The notes under the pieces: generated by a model
The model's input: only the letters and a program-made list of their open reading frames with translations
Databases searched by the model: none
What the model was told of the DNA's origin: nothing
Position numbers and translations under genes: made by a program
NCBI GenBank assembly: GCA_963575645.1
Contig: OY754464.1
Location: 45,374,192 to 45,438,191 of the forward strand
DNA from: Xanthostigma xanthostigma
Taxonomy: Eukaryota; Arthropoda; Insecta; Raphidioptera; Raphidiidae
Direction of reading: 5' to 3'
Length of the DNA: 64,000 nt
Part shown: positions 1 to 64,000 of the stretch, one piece after another
How the letters are laid out: each line of letters opens with the position of its first letter
Position numbering within the stretch: the first letter of the stretch is position 1

Positions 1-156
1 ACTAACAAAACACATATCAATTTTATTAACACTTCGTTCTAAAAATAGGAGAAATATGCATTTTAAGACATATACATATAAAATCTACATATAAAATCCA
101 ACGTGGCTAATATTAGCATAGTTATGGCATAATAATATGACATTTTTACTTTAAAA
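1..156 (-). other. 3' untranslated part of the LINE at 157-1290
   Basis: AT-rich DNA downstream, on the minus strand, of the LINE reverse-transcriptase stop codon. No poly(A) or microsatellite tail is seen before the window edge, so the 3' end of the element probably lies outside. No other gene is visible. Confidence 0.4.
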
Positions 157-1290
157 TTATATAATAGAGACAACCCATTGCTCTATTTTTTTTCTGAAGG
201 GGTTTAATTTTAGAACTTTATATTCCGGTGGTACTTTATTATAGAGATTGGCAGCCAAATACGAAAAACTCCCTTTATATTTAGTTGTTCTATGTCTCGG
301 GATTTCTAGTTGACATTTAGCACGGAGTTTGACAGAGTACAAATTCTCATTACGCCAAGATATTTTACCAAGCAAATATTCAGGTTGACCGGAGATAATC
401 ACTTTATGTAAGAGACATAAGAAATTGATAACCATACCATGATATATGCTAACCATATTACAAAGATTTCTATAGTTAGTTATGTGATCAAATTTTCTAA
501 TTCCACACGAAAATCGAACACAAGAATTTTGTAAGATTCTCAGCCTGGTTAAATCGGTAACCTTTAATTGTGGCACAAACACAGTATCGCAGTATTGTGC
601 AATAGAAAGAACTAAGGATCTAGATAACGCGAGTTTGATTGTTTGGCTAAGATGTGAACGAAATTGATAAAGATATTTTAATCGTATGTATGCTTTTTGT
701 AATACTTCATTTACGTGCTCAGAAAAGCTTAAATCAGAATCTATATAAACACCAAGGCTTTTAACAGATTCAGAAATAGCAAGTATATCGTTGTCAAACA
801 CAATATTTGAACTGTTTATTAAAAATTTATTACGGGAGATTTTATTACCTACTAATAATACAACAGACTTATTTGGGTTTACCTTGAGTCCATTTCGTTT
901 AACCCAAACCGAAAGCCTCTGGAGGTCTTCGTTCATATATGATGTATACAGCGCTGTATCATCAGGATGAAAGCTCATAACAAGTTGGGTATCATCTGCA
1001 TATGCATGTAGAGAGGTATATCTTAGTGCAGTGGTTATATCGCTAACAAAAATAAGAAAAAAGACCGGTCCAAGGACCGACCCTTGAGGAACACCACATA
1101 GAGTATTTATCTGTTTGGAAATTTTCCGTTCCTCCAATATAACCTGCCTGCCTCTATCCACAAGATAATTAGAGCACCATTTAACTGCATTACAAGAAAA
1201 GCCAATGTACTTAAGTTTAGCTAATAATAACTGATGATGTATCGTATCAAAAGCTTTAGAGAAGTCTATTTGCGCTAGCAGTGATACATG
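157..1290 (-). pseudogene. 5'-truncated non-LTR retrotransposon (LINE) reverse transcriptase
   Basis: A minus-strand open frame encodes the C-terminal half of a LINE reverse transcriptase, the enzyme that copies element RNA at a nicked target. The frame opens upstream of the first Met (1161): from about 1281 it reads IDFSKAFDTIHH (RT motif A), then GVPQGSVLGP (motif B) and AYADDTQ (motif C with the two catalytic Asp), followed by thumb and C-terminal sequence. A TAA lies in frame just upstream near 1293 and no endonuclease or fingers domain precedes, so the copy is 5'-truncated as usual for LINEs. The remaining frame has no stop for about 370 codons, which suggests a fairly recent insertion. 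The clade (Jockey, R1 or CR1-like) is not determined. Confidence 0.85.
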
Positions 1291-1343
1291 TTAACTCAGA
1301 AGGCGTTGCATTTCACAAAATATTAATGTCAAAAGACTGACTA

Positions 1344-1932
1344 AAGGCTAATTTACACTTTGTTAAGTAGCAAGTGCAGGTGACAAGTGATTAGTTAACA
1401 TGATTTTATGGTGTTAAGTGTTAAGTGTGAAGAAAACGTTCACACAATGTTTAGTGCTTTTGCAGGACCCAAGTGTCTGCCGTGCAGAAATCGAACATGA
1501 CTTGTTATTGAAATCCATAAATCTAAGAGATTATGGCAAAAAAAATGGATAAGCAGAAGACTTCAGTATGGAGCTAATGATACACTTTTCCAAGAACTGA
1601 TTAATGAAGATCCAACTGAATTTTGTAACTCAATGCGAATGACAGAAGAAATATTTAATAAGTTATATTGACTATTGTTGGGCCAACTATAAAAAAATGT
1701 CAAATAATTCACAGTGATTCGGGTGACGCTGCAAGTGCGGGAGTGCGCGGGTGTACGGGGAGAGCTACTTAACAGCTACTTAACAGAAAAAATAGAAGAC
1801 CTTCTATTCACTTTACTTCGCACTCGCACTTATCACTTAACAGCGGGGCCGTTTACACTTTGATTTTACTAATCACTTAACACTTGCACTTGTCACTTGC
1901 ACTTGCTACTTAACAAAGTGTAAATTAGCCTT
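1344..1932. mobile_element. TIR DNA transposon with Harbinger-like remnant
   Basis: The ends form a terminal inverted repeat of about 35 bp starting AAGGCTAATTTACAC. Both ends continue into short GTTAAGTG/CAAGTG-type subrepeats, arranged inverted at the two sides. The interior holds a degraded transposase-type N-terminus (see 1519-1695). The target duplication is not clear: TAA on the left, TAC or TTA on the right. It lies next to the truncated 5' end of the LINE. Probably a deletion derivative of a PIF/Harbinger element. Confidence 0.7.
1519..1695 (+). pseudogene. Harbinger-like transposase N-terminal remnant
   Basis: The plus strand reads KSKRLWQKKWISRR, then QYGANDTLFQELINEDPTEF, then MRMTEEIFNKL, a frameshift near 1665, and TIVGPTIKK. 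This layout (basic WxxxW-rich start, short Leu-rich segment, 'M..E.F..LL..VGP.I') is what I know from the N-terminus of PIF/Harbinger-type transposases in insects. No DDE catalytic part follows, so it is a fragment. The family assignment is by recall of the motif layout only. Confidence 0.55.
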
Positions 1933-2549
1933 ACCATTTAAAATGATATCCGTTTGTGAACAAATGCAATCTTTATATTTTAAGACAGAACATACGCAAT
2001 CTTTAAATGTCTCATATATATATGTGCAACAGACGAAGACAGCCGATTCGTGTACGCTATGTATTAGACCAAATAGAATTTATACAGCTTGCTTTCTGAA
2101 TAAAGCTGTATAAACAAAGTGTTTCGGCGAATTCTGTTATAAAAAATCTATATAAAATATTATCTTCTTTCGTTTAAGACAGGTCTCGAAACGATCTGAT
2201 TTAAATTGAGCGAATTATAAGCAAAAAACTTAGTTTTGGGGTTTTTTTCATTATTTGTTTTTCTAGCGGCAATAGAAATACACACTCTGTGAAAATTTCA
2301 ACTCTCTACCTATTACAGTTCTTGAGATACAGCCCGCTGACAGACAGACGGACGGACAGCGGAGGCTTAGTAATAGGATTTCGTTGAGCACCTTTCGGGT
2401 ACGAAACCCTAAAAATTAAGTTCAAAAACTAAAACCCGACTACTGAAAAGTATGAAACAAGAAAATATTCTCATCTGAGGATAACCGTGTTCGTATGCCA
2501 CCTACCTTAACAAAACAATTCATTTTAACAGTAGTAAGAGATCATAATA
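1933..2549. repeat. Dispersed repeat with GACGGACAGCGG block
   Basis: No coding sequence seen. The segment 2280-2415 (GAAAATTTCAACTCTCTACC, then a CAGACAGACGGACGGACAGC run, ending near GGGTACGAAACCC) resembles a very common dispersed repeat that I recall from lepidopteran genomes. The flanks are AT-rich. Confidence 0.45.
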
Positions 2550-3693
2550 GTTAGAGGTCGGTGACAGAAATGGTCAAGGAGCACTTGGTGGCAGAAATTC
2601 TCTCTTTCGTGTAGTCTGAGTCCCCCCTACAAATCCGCTTAGTGGAGTAGGGGTCTAACACGTTGCAGTAGGTACGACGCTGGGGCACTTTTAAAAAAAC
2701 CGGCAAAATTCAAAATTCTTCTACTAAATGGCAGAAAATGACTGAAAGGAATCTGGGGGAACCTCTTAATTGCAGAAAAAATATTTTCTGCCAATTTACT
2801 CCCTGCATAGACTTCAAAATCCTTTCAAATAATCGAAAAAAAAAACATAAAAAAAATTGAATTTGAAGTTGAAACCTGACGGAATGATTAATTGGGTGGC
2901 CCGGACTACGAGAAAAAATGTTCGTGGCTCCAAGTGACCTCACTTCCTTTCGACGATTCTTCAAAATTTGCATAGGCAAAAATTCGCAAAGCCTCGCTCG
3001 GTGGCAGAAATTCTTACCAGGCTTTCTACTCGACAAGTTTAAAAAAAAAATATTATCTGCCAATTTTGTCACTGCTAGATCACAATTTGCCAATTTAATG
3101 TACTTGTCATTAATGCTTTACCTGAATACCATGTTCCGCGAACATTACGCGTATTTGCAAGGTCGATTTTGGCAGAAAACTGTACTTCGGGATTCTCTAC
3201 AAGAAGACGAACTGTTTGAGCTTGGTTTCACTCACCGAGCATTTTTTTAAATTTATCTATTTTGTATTTGTATTCTGACAGTCTTTGCACTCTTCAGGGG
3301 GTAAATTGGCAGAAAATATTTTTCTGCAATTAAGAGGTCCCCCCAGATTTGCCCTAAAAAGGCAAAGGGCAGTATGTGACATTTGTTGACAAAATGAGTT
3401 CATACTGAAGCCAACGACAGCAGTAAGTGCTGCAGCAATAATTTTATTGTCTTTAAAAAATGTTTCCCCCATGTTTTGGTTTCCATAATCTAAAATTCTG
3501 GACGGTCAAGACATTTTTAGTAAATCTTGATTTACTCAAATTCGTAAGTTGGTCACTTACTTACTGCCTTTTGCCTTTTTACGGCAGAGATGCCCTTCAG
3601 TCATTTTCTGTCATTTAGTAGAGGAGGTTTGAATTGTGCCCCAGTGTCATATCACCAAGTGCTCCTTGATCATTTCTGTCACCGTCCTGTAAC
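2550..3693. mobile_element. 1.1-kb foldback element with TGGCAGAAA subrepeats
   Basis: The ends are inverted copies beginning GTTAGAGGTCGGTGAC (left) and ending GTCACCGTCCTGTAAC (right). Inverted similarity continues inward through the blocks 'aagtgctccttga', 'atggcagaaaatgactgaa' and 'ttgcagaaaaaatattttct'. The word TGGCAGAAA or its complement recurs at least seven times on both strands, which is typical of transposase-binding subterminal repeats. Open frames inside run across the inverted arms and show no recognisable domain. A non-autonomous DNA transposon of unknown superfamily. Confidence 0.7.
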
Positions 3694-3735
3694 TATAAGA
3701 TTTAGGGCAAAGTGCGTCACTCTATACATCTAGAG

Positions 3736-4051
3736 CAGGTCTGGGCAAATGGCGGCCCGCGGGCCGGATCCGGCCCGCAGCACAATTTTGTCCGGCCCGC
3801 GAAGGAGTTTATAAATTTTAGAAAAGAAATAGCAAGGGCCAAAACAGACGAAAAAAGGCCCTTTTTGTGTTGTGGAAACACGAAAGGAGCTTTTTTTTTG
3901 GTTTTAAATTCGGAAATTGTATGTGAGGACCTTTTTTTTTCTTTGCTCTACAAATTTTTGGCCCGCGCTCAAATTTTCATCAGTTATATGGCCCGCGGTC
4001 AAATTTTCATCAGTTATGTGGCCCGCCAATCAAAAGATTTGCCCGCCCCTG
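3736..4051. mobile_element. hAT-type MITE with perfect 8-bp target duplication
   Basis: The terminal inverted repeats are CAGGTCTGGGCAAAT and the complement of ATTTGCCCGCCCCTG. They are flanked by identical 8-bp duplications ATCTAGAG at 3728-3735 and 4052-4059. An 8-bp duplication and CAG...CTG ends are diagnostic of the hAT superfamily. The interior contains repeated GGCCCGC blocks and no transposase; the frame running through it looks incidental. Confidence 0.88.
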
Positions 4052-4059
4052 ATCTAGAG

Positions 4060-5073
4060 GGCGCCATATGACCACATATAAAATATATGAGGTGGCATAT
4101 GATCACAGGTATTTTGAAGAAAAATGACTGACATGGTTTTATACAACCTTCTAAATGTAATTATGAATAAATTTTATTTTGCAATAGTATAATAATATAA
4201 CATGTAAACGATACTGAATTGTATCACTGCAAGAAATAAAATGAGTTTGAAAATATTTTATGTGTTATTATATTATATGAATAAATTGAATAAATTCAAT
4301 GTATTTTGTTTAATGGTTGAACTTTCTGTGCGCACTGCGCAATGAAAATGAGTTTTGTTATTCACAAACGTCGAACTAGTTCTACTGTTATAATCTGCTG
4401 TATTATTCAAATCAGAAAAGATGCCTTAACGACGCATGAAACAAAATGAGGAACTTATATTTCCAGATTGATGCTGGGTTGCAAGAAACGTCAAAAATTT
4501 CGATATGACAATTAGATTGCGTTTTTAAGTTACAGTTTCATATCTGCAGTGGCAGTCTAATGGAGTTATGAGCCTCCTTGTCATGTGGAACATTAGATTT
4601 GTACAAAAATAAAAGATAGCTTTTCATGATAAATTTTGACCAAAATGCGTAGAAAAATGTTATTTCAAAGTAGAAATTGTACAAAAAACTATGTTAAATA
4701 ATGCATACACAGTTTCAAAAAAGAAAATATCGTTTCAATCAATCAATTATTTTTCGAGCAGGATCGATTTAAAATTCTACAATGATTCTTTTATGAAGAA
4801 ATTTGTGTTGTCGCAATCTAAATAATCTAAGGTCATTGTCAAATTAGATTTTTTGGTAATGCTTTCTGAACATGAATGTTTTGCATCAGTTCTTTTACCT
4901 TATACTGGTGCCCTCTCCTAAAAATGTCTGCTAGAGTGACTGGGTTAAATATCACGGAAGTAATACATCTCTGTCAGTTATAGATTCTTTTTGATTAGCC
5001 GTTGCATTTTTTGAAGTTACAAATTACTCAAAAGAATTAGTGCATCCACTATCACCAAATTAAAAATCATGAA
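4060..5073. other. AT-rich intergenic sequence
   Basis: No open frame with a recognisable domain, no clear repeat ends and no RNA gene seen. Confidence 0.5.
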
Positions 5074-5739
5074 GTAATTTTGCGGAAAAAATCATTAATT
5101 TTTTTCGAATACAGAATTTTGACGGCAAAAACCTCAGCCTTCTGTCCCTGACATTCAATTGTTTTTGTCATTTCTGCGTGCGTAGCTGTACTACTTTCAA
5201 AAAAATGTCAACGTTAAATGCACTCACGGGCGTGCAAACTTTCATCACAGCGTAAAATATATTTAAGTCTCACCTTTCAATCCAATTACAGTCGAGCTAT
5301 GATTTTTTGACTCGATGCGGCGATTTGGAAAAATACATATCAGGCGCATCGTAGCTGTAGGTACCCCTCGCTTTATTTACTTTTTGTTTTGTTTTAGAAA
5401 CCTCAGATAATTTTCCGAATTTTTAATTCTGCGAAATATTATTTTTCTCTAAGAATAACTTCCAATGCGGTATGTGATTGAAGTGAGTCGCACATGATAA
5501 GCTTTTTTTGCAAATCGCTATATCTGCGATGCAAAAAATTACAGCTCGACTTTCAATAACTGAATTGAAAGTTTAGACTTTAATATTGATGAAAGCAAAA
5601 AAAATGTTTACTCGCCCACGGGTACACTGAAATTTTTTGTCAGGTCTGCTTGGAAAACGTCATCATATAAAATTGAATGTCAGGGACTGAAGGCTGACGT
5701 TTTTCTCGTCAAAAATACGATTTTTTCCCACAAAGTTAC
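5074..5739. mobile_element. Foldback MITE, about 670 bp
   Basis: The ends GTAATTTTGCGG and CCACAAAGTTAC are near-complementary. Inverted similarity then runs inward through 'cagccttctgtccctgac' / 'gtcagggactgaaggctgac' and the 'cagtcgagct' / 'agctcgact' blocks towards a centre near 5400. Non-coding; superfamily unknown. Confidence 0.65.
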
Positions 5740-6397
5740 ATAAGTTCGAAAATAAGGATTTTTGACTCCGTGATAGATACTTGCGTCTTTAATTCTTTTG
5801 ATAAAATTATATAGCTGTCATCGTATTCTACCTTGACATATCTATACAGAAAACTGTTTGTTCCTAGATTGCACGTCGTCAAGACTAATGATGCATAATT
5901 TATTCTGTTTACAAATAAACGCATATAGCTTCTTTAATTTGCATACGATATATTATCCAAGATACGCGTCAGATCCACATCTGATATCAACAATACTGGA
6001 TTATATTCATTCTATTATCCACCTGACGTACATAAAGTATTATGTATGTAAGTTAGAAACATATATACAAGGTATAACAGAAATTTATTGACATGTCCTA
6101 CAGGCACTGGAGTACCACAAGAAATCACAATGGGTTACTTTTTTTTCAGAAGGTAAAACTGTTGAAAATGCATGGAGATTTATTATTTAATAAAAATCAC
6201 TGTGTATGCAGCTCAGCGAGTGTAGTAAACACGTACCTTTTATTTCCATTATCTTCAGATAGAATTTTGATATAATATCAATACACGACTCAAGAATACT
6301 TAGATGATGGTTTTTACTTTTTAAAATAGAACTGTGTTTTAATTGTTTACAAATATTTTAATTGTATGACTTATTCTATGCTGTAAGGCTAGTTGAA
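5740..6397. other. AT-rich sequence, possible 3' part of a LINE
   Basis: Only short frames without recognisable domains. The last 130 bp may be the 3' UTR of a severely truncated plus-strand LINE, because the segment runs directly into a TTCTA tail at 6403-6425. Confidence 0.3.
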
Positions 6398-6402
6398 TAA
6401 AA

Positions 6403-6425
6403 GATATTCTATTCTATTCTATTTT
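6403..6425 (+). repeat. (TTCTA)n LINE-type tail
   Basis: Tandem ATTCT units directly follow AATAAAAGATATTCT. The same kind of tail closes the LINE at 33158 and, inverted, the one at 8168, so it probably marks the 3' end of a truncated LINE of that family. Confidence 0.55.
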
Positions 6426-6537
6426 TACTATCTACTGCCCCACTCCTACAAAATGTCTACTTGAGGGACTCGGTCAAATCACGCAAGTGGTGTGTCGCAG
6501 AAGTAATGCAAAGCTTTACTTTCAGCTATATTTATAT

Positions 6538-7189
6538 TGTTGCGCGCCCCCCGTTGGGACGCCTATGCTTTCCGTCGAATGTTCTCGCAAACAGCAACAA
6601 TGACTGCAGGTAGCATATGTTTTTGTAAAGCAGATATAGAAGCGACCAGAAGATTCTAGAAAACGCTGGATAGCATACCCAGCGCCTATAAAACGGCGAG
6701 CTCGGTGAGTCAAGCAGTCAATCAGTTACTGCGCGTTAACAGCGAGTGGTACGTACAGTAGACTACAAATAACTGTGACATAAATTGTTCAGTCGGTACA
6801 GTAAGACCAAGGTAACTGTATATAAATAAATGTAATGAGCTGTGTAAACACTAGTGCAGCGCGGTTTAATAAACCATTGAGTGCAGTTATATAAATCTGG
6901 TCTTACATAAATAACTTCTTGTAAATAATCGTACGAATATAGTTAATAGACAAGTGTGAATAAGTGTACTAGATAAACTTTGGTGTGTTTGCGTGTTGTA
7001 AATATTTTGTGTACATAATTAGTGACTTTATATTCTTCATTAATTATTCTTTGATTTTAGAAGTCAGAATTTACCGTTTTGCTTCTGTTACGTTATAAAG
7101 AATTACTTTTTAGTTTTTTTATTTGTTCTGTTAAGTTTTACTATTGTAAATAAATATTTTCCACCACGAATTAGAACACTTTTGTTACA
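6538..7189 (+). mobile_element. Solo LTR, Ty3/gypsy-like
   Basis: The segment begins TGTTGCGCGCCCCC and ends TTTTGTTACA (TG...CA). It contains a TATA box (CTATAAAACGG, about 6688) with a downstream initiator-like TCAATCAGTT, and a later AATAAA-rich end. No internal region or second copy adjoins, so this is a solo LTR left by recombination. A related start (TGTTGCGCGCTCCC) recurs at 46443. A target duplication is not certain because both flanks are TA-rich. Confidence 0.6.
6686..6729 (+). promoter_or_regulatory. LTR core promoter (TATA box plus initiator)
   Basis: CTATAAAACGGCG is followed about 30 bp downstream by the arthropod-type initiator context GTCAATCAGTT. The position within the LTR fits the U3/R boundary. 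Confidence 0.5.
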
Positions 7190-8167
7190 TTATCCTCCCT
7201 GATCAATTGTCAAAAGTTTTTGAGATTTGCAAAGGTTTCATAATATTAAAATCTGAAAAAATTAATCATCTCTTGAGAGTATCGGATAGTTAACATTATT
7301 TTCAATATTTTTTGTACGATTTTGTAAAAATATACTCTAAATTAAATTAAAATAAATAGGAATTGATATCAGGTCCAGGTAATACCGGTAGTTGGTGACT
7401 TAAAAAAGTGTGAGTGGCGCGGTACTCACAAAATTTGTGTGCAAACATGTGAGCGCGTATCAGTTCGATTTCACACTTGCAAAGTCACCAGAAAACAACT
7501 GCCGTCGGTTGAAACGCCCCTTCCTCATACGAACAGAGATTTACGCAGGCGTACGGTCTGACGTTCGATATCTCACTCGGCCCAACCGAGAGCTAACATC
7601 AAATTAATTCGACTGTTGGTGGTCTCCCGGTTATAATAGGTACATTGCGAATATTGCTTTAGCTGATAGCAGAATTCTGTGGATTTTATTCTTTACTTTC
7701 GTGCCCACCCTGTATGCAGGAATATCTCCATGAGAACTCGAACAGTATACAAAAGGAAATGATGAAACAGGAATCTTAATAAAGTCTATCATGAATCTAG
7801 ACACACGGCAGTGTGTCAGCCAAGCTCGGCAGCACTATGTGTACATTTTCATTAACAATTTCCAGCTATTTTCGACCCTCCCTATACCTAAAAATCTATT
7901 TGACCTGCAGTATATTTGTAATTTAGTTTATCTATTAAGACCCTCTCCTCACAATTGTCGCGAATATACAATTTTGTAAAAGAAGCTCAAAAGTTCCCGA
8001 AATATTAACGTCTGAATATCGCTACCTTAACACTCACTGACTAACTGATTCATCAAAAAACGAGACCACTTCTGCTTGATTTAGACACGTGAAAATGGAG
8101 TTATCATTGGACATAAATAAAGAAAACAATCAGGATTGTAGAGAATAGTCGAAATTGAAAATAGGTG
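7190..8167. other. Intergenic sequence
   Basis: No gene recognised. Short frames near 7410 and 7791 have no domain similarity that I can see. A CTCACTGACTAACTGATTCA stretch near 8033 resembles parts of dispersed insect repeats. Confidence 0.4.
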
Positions 8168-8725
8168 AATAGAACAGAATAGAATAGAATATTGATTCAA
8201 AGACATACCAGTTATGTATAGGATTCATCAAAAGATTCAAAAGATATAGCATGTTTACAACTCATTTACAACAAAATCATCTACCTTATATAGAGACATT
8301 GTTTAAGAAGGGCAGTCTTCAATTCTCTTTTAAATTTAGAAATTTTTGAAGCTGTTTGGCAATTTATTAAACATTTTTAGGGCGTGATATTCGGCGCTCT
8401 TATTAAATATCAGTGTAGACATTTGAATTATTCCTTGCGTCATGTTCATGAATAAGCTGAAACGTATCATAATTATGAATATGTCGTTTAATAAAACATA
8501 CAGTAGAATAGACATATATAGACGGCACAGTTAAAATATATTTTTTTATAAATGTCTACAATTGGCACGAAAATTAAGATTAAAAATTATGCGGATTGCT
8601 TTTTTTTGAAGTACAAATACCTTTTGCATATCAGCACAACTGTCCCAACGAATAATTCCATATTTAACAAGCTGGTAAAAATAAGGAAGCATAATATGCG
8701 GTGCTAGGTCATAATAACTCGGACC
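8168..8725 (-). pseudogene. LINE 3' fragment (RT C-terminus)
   Basis: On the minus strand, frames read YGIIRWDSC ... VFVLQKKAIRIIFNLNFRA (about 8655-8550). Further on they read NKSAEYHALKMFNKLP and, after a frameshift, KFKRELKTALL. These are the C-terminal hallmarks of a LINE reverse transcriptase ('G.I.WG', 'LQK.A.RII', 'FNKLP'). The element ends at an inverted TTCTA microsatellite (8168-8190), the 3' tail. Frameshifts and a stop make it dead. Confidence 0.72.
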
Positions 8726-9600
8726 AAACAACTTTGCTTTTTACAACTCTGAACAAAACAACTCTGGACAAAACGACTCAGGACCAAAACAACTCAGTAC
8801 CAAAACGACTCCGGGCAAAACATCTCCAGATGAAACAACTCAGAGCACAAACACCTCAATAATAATTTCAACTCATTACACATTATTGCACAATATTACA
8901 TTCAATCGAATTTCAAATTATTTTCATTTAAATTACAATTCGCATACCCGTTTATCGTTCACCCCGGAATTGTTTTTTTAAAAACTCCACATTTGCCCCT
9001 TCCCGCTTCACTGCGAGACAATTCGCATACCCCTTTATCGTTCACCCCGGAATTACAATTCGGATACCCGTTTATCGTTCACCCCGGAATTGTTTTTTTT
9101 AAAACTCCACCTTTGCCCCTTCCCGTTTCACTGCGAGACAATTCGCATACCCCTTTATCGTTCACCCCCGAATTGTTTTTTTAAAAACTCCACATTTGCC
9201 CATTCCCGTTTCACTGCGAGACAATTCGCATACCCCTTTATCGTTCACCCCGGAATTACAATTCGCATACCCGTTTATCGTTCACCCCAGAATTGTTTTT
9301 TTAAAAACTCCACATTTGCCCTTTCCCGTTTCACTGCGAGACAATTCGCATACCCCTTTATCAAAAAAGCGATGGTTTTCAATCTTCATGAAAATGTGAG
9401 TTTTAAGTTGTAGTCTCAAATTCACTCATAAACAAATCATTGTAACCGGGGTTATTTCGTCCGAAGTTGTTTTTGCCTGGAGTTGTTTTGAGCCGAGTTC
9501 TTTTCCCGCCGAGTCGATTTGGACAAAAGTTATTTTAACCTAAGTTATTTTGAGCGAGTTGTTTTGATCGGAGTTATTCTGGACTGAGTTGTCCATGTCG
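8720..9600. mobile_element. Foldback element with minisatellite terminal repeats
   Basis: The left end (8728-8850) is a degenerate tandem array of a 14-bp unit like GGACCAAAACAACTC, about nine copies. The right end (9435-9600) is the same array inverted (GAGTTGTTTTGGTCC type). The middle holds the mosaic tandem repeat at 8938-9362. No coding potential. The architecture parallels the element at 41343-42890, whose ends are arrays of a related 15-bp unit. Confidence 0.7.
8938..9362 (+). repeat. Mosaic tandem repeat (83- and 37-bp units)
   Basis: Long units (A, about 83 bp) start CGCATACCCGTTTATCG and run through CTCCACATTTGCC to CTGCGAGACAATT. Short units (B, 37 bp) share the first 31 bp and then end ACAATT. 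The order reads A B A A B A plus a partial unit. Frames across this block are repeat artefacts. Confidence 0.85.
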
Positions 9601-10230
9601 GGCACCATAATATGCAGATAAAAAAACTGAAATATTATATAACTATAATATTTAACTAGATTGTAACTTTACAAAAAAATTTACCTCTCATCAAAAATAT
9701 ATCTAAATGTGAAAAAGAGTCCAAAAAGTCGGAAAAAAATTGACATCTATGTAGGTGTCAAGTTTTCACTTGGCAAATTTTCACACGAGTCGATTATTTA
9801 TAATGTAAAACGCCCACTTAGATCTTAATTCTTTTTTCGGTGAATCCAAAAAATCCACTTGCCATATTTTGTATTAAGCTTGGCCCGTTTTTCGCATTTA
9901 TGTTTTTGATGGGATACAATATAAACGAGCAGTCGAGCAATGTAACGTGAGAAGAATCGGATGGAAATAACTGAAAACGCTCTTGAGAGCTGACAACACG
10001 ACACCCTCGACAACAGGTCCGGACTCACTTTCAAAAGTCGGCCCGTACTCTTAAGATCACCAACAGCTGGGACTCTTCAGGTTTGACAATACTTAAAAAT
10101 CCAATTTACACTTTCACCAGCTTTAGAATTCGGACCTGGCGGTTTGTAATAGAGGAGACTAATTAGAAACGCCATTAATCCGACTACCGAACGATTAATA
10201 TATAATTATTCGTCCGGCTATGATTATTTT
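9601..10230. other. Intergenic sequence
   Basis: No gene, RNA or clear repeat end recognised. Confidence 0.4.
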
Positions 10231-10732
10231 TAACTTCCCGCTATCAATAAAAAATCGGGAAGTTATTGTTTTCACCCCGATTTTTGAAAATCGAGTTTTC
10301 GTCAGATCTTGACATTTTGAGTTCTTAGGAAGCTATTCTGTCTATTTTGGCGATGATGTTCGTAGGGTTGTATGTATGTGTATGTGTGTGTGTGTGTGTA
10401 TGTAAACCTCTTATTACTTTTGAACGGAGTGTCCGATTGAAACGCGGTTTGCGGCATCTGACGTGACATGCTGAACTTAGATTTCCTGAAAATTTGGAAT
10501 GATTCGGTCCTATAGATTTTGACAAATCTCAAAAATATAAGTTTCAAAAATTTTTAGAAATTTGTTTTTTTTTTATATTTTCTAAACTACTAAACCGATT
10601 AATTCCCAAATCTAAGCAGCTCTTCTCCTCAAAAAACTGCATCGATTGTCGCAAACCGCATCAAAATCGGTTCATTTTTTTCAAGAGATATCGTGTACAA
10701 AAATTTCGTAAAAAAGTGTTTTTTTTTTAAAC
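10231..10732. repeat. TAACTTCCCGCTA element, truncated copy
   Basis: The start TAACTTCCCGCTA and the following about 500 bp match the complete copy at 28126-29056, including the internal GT microsatellite (10384-10399) and the block around GAAACGCGGTTTGCGGC. The right end is missing: the copy stops where the Helitron-like repeat begins. Confidence 0.75.
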
Positions 10733-11006
10733 TATACTAATATATAAAGCAGAAGAGTTTGTTATTTTTTTGGTTGAACGCACTAATCTCAAGAACTACT
10801 GGTTCGAATTGAAATTTTTTTTTTTTGTTGGATAGCTCATTTATCGAGGAAGGCTATAGGCTATGCAATATCACGCTACGACCAATAAGAGCGGAGCATC
10901 AATGAAAAATGTTGCAAAATGTATTTCAAAATTTGTCCCTCATATGCTTCTATTCAGATGAAATGCCTTAACTAAATATTTAAATATTAGCGTCGTACAT
11001 TCACAG
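10733..11006 (+). mobile_element. Helitron-like repeat, 5' part
   Basis: Begins TATACTAATATATAAAGCAG and includes GAACTACTGGTTCGAATTG and TTTATCGAGGAAGGCTATAG. The same sequence recurs at 17720-18696, where a LINE interrupts it, so this copy supplies the empty site (GGCTATAGGCTATGCAATATC). The 3' hairpin and CTAG end are not seen here; the copy runs into a tRNA-like sequence. Confidence 0.6.
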
Positions 11007-11050
11007 GCCCGGCTAGCTCAGTCGGTAGAGCATGCGACTCTTAATCTCAG
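11007..11050 (+). tRNA. Truncated tRNA-Lys(CTT) fragment
   Basis: The sequence from GCCCGGCTAGCTCAGTCGGT through the anticodon loop CTCTTAA to TCTCAG matches the 5' two-thirds of an insect tRNA-Lys(CTT): acceptor 5' strand, D arm, anticodon CTT, 3' anticodon stem. One mismatch (C for A) disrupts the anticodon stem. The variable loop, T arm and 3' acceptor strand are missing, and AT-rich sequence follows. It is either a tRNA-derived SINE head or a truncated pseudogene, not a functional tRNA. Confidence 0.7.
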
Positions 11051-11575
11051 TGGTTATAATTTTTTATTTTCTACAATGCTTTCTTCTTTAGTTTAATTTT
11101 ATTTACGACTAATTCAAATTAAATAAGTCTAATTAATAGCTCATGTGAAAACTGTTAAAACTCTATAGATACCTATATAAAAATAATTTTCCTATACAGT
11201 GTTCTCAATTGAATAATTATTATATTTTATTAATTACAGTAATTATTGATTTAAAAGAAATTTATTTCTTAAAAAAAGTAGAAATACTTCTTTTTATCAT
11301 TGTATTTTTTAGCAAAACTTGAAAGTACTTAGAGCCATCTATAGACGGTTAAGTTGTGTTGTTTATTCTGCTTGCAGTATACATTTATATTTATTCGACA
11401 CTAGATAACACATGCATATAAATATTTTCATCAAAAATGGAGGTTTGAAGTTTAAAATAAGTAGCAAAGCAGGGAACTGTCGAAAATTGCAAAAAATTTG
11501 GACACAACATTCATCTCGGTAAACTAAAATGAATGTGCGTACTCGTATTATAATCAAATGTCAACATTTTGAAGT
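11051..11575. other. AT-rich sequence
   Basis: Nothing recognised except GAATGTGCGTACTCG near 11530, which matches the distal part of the Helitron-like repeat (18627) and the repeat at 34328. The Helitron copy may therefore resume here after an insertion. Confidence 0.35.
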
Positions 11576-13500
11576 TGGAATGGTCCCGTCGCCCAATTGG
11601 GCTTTTGAATGAAATTTTTTTTTGTCATAAATGGAAAGATCGTATATAAGTTTTATAACAAAACTATTTTTCTTTTTTTTATTTTCGTTATAATTCAAAA
11701 GTTATATCAAATTAAAAATAAATTTTTGTACCCAGTTCCGAGAACGAGCCGACATTTCCCGAGCGTAATGTGACGTCATAATGTAAATTTCTATTATCAT
11801 CACATGCAATTGACACAGTGTTTTAACCTCTCATTGATTGAATACAGTCAATATATTAATAAATTTATCAAAAATGTCGAATCTTAAATGTTATCGTGCT
11901 TGCTTTGTACAAAGGTGTACGAATATTACATAAAAAACTCCCCACAAAATGTTTTTAAATGTGCCACAAGATGTTACACGTCGAAAACAATGGTGTCAAC
12001 ATCATGAAACATCCATTTTTTTGTGTTGCAAGGATCATTTTGATGTAAGTATTTTAATATAATACTGTAATTAATAATAATTTATATCAACGTATAAATT
12101 TAAATATCTGGGTGACCGAACTTTGCTTGGAATAGTTCAATAAACATATTATTAATTTGCTGTGATTTGTTGATTTTGTACAATTTTTTTTACGAAACGA
12201 ATTAATTTCAATGTTATGTATTTTTTAAACGAGAAATCCAAGATTCAACTTTACCAACTATTTTTCTCTATAATAACAGTCGTTCCCTTTGTAAATATTA
12301 TTTATGTAGGTCGTCATTTTGAAATCTGCCGCCGTTATTTTAGATCCTTTAAAAATTGTCGTTTCGGATGTAATTTTACTCACCCATTGTCATTTCTCGG
12401 CACTCATTTTTAAGAATAATATGGTATATCAATTTTATCGATGTATTTTTCTTAGCAATGTCTTGTATAATATTTCAATCAATAATAATTTGCTTTGCAT
12501 AGGTCACAAAAAACTCACAAAAATCGATATTCAAGGAAATGTAGTACCTACATACATAATAATACTTAATATCTTTTAATAATAGACTAGTATGAGCTGT
12601 GTTTTTTTTCTCATATTAAGATAACAATTGAAAAAATTAGTAACAATGTGACAACAATAAAAATTTTCAAACAATGAAATAAAATAGTGTATTTCAGTTA
12701 GATTATGATATGCCAGAATTTTTTGAACCATAACTCGCATACACAATACACATGACAAAAATGGTGTGTGGTACATACGATTAAGTATTTGCCAGGTGGT
12801 AAAGACTGTAAGTTCAGAACAGAGCGTCATTAAAAATATAAACCGATTTTCATACTTAAAAGCCGCTGTGTATTTTAATAACGTAGTGAAAAGGTATGTT
12901 TCAACTAGAAATATAATCTTTATATAGGTATATCTTTCGAGTGACACCCTACAAATAATAATAATAAATAATAAATTAACTAATTATATTTAATGAAAAA
13001 TATTTAGTTTCTCATAAAATATTACAGTCACATTATTATTAAAAAAAAAAAAACTTAGTCTCAGCTGAATTGAACCGAAAATGTATCATTTTTTAGAAAA
13101 TCTGTGATCATAAATAATATCTACAGTAAGTATATTAGCAGAATTGGCTTTTATAAAAGCTTTGTCACACATTATTAAATGGAATTACTTGTCAACAATA
13201 TTTTTTTATACTAAATTTAGAATAGTTTTAGTCAATACACAATATGTAGAAGCCATTGATAGACTGCTTATATACATTTTAACAATATGACGTCACAACT
13301 GTCAAAAACAATTTTAGTGCGTTTACGGTCACGTGATTTTTTTAAATATTTTATCAATTTTAAATTGCTTATAATTAATTTAAAAAAAGTTTTTTGAAAG
13401 TTTTTCGCATCGATTATCAATATTATTTATAATAAAGTTTTAAAATACAATAAAAAAATCGATAATTATTTTTTTTTCAAAAGCCTAATTGGCTGGAATT
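11576..13500. mobile_element. THAP-domain DNA transposon remnant (P-element-like)
   Basis: The ends GTCGCCCAATTGGGCTTTTG (left) and CAAAAGCCTAATTGGC (right) are inverted. Subterminal blocks with GTGACGTCATAATG (11768-11781) and ATGACGTCAC (13287) are also inverted. The interior carries a THAP exon (11874-12044). P-family transposases begin with a THAP DNA-binding domain, which suits the context, but no transposase catalytic region is recognisable in the rest. Confidence 0.55.
11874..12044 (+). pseudogene. THAP zinc-finger exon with in-frame stop
   Basis: ATG opens a 57-codon frame with the C2CH THAP layout: Cys pair in CFVQRC, then FLNVP (the conserved F..P element), the invariant Trp in RKQWCQHH, and CCKDHF supplying the final Cys-x2-His. 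THAP domains bind DNA at transposon ends or promoters. One TAA interrupts the frame after about 19 codons (RCTNIT then stop). The exon closes exactly at a consensus 5' splice site, GAT|GTAAGT (12045-12050). It is a recently disabled first exon of a THAP protein, probably a P-like transposase. Confidence 0.7.
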
Positions 13501-13881
13501 TTTTTAATATTTTTAATAGATTATTTATCCAACCATAATACGAAAAAAAAAATGATAATTTAAACAATCGGTCATGCTGGCGGGCTTATGTGACATAATA
13601 TACGATACATGCCAACCTTGATGTCAAATTGTCAATGTTCTAAGCTTTTTCATGATATTTGTGTTTAGTTTTGTAATTTTTGAAACGTTTCAATATAAAA
13701 ATAAGTTTTGGAGCAAAATATCAGTGTTTATAAATAACACTATATTAAAGAATATTTAATCTTTTTGAATCTCGCGCGCTTTTTACGGCGTTTCCCACAT
13801 TCAAAATGGCTTCTAATTGAAACCATTCCGCACAATGCTCAATGATAGACATCCGCTCTCTATTAATATATAATATATATC
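13501..13881. other. AT-rich sequence
   Basis: No gene or repeat end recognised. Confidence 0.4.
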
Positions 13882-14129
13882 TGTGGCGACATGTGTTTGA
13901 ATGATGAACGGGCAGCAGTTATGTGTTGTGGGTGATCATCGTATAGACAATGATTCTTTATTTATTTGCTAATTCAATATATACATTTTCATTTACATTA
14001 CATTATGTGTTAATTTATTACTGCTGACACTATGTGAAGTATTAGGATGTGTGTCAGCATTTAATAAATTGTGTGTAAACTACACGTGCACTTAAGATGC
14101 GCTATGTACTGTTAAGGGGACTCGCCACA
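13882..14129 (-). repeat. 3' LTR of the tRNA-Trp element
   Basis: 248 bp with TGTGGCGA / TCGCCACA ends. The GAAGGGGGTCA polypurine tract (minus strand, 14130-14140) adjoins it. Confidence 0.85.
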
Positions 14130-14510
14130 TGACCCCCTTCGCAGTGATAAAGTCTAAATAGAAAAAAAAGGAAATATAAAAAAAACAATAATATATTTTA
14201 TGTCTATGATGTCTGCTGGAAATTTGAATGAAAGGTGAATGATGTGTTGAAGCCTGTTGTTTTTTGGCGTGCTGCAGTTTGGATCGAGTATGATGTCCTT
14301 GCTGCAGCGACTGGTGTGTGTCCTTGGCAATGCACAGTGAGTCGTGGTGCCGCAGGAACCGCTGAGTTGATGGCGTGTTCGAGGATCGGTTGTGATGAAA
14401 CTGATTGTGTCGAACAGCGTCTGTGTGAATCGGCTGCGTGGGAAAATTGCAGTACCTGTAAGTCTGCGATACGCTGTAGCCTAGTGCATGGAGGCAGCTT
14501 GGTAATTTTG

Positions 14511-15309
14511 TCAACAAGTGCTGCGTGTCCATGGGCTGTAGAAACGTATCAGACGAGGCGTTTGATGCAGAACCAGTGAGCCGATTGAATGATGTGTAAA
14601 ATGTAGAGTGAAGATGCGTTCCAGCAGAAATGAGATGTTTTTAAATTTTGGTTGGCTTTCTTCAAAAATTTGTTGCGCGTGTTTTTGAGAGAAGTCTGAA
14701 GTACCTTGTAGCCTAGCGCTTGGAGCCAGCTTTGAAGTCATGTCGACTGTTGCTGCGTGTCCAGGGCTGGAGAAGGTGGATATCAGACCAAAAGTTTGAT
14801 GCTGTCGAAAATAGCCAATTGAAGTGCGTGTTGTAGAGATTATGTTAGCAGATGCAATGTTTTTGAATTTGGTTGAGTTGTTTGGAGCGTTGGTAACTTG
14901 TTGTCCGAGGAAAAAAAAAAATGTTGTTGGGTCACCAGATGTGTTGAAATTGCAATGCTTGATGTTGGTGAATGTCGATTTGCTTAGTGTTGCTGTCCGT
15001 GATGTTGAATGGTGTCGTTTGATGTTGTTTTGTGGCGATGTCAGACTACGCTGGCGTTGATTTTTTTGAGACTGCATTTGCTGTGTATGTTCTTTGAGTT
15101 GTCTGTTCCATTGTTGATGAGTGCTGATGATTGAACGATTCTTCGGACGATTGATGTTTTTGAGATTGTTGATTGTCCAAAGATTGGTTGCTGCTATCTT
15201 CTTGAGAACGTTGTTGTTGGCGACTTGATGTGTGATGGTGGTTCGTCGAGGGTGGCCATGTGGCCCCCGACGAAGTCGCAGTCAGAAAGTTGTATGTTCC
15301 AAAAATCAC
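14511..15309 (-). other. Internal region with possible gag-like frames
   Basis: Two minus-strand frames follow the primer site: 15309-15046 (Gln/Ser/His-rich) and 15077-14511 (188 codons, Ser/Thr-rich). Neither has a zinc knuckle or other domain that I recognise. They could be a degenerate gag or just open sequence in a non-coding element. Confidence 0.25.
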
Positions 15310-15322
15310 GTCGGGGTCACCA
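15306..15322 (-). promoter_or_regulatory. Primer binding site, tRNA-Trp type
   Basis: The minus strand reads TGGTGACCCCGACGTGA, complementary to the 3' end of tRNA-Trp, two bases inside the 5' LTR. Confidence 0.8.
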
Positions 15323-15324
15323 GA

Positions 15325-15572
15325 TGTGGCGACAGGTGATTGTTTGTTGAACGGACAGCAACATGGTGTAGTGGGTGATCATCGTATAGACAATGATTCT
15401 TTATTTATTTGCTAATTCAATATATACATTTTCATTTACATTACATTATGTGTTAATTTATTACTGCTGACACTATGTGAAGTATTAGGATGTGTGTCAG
15501 CATTTAATAAATTGTGTGTAAACTACACGTGCACTTAAGATGCGCTATGTACTGTTAAGGGGACTCGCCACA
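15325..15572 (-). repeat. 5' LTR of the tRNA-Trp element
   Basis: 248 bp, same length as the left copy. Differences are concentrated in the first about 40 bp after TGTGGCGACA. Confidence 0.85.
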
Positions 15573-15878
15573 TATCTATGGTTCTGTCCCACGGACCGCT
15601 AATTTCTGATCGCTGACTGCAGTATTGCTTTAATAATTTATATATTCTGCCATAGAACTCTTGATATTTGTATAGATAACGTTAAAGTGAAAGTAAACAT
15701 ATTCTAAAGCCAGCCCTATCATTAAGCTTCAGTTGAAATTTATATTTTCCAGTCATTTAATAATAAAAGCAAAATATATTATGTATTTCATTTACTCCAA
15801 CAACCAAATTTAAAATATACTCCAGAAAAATGGTTTTTAAAATTGAATATTACATTTCGGAATCTATTGTCCATAATA
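15573..15878. other. AT-rich sequence
   Basis: Nothing recognised. Confidence 0.4.
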
Positions 15879-16381
15879 TACAGGGTGAGTTTTAAGTTGA
15901 TGCTTTTTTTTTACAGCGTGTAAAAATCAAATAGACGAGCAAATATTTCAAATAGTTTTTTTTTATCAAAACTCAAAAATAAGAGAGAAACAGCCTTTCG
16001 AAGTTTAAATAAATTTTATTAAATTTTCTTTAATTTTGAGGTCGGTCCTGGGGTTATATTATGTCACTATGGAAATAAGTTGTTATTATCAAGCATGTAC
16101 AGAAGGCTACGGCGCACGCATTTTTGTGTCCAACAAAACGGGGACAACTTCGAAAAATTTCTGTGAATACTCGATAATAATAACATATTTCCATAGTGAC
16201 ATAATATAACCCCAGGACCGACCTCAAAATTAAAAAAAAATTAATAAAATTTATTTAAACTTCGAAAGGCTGTTTCTCTCTTATTTTTGAGTTTTGATAA
16301 AAAAACTATTTGAAATATTTGCTCGTCTATTTGATTTTTACACGCTGTAAAAAAAAGCATCAACTTAAAACTCACCCTGTA
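15879..16381. mobile_element. Palindromic foldback element (ACAGGGTGAG ends)
   Basis: The left arm TACAGGGTGAGTTTTAAG is matched by CTTAAAACTCACCCTGTA. The inverted arms are about 200 bp around a roughly 100-bp spacer near 16090-16190, with flanking TA. Non-coding MITE or foldback. It abuts a second palindrome. Confidence 0.85.
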
Positions 16382-17093
16382 TACAGTATGGTTTTTTAAA
16401 AACCGAACACCCTTTTATTTCTTAGAGGAAGGGTATTAGAAAAAAAGTTTTGGACAAAAGTTACAGGGAATCATGGGGGAAGAACAGTGATGTAGTTTGT
16501 TTTTCGGTTGGGGGAGGTGTCTCCAAAATATCAAGGTCACCTACACTTTCTTAAATACGACCCTGTATTTTTTTATCTCGGATTATTGTTCTTTGGGTCA
16601 AAGAGATCAACTCTTGTACCAAACATTTTTGGATTTGATGCCATCGTGAACCGCTGTTTTTTTTTTTGGATTTGATGCCATCGTGAACCGCTGTTTGATT
16701 CTCAATTCATCCCGTTTCCTATTTTAGTGAATTGTGTGAGTCGGAAAACCCCTGAAAAAGTTTTTCCGACTCACACAATCCACTTAAATAGGAAACGGGA
16801 TGAATTGAGAATCAAACAGCAGTTCACGATGACATCAAATCCAAAAATATTTGGTACAAGAGTTGATCTCTTTGACCCAAAGAACAATAATCCGAGATAA
16901 AAAATACAGGGTCGTATTTAAGAAAATGTAGGTGACCTTGATATTTTGGAGATACCTCCCCCAAACAAAAAAAAATACTACATCACTGTTCTTCCCCCTT
17001 GATTCCCTGTAACTTTTGTCCGAAACTTTTTTTTCGAAAACCCTTCCTCTAAGAATTAAAAGGGTGTTCGGTTTTTAAAAAACCATACTGTAT
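16382..17093. mobile_element. Palindromic foldback element (CAGTATGG ends)
   Basis: About 335-bp inverted arms, starting CAGTATGGTTTTTTAAAAA and ending in its complement at 17092, meet at a small centre (GAGTCGGAAAA...TTTTCCGACTC, 16738-16773). The left arm has a local 30-bp direct duplication (GGATTTGATGCCATCGTGAA, 16632 and 16667) that the right arm lacks. It shares its left boundary TA with the preceding palindrome. Confidence 0.85.
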
Positions 17094-17719
17094 ATTTCTT
17101 TATTAAAACCAATGAAATAAAATTTAATATTTACATATTTTAATATTAATAAAAGTATGTTTTTACTGTTCCGTGCAAACGAAACACCTATGGAATCAAT
17201 AAATAAAATTATCGAACAATTTTTCAGACAATATATTAATAAAATATATAATTATAATTCAATTAATTAACGTTTCGATCTGGGTTTGGATCTTTTTTAG
17301 AATGGAGCTAAAAATATAAAAATTAATTAAAGAAATTTCTTTCATTATCTTTTTTTAATATTAGCCCAATTAGTTTTCTGGTCGTATTCTTTGTGTTAGT
17401 TGTAACCAGAGATATTTATTGTATGTCTATGGTTGTAACATTATGTTACATTACATTACATTACATTATTATTTCGGTGTCCGTCCGTCCATCGGTCCGA
17501 TTGTCGCAGGGGATTTTCTTTGAAACTTTTTAACGTAAAATTTTTTAATTTGGCACAGAGATAGAGTGTGGTAACCCAATTCCAGACGTGAAATACAAAA
17601 GGTTTAATTTTGTTTCTGGGGGTTAATTTCAGGGGGTGAAATGGGAAATGAAAGAAAAAACTTTTTTCAAAGGCGTCGCGTCGTGTCAAAATGAAAGCTT
17701 ATGAGACCACGAATTCAAC
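17094..17719. other. Repeat-rich intergenic sequence
   Basis: Holds a copy of the sequence family that flanks the element at 41343-42890 (17165-17330, with a degenerate hammerhead-like motif at 17265-17303) and a TTACA microsatellite at 17437-17467. No gene. Confidence 0.5.
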
Positions 17720-18696
17720 AGTATATATAAAACTGAAGAGTTTGTTTATTTGGTTGAACGCGCTAATCTCAGGAACTACTGGTTCAAATTGAAAACAACT
17801 TTTTTTTTGGATAGCCCATTTATCGAGGAAGGCTATTTATTTATTTATTTATTTATTTATTTATCCACTCAACAGACCTAAGGTCCACTTACAGAGTGTT
17901 ATAATACAATCGCATACACATATAAAGAAAAAAAAAAAAAAAATACAAACAAAAGACAATTCAGATAGAATAAAGCTTATTCATAAATTGCTGTAATGAG
18001 TCAGCAAAGAAATCCATGGTTGGATTATTTGCCATTATTGAGTTGGTTATTACAGACATAGATACTGTGAATAGGTGACATTTCAGCGTTACGTGTCGAG
18101 TGAGTATCAGTCTGAAAAACTACATTTCTATTTCTGGTTGTTAGACATGGAACTTTAATGTTAAAAAAAGATATTAGTGCACTGCTGTCGATACAATTGT
18201 GGAATAACTTGTAAGCAAAAATGAAGACTGAAATGTCACGCCTCAATTTTAAAGATTTAATATTAAATAGGATAAGTAATTCAGTATAGGGTGCATATGT
18301 AGGATAGTAATGATGAATTTTATAGAAAATGAATCTTAGAAACTTACTTTGTATTATTTCAATTTTTTTAATGTATATATTGTATATTGGATTCCACACT
18401 ATGGCGGCGTATTCTAATTTGCTTCGGATAAAAGCGTAGAAAAGAGTAAACATAGTGTTAATATTATTCAAATCCTTCGAAAAACGTATAACTAATATCA
18501 CGTTACGACCAATAGGAGCGGAACATGAAAAATGTTGCAAAATGTATCTCAAAAATAGCTTCTAGGTATTCAGGTGAAATGCCGTAACTACATATATCAA
18601 TATTAGGTCGTGCATTCACAAGATGAATGTGCGTACTCATGTCCCTCTCCTCCATTCATTCTTTTGCACCCGGATGAAACCGGGCGAAACCGCTAG
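17720..18696 (+). mobile_element. Helitron-like repeat interrupted by a LINE
   Basis: The 5' part (AGTATATATAAAACTGAAGA... to GAGGAAGGCTAT, 17836) and the 3' part (from AATATCACGTTACGACC, 18494) match the copy at 10733. The 3' end has a short hairpin CCCGG-ATGAAA-CCGGG (18669-18685) followed about 8 bp later by CTAG (18693-18696) and then T. A hairpin, CTAG and insertion before T are the signature of a Helitron 3' terminus. No Rep/helicase is present, so the copy is non-autonomous. Confidence 0.6.
17837..18491 (-). pseudogene. 5'-truncated LINE inside the Helitron
   Basis: Minus-strand frame (about 18480 to 18025) of the LINE RT C-terminal region, with motifs FYAFIRSKLEYAAIVWNP and IEIIQSKFLRFIFYK followed by the usual Leu-rich tail. 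The element ends in a (TTTA)n microsatellite (17837-17868), the tail on the minus strand. Both junctions are visible against the empty site at 10733-11006. The coding frame is uninterrupted but only about 150 codons remain. Confidence 0.8.
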
Positions 18697-18763
18697 TTCA
18701 ACAATACATTTACTGCAGTATTTCTATTTTTTATTTATCGTAGTCATGTTCATTGATGATTAA

Positions 18764-18898
18764 GGCCTAGGACACATGAAGAGCGTTCAACGCGCCACCA
18801 ACGCGCGTTATCATATAAACAGTTATATACAATTGTATAGAAATTGTAAACGCGCGTTGGGCCAACGCGCGTTGAACGCTCTTCATGTGTCCTAGGCC
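18764..18898. mobile_element. Short palindromic MITE with TAA target duplication
   Basis: The ends GGCCTAGGACACATGAAGAG form an almost perfect palindrome, with arms of about 60 bp including AACGCGCGTT blocks. The element is flanked by TAA on both sides (18761-18763, 18899-18901). A 3-bp TAA/TTA duplication is the PIF/Harbinger preference. Confidence 0.85.
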
Positions 18899-18962
18899 TA
18901 ATAGTTGAAAATTTACAGGAAAGTGGACAGGTTAAACAAGAGACAATGCCTTTTTTAAAAAA

Positions 18963-19002
18963 GTATAACGTTTCGTTGTTATATTACAGCATCTTCAGAT
19001 AC
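18963..19002 (-). ncRNA. Hammerhead-ribozyme-like motif in the Penelope-like fragment
   Basis: The minus strand reads GTAT-CTGAAGA-(imperfect stem)-GAAACGTT-ATAC. GTAT pairs with ATAC (stem I), CTGAAGA fits the core CUGANGA, and GAAA is the second core element. ACGT is self-complementary, as expected for a dimeric ribozyme with a minimal stem III. One extra nucleotide precedes stem II compared with the consensus. Activity is uncertain. Confidence 0.4.
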
Positions 19003-19179
19003 TGAAAAGTTTTATACAAATATATTACATTGAGTTCTTAAGAAATGTTTTTTTATACAATTTGCGTACCTTTTTTGATGGTGTTACTATTATTAAAACC
19101 TGTGGTTACCAACTTGTATTATTTGGCGCGAAATTAGAAATTTTGTATGCGTTTAATTTTTAAAGAATGTGCAATTTTG

Positions 19180-19397
19180 ACCTTGTGTTATTATCGCTTA
19201 ATGATCTGGTTGTACAACGTACTTAAGTTTTGGGTGTCACTTCTTAAATTTATGCTTAATGTGTTTTTTTATAAAAATCATTTCACTTATTAAACGTTTT
19301 TTTCAGTTTTGTTTATTATCTAGTATTGTCACATTGTCAAAGTTAAAAACATGTCCTGTTAGAAAGTGGTAGTTTGCTAGGGCTGTTTTTTGTCGTA
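19180..19397 (-). pseudogene. Penelope-like GIY-YIG endonuclease C-terminal remnant
   Basis: The minus-strand translation runs QKTALANYHFLTGHVFNFDN, then VTILDN, a stop, KKRLISEMIFIKK and further stops. The pattern 'LA.H...TGH.F.F....ILD...N..KR.ISEM..I' is the C-terminal half of the GIY-YIG nuclease of Penelope-like retroelements, which nicks the target for reverse transcription. Two or more stops make it dead; the RT part is absent. Confidence 0.65.
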
Positions 19398-19490
19398 GGG
19401 TCAAAATTGCACATTCTTTAAAAATTAATCACACAAAATTTCAAATTTATAAATAATAATACAAGTTATAACCCAAGGCAATCCGACCAA

Positions 19491-19794
19491 AATTGCGATC
19501 TGTAGAGCTAGGACGTACATACGTACAGACTAACCAACAACTGTTCGTGATTTTCAATTACAATTTTAGTAGTATTTATGAACTCGAATGGATTTAAAAA
19601 TGGTTCTGTTGTATAGACCAGAATCTCCTCTTTTCAAAAAGCTTCAATTTGAATGAATTTCGTGTGAAATTAACTTAGCTATAACTTCTTATATGAACGA
19701 AAGTCAGCACTGACGTGCAAAGCGATAATAAAGCTCATACCGCTAGGTTAGCGCAGTATGTGCAATATCAAAACGTAATGCTGTTTATTAGAGT
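19491..19794. other. Intergenic sequence
   Basis: Nothing recognised. Confidence 0.4.
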
Positions 19795-19968
19795 CCACTG
19801 GTCGGCAACCTTTTGGAAAGTGAGGACTAATTGAAATAAAGGCGGGCCGCACTTGTTCATAATTTTAATAATAGGTATTTTTGATATTAAAAATTCGAAA
19901 ACATTTTATTTGAATTTTATTAAAAATTTAACTGAGAACTTCAAAATAGAACTATTCTTTTACAAAAA

Positions 19969-20245
19969 TTAGTGTGCCGTTTGAGGTTGTATTTGAGTGG
20001 CTATTTGTTGTATGTTAGCTTCCAGGTTTGTAGTTGCAATTTGTAGAATAGCTCTCAAATGATCATCTGTGAAGCATATTTATTTTTTTTTTGTAATTGA
20101 GGATCGAAAAGGTTTGTTCGCATAAGTAAGTACTACCAATAATTGTAATTAATTGCAGAGCAAACCTTTTCAATTCGTCAAAATCAGATGACAAACTGAC
20201 ATAAAATTTAAGATCTTTGATTTTAAAGAAAGAGTTTTTGAGAGT
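19969..20245 (-). pseudogene. hAT transposase C-terminal remnant
   Basis: Minus-strand frames give FALQLITIIGSTYLCEQTFS and ILNYKKK. After a frameshift, DDHLRAILQIATTNLEANIQ leads to a stop at 19969. 'STYLCEQ.FS..N..K' and 'DDHL...L.I' are the hAT dimerisation-region signature. The catalytic DDE part is missing. Confidence 0.72.
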
Positions 20246-20326
20246 ATCATTAGATTGGAGAGATCAATCACGGTAATTTGTAAATGACTAGGTACCTACA
20301 TCCTCAGTATCACAAAAAAAAGGATT

Positions 20327-20571
20327 TGTGAAAATTACGGTTATTTTTATATCACTCTGTACTCTGTATAATTTGTTACATAATATTTAATTATTCAACT
20401 ACAAAAAAAGGTCATTGCAAACAAATTAATAATAACTAACATTTTTTGTGAACAATTTTTGGAGATTTCATTCTAAATCTATCGTCGCTCTATAATAGTC
20501 AAAGAAATAAATTTTTGTTTATTGTTAAAATATCTTATCATATTTTATCTTTTGGCACTCCCAACAAAACA
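20327..20571 (+). repeat. 5' LTR of the decayed gypsy
   Basis: Shares TATCACTCTGTACTCTGTAT and the rest up to CTCCCAACAAAACA with the 3' LTR. The start is approximate. Confidence 0.75.
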
Positions 20572-20581
20572 TGGTGTCAGG
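20572..20581 (+). promoter_or_regulatory. Primer binding site, tRNA-Leu-like
   Basis: TGGTGTCAGG directly follows the LTR end. It fits the 3' end of a tRNA-Leu (…TGACACCA). Confidence 0.5.
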
Positions 20582-20635
20582 TGTATTTCATTGAATTATT
20601 GAAGTAGTCAAGTAAATAATATCGCAAAAATCAAA

Positions 20636-21400
20636 ATGTCAGAAGATGATACGCCTGCAGCAGCTCAACATTATTATCCGCCTCCATCGGAATTCTCATC
20701 AATGAAGAATGACCAAAGTGGATTCGCCGTTACAAACGTTTCGTATCCGCAACCCGCCTGGACGAAAACATCGAAGAGGTACAAATAAATAGTTTAATTC
20801 TCTACATGGGACTTCGCGCTGCAGATATCTACGACAGTCTAAATCTAACAAGTACAGAAGTAAAAAGATATAACATTGTTCTAAAAAAAATTGAAGAAAA
20901 TTTGGTCTACCTAAACCACAAACATTATATATTATGACCGTGCAATTTTTAACAGAAGAATTCAGAACGAAGGAGAATTAGTCACAGATTTCATAACAGA
21001 CCTCCACAGGTTCGCAAAAACGTGCGATTTCAAGACCTTAGAAAAAGAATTTATAAGGGACAGAATTGTCGCTGGAATTCGCGATAAAAAATTATCTCAG
21101 TCATTACAGTTAGATTACGAACTTACATTAGAAAAAGCTATCAAAATGTGTAGACAACATGAATAAGTAAAGAAACTAAGTTACCGTACTAGAAAATACA
21201 GCAGAAAATAAAACTATAGACATTGATGGCGTCCAAAGAAGGACAAAAATCACAAATGACAGAACGAATCGAAATTACAACTGCCAAACCAAGAAATTTT
21301 TCTGGGGTGGTAATGAAGAGTTACACGGTAGAGATAAATGTCCAGCTCGTAACCGATCCTGCAATAACTGTAAAAAACTTCTGTGTGCAAACAAAAGAGA
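20636..21400 (+). pseudogene. gag pseudogene of the decayed gypsy
   Basis: ATG at 20636 starts MSEDDTPAAAQHYYPPPSEF. After frameshifts the sequence continues with capsid-like text: LILYMGLRAADIYDSL, RIQNEGELVTDFITDLHRFA, DYELTLEKAIKMCRQHE. A degenerate zinc-knuckle region (about 21290-21390, CPARNRSCNNCKK in a shifted frame) follows. At least three frameshifts and stops. Confidence 0.7.
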
Positions 21401-21488
21401 ACAGTTAATACAGTAAATGAAGAAGCGGTCTCTAAAGAAACTGATGGTCTTTTTATAGGCAGTATTTCGATTAATAACGCCCCCCTGG

Positions 21489-24319
21489 GTGGCTGAAATT
21501 TTTGTTGGCAAAATAAAAACAAAATTTAAAATTGACAGTGGCGCAGTTGCCACAGTAATTCCAACTTCAGTGTATAAACGTATTTCGTCTCGACAACTAA
21601 CTCCCAGCGAGAAAAGTTTCCACGGTCCAACAAACAATTCGATTTACATGTTGGACAAATTCTCCGCATCTTTAAAATGGAAAGAAAATACATCGCAGCA
21701 AGAAATATACGTTTCTGATCACATAAAGGAAGCTCTTCTGGGACGTTCGGCTATATCAGCTTTATCTTTATTCTGTTGGGTTAACAACATAAATGGCAAC
21801 TTCGACAAAGACATTAAAACTCATTTCTCAAACTTATTTAAATGCTTGGGGTTACTAAAAAAACGTACTCGATATCTCTCAAAAGACAATGGACAGCCCT
21901 ACGCTATATCGATAGCACGACGAATTCCTCTTCAGCTACAGGAACAAGTCAAAGAAGAACTATATCGCATGATCAAAGAAGGTGTAATAACTCCCATAAA
22001 TGAACCGACTGACTGGTGCGCAGGGATGGTAGTTAAACCTAAGAAAAATTCAGACGACATCCGAATATGTGTCGATTATACTCGCCTCAATCAATCAATT
22101 CGCAGAGAAAAATTTCAATTACTTTCAGTGGAAGAACCGATAAATCAGCTAGGAGAATCTACCTACTTTTCAAAAATAGACGCTTCATCTAGATTCTGGC
22201 AGGTTCCTCTATCTGAAGAATCAAAAAAAAATTAAAAGCATTTATTACACCAATTGGAAGATTCATATTCAATCGATTTCCATTTGGGATAACGTCAGCA
22301 CCTGAAGTCTTCCAAAGAATAATGTCCGAATCGTTAGACGGAATTCAAGGAGTCGTTTGCCACATGGATGACGTGGTAATACACGGCCATAATGAAGAAC
22401 AGCACGACAAGAGACTCTATCAAGTCCTGAAAAGACTTCAAGATTTCGGATTCACTCTTAATTCTCGAAAATGCCAATTCAAAAGAGATACCATAAAATT
22501 TCTAGGATACATAATTACTAAAAACTCAGTTGCACCGGATCCCGATAAAATCAGCGCAATTTTGAAGTTTCAACCACCTCGCAACATAAATGAAGTTCGA
22601 AGTTTCTTGGGAATGGCTAGTTACAACATGAAATTTCTCCCAAACCTTGCCAGCATATCGAAACCTATCAGAAAACTTTTAGAAAAAAATTGTACATAGC
22701 ACTGGACTTCAAATCAGGAAAATGCTTTTAACTCAATAAAACAGTACCTTTCACAATCACCTGTACTGACTTTATTTAATGCAAATTATGAAACTAGAGT
22801 CGCACCTGACTCCTCGCCATAATATGAACTTGGAGTGGTATTGCAACAAAGACAACCGAATAATGAATGGAAAAACGTAGCATACGCATCACTGTCATTA
22901 AGCAAACCGGAAACACGATACTCCCAAATAGTAAAAGAAAGTTTAGCGCTCACATGGGCATGTGAAAAATGTTGTAATTTTCTAATTGAAAAAGAGTTTA
23001 CTATGCTAACCGATCATAAACCGTTAACGACTTTACTATACTCAAAACCTATAGACGAATTATCAGCTAGACTCTAAAGATTTAGGATGCGCTTACTCAA
23101 ATTTGATTACAAAATTCAATTTGTTCCCGGAAAACATTTGAATACGGCAGATATTTTTTCTAGGAATTCTGAAAAAGACATCCTCCTCCAAGAGGAAGCA
23201 GAATTGTGTGTGAATTTAATGATTGGAGAAATCAGTTGTACGGACAAACGACTTGAAGAGATTCGCTGCGCTCATTGACGAAGAATGTAAATTAGTGGCT
23301 GAATACATGAGGAATAAATGGCCCAAAAATAACACAATTCCTTCCTACGCAAAGTTTCAAAATGACTTCATAATGTGTCAAGGGATGCTCATGAAGGATA
23401 AACAAATTGTTATTCCGAAGAGTGTGCGTGACTCTATGCTCCGCAAGATACATGGAAGCCATCTCGGAGTCATAAAATGTCAATGATTAGCTAAAACTGC
23501 TGTATGGTGGCCAAACATTAATTCTGACATACAAAATCTAGTCGCGAATTGTAGTGTTTGTATACAACAGAAAAAGAATCCTGTTGAGCCGATGATAGCC
23601 ATCAAGAACCTAGAAGGACCTTGGCTCGAAGTTGGTATGAATTTATTTTATTTGAATGGCAAAGAATACCTATCTCGACAAAACAGTATCATCTTATGTT
23701 ATTAACAAAATAAAAGAAATATTTTCAAGACACAGTTTTCGAGAAAGGAGTTTGCCGACTTTGCGCGAAACTATGGATTTAACCATATAACCAGCAGTCC
23801 AAAATATCCTAAATGTAATGGTCAGGCAGAATTCGCCGTCAAAATTTTCAAATCAATCTTGAAGAAATCTGAAGATCCACATATTTTAGCCTTGCTGCAT
23901 TATATGACTACCAGTCTCGAGTGCGGCTTTAGTCCAGCAAAAATGTCCATGGGACGTAATTTGAGATCAGATATACCTTGTACCGATGCTCATCTTCAGC
24001 CTTCCTGGCCAGAATTTACTTCAATGAAGAAATGTCAACAGATAAATAAAGAAAATCAAACTAAATATTATAATGAACGACATCGAGTCAGAGAATTACC
24101 GCCTCTTAGTGAAGGAGAACATGTGTGGGTCACAGATCTAAAACGTTATGGTATGATAAAGAACTTCGCAACAACACCAAGATCAATTGGCTGACAACCG
24201 ATGTTGGAGAAATTCGTCGCAACAGAAATTTCCTGATTCCTACTGGCGCAGAAAAGGTCATCGAGTCTCCACCAAGTCCTAAAGGAATGAAGCTACGGAG
24301 CGGTTTCATAAAAAAATAA
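21489..24319 (+). pseudogene. pol pseudogene of the decayed gypsy (PR-RT-RH-IN)
   Basis: Order: protease (IDSGA active site, about 21529), RT (RICVDYTRLN about 22060; catalytic MDDVV about 22366), RNase H (TDHKPLTTLL about 23020), integrase zinc-binding end and DDE core (TSSPKYPKCNGQAEF about 23800), and a C-terminal RRNRNFL segment. Breaks: frameshift at 22232, stops at 22697 and 23075, one near 22822, a frameshift around 23270, and a deletion in the integrase near 23640-23720 that removes the first catalytic region. The domain order and tail suggest the Mag lineage. Not functional. Confidence 0.85.
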
Positions 24320-24438
24320 TTGTAATTTACATTTGAATGATATATTCTTTATTTTATGAATTTCTATTATGTTAAAATATTGTTTTGTCTAATTGTAATT
24401 TTTGTATTTACAGATGTTTTTTTTCAAACATAAAGGGA

Positions 24439-24694
24439 TGTATTGTAGAGCGTACGTACGGCAAAACTATTATTTTTATATCACTCTGTACTCTGTATAA
24501 TTTGTTACATAATATTTAACTATTCAACTACAAAAAAAGGTAATTGCAAACAAACTAATAACTAACATTTTTTGTGAACAATTTTTGGAGATTTCATTCT
24601 AAACCTATCGTCGCTCTATAATAGTCAAAGAAATAAATTTTTGTTTGTTAAAATAATATCTTATCATTTATCTTTCGGCACTCCCAACAAAACA
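24439..24694 (+). repeat. 3' LTR of the decayed gypsy
   Basis: Starts TGTATTGTAGAGCGTACG and ends CCCAACAAAACA. Confidence 0.75.
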
Positions 24695-24754
24695 GTAGGT
24701 ATATAAAACTTTTATTTATAAAACAGTCACGGGCCGCGGGTTGCCGACCCCTGG

Positions 24755-25124
24755 ATTAGACCGTAGTGTGACGTCAAAAACCATGTAAACATATGGTTGC
24801 CATAAAATAATTGCCTCTTTTTCTATACAATTTTTTTTTATATTTATTCAAAAGATTATAATTAAAGACACCTACAGAAAAAGAATAAGATTTTTTTACC
24901 ACACCGTTTAAGAGATATAGGTAATTAATTAAAGTTATGCAAAAATACACAAGCCGTTATGAGTGTCCTTGTTCAATAACTCCGGAAATTGAGGGTTTAT
25001 AAAAAATTGACAAACTTGACCCCATAAAAAAAAACTTTTTAATGTCTGAAATACACACTGCAAAAATTTCAGAATAATTCACCACGTACTTTTGATTTTA
25101 ATAATTTTTTAATACTGACATGTG
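24755..25124. other. AT-rich sequence
   Basis: Nothing recognised. Confidence 0.4.
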
Positions 25125-25126
25125 TA

Positions 25127-25770
25127 CGGAAGCCGGGTTGGCTCATTGGTGACTAGTGGAGTAGTGGCACCGCACACGGCCACTTCCAACATGTTAACGC
25201 GTGCACGCGTTAACATGTGTCCGTGTGCGGGATAAATGCAGATTTCTGCCTTATCCGTGTGCGGGATAAATGCAGATTTCTACCTTATCCTGGAACGGTA
25301 ATCGAGCTATCTCTGTCTTTTAACTGTCAAATTCTGTGAGCAGCGTTACTTTTTGCATTGAGGTTAGGCGTAGCTGAAGTTTTGTTTATAGTGAAATAAA
25401 GTAATAAAGAATTTCAAAGTAAACATTAGAAATGAGTTTCGTTAAAATTAAAAATGAAAATGTTACCGTAAAATTACCTGTGATGAACAATAAACTCATT
25501 TCTAATGTTTACTTTGAAATTCTTTATTACTTTATTTCACTATAAACAAAACTTCAGCTACGCCTAACCTCAATGCAAAAAGTAACGCTGCTCACAGAAT
25601 TTGACAGTTAAAAGACAGAGATAGCTCGATTACCGTTCCAGGATAAGGTAGAAATCTGCATTTATCCCGCACACGGACACATGTTAACGCATGCACGCGT
25701 TAACATGTTGGAAGTGGCCGTGTGCGGTGCCACTACTCCACTAGTCACCAATGAGCCAACCCGGCTTCCG
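25127..25770. mobile_element. 644-bp palindromic element, copy 1
   Basis: Near-perfect foldback with ends TA-CGGAAGCCGGGTTGGC and GCCAACCCGGCTTCCG-TA. The arms are about 285-320 bp and include GTTAACGCGTGCACGCGTTAAC hairpin blocks and 'gcgttactttttgcattg'. The short loop lies near 25430-25500. A 34-bp duplication (CGTGTGCGGGATAAATGCAG unit) is present only in the left arm. Flanking TA suggests a Tc1/mariner-type or other TA-targeting enzyme. Confidence 0.92.
25432..25545 (+). other. Short frame across the palindrome loop
   Basis: ATG at 25432 opens a 37-codon frame reading MSFVKIKNENVTVKLPVMNN, then running into the second arm before TAA. The first 20 residues lie in the unique loop and look like ordinary protein. 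The element may have formed by inversion of the 5' end (leader plus first codons) of a longer transposon. Repeated identically at 26055 in copy 2. A real product is doubtful. Confidence 0.25.
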
Positions 25771-25782
25771 TACTAGCGACTA

Positions 25783-26426
25783 CGGAAGCCGGGTTGGCTC
25801 ATTGGTGACTAATGGAGTAGTGGCACCGCACACGGTCACTTCCAACATGTTAACGCGTGCACGCGTTAACATGTGTCCGTGTGCGGGATAAATGCAGATT
25901 TCTACCTTATCCTGGAACGGTAATCTAGCTATCTCTGTCTTTTAACTGTCAAATTCTGTGAGCAGCGTTACTTTTTGCATTGAGGTTAGGCGTAGCTGAA
26001 GTTTTGTTTATAGTGAAATAAAGTAATAAAGAATTTCAAAGTAAACATTAGAAATGAGTTTCGTTAAAATTAAAAATGAAAATGTTACCGTAAAATTACC
26101 TGTGATGAACAATAAACTCATTTCTAATGTTTACTTTGAAATTCTTTATTACTTTATTTCACTATAAACAAAACTTCAGCTACGCCTAACCTCAATGCAA
26201 AAAGTAACGCTGCTCACAGAATTTGACAGTTAAAAGACAGAGATAGCTCGATTACCGTTCCAGGATAAGGTAGAAATCTGCATTTATCCCGCACACGGAT
26301 AAGGCAGAAATCTGCATTTATCCCGCACACGGACACATGTTAACGCGTGCACGCGTTAACATGTTGGAAGTGGCCATGTGCGGTGCCACTACTCCACTAG
26401 TCACCAATGAGCCAACCCGGCTTCCG
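25783..26426. mobile_element. 644-bp palindromic element, copy 2
   Basis: Tandem direct copy of 25127-25770, same length, separated by TACTAGCGACTA; the matching downstream flank of copy 2 is TAAGCGAC. The 34-bp duplication is in the right arm here and absent from the left. The loop has the same orientation as in copy 1. Confidence 0.92.
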
Positions 26427-26472
26427 TAAGCGACAGCAATTACCTATTTAATTATTTAATTATAATTCGCAT

Positions 26473-27095
26473 TAAGGAGGTTGATCCATTACAGTCCCAA
26501 TCAAAAGTAAGTCGAATTCTAAATGGGAACTTTTCCATAATACATTTTTACAAAAGGTTATAAGTCGATGATACCAATAAATTATTGTCATAAAGGCATA
26601 AATAAATATATTTTTTTAATATTAATTAATCATTTCAAACTTTTGAATTTTTTGTACAAAGTTAGGTTAAAAAAAATAAATTTATGTATTTTGCATATTT
26701 TTTGCAGTAAATAATTAAAAAAAGAAATTAGAAGTAATAAAAATTAAAATTAAATCATTAAAAAGTTGAAAATTCTGTTAAAATTGTCAAGAATAAAAAT
26801 CCATAATCGAAAAGTGCTAATGTTTAATAATTTGTTTTATTGATTAAAAGTCTCCTAATTAAATTGGAAAAAATATTAAAATATGCGTAAGACATTGATG
26901 CTTTACATAGTTAGTTTTCGGAACTGCTGACATTATTTGGTTATTTGCAAAAAATTAAAATGTACCGTTTGCATGCTAGGTTGACATATTTTCCATAAGA
27001 CTACATGTAAAAGTTTTTTTTTTTTAACTTTATAAATCTCCTAATGATTTTGGATTTTTTACAGAAAATTTTGTCATAAAAAAATCTATTAACAA
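26473..27095. repeat. TIR repeat AAGGAGGTTGA, uninterrupted copy
   Basis: Begins TAAGGAGGTTGATCC and matches, over most of 600 bp, the copy at 31728-33586 that carries a LINE. It supplies the empty site for that LINE. The right terminus is not clear here. Confidence 0.65.
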
Positions 27096-28125
27096 AATTA
27101 TTGACATTGAATTTGACGTCACAGAAATCCCGCGCAAAAATGGCGCGTTTGAATAATCAAAATAGCTTGCCCAAAAAGAATATTTATTTTTTAATTCAAT
27201 AAGAATGTTTTAGTGAATAATTTCATGTGTTTGCATACTTTCAATATGAATATAATTGATTTTAAATATTAAAATTTCATATTATTAATTAATCGCCTTA
27301 AAATTTTTCAATTCTGATAATTTTCGATCAAACAACATCTAATAATTTTTCAATGTTCATGATTTTTCAGATTTTTCTAAGCAATCGTTTAGATGATATC
27401 GGCAGGGGACAGCGGTTTTAAGAGTTTTTTCTCAAAAAAAAATTCGTAGCTATTCCGTCATTTCCACCATAAACGCTCCGGTTCTCTCTCCACTCGAAAT
27501 ATAAAAATTTTCATGTCTGCGAACAATGTTTTACCTTACGATTAACATTGTAATTTCACAAAGTAAATAATGATAAAGATATTCGTTTTACTTTTAAGGA
27601 CGTTTCATTATAAGAAATGAGCCCATAAAGAAGAAAAAATGAAGTTTTATTATTTTTTAATTAAAACGATGTCAGATGTTTTAGATTAGAAAGTGGTTAT
27701 GCCACTGCAATTCAGAAACATGAATCGTCGCCACAGGATAGGTTAAATCTATTGAGAAGCTGAGACAACCCTCGGAAGTAATCAATACTCTTTAATATTG
27801 AAAAGCAATCACTGTTTCCGAAGGTTATTTCGTATTCTCTTCATTTTAGATTATTAATTATTATACATACCACAATGCGAACGGTATGAATGGGAATAGT
27901 TCTAGAAATATGGTCATTACTGGGTTTTATAACTAAAATGTTGATGCTTTTATTATACAAACAAATTACAATATTTTGTTTTCGAACAAACTCGGATTAA
28001 ATATTATGTTTTCACAGCTTCTTTGTCAGAAAAAAATGAAATACACGACTTTTAGTATTTCCTACACAGAAAATAGACAAAGAACAAAATGTCATAAAGC
28101 AACATATTTTCCGGGTTCTCTTTTT
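27096..28125. other. AT-rich intergenic sequence
   Basis: No gene recognised. 27115-27150 has a GACGTCAC ... TGGCGCG block like the subterminal parts of the THAP-type elements. Confidence 0.4.
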
Positions 28126-29056
28126 TAACTTCCCGCTATAAAAATAAAAATAAAAAAAAAATTTTTTTTCAAAAATCGGGAAGTTATTGGTTTCATCCTG
28201 ATTTTCGAAAATCGAGTTTTCGCCATATCTCGACGTTTTGAGGTCCTAAGAAACTATTGAAACTATTTTGGCGATGATGTCCGTAGGGCTGTATGTGACT
28301 ATGTGTGTGTGTGTGTGTGTATGGATGTATGTAAACCTTTTATATCTTTTGAACGAAGTGTCCGACTGAAACGCGGTTTGCGGCGTCTGACGTGATCTTG
28401 GTGAACTTAGACTTCCTGAAAATTTGAAATGATTCGGCCCAAAAAATTTTGAGAAATCTTAAAAAACAAGTTTCAAAAATTAAAAAAAAATTGTTTTTGT
28501 AAAATATTTTCTAAACTACTAAACCGATTAATTCCAAAATCTAACCAGCTCTTCTCCTTAACAAACTGCGTTGATTTCCGCAAACCGCATCAAAATCGGT
28601 TCACGAGATACCGTGTACGAAAAAATCGTTTTTTTTTAAATGACTTAAAACGACTTAAAATGACTTAAAATTGTTATCAGATCGATTTTTTGTAATAAAT
28701 TACTTTCTTAGGCTAAAAAAACTGCGTCGATCGCTGCAAACCAGATCAAAATTGGTTCATTTGTTCATGAGATAACGTGAACGAAAAATTTGTAAAAAAG
28801 TGTTTTTTTTTTAAATTACTCGTAAAATTCCTATGAGATCGATTTTTCTGTAATACATTACTTTTTTAGGTTAAAAAATTTCGTAGACTGCCGCAAATCG
28901 CATCTAAATCGGTTCATTTGTTCATGAGATATGGTGAACGAAAATTTCGTAACAAAATGTTTTTTTTTTATTTTGAGCTCGAAGAGCTAAAAATAGACTT
29001 CTTGCTATATTTTATGTATTTTTGAGCGTTTTGAACTCGAAAATAGCGGGAAGTTA
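28126..29056. mobile_element. TIR element TAACTTCCCGCTA, complete copy
   Basis: Ends TAACTTCCCGCTATA and TAGCGGGAAGTTA are inverted. The interior has a GT microsatellite (28302-28321) and three diverged repeats of a unit ending in the ATGAGATA-CGTGAACGAAAA type (28560-28950). Non-coding. Its 5' half recurs at 10231. Confidence 0.75.
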
Positions 29057-29291
29057 CAGGGATAGCCTGCAGGGTCAAACTTCTTTTCAAATTTTTTTTA
29101 TAACGATCACTGGCTTTCCGGCCCAACTTATGTTTAAGTGACTTCCTAGTACATTGAAGAGTTATTATGGGTTCAAAAAACGAAATCAAATTTTTAACAA
29201 ATTTTTGCTTCAAGCTTACAACACCATTTTTGAAAAGATGTCTCTGTGTGTATATACGTACCGATGTACGTACGTAGTCATTCCTTTCTAA
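29057..29291. other. Intergenic sequence
   Basis: Nothing recognised. Confidence 0.4.
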
Positions 29292-29985
29292 AGCGCGGGT
29301 CACACTAGGCTGGTTGCCAGCCGCGAGTTGTGGAAACCGCTACTGTCAGCCATCAATCAGCTTGGTGTGAGCATAAAATTCGCCGCTGGCCCGGCGAGTA
29401 TTTATCAGCGGCTGGTGAAATTGGACATGTTCTATCGCAGCGGCGACTAGTAGGTCATGTGACTCACTCGCACCCGCTACCACCAGCGAGCAGCGCAGTC
29501 TGACCGAAGCTATGCATCATAGGCGAGAAACCATCACGTGCCACGTGGTTTATGTTCGATGTATGTTGTGATAATACTATCTACAATACAATTACTAATA
29601 ATAAAGTGGACGGGAAAAGAAATCATTACATTTTTAAATGTTTTCAAAATTATCCGTGTTTGTGGGACGTTTCGTCCAAAGATTATTTGAATCGAAACGT
29701 GAAAGACGTCTCGTATAAAAATTTATTAGGAGACTTGATATTAGCAAAGATTCCTTGTACAGTGGAATTTCTAAACAAAGCTCCCTCACACCTATACTCT
29801 TAACAACTGCTTAACTAATTGTTTACGTGGACTCACAGATGACATGCTTGCTGAAAGCGACAACAAAATGGCAATTACAGCAATACTGCTGTAGCGAAGT
29901 GGAGAGCAGTAGTGACCGGATTGACAGTCAATACTCGCGGTAGACTAGCGAGTAGCAGCCGTAGTGTGGCCGGGCTGCCCGCCGC
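29292..29985 (+). mobile_element. Probable Harbinger-type element with MADF frame
   Basis: The outer sequences GCGCGGGTCACACTAGGCTG and, inverted, GCCCGGCCACACTACGGCTG are similar terminal repeats of a kind I associate with Harbinger MITEs (GGGTCACACT). Both ends are GC-rich, unlike the surroundings. The interior encodes a MADF-like frame. The exact ends and target duplication are not resolved. Confidence 0.5.
29552..29803 (+). CDS. MADF-domain-like protein, 83 aa
   Basis: An 83-codon frame holding YPCLWDVSSKDYLNRNVKDV and SYKNLLGDL, the MADF core: YP.LWD, then Y.NR, then an aromatic (here Tyr in place of the usual Trp) and a Leu-rich helix. MADF domains bind DNA, and Harbinger-type elements often encode a Myb/MADF protein beside the transposase. 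Here it sits alone between GC-rich inverted ends. The frame has no internal stop but ends soon after the core, so it may be a truncated copy. Confidence 0.5.
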   Translation: MFDVCCDNTIYNTITNNKVDGKRNHYIFKCFQNYPCLWDVSSKDYLNRNVKDVSYKNLLGDLILAKIPCTVEFLNKAPSHLYS

Positions 29986-30230
29986 TGCTTGCTGGAACTA
30001 CTGTTCTATCGACGCATATTAACGTAAATATGATCGCAATTTAAACACTTTTAAAATTTAATGTAGATAATCGAATTTCAGTGCGTCATAATATATAAAA
30101 ACTGCCATGATTATATTATATAAATTGATAGCTTTCTGCATTTTGTTTATTCAAAAGCGTGTCAACGATCATATTATTACCCACTTTCGCGGATAAATGG
30201 TACGTATGAAATTAAAATATTTGTCCTTAC
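29986..30230. other. Intron or intergenic sequence downstream of the collagen exon
   Basis: AT-rich. Starts, on the minus strand, with the splice donor GTAAGG of the collagen exon. Confidence 0.5.
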
Positions 30231-30570
30231 CAGGCAATCCATGTTTTCCGTCTTTCCCGTCTCTTCCGTCCGTTCCATTTCTTCCAGGTTCTCCTGGTAA
30301 TCCATCGCTACCGCTTCTACCAGGAACACCATCTAGACCGGGTTCACCTGGAACACCATCTCTTCCATCTAATCCAGGAGGTCCGGGCATGCCTCTCACA
30401 CCTTCTGGACCGCGTGGTCCTGGGGGTCCCATATTTCCAGGAAAACCTCTTTCACCTCTATCACCTTTTGGCCCTGGATCACCTCTCGGACCTGGTGGTC
30501 CCTGGTCACCTTTCATTGATGGTAGACAAAAGTTTCGTGACTCGTGGCAAAAGTTGACGATGTCTTTTTT
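30231..30570 (-). CDS. Collagen triple-helix exon of a host gene
   Basis: A 340-bp minus-strand exon. It follows a polypyrimidine tract and CAG acceptor (TTTTTCTTTTTCAG, 30571-30584) and ends at donor G|GTAAGG (30225-30230), phase 0 in and phase 1 out. It encodes an 18-residue non-collagenous lead-in with two Cys (FCHESRNFC), then about 31 uninterrupted Gly-X-Y triplets, rich in charged KGD/RGE/GRD and Pro triplets, ending GLPG. Collagen domains trimerise and are secreted or membrane-anchored matrix proteins. The paired Cys before the helix may link chains. The gene's other exons are outside the window or unrecognised. The subtype (type IV-like, multiplexin, or a collagen-olfactomedin protein) cannot be assigned from one exon. 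Confidence 0.9.
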
Positions 30571-30584
30571 CTGAAAAAGAAAAA

Positions 30585-31727
30585 TTTGTCAGTTCACAAA
30601 TTAATCTGGTAATCTTTATTTAAAACAATAAATTAATATGGAAACATAATATTATCATACGCTTTTAATCTCATTTAATGAGAAAAAATTTGTCAATTTT
30701 TTGTCAGACAACTTCAAACCACTTGAAGTAGCATCACCTGAAGAGAATGTTTCAGGACACGAACTAACGAATTAAATCGGGCCTTATGGCTTGAATTCAA
30801 ATTTATACGACATAGATCTGTTGAATCTAAATGGAACAGAGCCTGTCCACTTCGATAAGGATATACAAAATAAGGAACTGTCCAAACTGAATGGTGGAAA
30901 CAAACTTTTCCCTTTTCAATTGAAATTTACATGAAATGGAACAACAGTGCCAAAATAGAAACGAATTTTTGCACTTCAACTCAGATTTACTGGTTGCACT
31001 CGTTGGTCTAATGTGCGCTTCTCTGTAAACATGGATCCCTTCAGGCTTCACGAACATATTTTTTTGCTTCATGCTGTACTGGTTGTGCAGTTTTATGTTT
31101 GACAAGTGTGCGCGATCTTTTAACGCGAACGAATCTGTGGCTATAAGGTAGTAGAAGATAAATGTTGTTTTGAATGTAATATTCAGAATGAGACATGTTT
31201 TCGTAGAAATGACAATGTTTGAGCATCCTTACAACATCACGTTGCATATAATGGAGTAAACAGACCATAATGCCGTTTTAAGTTAAAAAGATGCATCCAA
31301 TATTTATTTTTCATATGTATTTAAAATTTTATTAATTTGTATATCATCTCATAAGAAATGGTCAGGCTTTCAATTCCTAGGTTCTAATCAGAGAACCGGC
31401 CAATCCTAGGATTCAATCTGTTTCAATAAACAGTTCTTATTTTTAAATAAACTAAAAAATATTAGTTTATGTATCTCGATCGTAAATGAAGGTAATATGC
31501 GAAAACGTAATATTATATTAAAACGAGTGATTAGGGAGTTTTAACAGTCACCCGAGTAATAATACCATTACGCACAAGATACACACTACAATTTTTGCAT
31601 GTATCTCCTATAAAATAGCTGATTTATGCATTACAGAAAATCGTTCCACTGAAAAAGAATATACTTGATAAATAAATAAAATGCATTAATGATTCATGTG
31701 TATATTGAATTTTAAATGAAATTCACT
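30585..31727. other. Presumed intron upstream of the collagen exon
   Basis: AT-rich, no recognisable exon or repeat ends. Confidence 0.4.
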
Positions 31728-33586
31728 AGGAGGTTGATGCGTTACAGTTCCAATCAAAAGTAACTCGAATTCTAAATGGGAACTTTTCTATAATAAATTT
31801 TTACAAAAGGTTATAAGTTGATGATACCAATAAATTATTGTCATTCAATGATTATCGACCGATATCAATCCTTCCGATAATGTCTAAAATATACGAAAAA
31901 ATAATAAAGACTAGAATAGTTGAATTTCTGAACAAGTATAACTTACTAAATGATAGTCAGTTTGGTTTTCGGAGCGGTCTATCGACAATTGACGCCGTTA
32001 TGCTTGTTATAGAAAATGTAATAGAGGCGTTTGAGAAGGGAGAGTCAGTTGACGCTGATTTCTGCGATCTGAGCAAAGCCATCGACAGTGTATCGCATGA
32101 CATTTTGCTTTCGAAATTGTCGTGTTATGGCATAAGAGGTGCCGCATTAAGTCTAATAAAATCTTACCTAACCAATAGAAAACAACAAGTTACTTTTAAC
32201 AACAAACAATCAAAGTTAAAAACAGTAAAATACGGTGTCCCACAAGGGTCAGTGCTAGGTCCTATACTTTCATTATTTACATAAACGATCTACCAGCCAA
32301 TATTAATACAAGCATGGTCCTTTATGCGGATGATACGACAATTTTGAAAAAATCTATCTCGACATGCAATGCACTGTCAGAGGCAGAAAATTGGTTCTAT
32401 TCTAACAACTTAAAACTCAACAAAGACAAAACCGAGCATGTCAAGTTTTCGTTAGAGAAATACACGACAATTAATACTAAAAATATAAAATTTCTCGGGA
32501 TATATCTTAACAACACCCTCAACTGGTCATCTCACGTCCAGTGGATTTGTAATAAATTGTCTTGCATAATTTTCGCTATCAAACAGATCGTAGAGGTAGC
32601 GTCAACTGAAGCTGCAATCTCTTATGGTATGTTCCACAGCATCATGACCTATGGAATTATATTATGGGGCAATTCACCTCACGCCTGTAAAATCTTCAAG
32701 ATTCAAAAAAAAAGTAGTACGAATCATTAGTAAAGCCAAATACAACGAACATTGCGCTCCCCTATTTATAAAACATGGCATTATATCATTAACATCTGCT
32801 TACCTGTATCATAGCTTAATATATATTATGCAAAAACAAACATTGACCGCTTCGGAAACCATTCTGACTACCATAGTTATAATACTAGAACCAAAAATGC
32901 TATTTGCCTACCCCTAAGAAGGCTACATCTGTCGCAAGCTGCCCCACATTACATGGCTATAAAGTTATATAACAGACTGCCAGAATCAATACAGGGTTTA
33001 CCCCTTAAAAACTTTAAAAACAACCTTAACAGTTTCTTTAAAAGAAACTCATTTTATATACCATTCATGAATTTTTAAATTATAAATTTTAAATTTTAAA
33101 TTTGACGTTTTGTATCATCATGTGATTTACAAATAAAATTCTATTCTATTCTATTCTAAATAAATCATTTTTTTTTAATATTAATGAATTATTTCAGTAT
33201 TTTACTTAATGGACTAACCTTTGAATTTTTTGTACAAAGTTAGGTTAGAAAAATAAATTTTTGTAAATATCTGTATTTTACATATTTTTTGCAGTAAATA
33301 ATTAAAAAAAGAAATTAGAAGTAATAAAAATTAAAATTAAATCATTAAAAAGTTGAAAATTCAGTTAAAATTATAGTTAGTTTTCGGAACTGCTGACATT
33401 ATTTGGTTATTTACAAATATTTTCCATAAGACTACATGTAAAAGTTTTTTTTTTTTAATTTTTAACTTTATAAATCTCCTAATGATTTTGGATTTTTACA
33501 GAAAATTTGTCATAAAAAAATCTATCAAAAAAACTTTAATTCAGTTTTTTTTTTCATTATCTTCGTAAAACGGCTCAACCTCCTTA
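31728..33586. mobile_element. TIR repeat AGGAGGTTGA carrying a LINE
   Basis: Left end AGGAGGTTGATGCG and right end CTCAACCTCCTTAA are inverted. Sequences on either side of the LINE match 26473-27095. A DNA-transposon-like repeat of unknown superfamily. Confidence 0.65.
31844..33158 (+). pseudogene. 5'-truncated LINE with RT, frameshifted
   Basis: RT motifs in order: NDYRPISILPIMSKIYEK (fingers), FCDLSKAIDSVSH (motif A, normally AFD), YGVPQGSVLGP (motif B), a frameshift near 32280, VLYADDTTI (motif C), then the thumb, VVRIISKAKY and a C-terminal 'A..LYNRLPE' segment in a further frame ending about 33078. The 3' end has AATAAA and a (TTCTA)n tail to 33158. Truncation falls before the endonuclease. 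At least two frameshifts. The junctions are visible against the empty site at 26590, with about 10 bp lost at the target. Confidence 0.85.
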
Positions 33587-33934
33587 AAGTATATTTGATA
33601 GTCCAGCGTTCGGTACCATATGACATATTTGGATTGTTTACGAAGATAACACCTAATCATTCTCTCTGTTGTCCATATTGATTTAAATGGCAACTGATAA
33701 GGAAATTACTACTGGGTTGATAAAATCGCATTTATTTTGTTTTACTTTATGCACTAATGCGAAATGGGTGATTTTACTACCGCTATGTAGGCATGAACAG
33801 CTGCAATTTTATAAAGAGTCAAGAAAAAAAAACATTTATTTGACACAATTGAATTATAAAGCTTCCCTTTCGGGCTTGATAAGCTACAGTTTAAAAGTTT
33901 GCCATCGTCAAAATGTGTCATAAGTTTACAATAC
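33587..33934. other. Intergenic sequence
   Basis: A 78-codon frame at 33687-33923 has no recognisable domain; likely incidental. Confidence 0.3.
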
Positions 33935-34578
33935 TCACTATTGCCAAAAAAATTTCAACCAATTAGATTTTTGAATGATTTTTTTTCATAAATGGGAAAA
34001 TCACATAAAAGTTTTATAGCAAAACTACTTTTATTTTATTTTTTTACTTCTTAATTGAAAAGTTATATTTAATTTGAAAATAATTTTTAACTTCCGATAA
34101 CGCGCCAAAAATGCGTGTGACGTCAAAATGTTATAATGGTCTTCGTATCCATGGTTGCATTGATAATATGTATAATAACAATACAAAAATAAACAACTTT
34201 TAACATAACGACGTCACAAACATTCCTGGCGCGTTTTATAGTCACGTGATCTATAAAATTCAAAATTTATCCGTCCCACAAAAATTTTTGAACGATAACT
34301 CAGATCATTCATCTAGGTCAACTAAGATGAACGTGCGTACTAATGCCCCCCCCCCCATTCGTTCTTTTGCACTCGGGTGAAACCGGGACGGACCGCTTAA
34401 TATTTTATAAAGTTTTACACATTTTAATTAATTTGTTATTAATTTTCTATGATTTTAAAATGTTATTCTTTTTCGGTACATATACAATATTATTTATAAT
34501 AATAGATCATTTAAAAAAATTAAAAAATCACAATTTTTTTAACTTCAATAACCTAATTGGGCGACAGGACTATTCCAG
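33935..34578. mobile_element. Foldback related to the THAP-type element
   Basis: The left block (CCAATTAGATTTTTGAATG, then CATAAATGGGAAAATCAC, CTTCCGATAACGCGCC, GTGACGTCAA) and right blocks (CGACGTCACAAA, TGGCGCGTT, CCTAATTGGGCGACAGGAC) are inverted and match the element at 11576-13500. No THAP exon here. A segment at 34310-34400 resembles a Helitron 3' end (CTCGGGTGAAACCGGG hairpin) but lacks CTAG. Confidence 0.6.
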
Positions 34579-37500
34579 ATTAGAAAACATCAACATTTAA
34601 CATAATAATAAAGAAAAAATAAAATTTCTGTCGCGTGCGGTGACGCGGGTAACGATTGATATTAAATATTATGATATGCATGGTTACCTACATAAATATC
34701 AACACGTCATGTGAAAATTAACTGAAGCATGCTACCTAATTAATTTCTTTTTGACAGATTTACAGAACAAAATAACAGTTGATTTTTTTATTTTCAAAAT
34801 ATTTCCGAAACTATAAAGTTTGGAAGAAAGTTTTTCTACAAAAGTTTCTTGTAAAAATAAATAGATAAATAAAGTGTAATAAAAAGTATAACATTATTAT
34901 ATAAAAAAAATGTATATATCACTTCCGCGCAAGCGCCGATTTTCTCCAAAAACATTAGGGCTCTTCATATTAGTATATCAAACATTCTCCAAAAATTTGG
35001 TAGAACAGCTCATCCGTTTAACTTGTATCGTGCTCACAAACAAACAAACGCACAAACTTTCTCCAAAAATGTTTTTGGGTTTCAGGGGTCTCAAATCAAA
35101 ACAATGTACAATTTTTAAAGTAAATTTTGTTCTAAATTAGTACCATTCCGACGCTTGCGATGTTAGAATGGTAAAAGAATAAGAAACTACGTAGTATATA
35201 ATATATATTATTTGGAGATCAATCTACTGACACGCTGTAGTATTACGTTGTCGATTTTATTTGAGACGGACGGTTACAATTTGTTGTCGGGGATGAAATA
35301 AAGGAAGAGGTTACACTGTATTCTGCCTATTGAGTATGGGAAATCGAAATAATGGAGGCCGGCGAATGCCATTTTTGGTTTTTCAAAACTTGAACCTACC
35401 CGTATCGATGACGAGCCAATTGTTCATAAATGAATTCAACGATTTACATTTTTTTTTCATCAAAGATTTTTGTCCGCAGACGTGTGCATCACTATTTTTT
35501 AGTTTATATTTATTATCATTGTAATATAACAATTCTGATGATTAAATTATGACATGTTGTGTATAAATCAGGTTTCATTGAAAAAAAAACGAAAAAATTT
35601 ATAGTGAGCAACTGAACATGTATGTATGAACTATGAATAGGCCGATGCCGAATGCAAGTATAATACGCGTCACGAATCTAAAGGGTTCGGAAATTAGATA
35701 CGAATGCGGGCTTGCGCTTGTACAATCTGTTGAAAAACTACAAACTCGCAACTCAACAACACTAAAATAACAACTTGACAATAGCGTACTCGACTGTACT
35801 TTAAAGCAGGAAAGTGACAAAGGCAACGAGCGATCACGGCCAATCACCGACGAGCGCACGTTCCGTGCAGGTAGCTGGGAGGTGGTGGGAGTCTCAAAAA
35901 TGTGCCTTTGCGACGTTGCTTGTGACTAACTTCCGAACCTTTTAGATCCGTGGCGCGTATTATAAGCCAAATACGTTAAAAGGAAGTGGCCAGAATTATT
36001 TCTTCATAATAACAATAATAATAATGTAAACAATAGGCGTGAGGACAGTATAAAAGAATCAAAGAATAAATGGTCTTAGAGAAAAATATATGTTGAGAAG
36101 ATTCTAAAAAATGACTCAGTTTTAACATAAACATTAAGATTAATAAGATTTTTAATAAAATAAAAGTATAAAATACTACAATCGGCCATGTTGACTGAAA
36201 CACCAATCAGAGTGAATTACGTCACGAATGCTAGAATCAAAAAGAATATAATTCATTTGTATACACTTGAAGTAATAAATCAACGTGTGTCGCTTGAATT
36301 TTTAATATCATTCACTTCTGCGATATATTAGTTGATTTGTTGTTTATTTTATTCGTCTTCGTGTGATAAATATAATGGAACAAGGTTTTATTAAGGCGAA
36401 TAGTTCTAATTTGCCCAGAATTGATTTGTTGATGTTGGAGAGTTTCTTCCATCAAATAAAGATTTTTGTTCATCTGAATTTAGAAATGTAAAAACTTCAT
36501 TGTAATTACATTGTTATTAATATTTAGTGCGAGGTATAATTTAACTCACACAACCCTTTATAACACTTGTCATAGCTGTTATTTTTGAGGTTAGTTAACT
36601 CGCAGCTAAAGAAAGTCACACAGTTTTTACTACAAAGTCAAAGTAGGTACCTACTTTTAAAAAAATACACCCATAAATACAATATCTAATTGTTTATTTT
36701 AAACTAATAAATCATCAGTTGTCAATTTTTGTATTAAATTTGTATAATAATTCAGTCAATCATAGCGCACGGAGTGCGCCGGCCAAGGTCTCGCAAAAGC
36801 AAGTTCACGGAAAGAAATATTTAATTAAATTTTTTTAGACAGATTAAAATAAGGTTAGAGAGGATATTTGTCTGCTCTTGAATCCAATTAATTAAGTAAT
36901 AACACTTTATAGGTATGCCAGAACGTGGATTCTTTGATTTTCTTTAACGTACATTCTAAAATTTTTAAATCCTGGTTTTTTACCAGCTTCTACCATCTCG
37001 CTGCAGTCAGAAGCAGATTCCATTTGAAAAGATTTGTCAATTGTCGATAGTGATAATTCTGCGCGAGTTACAGAGGCAGTATATTAAAAGTATCGCATTC
37101 TGATTGTTCTTTATAAGAAAGTGGTACTTTCTACTAGAACATCTATTCTATATTTATTTAAAAAGGAAAAAAATATAATAGGATTTTTTTTCAATTGATC
37201 ATATAGGTATTAAGGATGTTTGGGGGGGGGGGGTACTTTCTAATAGTTGAACATCTATTCTACCTATATTTATTCAAAAATAAAAAAATACAATATAATT
37301 TTTTTCAATCGATAACATATTTTAACTGTTCTCCTCAACGGTGATGTCATCTGTTTTATCAATTTGACTTCTGTTTGTTTAGCTTTACTTCTGAATGTTT
37401 TTGTCATATATATTTTTTACGTTACTTGCTGAGCTTCTTCAAGATTGTGCAGAACTAGAAACAGAATATAAACTAATTAAACATATAATAATATAATTCA

Positions 37501-39081
37501 AAGAAATGCCTCATTTTTCTACTTTGTTAATCTTTATTAAAAAATATATGTGTCAATGTTCTTATTCGATATGCATCGGAAAACATCAATGTACCTAACG
37601 TTTCGCAGTGAAAAAAACATGTTGTATTTTCTGCAGTAAAATTAAATTTTTCTCGATTAGGTACTGAGACAAATTCACTCGAGTAAAAATATGGTTCGAA
37701 TCGCATCACTTATAGATTTTATGAAAAGTAACAAACGTCCAAAATAAATTACCAACTTCTGTCATTATTTTGTTAATTACATAATAACATTTTAAACTCT
37801 CTTATTGCATTAAATCCTGGCATGAAATTACATACATAAATCTTAGAAAAACATGTAATACCTGAACTTCCGGAAGCAACTTCTTCAAAATCGATACATT
37901 CTGTAACCATACTACTTTCTTCTAATTGCTTTTCACATAATTCAAGAGCCATCGTTTTTCGCTTCTATGTATGGTCAGGTATTCGTGTTGTTGGCAATTT
38001 GGCATGCAATTTTTTTGAGAATACACAGTTGGTTCATACGCACTTGTGATACCGACCCCATCAAATGATACTTCATATTATAGTTTTCCATATCATTAGG
38101 CAGCTGAAAGGAGAATAATAAGTCTATAATGACAACTAAGTCCAAAACAAACATAACCTCAGTAAATTTCTTATCCATTACTTTAATTATTTAATATGAA
38201 ACAAAGATTTTGAGTTACATATCTATTCTATGAATCTATAGTAATTACTAATTACTTACATCAAAGTGGTGACGTGGTCTTCACACAATATATTCGAACT
38301 CGTAGCTACATCTTTTGGGTCTCGCTGCGCGAGCTTTAGCCACGTATTTCTCACTTTTTTTCTTGTTTGGAACGTAAACAAACAATTTGTAGGTGTTGTT
38401 ATTGTTGTGTTTTTGCACAGAGGGACCGCACAACACTATAATAACCGTTGGAATTCATTTTCAACACACAAAATATTTGTTGACTTTCTTTGTTGAACAT
38501 AGGCACGAGGCAATGCGCATGCATTCGTGACGTCAGAAACAACGCCATGACATTTACCAGCGTTTTCGCGCGTAAGTCAAAATAGAAAGATAAAAATGCA
38601 ACAATTTGGGTTAAAATTTAATTTATTGTTGAAATAATGTTTTTTTTCGGAAATAGTAGACGTGTACCTACATCATAGAACGGGATTTCAAAATCTGTCA
38701 CCATGCCTATTACATTAATTCCTAAGATACTTTTTTCAAATATCCTCACACCGTCATATTTCGACTAGTACAGATTATTACAAATAAACAAAAAACCATA
38801 AATTTTGTACAAATATATAGCAATAGTTCGCTATTGTTGTTTTGACACACGCATTGATAGTTACGATCCAATTTAAGAAGAAATATGTTCGAAAAATGTC
38901 ATTATCGGAAATCAAATCTGAAACTTCCAGGATCGGGGCGGATGAGTTATCAATTACTCTACATTGACATATCCAAATAATACGCCGACTGTGACATTGT
39001 TCGAAAATATTTATTTCTTACATTGCATTGTAACTGTAACAATGTGTGTTTTATAACGACAATAGCAAACTATTGCTTTAT
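34579..39081. other. AT-rich, mostly unannotated stretch
   Basis: Contains a copy of the CGCAAGCGCCGATTTTCTCC family at 34800-34960 (also 42180-42400 and 50170-50640), a G13 run at 37218, and several short frames without domains. A plus-strand 76-codon frame at 38266 and a minus-strand 59-codon frame from 37953 are not supported by similarity. No exon of a known protein recognised. Confidence 0.4.
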
Positions 39082-39952
39082 ACCGGGTGTCCCATTTTAA
39101 AGGAACACCTTGAATAACTTTTACAGTTTTCATTATATGGAAAAATGTTCCGAATAAAAGTTGTTTGGTTTGGAGGGGGACATCGTATAAAGACAAATAC
39201 CACCCTCTACTCTCATCCTCTACGCAGGGATAAGGGTGACTTTGACTTTTTTATTAGGAATACCTATTTTTTATCATAAATTGAGATATTTCTAGAAAAA
39301 ATATGCAACATTTGTCTGAAACATTTTTTTACCCGATGCCTCCCTCAACCCTTAAAATGCATGTCAAAAATCGGTTTCCCGAAACTCCATTCAATGTTTA
39401 TATCTAAACAACGACGTTGCGCAAAAAATTATGAGAGGTAAGTGTTGTTTGTTTTGGGAACAGTCATTGATTAAACATAAAAAAACCACCGCCCCCTTTA
39501 AACAATAAAAAATTCAGTCACCCCCACCCCCGCGCAGGGGGCGGTGTTTTTTTGTATGTTTAATCGATGACCCTTCCCAAAACAAACAACACTTACCTCT
39601 CATAATTTTTTGCGCAACGTCGTTGTTTAGATATAAACATTGAATGGAGTTTCGGGAAACCGATTTTTGACATGCATTTTAAGGGTTGAGGGAGGCATCG
39701 GGTAAAAAAATGTTTCAGACAAATGTTGCATATTTTTTCTAGAAAAATCTTAATTTATGATAAAAAATAGGTATTCCTATTAAAAAAATCAAAGTCACAC
39801 TCATCCCTGCGTAGAGAATGAGAGTAGGGGGTGGTATTTGCCTTTATACGATGTCCCCCTCCAAACAAAACAACTTTTATTCGGGACATTTTTCCATATA
39901 ATGAAAACTGTAAAAGTTATTCAAGGTGTTCCTTTAAAATGGGACACCCGGT
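39082..39952. mobile_element. 871-bp palindromic foldback (ACCGGGTGTCCC ends)
   Basis: Ends ACCGGGTGTCCCATTTTAAA and its complement. The arms are about 400 bp with few mismatches around a GC-rich centre (CACCGCCCCC / GGGGGCGGTG near 39487-39548). Non-coding foldback of the same general type as those at 15879 and 16382. Confidence 0.9.
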
Positions 39953-40338
39953 GTTTGTATATTATAACCTTATTCGTATTTTCCCATAATTAAAATTTGA
40001 TACCATAAATCTTGTGTTGACATTCTTCTTTTAATCAATTTGTGCAACAAACAAGCAAGTTTACAAGATGTGCTGATCTAAGCTTATCGGAGTTTCCATC
40101 TTCGCTAATATGAACCATTAATAAGGGAGATCAGGCGAACAGACAGTCGGCAATATATCTCGCATGAAAAAAAAAACTCTTACACGATAGTCATCATTAC
40201 TTTCCAGAAATCAAGATGAAGAATGCCGTCATTCCTACGCACACATGATATAGAAACATTATGGCAATAGACGAACGACGCTATTCAAGGAACACTTTTC
40301 AGTTCTCATTGATTTTGAAAATAAAAGTTTATAGCCCA
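39953..40338. other. Intergenic sequence
   Basis: Nothing recognised. Confidence 0.4.
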
Positions 40339-41550
40339 AGAGCCCGTAACACTAAAACCCTATGGATCTCCGAATAGGCTAGTTCATGGATATTAGGGAA
40401 ATTTAAACCCTGCTTAACAAAAAAATACAATGGTTGGCAGGCTGGAGTGGTTCGGACCATGAAAACGTGGTCACTTCCAGTCACCCAAAAAAACGGTTAT
40501 CCTATGCATCGCCGAATAGAATGTTGTTTACTTTATTTTGAAGTTCACTTACGTTCTTAACGTGCTTAAACTCGGTAGGTTGGCGGGTTCCGGTGGACCG
40601 AAACCTCCGCCAACCGCGTCTAAAGTTTATTCGCAAAATAGGTATTCTTACCTCATAACCGAATAGGTTGATTTACATATAAATGAAAGGTTTTAACTTT
40701 TAAAATCATTTCGTAGTGAGTTGGCGGGCCCTTCATTGAAAAAAAAGCAATTTAAATTTTTAAAGAAAACATTTTTTTTTACATAAATGGAAAGATCACA
40801 AGTTTTAGAGCAAAAGTACGTTTATTTTATTTTTTTACCTCATAATTAACTTCCGATAACGCGCCAAAAAAATGCGCGTGACGTAATGTTTTTATGGCTT
40901 TGTATCCATGGTATAATTATACATAAAATTAAAGAACAAATATCTTTTCCGAGCTGACTTTTCAATTCTTTTCCATCATTCGAGTTCGAGCGAGCATACG
41001 TCAATAGTCCGGTTAATTTAGACAATTGAAGTAACGAAAATTCCGACAGAGCCAAATTTTTGTAGAGACCTTGGGTTTACCATTACAAATAAAGTGCCAA
41101 AAGTCCCCATCGATTCCATGTGTGCTTCGACACTTATTCGAGGTCAAAGGTCAAAATTTTATGTTTTTCGGATTTTTCTCGAAACGGTAAGTTTTATCGA
41201 AAAAGTATTTCACATAAAGTTGTAGATCTCAAATTTCTCTGTAAACATGGTCCTTATGATTTTTTCTCTAAGATCAACTATTTCCCAGATATTGCGCTTG
41301 TAAGAATCACGTTCTACATAATATGCATACCGGTACATGACGTTTTGGTACGGCCGTTTTGGTCCCGCCGTTTTGGTCCCGCCGTTTTGGTCCCGGCCGT
41401 TTTGGTCCCGGCCGTTTTGGTCCCGACCGTTTTGGTCCCGGCCGTTTTGGTACCGGCCGTTTTGGTCCCTGTTATTAGATTATGACAAATAAAATTACCG
41501 ACCGATTTTTCAGACAATATATGGACAAAAATTAAATAATATAATTCAAA

Positions 41551-41591
41551 CAATTAACGTTCGATCCGGATTTGCATCTTCTTCGGAATTG
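41551..41591 (-). ncRNA. Hammerhead-like motif, left arm
   Basis: Minus strand: CAATT-CCGAAGA-A-(GATGC...GGATC)-GAACGTT-AATTG. Stem I is five complementary pairs. One A is missing from GAAAC, so this copy is probably inactive. Confidence 0.3.
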
Positions 41592-42638
41592 AGCTAAAAA
41601 ATAAAAAATATAAAAAATAAATTAGAATTATTTTATATAATAAATTTATGCTGTGTATTTTTTCAATATGAAAATATTAATGATAAAATATTAGCTAATT
41701 ACTAATTTTTTATTTGAACGATTTTTGGTAAATAAAGTGACGTCACTCTAAATCCAATATGGCGGACTTCTAAAGATGCAAAAAATTTATAGGCCAATTA
41801 TTTAAATATTTTTTGTTGTTCTCAGTGGAAGCGGTTTTTCGAAAAACAATAAAAAATAAATAAAAACAATTAAAAAAAAATTAACATTTTTTTCACCGGA
41901 ACTTTATTCTTTCAAGTGTCAAGATGACACCATAATTTATTCAAATTTTTAAATTATTATTTAATACTATAAAAAAATTACTTTATGTGTTGTACTCTAT
42001 CAACAGGGCTGTGTGCTCGGGCTGTAGGGGCAGCGCGGAACCCTATTTTGAACGTTAAATTAAAATTATAAAAAATACGGATGAGTCCCGAAAGATGAGT
42101 CTTTTTATAAGAAATTTTCTCCAGTGGAGTCTTCGGCTCCACACTATTTCAATCTTGCCTCACGGTTAAGCAGTTTGGGCTGTACGCATATATCTCTTCT
42201 ACGCATGCGCCGATTTTCTCCAAAAAATATTTTCACAAAACTCTTGTATAATACAATAATGAACCGTTATGCAAAGTATGTCATTATTATATAAAAAAAC
42301 ACCGTTGTAGCATATATATCTTCTGCGCATGCGCAGATTTTCTCTAAAATTTAAGAAGTTACCTGGAGACGAATTGAACAAAAAAGGTTTTTCAAAATCG
42401 GTTGAGCCGTTTGGGCTGCACGCATATATCTCTTCTACAGCGTGACGCGAAACACCGTGACGATATAACGCAAATCACCGTGACGCGAATCAATCAGTTT
42501 ACCCCCTACCAAAAATCGTTCAAATAAAAAATTAATAAGTAATTATTTATTATTTTTTCATTAATATTTACATACTGATAAAATACACAGCATATTTTTA
42601 TTATATAAAGTAATTACGAATTTATTTTTTATATTTTT

Positions 42639-42678
42639 AATTCCGAAGAAGATTCAAATCCGGATCGAAACGTTAATT
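42639..42678 (+). ncRNA. Hammerhead-like motif, right arm
   Basis: Plus strand: AATT-CCGAAGA-A-(GATTC...GGATC)-GAAACGTT-AATT. Stem I (AATT/AATT) and a 5-bp stem II are present. The core has C for the consensus U (CCGAAGA instead of CUGANGA). Confidence 0.3.
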
Positions 42679-43294
42679 GTTTTAATTATATGATTTAATT
42701 TTTGTCAATATATTGTCTGAAAAATTGGTCGGTAATTTTATTTGTCATAACCTAATAACAGGGACCAAAACGGCCGGTACCAAAACGGCCGGAACCAAAA
42801 CGGTCGGGACCAAAACAGCCGGGACCAAAACGGCCGGGACCAAAACGGCGGGACCAAAACGGCGGGACCAAAACGGCCGTACCAAAAAGTCCTGCTTCGA
42901 TGCATACATATGCCACGTATACATTCAGGTACTTAAGCAAGCAAAAATGCCTACTTGTGTCTCTTTTATGTATACACTATACTATTCTAACCCTGGCGCC
43001 AAACATAGCATCAAAGATTTGCACACTTCTTTGAAGACTTTGCAAAGCTTTGAAAACACATTTGAACACATATTGACGCAACCTGCCAGACATGCGACGC
43101 AACCTGCCAGACATGCTTCGCAAACACTTTTCTAGTATGCTGGTAGACAACAAATAAGATGAATGACGATTTCGTGGACGCAGTGTGCCTATATTATTAT
43201 GCGCATGTAATTATTTTTTACGTGTGCAACAAAATTTAAGGAAACGTCCGAGAAGGGACAAAAATTCAGTATTAAAATTATTTGAAAAAAAAAT

Positions 43295-43880
43295 TTGATT
43301 GACTGCGCAAAAGTATTTACAGAAATTGATTCTTCACCTCAAACAATAATTACGAAAGGAATTCAATTTCTTCTTGCTGTTTATGGAGCTCCGAAAAAAA
43401 TTGAATGCATCGATAAGTACAGATATTTAACATTTGTGAAAAATACAAAAAAAAAAAAAAAACATAGAGCAAGTACAACTATCTTGTCTTCCTCCAACAT
43501 CGGCATCTGCTATTCAACGCTTGTATCGAGTATACTATCAAGTTCAGATATGGCAAGGCAATCAACTGAACCCTGAAGACTGGGGTTGGAAATTAATAAA
43601 TAATACTTTGGAACCAATTGCTGCCCCCTGCCCCAGAAAAACTTCTTAACACTATTTTTTGCAATTGCAAAAAAGATTGTAGTGCCAAATGTGGCTGTTG
43701 AAAAGTAGGGTTACAGTGTTCTTCAGCGTGTACCAAGTGATTTTGATGAAGAGACAACTGATTCATCTTCATTTGAACAATTTCTGAACATTCAGCAAGA
43801 GGAAGAAGAAGAAAAAGAAGAAGAAGAAATTTTAGAAAACATGATTGTTGAAGTTGAGTATGAAGAGTATGAGTCAGATT
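43295..43880 (+). pseudogene. C-terminal fragment of an uncharacterised transposon protein
   Basis: Frames read VFTEIDSSPQTIITKGIQFL, LAVYGAPKK and, after a frameshift near 43475, PPTSASAIQRLYRVYYQVQI, NPEDWGWKLINNTLEPIAAP. A Cys-rich tail (FCNCKKDCSAKCGC, CSSACTKC) follows and then an acidic end, with further breaks. I recall this C-terminal arrangement ('AVYG', 'PPT..A...R.Y.QVQ.W', 'WGW', 'IFCNCK..C...C.C') from many uncharacterised, multicopy proteins in arthropod and cnidarian genomes, but I cannot name the superfamily. It belongs to the nested element, whose N-terminal part is lost. Confidence 0.6.
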
Positions 43881-44274
43881 AAAGTAACAAAAAAAATTAG
43901 AACGACAGTTGAACTCAATAACCAATATCATTAATCTTCATACTATTAAATAAGTATTTTTATTAAGAATTTTGAGATCTACAGCTTTGGTCTGAGGTAC
44001 TTTTTCGATAAAATTTACCGTTTTCGAGAAAAATCTAAAAAACCTAAAATTTTGACCTTTGACCCCGAATAAGTGTCGAAGCACACATGGGATCGATGGG
44101 GACTTTTGGCACTTTATTTGTAATGGTAAACCCAAGGTCTCTACAAAAATTTGGCTCTGTCGGAATTTTCGTTATTTGATCACTATTTGTATGTCTAAAT
44201 TGACCGGGCTACAAAGATTGTCGTCGAAAACTCAACCTACTTTCAAATCTGAATTTTTTCATTTCTCTGTTTAA

Positions 44275-44513
44275 ATGGATAAACAGTTAAAGTGTTTTTA
44301 TGTGATGACGAGGAAGGAACGCTGCAATATTTACAAGATTCCACAGCGATGAAATGCATTAATTGCATTTAATTTCGACGATTGAAAAAATTCAAATACG
44401 GTAATTTAAAATTCACTCACGATTCGCTTCTGAAATGTTGCTACCACTCAAAGTGTTATAAATTTTTTACGACTATTATGGACAAATTGGAAGCGATTTG
44501 TGCGAGTGGAAAT
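44275..44513 (+). pseudogene. Exon 1 of the Cys/His-rich transposon protein
   Basis: ATG at 44275. An early stop and frameshift follow, then RRLKKFKYGNLKFTHDSLLK and CCYHSKCYKFFTTI, the 'YHSKCYK.FT' motif of the family's zinc-binding N-terminus. It ends at a consensus donor AAT|GTAAGT (44514-44519). Confidence 0.5.
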
Positions 44514-44589
44514 GTAAGTACAAATTCAAATGATGAAATTCCGAGATAGATAATGAAACTTGACGGTGAGCTCCTTTTTCACTCCTCTA

Positions 44590-44638
44590 GTATCGAAGCA
44601 CCTCGAGTGGAATTGCCTGTACAATCATTTTTTGAAAA
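44590..44638 (+). pseudogene. Exon 2 of the same gene (short)
   Basis: Between an acceptor (TTTTTCACTCCTCTAG, ending 44589) and a donor-like GTATTG. It encodes about 16 residues (IEAPRVELPVQSFFEK). Confidence 0.35.
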
Positions 44639-44771
44639 GGTATTGAAACCTTTTTTTGTATTTTCTAAAATCATTTGAATGTAAAATGAGCATAAACCTA
44701 ATATTTTTTCGATGAAGGAAGGTTTTGGTGGAGGATCATAAATAAATAAGCTTTACCAATGTTTCGCTAGT

Positions 44772-44810
44772 GGCCAACGTTTCGAAAAATTTATTTTCAT
44801 CTTCAGGGCC
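44772..44810 (-). ncRNA. Hammerhead-like motif, foldback left arm
   Basis: Minus strand: GGCC-CTGAAGA-T-(GAAAA...TTTTC)-GAAACGTT-GGCC. Stem I GGCC/GGCC and a perfect 5-bp stem II; the core matches CUGANGA and GAAA, with one extra nucleotide before stem II. Confidence 0.4.
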
Positions 44811-44925
44811 TCAAGCTGGTTGAAAGGTGGTAAATTGTTAAAACAACATACATGATCATATTATTATATTATTATTATGATCATGTATGTTGTTTTAACA
44901 ATTTACCACCTTTCGACCAGCTTGA

Positions 44926-44964
44926 GGCCCTGAAGATGAAAATAAATTTTTCGAAACGTTGGCC
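44926..44964 (+). ncRNA. Hammerhead-like motif, foldback right arm
   Basis: Same motif as 44772-44810, on the plus strand. Confidence 0.4.
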
Positions 44965-45234
44965 ACTAGCGAAACATTGGTAAAGCTTATTTATTTATGA
45001 TCCTCAACCAAAACCTTCCTTCATCGTAACAGTCTATTGGATCAGGACTACTTTATGCTGAAGACATCTAATATTTTTTCCTATTTTCCATAAAAACTTG
45101 TCTATGGTCCCTGAAAAAGTGGTTTTTCCGAAAGAACTTCATCTGGAAAAGGTGCGTGTAAATTTTTTTCGGAAAATTTAAACATTTGTCGAAAATTACT
45201 TTGGTTTTTAACATTGCTCCGGTCTCTTTTATAG

Positions 45235-45768
45235 GATAATGATGTGCGTGTCTTCGAGGATGTCGCAATTTTCTCATCATCGGAGCTTGGAAAAATATCT
45301 CCAGCGGTATCTAATTCTATTACCACTGTAGATATCACCGAAATTGCCATTGAAGGGAGGTCTACTGATGCACCTATGGAATACGATGCAGCTTTGGATG
45401 GAGCTGAGCACATGGAGGAAAACACTGCTACATCAGCTGACCGAGTGAATCAAACGTCGATGCCGATGACTTTTGATAATTTTGCGCCGCAAGCGAATTC
45501 CGACAAGAGTTGCATCTTTTGCTCCGTTTGTGTTAAGAAAAAAGGCCAGACTAGATATGTGCCTAGTGCCTCAAGTAATCCTGACACAATTTCTAAAATT
45601 TCAAATTATACGAAGCGTTAAATGATGATGAATTGTTGGCTAAGTTAAAAGATTGCGGTTCGGTATCTTATCACTCTACGTGTTATTCGAACTACTTTTC
45701 ACGATTTGAGCAGTATAGCGCGGAGGAAAAAGAAACACGGAAATGACATGATTTGCGCAATATTCACA
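45235..45768 (+). pseudogene. Exon 3 of the Cys/His-rich transposon protein
   Basis: The acceptor TCTCTTTTATAG ends at 45234. The exon reads DNDVRVFEDVAIFSSSELGK, an acidic Ser/Thr stretch, then CIFCSVCVKKKGQTR (Cys pair), and after a frameshift at about 45620 ALNDDELLAKLKDCGS and VSYHSTCYSNYFSRFEQYSA. The CxxC ... YHxxC pair is a plausible zinc site typical of this family. Closely spaced frameshifts or stops follow. Confidence 0.55.
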
Positions 45769-46019
45769 GAGCTGCATTAAATACTTTTTCCGATTTTGTA
45801 CTCGAGGAAATTATTCAGAAGGGAAAAGTTTAACGATTTATTCTCTCGTTAGCATGCTTGACTTTTAGAATACGGCGGTTCTCAATTCGGCCGAGAGGCT
45901 TTCGAGAATTATAATGCCTAGAATTTACAAGATAAACTTTTGAGAGTTTTCAAAAATCAAATTGTCATTATAACTTCTGATACTCCTCTGGAAAAAAAAT
46001 TTACAGGAGCAATATAGAT

Positions 46020-46442
46020 ATTAGATCATAAGCGGTGAATGTGATATCGCGGAAGAATTGCTTCTTTTAATAACCTGTCTTGTAGTTGGGCCAGATTATA
46101 GACACCGAAATAATGATTACGACAAAGATAAAATTAACTCTTTTTGTTTAGATTTGATTTACGCTGTAAGTAAAGGCCGAATTAAGCCCGCGAAAAGTAT
46201 GATATTGGGGTTGGCGATGAAATCAATAACGAGTTGCAGAAAAGTCATGACTATTTTAAACAGACTCGTGCACTCGATTTGCTACGCGCTTGCGGAAGAA
46301 TTCGAGACTGCGAAAATACATACTCGGCTTATGAAGAAAATAGAATGATTCCAGCTGGAATTACCATTTCAAATGGTAAAAGCTGTACGCACTTAGCATA
46401 CAATAATTTCGATCGGCTAACGGAAAAGATACTCTGTTGGTA
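46020..46442 (+). pseudogene. Middle part of the Cys/His-rich transposon protein
   Basis: Frames read LVVGPDYRHRNNDYDKDKIN, FCLDLIYAVSKGRIKPAKSM and ILGLAMKSITSCRKVMTILN. After a frameshift: ITISNGKSCTHLAYNNFDRL. I recognise this as the conserved central part of the same uncharacterised family ('SDGRI..K...LGL..KS.T.S.....ILNRLGH', 'A.DNFDR'). The sequence is cut at 46443 by an LTR-like sequence. Confidence 0.55.
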
Positions 46443-46640
46443 TTGTTGCGCGCTCCCTGTTGGGACGACTATGTTTTCTGTGGAATAACAATGGAACGCA
46501 GGTAGTCAAAACCCGACCTTCATAACGTTGCCTGAAGAAGGCGATACATGTAAAAGAAGGCTCTCGGTGCTTCTAGAACATTCGACCATGCGGGTGATTT
46601 TAAAGGACAATGTGAATCCGACGATGAGTCTGTAAAAATT
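46443..46640 (+). mobile_element. Partial LTR related to the solo LTR at 6538
   Basis: TGTTGCGCGCTCCCTGTTGG and the next about 45 bp match the start of the LTR at 6538. Similarity then fades. It interrupts the gene remnant. Confidence 0.45.
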
Positions 46641-47296
46641 ATAAATTTTCGATTAAAAATATTAAATATTACCAACTTTTCATACCCATGTATGGTGTGA
46701 GAAGCCTGCTCATGATGCAAGAATAGGGCTTTTGAATAAAAAAATATGGATTTTTACTTTTTTTTAATAATTTATCATAAATAATATTGAATACCGAAAA
46801 GGAATAACATTTTAGTCATAGGCGATTAGTAACAAATTAATTAAAATGTATAAAAGTTATAAAATAATAATAAAAAAATGGAATTTGTATAATTTATAGA
46901 AACAAAGAACTGATTTGAAATTTAGAAAAACGTTTATTATTTATATAGTATATTATTTATATCGTAGTAGAATCTGCGATTCGTGAACCTTCTTTGTCGT
47001 AAATCGCAATGTAGCTACTACTCCGAAAATAAAATTAATTCAGTACTATCATAACATAGGTTAAGTTACTCGTTTTACAGTAGCTATATGGTTCTACCTT
47101 TGTTCTAAGTTCCAGGTAATATTGGAAAAGTCTTAAGTTGATATGTACTATTTTTTTTAAATTATTTTTAATTTACTACACAACTTTTGTGACCCATTTT
47201 GAAAAATATTATTAAATTCGAGCAAATGTCAAATAAAATTTGATACAGCTACACGTACACCCAAATGGTTCTCATTTCTGTCGGAAAAGAATTGTG
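46641..47296. other. AT-rich interior of the large TIR element
   Basis: No domain recognised. Confidence 0.4.
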
Positions 47297-48009
47297 TTCT
47301 TTAATTTTATGTATAATTATACCATGGATACAAAGCCATAAAAAACAATACGACGTCACACGCTTTTTTTGGCACGTTATCGGAAGCTAGTTATGAACGT
47401 AGTTTTGCTATAAAACTTGTATGTGATATTTCCAGTTATGTAAAAAAAAATGTTTCATTAAAAAATTCAATTGCTTTTTTTTAATGAAGGGTACGCCAAC
47501 CAACTACGGAACGATTTAAAAAGTTAAAACCTTTCATTTAAATGTAATTTCAACCTATTCGGTTATGAGGTAAAAATACATATTTTGCGAATAAACTTTA
47601 GACGCGGTTGGCGGAGATTTCGGCCCACCGGAACCCGCCAACCTACCGAGTTTAAGTACGTTAAGAACGTAAGTAAACTTCAAAATAAAGTAAACAACAT
47701 TCTATTCGGAGATGCATAGGGTAACCGTTGTTTTTGGGTGACCGGAAGTGACCACGTTTTCACGGTCTTACCCACTCCAGCCTGCCAACCATTGTATTTT
47801 TTTGTTAAGCAGGGTTTAAATTTCTCAAATATCCATGACCTGGCCTATTCGGAGATCCGTAGGGTTTTAGTGTTACGGGCTCTCGTGCTATTAGTTCATA
47901 GCTGAATAGCTTGAAGACTACATAATAGTAGTTTACTATGTGAAAAAGAGGGTCATCGAGTTTTAATAGTCACTCGAGTCGAAATATAATTACGTTCAAT
48001 ATATATCAT

Positions 48010-48785
48010 TTCTAACTCTAATATTATAAATGCGAACGTGAGTTTGTTTGTTTGTTTGTTACCCTTTCACGCGTAATCCGCTGAACAGATTTCGATAAAT
48101 TTAGAATCCTGAGGAAGGACATAGGCTACTGTTCGTAGCAAAAACAACCCTGAAATAAAATCAAAGTGTTTAAAAATTGTATTTTTAATTGGTACTACAA
48201 TAGTGCTTTTTGACAAAACATCCTCATAGTTCAGCCATATTTAATTTAAAATATTTACAAATTATACATACAAACCATCCCCGTTTAACGCTCTTTCTAT
48301 TAGTGGAAACCGTTTTAATATCCATTGCGTTGTTTATAAGAAGTACGCGGATACCATGGACAGAGGGAAACGGCAATTTGGTATTAAAAGTATGTAGTGA
48401 TGACAAAACACCGTCATAGTTCAGCCATATTTTGTACAAAATATTTACAAATTATATACACAATTCGTCCTCGTTTGTCGCTCTTTCTGTTAGTGAAAAT
48501 CGTTTCAAAATCCGTTGCGTGCTTTAGAAGAAGTAAGCGGAGAAACAGACAGCGACTTTTTTTCTATACTATGTAGTGATAATGCTTTTTGACAAAACAT
48601 TCTCATAGTTCAGCCATATTGTGTACAAAATATTTACAAATTATATGTACAAACCTTCCTGGTTTATCGCTCTTTTTATTAGTAAAAACCGTTTCAAAAT
48701 CCGTTGCGTGGTTTAGAAGAATAACGCGGATAAACAGACAGAGGGAATCGGCGACTTTCTTTTATACTATGTAATGATAATGATA
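48010..48785 (+). repeat. Dispersed repeat with a triplicated 190-bp 3' unit
   Basis: The start ATTATAAATGCGAACGTGAG, followed by GTTTGTTTGTTTGTTACCC, resembles a repeat common in Lepidoptera. From about 48203 a unit of roughly 190 bp (CATAGTTCAGCCATATT ... AAAATCCGTTGCGTG ... TACTATGTAGTGAT) is repeated three times in tandem. No coding content. Confidence 0.7.
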
Positions 48786-48940
48786 ATGATGATAAATTCA
48801 ATTTGATATAACCGATGGCAAACATCTTTCGGTTATCTCTCTCTGTTGCACAATTTAACATGGCAATTTAAAAATTGCGTATGTTCTGTCTTAAAATAAA
48901 ATTGGTCGATAATTTTATTTAGGTATTATTAAAATAAAAA

Positions 48941-50120
48941 GATAGGCCAAGCTATAGAGATTTAAAAAAGCGTTCTCGTGACATAAGGACTAGTAGCAAA
49001 CCGATTGTGCGATGATATAAAAGATAATAAGCAGATGAGTAGGTATGTGTTTTTCACTCGAGTTTCCGGTCCATTTGTTAGTTATCAACAGTTTATTGCA
49101 AAAAAAACACGATTTTTGTCTTTTTTGGCTTGTAACTTTGAAACTAATGGAGCAATCGGAATGCCCCAATGAAATGGTTTGTAGAGAATTGAAATATCTA
49201 CAGAATGAGAGGTCGAATGTCTTAATCGGATAATTAGGTCCTGAAAAATTTAGGAAAAACCAGATAATTAGGCGTTTTTTCGAAAATTTATAGCTCCGTC
49301 ATTTTTTGAGCTGGAGCGCTAAAAACACTCGTAAAATTCGTGAAAAACGGCCGAGCGCGCCCTCTCAGGCGAGTGGTGGGAGAATATAAATAACATGCGC
49401 GCCGTGCGCGCTATTACTATATATACGCTTCTCCGCCGCTGCTCGTTCCACCACCACTCGACTGCGAGCACGTGCTCGGCCGTTTTTCGCGAACTTTACG
49501 AGTGTTTTTAGCATGCTTCCAGGCATTTGATCGAAAAACTAAAATCTACGTTTTGTAGTGCACGATGTCAACTTTTCAAAACTTTTTTTGAAATTATTAT
49601 CGGACTTACGGTAACGCATACAGGCCTGCCGGAAAAAAGTGCACTGCAAACTTTCAATCAAGATTTCGCGAAAACTAATAATCTGACAGCACCCACCTTT
49701 GGCACATATAAAGAACATTATAATCCCTACTTTCTCTCAAAATTTTAGCGCTCCAGCTCAAGAAATGACGGAGCTATAGATTTTCGAAAAAACGCCTAAT
49801 TTTCTGGTTTTTCCTAAATTTTTCAGGACCTAATTATCCGATTAAGACATTCAACCTCTCATTCTGTAGATATTTCAATTCTCTACAAAGCATTTCATTG
49901 GGGCATTCCGATTGCTCCATTAGTTTCAAAGCTACAAGCAAAAAAAGACAAAACTCGCGTTTTTTTGCAATCAACTGTTGATAACTAACTAATGGACCGG
50001 AAACTCGAGTGAAAAACATATACCTATTCATCTGCTTATTATCTTTTATATCATCGCACAATCGCTTTGCTACTAGTCTTTATGTCATGCAAAAATGCTA
50101 TACAGCTTGACCTATTTGGG
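48941..50120. mobile_element. 1.2-kb foldback with a nested inner foldback
   Basis: The outer inverted arms (about 48941-49330 and 49745-50120) share CTCGAGTTTCCGGTCCATT and AGAGAATTGAAATATCTACA. Inside, 49327-49516 is a second inverted pair (CTAAAAACACTCGTAAA and the complement, with CGGCCGAGC) enclosing a GC-rich core. A 73-codon frame at 49527 has no recognisable domain. Confidence 0.75.
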
Positions 50121-50169
50121 AAGATGTTTGATATGCAAATATGAAAAGCCCTATTGTTTTTGGGGATAC

Positions 50170-50640
50170 TTAGCGCATGTGTAAAAGATATATATAATAT
50201 ATATAATAATGGTTTTTTATATAATAATGTTATATCTTTCATACCGGTTTATTATACTATCTATTTTTACGAGTTTTGTAAATTTTTTGGAGAAAATTGG
50301 CGCATATTTTGTCGTTTTTTTTTAATATAATAGTCGTGTACTTTTAATAATGGTTTTTTATTCTATTTTACAAGAAAGTTTTGTAAAATGTTTTTTGAGG
50401 GAAAGTCGGCGCATGCGCAGAAGAGGTATAAGTTATAAAGTTGTTTGTATATAACAATGGCATACTTTTCATAACGGTTTAGTATACGATCTATTTTTAC
50501 AAGAGTTTTGTATAATTTTTTGGGAAAAATCGGAGCATGCGCAAAAGAGATACATGTCTTAGTGTTTTTACATAATAATAGTGTACTTTTTAAAATGTTT
50601 TATTATTTCATTTTAAAGAAAGTTCTGTAAAAAATACGAG
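50170..50640 (+). repeat. Tandem 125-140-bp repeats with CGCATGCGC
   Basis: Three to four diverged units containing TTTTGTAAA...GGGAAAATCGG and GCATGCGCAAAAGAG. Related single units occur at 34800, 42200-42400 and 63905-64000. Confidence 0.6.
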
Positions 50641-51743
50641 TTTTACTCATTATTAACTTTTAACTTGACAATAATTTGACAACTCAATATGTGAATATAA
50701 CTGCAGGTACATAATTATTTATATCTGTTGAAAGTGTTCGCATAATCTCCGACATACATAATATATATTTACACTTCTCTCACTCATGTGTCGTGAACGT
50801 CGTTTATCTTTATCTTTACAAATCAGTATCTCTCATTATTATAAAGTTTATAAAAATTTAGTAGTTTAGTACCGAATGTACTTTGATAGGTAACTGCCAT
50901 GTGCATGCTTACCCTTTTTGTTACTTGTACGTAGACTGGAGACAAGTGAAGTGAAGCCTTGTTAGGTGGTCAATTTTTAATTAAAGATCACTTCTTATTT
51001 TTTGACATTAAAAAAATACGGAAAAACTATTTTTTCTCCTTTAATCTGTTTCAATAATCAGTGAAAAGTGGGATGAAGTCTCGGATTAGAACTGAAGTCA
51101 TATATTAAAGAAGTCACGGAAACCCTCTCAAACCCTACATTTACGTTAAAAGTCGTGTCAGAAACCGAGCATTAATGTTTTACTGTCGCCCAATATGCTC
51201 ATTTTTCCAAGGCAATGTTCTGTAGGTAGATGGAAAAAAATCTTATTTCACGCTATGGAAATGTCACATTTGCACAAATTAGTTAATGAATTATTCCAGT
51301 AAATTTAATAATAAAAGATAAGATTTAATCTATTATTATTATTATACGTACTGTTTTCAACACAATACAGGACTGTTTAAACTACGACACTTATTGTTTA
51401 AATTGGCAAAACCAAAATTTCCCGCAAATTTTCCACTGTATAATGAAAATTGAAAAAAAATTGATTAAAAAAATAAAATAAAAATTTTAAAAAAATATGA
51501 AATATGTATATAGAATATATAAATATCAAGTGGACTAAAATGGAACAAGAAAAAAAAAAAAACAAAAATTCAATGATGTCAGTAGGGATCCACTGCGCCA
51601 TGGCACACTTGGCCTAGTGCCGCTGTTGTGATATAGAAGTATGGGTTATGTGCAAGGAGGCGGAGTTACAAATTTTTCGATGCGAGCGTTTGTGGTGAGA
51701 CTAGGCGAAACTTCAACCTCTAATTTTCCGTATGTCAGTGAGC
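50641..51743. other. Intergenic sequence left of the intact gypsy
   Basis: No gene recognised. Ends at the GAGC target duplication (51740-51743). Confidence 0.4.
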
Positions 51744-52625
51744 TGTTACCCGCACGCCGTAGTCGACCAATCAAATCAGAAAAGTCATACCACGTGCGTA
51801 CGGTATTTAAAAAAAGGACGGGTTCTGTCCCTAGCGGATCTTTATCGTTGTTCAGTATTGGTAGCGTATTAAAAGTAAAGCTTCATCACACGAGATCAGA
51901 TATGTACAATGGTTTATTTACAAAAATGAAATTTACATTAACTACGAGTATACAAAATATATAATAACTACTTCTAACAAATTCTTAATTCCCTATAATA
52001 TACTATTATGCAGTGGTAGACATTGCTGCAAGCAATGTCTAGCCTACCGAACTACGAAACCCAAAATGTACTTACATGATAATCTTCGACAACCAACTTC
52101 AACGACCGATGAGCAAAGACTGAATGATCAGTAAATGAATGATGAATAGTGAATGAGTGAATAATGAATGAACAAATGATTAAAGAATGAATGAATAATG
52201 AATGAATTTTCACCGCGTTCTGCCCTTTTCTCAAAATTACCCCACTCTTAACTTGTCTGCGAGCGCATGCCTTCAACCAATCGCAAACGGGCATGTAATC
52301 GCGTTGCGCCTGCGTAGTTAGTTATACTGATTTTAAGGGGTTGAGATAGGGGGGTTCTACGAATTCTGTTGGTTTTTATGACCTGACCTTCGAAATAGAT
52401 ACCATGTATGTTTCTATTGTTTTCCGTATCAACTAAAGTAAATATTTACGTCTTGGGTTCATTTGGATTTCGCATTCTACTCTTATCTCTAATTTTCTCT
52501 ATATTCTTTGAAAAAAAACCCTTAATGTATTTTTAGTCCAGTGGCGTACCAGAGATTTTTATTCTTCCACTGTATAATAATATTAAAAATATGTTTTGGC
52601 GTCGCCTGGTTTGGCGCCGTTAACA
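51744..52625 (-). repeat. 3' LTR (882 bp)
   Basis: Minus-strand LTR, TGTTAACGGCGCC...GGGTAACA. Contains a perfect inverted repeat AGACATTGC/GCAATGTCT (52017-52040) and a GAATGAAT-type degenerate microsatellite (52120-52205). No difference from the other LTR seen on reading. Confidence 0.93.
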
Positions 52626-52640
52626 CCACTCCCCCCTTAA
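52626..52640 (-). promoter_or_regulatory. Polypurine tract
   Basis: The minus strand reads AAGGGGGGAGTGG immediately before the 3' LTR: the primer for plus-strand DNA synthesis. Confidence 0.8.
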
Positions 52641-52899
52641 AAAAAAATTTTAGTCTCAACAGGGACTAAGATTCTTTTAGTAACAAAAAAAACGAATTTT
52701 ACGGAGTATTGACTCCCCCCCTTCTGGTACGACACCGGGCTCATACTTATGTCTATGAATCAACTTATTGGTAACCATTGTTGAACTACAAAAAAAAACT
52801 TATAACTCTTAACACTTTTCTATGACCAACCAATTACGTTTTTAACCTCACAGTTAGTTAAAAAAAAGGAAATTATTCTTCTCCACTCCCTGGTTTAGT

Positions 52900-53322
52900 T
52901 TAACTATTTCGGGTTATGTCGTGATGTGCCGGCGTCTCTTGCAGCTGGATTATTACACCCTTGTACGGTGTCACGGCTGGTTCCGGTCGGTTGCTGCTGG
53001 CTCTGGTAGATTTGAAAACTCGGGCGATCGCTCGGTGGGTGAATTTTGCTGTCGTTGCATCGCCTCGGGTGTAGCTAGTGATCAGCTTGGTCGTTGCTTC
53101 TTTGCTGATCGCGTTGCTGAGGTTTATAACTTGTAGGTTTGTCGGAGTACGCGACAAGCTTCTTGTCAGCGTGTTTACTATGGCTTGGCGCTCGACGTCG
53201 AACTCTCCTCTCACTTGGGATGCGTGAGAGTACCTCCCGCAGTGTGTGACTTGTCGTTGGACCTCCACCTTTGGACGATCCGTGTAGTCGGCGTCTTGCA
53301 GTAGCTGTATGCATGCTTCAGC
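52900..53322 (-). CDS. Unrecognised frame 3' of pol, about 140 codons
   Basis: Open on the minus strand from a TAG at 53323-53325 to the stop at 52900-52902. It has no early ATG; the first likely alternative start is GTG at 53268, so expression would need splicing or a non-AUG start. About 50 percent GC, unlike the AT-rich DNA on both sides, which suggests it was coding. Residues include QRQVTHCGRYSHASQVRGEF and SNAISKEATTKLITSYTRGD. No signal peptide, transmembrane segment or known domain seen. It sits where an envelope or accessory gene would be. It could be a remnant or simply GC-rich non-coding sequence. Confidence 0.3.
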   Translation of the reverse strand, partial: AEACIQLLQDADYTDRPKVEVQRQVTHCGRYSHASQVRGEFDVERQAIVNTLTRSLSRTPTNLQVINLSNAISKEATTKLITSYTRGDATTAKFTHRAIARVFKSTRASSNRPEPAVTPYKGVIIQLQETPAHHDITRNS

Positions 53323-54108
53323 CTACTAGATATTCTTCACCTGGTATTGACAGTCTTTTATCTCCAGTAGTGATATCGTCGTAATGTTTGGCCACGACCC
53401 CGCACAACACCGTTAATATTAAATTCTCGTACATCATAACTTCGCGCTTTCGAACGTCTTGTTAACTAGTATATATTATAAAAAAAAGGTCTCTGCCTTA
53501 CACACTTTTACACAGTTTACTATGTCTTAGCCACTCTTTCACTTCTGATTAATGTATCTCGCGGCACTCATTTAAGTTTATTAGCTCACATACAGTTTTG
53601 TCTCTTTTTGGGTCATAGAAAATTGGTCTCTAACAACATAATATAACATAAAAAAAATATTGGTTACACTCTTCAAACAAGGAGAATTTCACCATTATTA
53701 ACGTCATTGCTACATATGTATTCTTTCAATTATCTTTAGGTTTCCTCTATTGAAATGGTGTAATTCCCCTTCATATTACAATAAAGGCGTACTATTACTG
53801 ACTCCCCTCTTCACATTATTAAACTTATCCGTAAAAGTATACTCTAACTGTCCCAACAAGAACCAAGATCTTCACAATAACTATATCACCCGAAAGGAAT
53901 AATTTTTCTAGATTAAATATGAAGAAAATCTACCTATTATGGAATTTAATACTACCGCTATCCCTTTTTATTTTCGACATCTTGGTTATTGCTGTCCGTT
54001 ATGACTTATAGTATGGTAACGCTCATATTTACAAAATACCACACAGACAGATAAAAAAAAAAGAAAAACAACAAAAGAATCGGCTCTGAAACAAAAGAAA
54101 GATTATTA

Positions 54109-57100
54109 TTAGATTCTTCTTCTGAGCACCCATGGTGCGTCAGGTGCTGGCCCTTGACTGCGTGTATGATACCCCTCGGTTCCGCTTCGGCTTGGTGTCC
54201 GATGGCTCGGTGGTGCCTCGGCAATCGGCGTGTCGTCTTCGGCGTCGTCACTGCTGCTATCGGACCCTGCGGCGCTAGGCGAAGGCCTCCAGGTGCTCCA
54301 CTGAGGTCCCGTTTGCGGGGTGGACGGAGGGTCGGTTTGGTTGTTACCTTCGCTAGGATGTGGTCCTTCTCCGTTGTCAGCAGGCGCTATCAAAATTTCA
54401 AATTGCGCTGGCAACTCCTCCTGCTTTGCTAATCTGTAAATCCGAATAATTATTTTTGTCCCTTGGAATACTTCCTGAATCATCTCTTTAACTCTTTCCC
54501 AACTCAGCCCGTCTAGACCAGTGCCTATTCGTGGCATAGCCAGTTTAGTCGCGTGCACCCTTCTCATATGGTCCCTCATTGCAATTAGCGAATTGCGTAG
54601 ATTCGCTAAGGTGGGTTTATGGTAGTACCCTTGTTTGGTCACTAGATAATATACATACCGGTCGCGATCCTTCAGCCACACTACATTACCAGGTTGTGGT
54701 GTCTGTTTCTTCAGTTCGTCTGTCTGACCGAACTTTCGGCGGAAGCACGCGGCGATACCCTGCCCCATCTTCAAGTCTGCTGACACGCAATGTGCCAACG
54801 AATAGTCCCCCGGCGCTGTAAAAAGGTCCCCGACAACCTCGGTAATGTCGGGCGGGCCTGTCTCTTGAGCGCTTCGCGGCTCGCGGGCTGTTGAAACTTC
54901 TCCCGGGCCTTCTTCGGTTGCGGCGTCTACTGCGCTCGCACTGCACTTCTTCAGTCGGTTTGCGTGTACCACTTGCGTCGCACCTCCCTTGACGTTTTTT
55001 ATTTTGAAGGTCACCGGTCCCTTCTGCTCGGTGATCACATATGGACCTACCCATGGTCGCGTTAATTTCTTCGACCGGTGCAGCTTATTGCTCGGGTCGT
55101 GTAAATACACCCGGTCGCCTACCTCGAGGGTAACCTCCTTAGTGCGCTTGTCGTACTGGCGTTTGGCTTTCCCCGCCGCGTCATGTAGCTGTTGCGCGGC
55201 CCTTGTGAACGCCTGTTGCAATCGTTGCGTCATCTCAGCCGCATAATTTTCAGCGCAGTCATATGTCACTCTTCGGGATTTTATGATTTCGTCGAACGGA
55301 AGCTCCATGTGTCGGCCATGCACCAGATAGAATGGCGTCTCCCCTGTGGCTGAATGTATTTGGGATCTGTAAGCCATTAGGGCGTACGGTATCCACTCGT
55401 CCCAATCTCGCTGGTCTGGTTGTATGTAGTGGGACAGCATGTCTTTAATGACGCGGTGCATGCGTTCTATCATGCCGTTACTCTGCGGGTGGTAAGGTGT
55501 GGTCTGGATTTTATTAATATGTAAGATTTTGCATACCTCTTTCATAAGCGTAGACAAAAAGTTAGTCCCCTGATCTGTCAGTAGGGTCCGCGGCGCTCCG
55601 TGGCGGGCCACAATTTGGGTAACGAAAGCTCTGGCCACAGTTTCAGCCTTCTGGTCTGGTATTGGTATAGCCTCCACGTATCTGCTGAAGTAGTCCTGAA
55701 ACGTGAGCAAGTATTTGTTACCGTGAAGTGTTGTCACCAGTGGTCCCACAATATCCATCGATACGCGCTCGAATGGTTTTGAAACGTTCGGCATTTCCTG
55801 TAGTGGGGCTGGCGCGTTCTTATGCGCCTTCCGTTTTGCGCATGTTACGCACTGTTGGCAATATCTCTTCACGTCCCTCGCCATATTTTTCCACGTAAAT
55901 CTTTGCTTGATAAAAGATAGCGTCCTGTCGTATCCCTGGTGACCTGCAAATGGTAAATTGTGATAATCGTAGAGTACCCTATTTATAAGTGACCGTGGGA
56001 CCATTAACTGGTCTTCCTCCTTGGCGTTCGTTCTCGTTTTGTATAGTATCCCATCGTCGTCTAGGTAATGCGCATTCTGTTCTGGTTCGGTCTCTACCTC
56101 TCGAATGATGTCGCGGATCTCCGGATCTCCTCGCTGCTGTTCGTAAATGTGTTCCCGATCCCACACCGGCTCGAAGATCGTGTCTGTAGGATTCACGGTG
56201 CTAATTATGACGCGCGATAGTGCGTCGGCGTTACCGTGTAGTCGACCTGGCTTGTATGTCACCTCAAAATCGTACTCTGCTAGCGTTAGCGCCCATCTCG
56301 CGAGCCTTGAGCTCGGATCTCTTATTGCCAGCAACCATCGCAGTGGCCGATGATCGGTTATAATTACAAACCTCCTCCCATATAAATAACACCTATAGTG
56401 TTTAATGGCCCATATCACCGCTAAACATTCGCGCTCCGTTGTCGAGTAATTCTGTTCGGCCTTGTTGAGTTGCCGGCTAGCGTAAGCAATTGGTCTTTCC
56501 TTCCCCTCGTGTTCTTGGCTTAGAATGGCCCCCAGCGCAACTCCTGAGGCGTCCGTAGTTAACAGAAATGTCTTCGTAAAATCTGGATAGGCTAACACAC
56601 GTTCGCCACTCAACTCGTTTTTGAGTAGCTCGAATGCACCCTGCGCTTCACTATTCCAATCGAATGTTACGTTTTTCTTTGTCAATTGCGTTAGTGGCTT
56701 GGCTATTTGAGAAAAGTTTGGTATGAACCGCCTATAGTATCCCGTTAATCCAATGAATGCCCTAATATCTTTAACACTTTTAGGCTGCGGGTAGTTTCTG
56801 ACTGCCTGTATTTTCTCCGGGTCGGGCTTAACGCCTGTAGCCGATATTATATGCCCTAGATAATTCGTTTCTGATTTCAAGAACGAGCATTTAGCGGGTT
56901 TTAATTTGAGGTTGGACTTACGAAAACAGTCGAATACTCGTCGCAGTCGATCCAGATGTTCCTCGACGTCGTCTCCGCTGTAGACGATCACGTCGTCCAA
57001 GTAAATCAAACAGACGTCTCCTTTCAATTTTGATAATACGGAGTCAATCAGTCTCTGAAACGTGGAAGGGCTGTTCGCGAGTCCAAACGGCATACGGTTG

Positions 57101-58845
57101 AACTGGTAGTGTCCCGTGGGAGTACTGAATGCTGTCTTCTCGCGATCCTCTGGCGCCACTTCTACCTGATGGTATCCGCTAGCCAGATCTAAGGTGGTGA
57201 ATAATTTCGCCCCGTGCATTAAATCGAAAGTCTCCTGTATATTTGGCAGCGGATAGAAGTCCCGTTTAGTAATAGCGTTTAATTTACGATAGTCGATACA
57301 CACCCGTATTTTTTCTTCCCCATTTTCCGATTTCTTTGGCACTAGAACAACTGGAGCACTCCAGGGTGACCCTGATTCTGAAATAATGCCATCTCGCAGC
57401 ATTTTGTCTATCTCTTCCTGCAGCTTGGCCCTCTGTGCATGTGGAACTCTATAAGGGGCCTGTGCTATGGGCTGCACATCTCCCGTGATTATTCGATGCT
57501 GCACTTCCTTGGTGACGCCCAGCCTGTCACCGTCCATCACAAATATATCTCTATAACTATTAATAAATTGTTTAACTCTCTCTTGCTTGTTCTTACTCAG
57601 ATGACCCAGTTCGACCTTCAGCTTTTCACTGAGATTCGTGGTTCCACGTACTGGTGCATACGTTGCGCTCACGGGGGGTTTCTCGCGCATAATACTAGCT
57701 ACGCCTACTGCTGTTTTGGCGGGGACCGTCAAAGGCCGTTCGGTGACGTTGATCAAGCGTACCGTTACTTCGTTGTTATGTTGGACAGTCGTTAAAACTC
57801 TCGCTGCCAAAATTCCGTGCACTAGAATTTCGACCGGCTCGATGAGTAGGGACTCCTTGGGCTTTCCAATTTGTTGTCTCGCTTGGCACACACACTCGGT
57901 TCGGGCGGGAATTTCGAGGGCCTCTTTCAGCTCTACAAAAGGTCTGCCAACCTTCTGCTCGCTGTCGTTCGGACACCATGGCAGTGGCGCCGACGACGAG
58001 TCTTCTAGATCCCCTCCGCATTTGAGTGTTGTGGCTGCTCGACTTCCAGTGTCTAGCCCATTTCGCGCTCCTACGGTAGTACATCTAATATTTTCACGTA
58101 CCTGTTTAAAACTTCTGAAAATTTTTGATTTTGCGGCCCCGTCATTACTTGCTCGTTTGTTGTTCCGCGACCCCTTTTCGTCACGTATGTTCTGACTGTG
58201 CTGCGAACCCCCATTATAGCGTTTATTCTTCTTTACTCTTCCCCCGGCATTACATATGGCGTAAATTTTGTCAAGTTCACCTTCTGCATACAGTCTTTCT
58301 GGCACCCCGTTTAAATAGATCGTGCCGTTTCCCATATCTATCATACCCTGGTGTTCCTGTAAAAAGTCACGGCCCAAAAGTCCGTCTACGTCTATCGGTA
58401 ACTTGTCGCACACTACGAATAGTGACTGCAGCGTCCTGTCGCCGATAATTAAATTGACCTCCACGGTTCCTCTGCTTTCCAACTCGTGCCCCGTAATGCT
58501 TGTTAGTTTAATGTTATTATTGTACTCACCTGTACACCCTGGTATTACTACTGGCTTGATGATAGACACTGCCGAGCCTGTGTCCACCATCAAACGTATG
58601 GTTTGTGATCCCACCTCCGCGAACAGAATATGTGGAACACCCCTGCGATATTGTGCATTGATATGTATCACCGTCTCGCGTTTGTCCGCGCCTCGGGTTG
58701 GGGTAGTCTGTCCGAAGTGCGACTCGCGTTTAAAGACCTCTCCTGCTGAGTTTGTGCTGTAGCTTCGTGCTCTAAATGTCGCGACCTTTCTTCTGGTGGC
58801 GGCGCTTGTGGACGTCGCGCCCGCAGCTGAGGCGGCTGGCTCCAC
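54109..58845 (-). CDS. pol: Pol polyprotein with C-terminal TARG1-type macrodomain
   Basis: 1578 codons without a stop, numbered from the GTG at 58845; that frame opens after a TAG and is entered by -1 frameshifting from gag at 58728-58734. Domains: protease (VDTGSA, Asp88); reverse transcriptase (RVCIDYRKLN, YLDD at 615-618); RNase H (Asp765, DHRPL near 831); integrase with HHCC zinc region, catalytic Asp1031, Asp1091, Glu1127 (D,D-35-E) and a GPY/F module (GPY 1267-1269); a linker rich in Glu, Ala and Pro; a macrodomain (about 1334-1472); and a 106-residue acidic, Ser/Pro-rich tail ending in basic residues. The first part converts element RNA to integrated DNA in the usual way. The macrodomain is predicted to bind ADP-ribose and remove it from protein or nucleic acid. 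Length exceeds a usual gypsy pol by about 250 residues, all C-terminal. No frameshift or missing catalytic residue seen. Confidence 0.95.
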   Translation of the reverse strand: MEPAASAAGATSTSAATRRKVATFRARSYSTNSAGEVFKRESHFGQTTPTRGADKRETVIHINAQYRRGVPHILFAEVGSQTIRLMVDTGSAVSIIKPVVIPGCTGEYNNNIKLTSITGHELESRGTVEVNLIIGDRTLQSLFVVCDKLPIDVDGLLGRDFLQEHQGMIDMGNGTIYLNGVPERLYAEGELDKIYAICNAGGRVKKNKRYNGGSQHSQNIRDEKGSRNNKRASNDGAAKSKIFRSFKQVRENIRCTTVGARNGLDTGSRAATTLKCGGDLEDSSSAPLPWCPNDSEQKVGRPFVELKEALEIPARTECVCQARQQIGKPKESLLIEPVEILVHGILAARVLTTVQHNNEVTVRLINVTERPLTVPAKTAVGVASIMREKPPVSATYAPVRGTTNLSEKLKVELGHLSKNKQERVKQFINSYRDIFVMDGDRLGVTKEVQHRIITGDVQPIAQAPYRVPHAQRAKLQEEIDKMLRDGIISESGSPWSAPVVLVPKKSENGEEKIRVCIDYRKLNAITKRDFYPLPNIQETFDLMHGAKLFTTLDLASGYHQVEVAPEDREKTAFSTPTGHYQFNRMPFGLANSPSTFQRLIDSVLSKLKGDVCLIYLDDVIVYSGDDVEEHLDRLRRVFDCFRKSNLKLKPAKCSFLKSETNYLGHIISATGVKPDPEKIQAVRNYPQPKSVKDIRAFIGLTGYYRRFIPNFSQIAKPLTQLTKKNVTFDWNSEAQGAFELLKNELSGERVLAYPDFTKTFLLTTDASGVALGAILSQEHEGKERPIAYASRQLNKAEQNYSTTERECLAVIWAIKHYRCYLYGRRFVIITDHRPLRWLLAIRDPSSRLARWALTLAEYDFEVTYKPGRLHGNADALSRVIISTVNPTDTIFEPVWDREHIYEQQRGDPEIRDIIREVETEPEQNAHYLDDDGILYKTRTNAKEEDQLMVPRSLINRVLYDYHNLPFAGHQGYDRTLSFIKQRFTWKNMARDVKRYCQQCVTCAKRKAHKNAPAPLQEMPNVSKPFERVSMDIVGPLVTTLHGNKYLLTFQDYFSRYVEAIPIPDQKAETVARAFVTQIVARHGAPRTLLTDQGTNFLSTLMKEVCKILHINKIQTTPYHPQSNGMIERMHRVIKDMLSHYIQPDQRDWDEWIPYALMAYRSQIHSATGETPFYLVHGRHMELPFDEIIKSRRVTYDCAENYAAEMTQRLQQAFTRAAQQLHDAAGKAKRQYDKRTKEVTLEVGDRVYLHDPSNKLHRSKKLTRPWVGPYVITEQKGPVTFKIKNVKGGATQVVHANRLKKCSASAVDAATEEGPGEVSTAREPRSAQETGPPDITEVVGDLFTAPGDYSLAHCVSADLKMGQGIAACFRRKFGQTDELKKQTPQPGNVVWLKDRDRYVYYLVTKQGYYHKPTLANLRNSLIAMRDHMRRVHATKLAMPRIGTGLDGLSWERVKEMIQEVFQGTKIIIRIYRLAKQEELPAQFEILIAPADNGEGPHPSEGNNQTDPPSTPQTGPQWSTWRPSPSAAGSDSSSDDAEDDTPIAEAPPSHRTPSRSGTEGYHTRSQGPAPDAPWVLRRRI
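54430..54849 (-). other. Macrodomain (TARG1/OARD1, ALC1-like class) within Pol
   Basis: Pol residues about 1334-1472, 139 aa, close to the whole length of a TARG1 fold. Key stretches: GDLFTAPGDYSLAHCVSADL (strand, ADP-ribose-binding Asp in GDLF), KMGQGIAACFRRKFG (Gly-rich loop), YYLVTKQGYYHKPT and MPRIGTGLDGLSWERV. In human TARG1 the catalytic residues are Lys84 (in ITKK) and Asp125 (in GCGLD); here they align with Lys1404 and Asp1445. The spacing is 41 residues in both. TARG1 releases ADP-ribose from glutamate and O-acetyl-ADP-ribose, and its relative DarG removes it from DNA bases. The same fold is seen in viral macrodomains, but this one is of the TARG1 class. Activity is inferred from residues, not shown. 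Confidence 0.93.
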
Positions 58846-59738
58846 CTATTTGGGCCTCGTTGCGTGACGCCATTGCCTTGGGCACGTTTTTTTGAGTAGC
58901 ACTCTCTCTCCTGGTGCCCCGATTTTTTGCAATAGCGACACACTACTGCTGCTTTACAATCGCGTCTCATGTGTCCCATCCTAAAACAATTAAAACATTC
59001 CATATTTGTCCCGCTACTTACCTGCCTGTCCATGGTGTGCGCTCGTTGTTTTGGTGCTGCCGGCTGCCAGTCTGTGTCCGGTAATACGGCCTGGACTGTG
59101 CCCCGCGTCGTGTCCAATAATGCTCGATGTAGTTCAGCCTGTTCCGCTATAGCCGCCGCGGTGTCGATCGTAAGACCATCTTGTAGCGTGAGAGTGATGC
59201 CGATTGTCTGTTGCATTTCTCGCTTCAACCCGACCTTGAACTGTGTTAGTATGTCGCGCGCATTCATACGCTCTATCCCTGGTTTTTCAGCTTCAGTGGC
59301 TGTCTTCAGTTCTTCGTCTAGCCGATCTTGTCCCGCTAATTTCACTCTTGTCGTGAATTGGCGAACTGTTTCCGTGGCCTTTTGGTAAACCTGAGAAAGC
59401 TTAAACCGCGCCACCCCGGGTATTGTCGGTGGTTTAAAATGGTTGATCAAAGAAGTCTTTACCTGCTCGTAAGTGGCGGATGCCAATTTTGTATCGCTGC
59501 GATAGTATTGGTATGCACTTTCGCTCAGTTTGCACCTCAATACTTTCACCAGTTGTTCGTTCGTGATCCCGTCCAATTCTGCTCTTTGTTCCAATCGCTC
59601 AAAATATTCCGCTACTCTTTCTTTACCTGTGAGAGGTTCTATCGTATTCGCGAAACTGCCTAGCATGACACGCGGCATTTGCACCGTAACTACTTGTGGG
59701 CTAGTGCTATCACTCGACTCTCTAGATGGCGTGGCCAT
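58668..59738 (-). CDS. gag: Gag protein with two CCHC zinc knuckles
   Basis: 356 codons from ATG at 59738. Forms the intracellular particle and packages the RNA. Residues about 55-190 are capsid-like (YFERLEQRAELDGI, SAYQYYRSD, RFKLSQVYQKATETVRQFTT), as in Ty3/gypsy Gag. Two perfect CX2CX4HX4C knuckles follow at 248-261 and 267-280, then a Gln/Arg/Pro-rich basic tail. The last 59 codons overlap pol in the -1 relation. A second run A AAA AAA near 58885 would shift into a frame that meets TAG at 58846-58848, so it is unlikely to be the productive site. Intact. Confidence 0.93.
   Translation of the reverse strand: MATPSRESSDSTSPQVVTVQMPRVMLGSFANTIEPLTGKERVAEYFERLEQRAELDGITNEQLVKVLRCKLSESAYQYYRSDTKLASATYEQVKTSLINHFKPPTIPGVARFKLSQVYQKATETVRQFTTRVKLAGQDRLDEELKTATEAEKPGIERMNARDILTQFKVGLKREMQQTIGITLTLQDGLTIDTAAAIAEQAELHRALLDTTRGTVQAVLPDTDWQPAAPKQRAHTMDRQVSSGTNMECFNCFRMGHMRRDCKAAVVCRYCKKSGHQERECYSKKRAQGNGVTQRGPNRWSQPPQLRARRPQAPPPEERSRHLEHEATAQTQQERSLNASRTSDRLPQPEARTNARR
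58684..58734 (-). promoter_or_regulatory. -1 ribosomal frameshift signal (T TTA AAC plus stem-loop)
   Basis: In the gag frame the codons read TCT TTA AAC, giving the canonical heptamer T TTA AAC (58734-58728). After a 4-nt spacer, GTCGCACTTCGG (58723-58712) can pair with CCGAGGCGCGGAC (58696-58684) through a 15-nt loop, with one bulge and one mismatch. Slippage by -1 enters exactly the pol frame. The spacer is slightly short compared with the usual 5-9 nt. Confidence 0.8.
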
Positions 59739-60155
59739 TTTGACTGAATGTTAATTTCTAACCGGGTATTTGAATAGGCAAAACAAAACTTTTCTACAAA
59801 TTAAAGCTAAATTTTTGAAGCACTCATATACGCGCGACTCGCAAAACCCCTTTTTTTTTGACAAAGTATGAACACAATAAAAATCGATAAAACCGAACTT
59901 CTGCTACTTGACACTCTATTAACTGTTTATTATTGTTAATAACTCACTCAAACTCACTTAACATGCCCTTGATTGTCCCCGTGGTTATTTATAACCCGTT
60001 TGGCAATACTCGCCCTTCAATATCCCGTTTACTCGTTTAGTGTGCCAAAATGCACGTGTTTTTATATCAGCAAATCAACTTATACATCATACACTGCATC
60101 TCGCACGACGTTGCTTACTTGTTTTTTTTTTTCTGAACTACTTAAAGATCCCAAA
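59739..60155 (-). other. 5' leader of the intact gypsy
   Basis: About 420 bp between the primer site and the gag ATG, more AT-rich than the genes. Presumably holds the packaging signal. No frame of note. Confidence 0.6.
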
Positions 60156-60167
60156 CCGCTGCCACCA
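60156..60167 (-). promoter_or_regulatory. Primer binding site, tRNA-Leu type
   Basis: The minus strand reads TGGTGGCAGCGG, one base inside the LTR end. It is complementary to tRNA-Leu 3' ends finishing CCGCTGCCACCA. Confidence 0.75.
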
Positions 60168-60168
60168 T

Positions 60169-61050
60169 TGTTACCCGCACGCCGTAGTCGACCAATCAAA
60201 TCAGAAAAGTCATACCACGTGCGTACGGTATTTAAAAAAAGGACGGGTTCTGTCCCTAGCGGATCTTTATCGTTGTTCAGTATTGGTAGCGTATTAAAAG
60301 TAAAGCTTCATCACACGAGATCAGATATGTACAATGGTTTATTTACAAAAATGAAATTTACATTAACTACGAGTATACAAAATATATAATAACTACTTCT
60401 AACAAATTCTTAATTCCCTATAATATACTATTATGCAGTGGTAGACATTGCTGCAAGCAATGTCTAGCCTACCGAACTACGAAACCCAAAATGTACTTAC
60501 ATGATAATCTTCGACAACCAACTTCAACGACCGATGAGCAAAGACTGAATGATCAGTAAATGAATGATGAATAGTGAATGAGTGAATAATGAATGAACAA
60601 ATGATTAAAGAATGAATGAATAATGAATGAATTTTCACCGCGTTCTGCCCTTTTCTCAAAATTACCCCACTCTTAACTTGTCTGCGAGCGCATGCCTTCA
60701 ACCAATCGCAAACGGGCATGTAATCGCGTTGCGCCTGCGTAGTTAGTTATACTGATTTTAAGGGGTTGAGATAGGGGGGTTCTACGAATTCTGTTGGTTT
60801 TTATGACCTGACCTTCGAAATAGATACCATGTATGTTTCTATTGTTTTCCGTATCAACTAAAGTAAATATTTACGTCTTGGGTTCATTTGGATTTCGCAT
60901 TCTACTCTTATCTCTAATTTTCTCTATATTCTTTGAAAAAAAACCCTTAATGTATTTTTAGTCCAGTGGCGTACCAGAGATTTTTATTCTTCCACTGTAT
61001 AATAATATTAAAAATATGTTTTGGCGTCGCCTGGTTTGGCGCCGTTAACA
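60169..61050 (-). repeat. 5' LTR (882 bp)
   Basis: Same length and, by eye, the same sequence as 51744-52625. TG...CA ends and GAGC beyond. Confidence 0.93.
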
Positions 61051-61116
61051 GAGCCATGTTTATTAAAAGTGAAAATAGTTATAAGTTATAAGTTTTTTAA
61101 TTAGGTACAAAGAAAA

Positions 61117-61199
61117 ATGGGCACAACTAAGGGATCTGGAAGTGATTGTTGTGTTCCGGGCTGTTGCGCTGATGGCGATTTAAATAAAATAAAGGCGCC
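61117..61199 (+). pseudogene. Possible THAP-protein N-terminus
   Basis: ATG at about 61117 opens MGTTKGSGSDCCVPGCCADG, then a stop after about 28 codons. 'CCVPGC' near the start is the usual first Cys pair of THAP domains; the later Trp, Pro and Cys-His elements are not seen. If real, the gypsy inserted about 65 bp upstream of its start codon. Weak. Confidence 0.28.
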
Positions 61200-61524
61200 G
61201 TAATTTGATGTTCTGCTGTCAGTGTAAACAAATTAATTATTTATATATTGTACGTCATAGTTGATAAATAAATAATTCTCACGTACCTTTTATGCTTTGC
61301 TATTTATATAGTGGTTTACAATCTGAATTTTATTACATTTTTTTTGACACATCATGGCCAACTAAAGTTTTTGACTTAATCGAATATGTGGAAGTGGATC
61401 AAAACTAGATAAGATTTGACTCTAACTGGCAAGTGGAATTAATAAAGGTAAGATGTGTAAAAAACAGATAGTAACTTCTACTTACAAGTAGAATAGTACT
61501 TTTATTTTGTTGGTGGGAACGATT
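61200..61524. other. AT-rich sequence
   Basis: Nothing recognised. Confidence 0.4.
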
Positions 61525-62011
61525 AAAGACCGGTGCACACGAGGCTGATTTTGCCGCTAGCTTCCTTGCTAGATTTGGCTTTTATATTTCAAGCATGCTG
61601 TGGCACTGATTTTGGTGATGGCTTTTATAATATGTTTGCTTCACACGATGCATATATTGAAGCTTGCTTTGTAAATGGGTTTGGCGCGCGCGCAGTAATA
61701 ATTCGAATGTTAACAAAAGTGGACGTTTATTATCTCCGAATAGAACACACACTATGACGCAGTGTTTGTTTGTGGGCATTTGCCCATGTCGCCCACGTGA
61801 CAGGATACTGTTTCCTGATTGATTCTTGCTCAAAACAAACAGACGAACAAACAAGAAAAATAGCCGCGGTTCTAATTTTGAAATCTATCTTGTGACCCCG
61901 CACGCGAGCCCGCAATGACGTCATTTCCATCTTTGTAGCCCGCGCGTCAGCCACCACAAGTCCCAACAGTGATTCTAGCGCAAAACCAGCCTCGTGTGCG
62001 TGGTCTTTAGT
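61525..62011. mobile_element. Harbinger-type MITE, 487 bp
   Basis: Terminal inverted repeats TAAAGACCGGTGCACACGAG (left) and the complement of CTCGTGTGCGTGGTCTTTA (right). GC-rich ends with the CACACGAGGCTG type sequence typical of such MITEs. Non-coding interior with a GCGCGCGCGC run. Confidence 0.75.
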
Positions 62012-62299
62012 GAAGTTAAATAAAAGCTTGTAAAAAGTCAACCTTCTCCCTTTTTTGTGGTCAACACAATTTAAATTATGCTATTCGGGTAAAAGAGAAC
62101 GATTGAGAGAAATTCACACGAGACTAATTTTGTAAAATGTGTTTAATTTGTTTATGTATTACATTTTTTCACTGTCAGTTTACCGCCGCCGTCCATACAA
62201 CATTCATCTGTTTGATGTCCCTAGTCGTTCACAGCTTTAAACTTTATGCCTTGAACAAGTCATTTCCCCACAGTGCTCAATGACGTCCATAATATTTTA
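62012..62299. other. Intergenic sequence
   Basis: Nothing recognised. Confidence 0.4.
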
Positions 62300-62545
62300 T
62301 ACTTTTGCGATACAGTAGTTTTGACGTGATAACGTCTTATAAATTGATGAAACACCGGCTGCACGCACGAAAAAGTGTCACGTTCCGCCTGAACCTGAGC
62401 GTGCAAGCGAGAGCGCGGTATAAGCGATAGAGAGGCACGATCGGCCCAAGCGTCGGCTTGTACGCATTTCTCTCTCTTCTCGCGTGACGTCAGAGAGTTC
62501 ATCAATGTTTCTTTATGACGTTATCACGTAAAACTATTGTCCGTA
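62300..62545. mobile_element. Short MITE (TAGTTTTACGTGATAACGTC ends)
   Basis: TAGTTTTGACGTGATAACGTC with TTGATGAA following on the left, and the inverted copy (TTCATCAA ... GACGTTATCACGTAAAACTA) on the right, enclose a GC-rich interior (GCGAGAGCGCGG). The ends are approximate. Confidence 0.6.
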
Positions 62546-64000
62546 AACCGACTTTACAGACAACCAATGTTTTTTTTTCGATAAGTCAGCGCCAGGAAGA
62601 CTGTTGGGGATAAAACGCTGAATTAATGGGCGCCTCTTCTCATTTGTTTCTTCTTAGTTCAAACCATACTAAGAGATCTAACTTACTGCAGTATCATCAC
62701 GGCGTGCCTTCGCGTGTGTAAATTAAATGTTGTTATTTAAAAACTCCCTTTAAATAATTTGCTTAATTAGGAAGTCTCGTTCATTTCGTTGTATCCCTCA
62801 AATCCCGAAAAGTTGTTGACATTTTTTTCTGTTAGGTATTATTATAAATTGGGACTCGGTTATCGGATGATTTAAAAATTACAGAATTTTGGCCAGAAAT
62901 TGAGAAAACGGTAAATCTGTGCGCTCGTTCTTTCAAATTTATAATTAATTATTATACCACTTAATCGCGTCACTCATCTGATTACCAATTAAGAATTAAT
63001 CTGATTTGCGTTTGGGCAAATCCGGACCTACATGCCTAAACTTTCCTCAAGAAATAAGCTATCGAATGGTAAAAACGACATAGGAAGTCAATTTTGTTTT
63101 CACCTGGACGAAGCCAAAAAGGGCAATTATTATAGATATCAATAAGCCATCGAGTGATGAAAACCGCATTCAAATCCGTTCAGTGGTTCTCATATTTTTA
63201 GCATACAAACAGACGCGAACGGAAACTTTCTTTGATATATCAATAAGTAGGTACTGATAACGCTGGTGGATTGTCGGAAGAAAACAGAATGTTGATGTCA
63301 GTATCTTATGGAATTGGCATTGTCCTGTCGCCGAATTGACTGGAATTTTGAGCACTGCTAACGTTGAGGAACCCGTCACTGGACACAAAGTCAGTTTAGT
63401 TTTCATACATACATTCGTTTGCGTCGCTTACCGTGCCGTGTGTGGCCGTGCGTGTGTGAGTTTGGTGTTTATGTAATAAAAACTTGACAGTGATTTATAC
63501 CGGAAGTGTTAATTTCACGTAAATGCGCAAGGGTCAGGTAACGTGTACGAGTGTACGACAACAACTCCGAACAACGGACAACCTTTACTGCCTGTACTTG
63601 CAACACAACATACAACCATACTGTATAATGGATATACTGTTTTTTTTTTTAATAATTCATATTTTTTCAACTGAAAAATTAACTGAAAATTTCGCCTGTT
63701 TTTAGTTTTAAATCTAAAATTTTCAAAACTTTCTAATGGTAACCAAATTTAATAACAAAATCTTCTTCATTGGAAGGATTTCTAAAAACATACCACTTCT
63801 ACATCAAAACAGATATGTTTAGAAAGGAGCGTGTTCTCATCGAAATAAGCGGCCTTTTTTTAACAAGTATTATTGTGAGTTCTGAGGGATTTGACATTTT
63901 ATCAAAACTATAAAGTTTAGAAAAAAAATGTTTAACAAAACTTTCTTGAAAAAATAATCATAATAATAAGCCGTTATTAAAAGTATACTATTAATTTATA
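62546..64000. other. Intergenic sequence to the window edge
   Basis: No gene recognised. 63305-63345 has a lone GTCCTGTCGCCGAATTGACTG block resembling the terminal sequence of the THAP-type elements. 63905-64000 is a unit of the CGCATGCGC repeat family. Confidence 0.4.

What the first reader, a model, noticed from the sequence alone, without database searches (positions are those of the whole stretch)
54430..54849. A Ty3/gypsy retrotransposon that carries a TARG1-class macrodomain (predicted ADP-ribosyl-hydrolase)
Seen: an uninterrupted Pol frame runs from protease to integrase and continues in frame through a complete 139-aa macrodomain. The TARG1 catalytic pair is conserved (Lys1404, Asp1445) with the same 41-residue spacing as Lys84/Asp125. 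Known: TARG1/OARD1 removes ADP-ribose from acidic residues, and its clade includes DarG, which cleans DNA; viral macrodomains counter host PARP defence. Inferred: the element may reverse host ADP-ribosylation of Gag, integrase or cDNA, or of DNA ends during integration. I do not know of a described gypsy lineage with this fusion and could not search for one.
Basis: partly seen in the sequence, partly recalled or inferred. Interest (0 to 1): 0.95.

Follow-up and report, generated by a model that had tools for sequence, protein, structure and literature searches.

The report
Gypsy retrotransposons carrying TARG1-like macrodomains in Pol
Jumping genes in this insect genome carry, fused into their replication polyprotein, a copy of a cell enzyme that strips ADP-ribose tags, and it sits at four different places in different families, which suggests that such tagging may be a host defence worth escaping.

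Summary
Confirmed and extended. Window 51744-61050 (minus strand) is a young Ty3/gypsy element: identical 882-bp LTRs, GAGC target-site duplication, Gag, and an open 1578-codon Pol. Pol residues 1334-1472 (54430-54846) are a complete TARG1/OARD1-type macrodomain, 52-53% identical to human OARD1 (E about 1e-40), with Lys1404 and Asp1445. It is no one-copy artefact: the same 623-Mb genome gives 93 macrodomain matches, and the sampled loci with readable Pol fall, by my grouping, into eleven families. The domain occupies four sites in Pol: after integrase (8 families), right after protease (1), just before RT (1), between RNase H and integrase (1). The catalytic Lys/Asp pair is kept in 22 of 22 element domains extracted. 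Ten of 120 Pol proteins from public data carry it too, four strongly. RT-less derivatives of the window family keep it. Selection on it is purifying. The host's own intron-bearing TARG1 gene is separate. Best explanation: an ADP-ribosyl-hydrolase packaged with Pol that removes host ADP-ribosylation from element proteins or cDNA ends; activity and targets are untested. Macro-domain ORFs of fish retroviruses are a precedent; in-Pol fusion in Ty3/gypsy was not found in the papers searched.

The parts
51744..52625 (-). 3' LTR, 882 bp
   Evidence: identical to the other LTR over 882 bp, ends TGTTA..TAACA
60169..61050 (-). 5' LTR, 882 bp
51740..51743 (.). target-site duplication GAGC
61051..61054 (.). 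target-site duplication GAGC
60155..60167 (-). putative primer-binding site TGGTGGCAGCGGT (tRNA-Leu by recall)
   Evidence: sequence next to the 5' LTR; tRNA assignment recalled, not tested
52626..52638 (-). putative polypurine tract AAGGGGGGAGTGG
   Evidence: sequence next to the 3' LTR
58668..59738 (-). Gag, 356 aa, with CCHC zinc knuckle
54109..58845 (-). Pol ORF, 1578 codons, in another frame than Gag, which it overlaps
58339..58620 (-). protease (Pol 76-169)
   Evidence: PF00077
56845..57342 (-). reverse transcriptase (Pol 502-667)
   Evidence: PF00078
56272..56583 (-). RNase H (Pol 755-858)
   Evidence: PF17917
55849..56001 (-). integrase H2C2 zinc-binding domain (Pol 949-999)
   Evidence: PF17921
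55486..55782 (-). integrase core (Pol 1022-1120)
   Evidence: PF00665
54946..55047 (-). integrase C-terminal domain (Pol 1267-1300)
   Evidence: PF22938
54430..54846 (-). TARG1/OARD1-type macrodomain (Pol 1334-1472; Lys1404, Asp1445)
54112..54429 (-). linker and conserved Pol tail ('TRSQGPAPDAPWVL')
   Evidence: similar tail in other families, with and without a macrodomain before it
53065..53406 (-). remnant of a chuvirus-type (Monjiviricetes) envelope gene
   Evidence: tblastn of the envelope ORFs of two related families; PF24664 29.0 bits, cut-off 27, in ORF 52900-53322

Best explanation
The domain is a captured TARG1-type mono-ADP-ribosyl-hydrolase that travels as part of Pol into the virus-like particle. 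Shown: it is in frame in an intact Pol; it is complete; its Lys/Asp pair is kept in every element domain extracted here; it lies at four different sites in Pol; it is under purifying selection; RT-less derivatives keep it. Inferred: it is active; it acts as an independent enzyme, either still in Pol or freed by the element's protease, rather than as a built-in part of integrase; its use is to remove ADP-ribose that host PARP-family enzymes place on acidic residues of Gag/Pol or on terminal phosphates of cDNA or RNA, between particle assembly and integration. It would thus be a counter-defence enzyme, portable within Pol much as dUTPase is in retroviruses.
For: TARG1 identity and complete domain; the human protein finds largely the same places in the genome; even the most divergent type, L022, has OARD1 as best solved match (E 3e-20). 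Catalytic pair in 22 of 22 element domains extracted (two of them in broken copies), although families are mostly 25-61% identical to one another. Selection: among 21 window-family copies, 151-codon stretch, 12 nonsynonymous and 10 synonymous variants on 350 and 103 sites, ratio 0.35, Fisher p 0.016; in the 12 copies without the full Pol ORF 11 and 9, ratio 0.36, p 0.025. Between families H and I dN is about 0.15 with dS saturated. Four sites in Pol. Copies with a 701-703-codon ORF lack RT, RNase H and IN core but keep PR, IN C-terminus and macrodomain (4 of 4 examined; 9 of 21 copies have that ORF size). Published: TARG1 interacts with PARP1 and cleaves ADP-ribose from acidic residues and nucleic-acid ends (passages); in Drosophila parp-1 mutants most misregulated mobile elements go up, several of them gypsy-superfamily LTR elements (passages).
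Against: No activity, expression or phenotype data. The authors of the Drosophila paper say the effect may be indirect, and three of eight elements there went down. The selection signal inside the window family is modest (p 0.098 for the 9 full-length copies alone), and one close pair (L016/L033) gives a ratio of 0.80 on 4 changes. Pfam's Macro model reaches its cut-off only in the window, L011, L017 and L024 among the loci scanned; elsewhere the domain rests on tblastn, alignment and OARD1 matches. In public Pol proteins several macrodomain-like inserts are degenerate, so hydrolysis cannot be needed in every lineage. Retention in RT-less derivatives could be a by-product of where the deletion fell.
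Confidence: 0.5

Rival explanations
1. One reading: the domain binds ADP-ribose (or PAR) and steers the integration complex to PARP-active chromatin or DNA breaks, as chromodomains are thought to steer chromovirus integrases.
For: In 8 of the 11 families grouped here it lies after the integrase C-terminal domain; the ALC1-like class holds readers as well as erasers (passage).
Against: Other families carry it near the protease, before RT, or before integrase, where tethering is less natural; a reader would not need the catalytic pair, kept in 22 of 22; derivatives without the integrase core keep it.
Confidence: 0.25
2. Metabolic role: it clears O-acetyl-ADP-ribose or free ADP-ribose conjugates in the particle or cell, without a defence target.
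For: TARG1 hydrolyses O-acyl-ADP-ribose esters (passage).
Against: The host has its own TARG1 gene with intact catalytic pair (L034); why it should be packaged with Pol is unclear.
Confidence: 0.07
3. Hitch-hiker: a host sequence captured by chance, with no function for the element.
For: Degenerate versions exist among public Pol proteins; the domain changes faster than RT (dN 0.15 against 0.05, families H and I); that LTR elements capture host sequence by chance is recalled.
Against: Open frame, invariant catalytic pair, purifying selection, recurrence at four sites.
Confidence: 0.1
4. Artefact: assembly or annotation chimera.
For: None found.
Against: 9 copies with the 1578-codon Pol ORF and 21 complete domains of this family on several contigs, plus further families.
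Confidence: 0.01

Closest known systems
TARG1/OARD1/C6orf130 (cellular ALC1-like macrodomain hydrolase)
   Same: Domain length, predicted fold and catalytic Lys/acid pair; 52-53% identity to the human protein.
   Different: Cellular TARG1 is a small free-standing protein; here it is a domain inside a retrotransposon Pol.
Fish epsilon-like endogenous retroviruses with macro domain or CNPase ORFs (Basta et al. 2009, as cited in PMC4977317; one passage seen, the original not read)
   Same: A retroelement that carries a macrodomain.
   Different: There described as additional open reading frames of fish retroviruses; here fused in frame inside Pol of insect Ty3/gypsy elements, at several sites. 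Whether the fish domains are TARG1-type was not checked.
dUTPase of betaretroviruses and non-primate lentiviruses (PMC4261571, passages seen)
   Same: An enzyme carried in the retroviral polyprotein at different places (before protease; between RNase H and integrase), in one virus degenerate.
   Different: Another enzyme, another pathway, vertebrate retroviruses.
Chromoviruses (Gypsy elements with a chromodomain at the Pol C-terminus; PMC12440569, passage seen)
   Same: Extra domain after integrase, as in most families here.
   Different: Macrodomain instead of chromodomain; not confined to the C-terminus.
Viral macrodomains (coronavirus Mac1 and others; recalled, abstract start of PMC10499221 seen in a listing)
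   Same: A macrodomain carried by a replicating element, with ADP-ribosylhydrolase activity in the coronavirus case.
   Different: Those are MacroD-type in RNA viruses (recalled); this one is TARG1-type in a retroelement.
Anakin: BEL/Pao elements with chuvirus glycoprotein (PMC7642597, passages seen)
   Same: Chuvirus-type envelope gene after Pol, as in several families here.
   Different: Anakin is BEL/Pao; these are Ty3/gypsy and carry the macrodomain.

Membership tests
Ty3/gypsy (Metaviridae) LTR retrotransposon | Pol order PR-RT-RH-IN | tested here: met
   Pfam domains in that order
Ty3/gypsy (Metaviridae) LTR retrotransposon | LTRs, target-site duplication, Gag with zinc knuckle | tested here: met
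Ty3/gypsy (Metaviridae) LTR retrotransposon | place on an RT tree with named reference lineages | not tested
   trees held only elements of the same genome and database proteins
TARG1/OARD1 hydrolase | significant sequence match over the whole macrodomain | tested here: met
   E about 1e-40, 139 residues
TARG1/OARD1 hydrolase | catalytic Lys84 / acidic residue 125 pair | tested here: met
   Lys1404, Asp1445; the review seen prints Glu125, the PDB sequence has Asp there
TARG1/OARD1 hydrolase | hydrolysis of ADP-ribose esters | not testable with these tools
   needs protein
DarG antitoxin | paired with a DarT toxin; only the lysine of the pair kept | tested here: not met
   both residues present; no ADP-ribosyltransferase toxin among the Pfam matches of the five window ORF pieces scanned
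MacroD-type viral macrodomain | closest similarity to MacroD-type macrodomains | tested here: not met
   PDB matches at E <= 1e-3 are OARD1 first, then bacterial macrodomain proteins (7 distinct sequences, 10); a direct comparison with a MacroD protein was not made
chromovirus | chromodomain at the Pol C-terminus | tested here: not met
   no chromodomain among Pfam matches of the window Pol pieces

The most novel reading that the evidence does not exclude
Arthropod Ty3/gypsy retrotransposons have taken up TARG1-type macrodomains several times, at four or more sites of Pol, because insects use ADP-ribosylation as a defence against retrotransposons; the macrodomain is a portable, particle-packaged counter-defence enzyme that even RT-less derivatives keep.
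Probability: 0.35. Interest if true: 0.92.

Novelty: new variant of a known kind. Interest (0 to 1): 0.8.

Why it matters
If the domain is active, it would be a retrotransposon polyprotein enzyme that reverses ADP-ribosylation, of which I found no description in the searches listed in the report, and it would make a testable case that insect PARP-family enzymes act against retrotransposons. The four sites give a natural experiment on how accessory enzymes enter and move within Pol, parallel to retroviral dUTPase.

Tried and rejected
Rejected: assembly chimera; a host OARD1 gene misread as element (the host gene is separate, L034, in two exons with GT..AG ends); DarG membership.

Led nowhere: a search of the protein database with a 950-codon C-terminal Pol piece, scored on the macrodomain region, gave none, although a profile made here found the domain in ten of the best 120 integrase-region hits. 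Macrodomain trees are too poorly resolved to count captures: all 22 element domains as one clade, p-AU 0.105 with 47 rows; after dropping 19 rows (long branches, near copies and the L022/L037 type) and adding two, p-AU 0.035 with 30 rows; nine main-group domains alone 0.133. LTR pairs were not found inside the eight other fetched loci tested, the stretches being too short, so 'inside the LTRs' is shown for the window element alone. Rfam and tRNA scans of the window: 0 matches.

Full report
What is there. The window is part of contig C1 of a 623-Mb genome in 28 contigs. Its mitochondrial COX1 reads with the invertebrate code and looks to me like an insect, probably a hemipteran; that is recall, not a test. 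On the minus strand lies an LTR retrotransposon, 51744-61050: two LTRs identical over 882 bp, target-site duplication GAGC, Gag with a CCHC knuckle and a Pol of 1578 open codons in another frame. G+C is 0.47-0.51 over 54001-60000 against 0.26-0.39 in the other 2-kb steps. LTR identity suggests a recent insertion.

The domain. Pfam finds PR, RT, RNase H, IN zinc finger, IN core, IN C-terminal domain and Macro in one frame. Residues 1334-1472 align without gaps to human OARD1/TARG1 (E about 1e-40; 52-53% identity); Lys1404 and Asp1445 match the catalytic pair. AlphaFold2 with 24 sequences gives pLDDT 94.0 and pTM 0.89; a fold search could not be run. After the domain comes a linker and a tail, 'TRSQGPAPDAPWVL', with counterparts in other families.

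Not a single-copy oddity. A six-frame search of the own genome with this domain gives 93 matches at E <= 0.001, all 102 candidates being scored. Twenty-one are complete domains of the window family at 97-100% identity, none with a stop; the ORFs they lie in are 1578 codons (9 copies), 703 (8), 701 (1), 542 (2) and 534 (1). Other matches go from 61% down to about 30%; some are short or broken. Human OARD1 as query gives 91 matches, largely at the same places.

Four sites. I fetched 35 loci (L011-L045) and mapped window domains on them by tblastn. Those with readable Pol show three orders: PR-RT-RH-IN-MACRO (window family A; L011/L024/L041; L012/L042; L014/L032; L016/L033; L017; L018/L021; L019/L020/L023), PR-MACRO-RT-RH-IN (L013+L028 with L045 degraded; L015+L029 and L030) and RT-RH-MACRO-IN (L022; L037 broken). 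The rest: L025, L026, L027, L035 and L040 are broken or partial with the domain after the IN C-terminus; L031, L036, L043 and L044 show a domain or part of one and no Pol by this test; L034 is the host gene; L038 has no match and L039 only a weak Gag match. Reading the junctions splits the second order: in L015 the domain follows the protease closely, before a conserved pre-RT module; in L013 it follows that module, just before RT. The Pols of L028, L029 and L030 end in a tail like the window's but have no macrodomain before it. So the domain has changed place or has been taken up more than once. Pfam's Macro model reaches its cut-off only in the window, L011, L017 and L024; the other cases rest on tblastn, alignment and OARD1 matches.

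How many captures. On an RT tree of 40 rows (two of 42 extracted RTs dropped because overlapping loci cover them) macrodomain carriers form three separate groups: a main group of 14 rows (94/93) with both C- and N-sited domains, a group of L018, L019, L020, L021 and L023 (100/99), and L022 inside the macrodomain-less rows (96/92); the program flags long branches, among them the join of the second group with L065. In one search (146 of 1841 candidates scored) 33 of 33 full-length RT matches at 65% identity or more have a macrodomain match in the same element; then comes a gap down to 52%. Among RT fragments at 62-79%, C10:13089156 and C10:13851386 have none near by, and for C10:19849571 and C10:9782047 the nearest is 9-13 kb away. 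Macrodomain trees do not settle the count: p-AU for one clade is 0.105 with all 47 rows and 0.035 with 30 selected rows. Two or more captures is my reading; one capture with moves and losses is not excluded.

Public proteins. The macrodomain alone finds 24 proteins; the three with organism names are fly and mosquito OARD1-like proteins. With the integrase region 542 Pol-like proteins match; of the 120 listed none is annotated with the Macro family. My own profile finds the domain in 10 of these 120 (i-E < 0.01): strong in P0034 (a Leptinotarsa gene model named tropomodulin isoform X2, which also has a tropomodulin domain; RH-MACRO-IN, both catalytic residues kept), P0027 (RH-MACRO-IN), P0033 (PR-MACRO-RT, acidic residue not kept) and P0076 (after IN); weak or degenerate in six, all between RNase H and IN. 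Apart from P0034 their organisms are not named. On a 121-row RT tree (95 of 120 database rows long enough, which leaves out P0034; 16 of 42 own-genome rows dropped as near copies or overlaps) carriers and non-carriers interleave.

Selection. The catalytic pair is kept in 22 of 22 element domains, two of them with stops. Among the 21 window-family copies (151 codons: the domain with a few flanking codons) there are 12 nonsynonymous and 10 synonymous variants on 350 and 103 sites, ratio 0.35, p 0.016; for the 12 copies without the full Pol ORF 0.36, p 0.025; for the 9 full-length ones 0.39, p 0.098. These counts treat variants as independent. Between families H (L018/L021) and I (L019/L020) dN is 0.15 in the macrodomain, with dS saturated, and 0.05 in RT with dS 1.2-1.3. 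One close pair (L016/L033) gives 0.80 on four changes. So the domain is constrained, less so than RT.

RT-less derivatives. L004, L006, L007 and L008 (ORFs of 701-703 codons) lack RT, RNase H and the IN zinc finger and core and keep PR, the IN C-terminal domain and the macrodomain; for L004, L006 and L008 the missing part was placed at window 55154-57773. Such copies can spread only with enzymes from other copies (inference). They suggest that the macrodomain is useful apart from integrase catalysis, though the deletion may simply not have reached it.

Host gene. L034 holds an OARD1 gene in two exons separated by a GT..AG intron, 45-58% identical to the element domains compared, and 31% to L022. 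It is not nearer to the window domain (47%) than human OARD1 is (52%).

How it may work. TARG1 cleaves ADP-ribose esters on acidic residues and on nucleic-acid ends and interacts with PARP1 (passages of PMC7050489 and PMC8053099). In Drosophila parp-1 mutants five of eight significantly misregulated mobile elements go up, and nine of ten in a weaker panel are gypsy-superfamily LTR elements; the authors leave an indirect cause open (passages of PMC7712786). I therefore favour a counter-defence hydrolase delivered with Pol. The variable site argues for an independent enzyme rather than an integrase tether. The nearest analogy is retroviral dUTPase, found at different places of the polyprotein and, in one virus, degenerate yet needed (passages of PMC4261571).

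Literature. Full-text searches for macrodomain or OARD1 with retrotransposon, gypsy, LTR, integrase, endogenous retrovirus, insect or ADP-ribosyl terms (in one search 20 of 36 papers were listed), judged from titles and abstract starts, gave one relevant precedent: a review passage that fish epsilon-like retroviruses occasionally include ORFs for a CNPase or macro domain proteins (PMC4977317; the original was not read). A survey of NAD/ADP-ribose systems in viruses uses 'retro' words only in a passage on 2H domains, and 'TARG1', 'gypsy' and 'transpos' not at all (PMC9503650; passages seen). The library lacks most subscription papers, holds no bioRxiv collection, and Repbase was not searched, so prior cataloguing is not excluded.

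Verdict. Observation confirmed; TARG1-type fusion real, repeated and constrained; function inferred. A new variant of a known kind.

Noticed in passing
L012 597-1514 (-), L017 1-837 (-), L028 3331-4095 and 4363-5121 (+), L032 2620-3414 (-), L041 1208-2092 and 2357-3157 (-); remnant at window 53065-53406: Chuvirus-type (Monjiviricetes) fusion glycoprotein sequence follows Pol in several of these Ty3/gypsy families. PMC10084718 (passages seen) reports no clear evidence of such capture by Gypsy elements.
   Followed up: partly
L011 1450-2160 (-): In one family-B copy a SINA/SIAH-like RING ORF stands where its 99% identical relative L041 has the envelope gene. Relatives of this ORF at 49-87% occur elsewhere in the genome, one set beside a macrodomain fragment on C10.
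   Followed up: partly
L018, L019, L020, L021, L023, C-terminal end of Pol: A CCCH zinc finger, below most Pfam cut-offs, follows the macrodomain in the more distant families H and I.
   Followed up: no
L002-L004, L006-L008: Deletion derivatives without RT, RNase H and IN core but with the macrodomain; L002 and L003 also lack part of the protease.
   Followed up: partly
P0034: A Leptinotarsa protein named tropomodulin isoform X2 joins a tropomodulin domain to a macrodomain-bearing gypsy Pol, probably a gene-model chimera.
   Followed up: no
P0043, P0062, P0028, P0143, P0139, P0138: Weak or degenerate macrodomain-like inserts between RNase H and integrase in public Pol proteins; P0142 and P0129 have a similar gap without a match.
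   Followed up: no
window 48211-48741, 49101-49966, 44707-45029: A three-copy direct repeat of about 190 bp period and two long inverted repeats (arms 224 and 160 nt), possibly other mobile elements.
   Followed up: no
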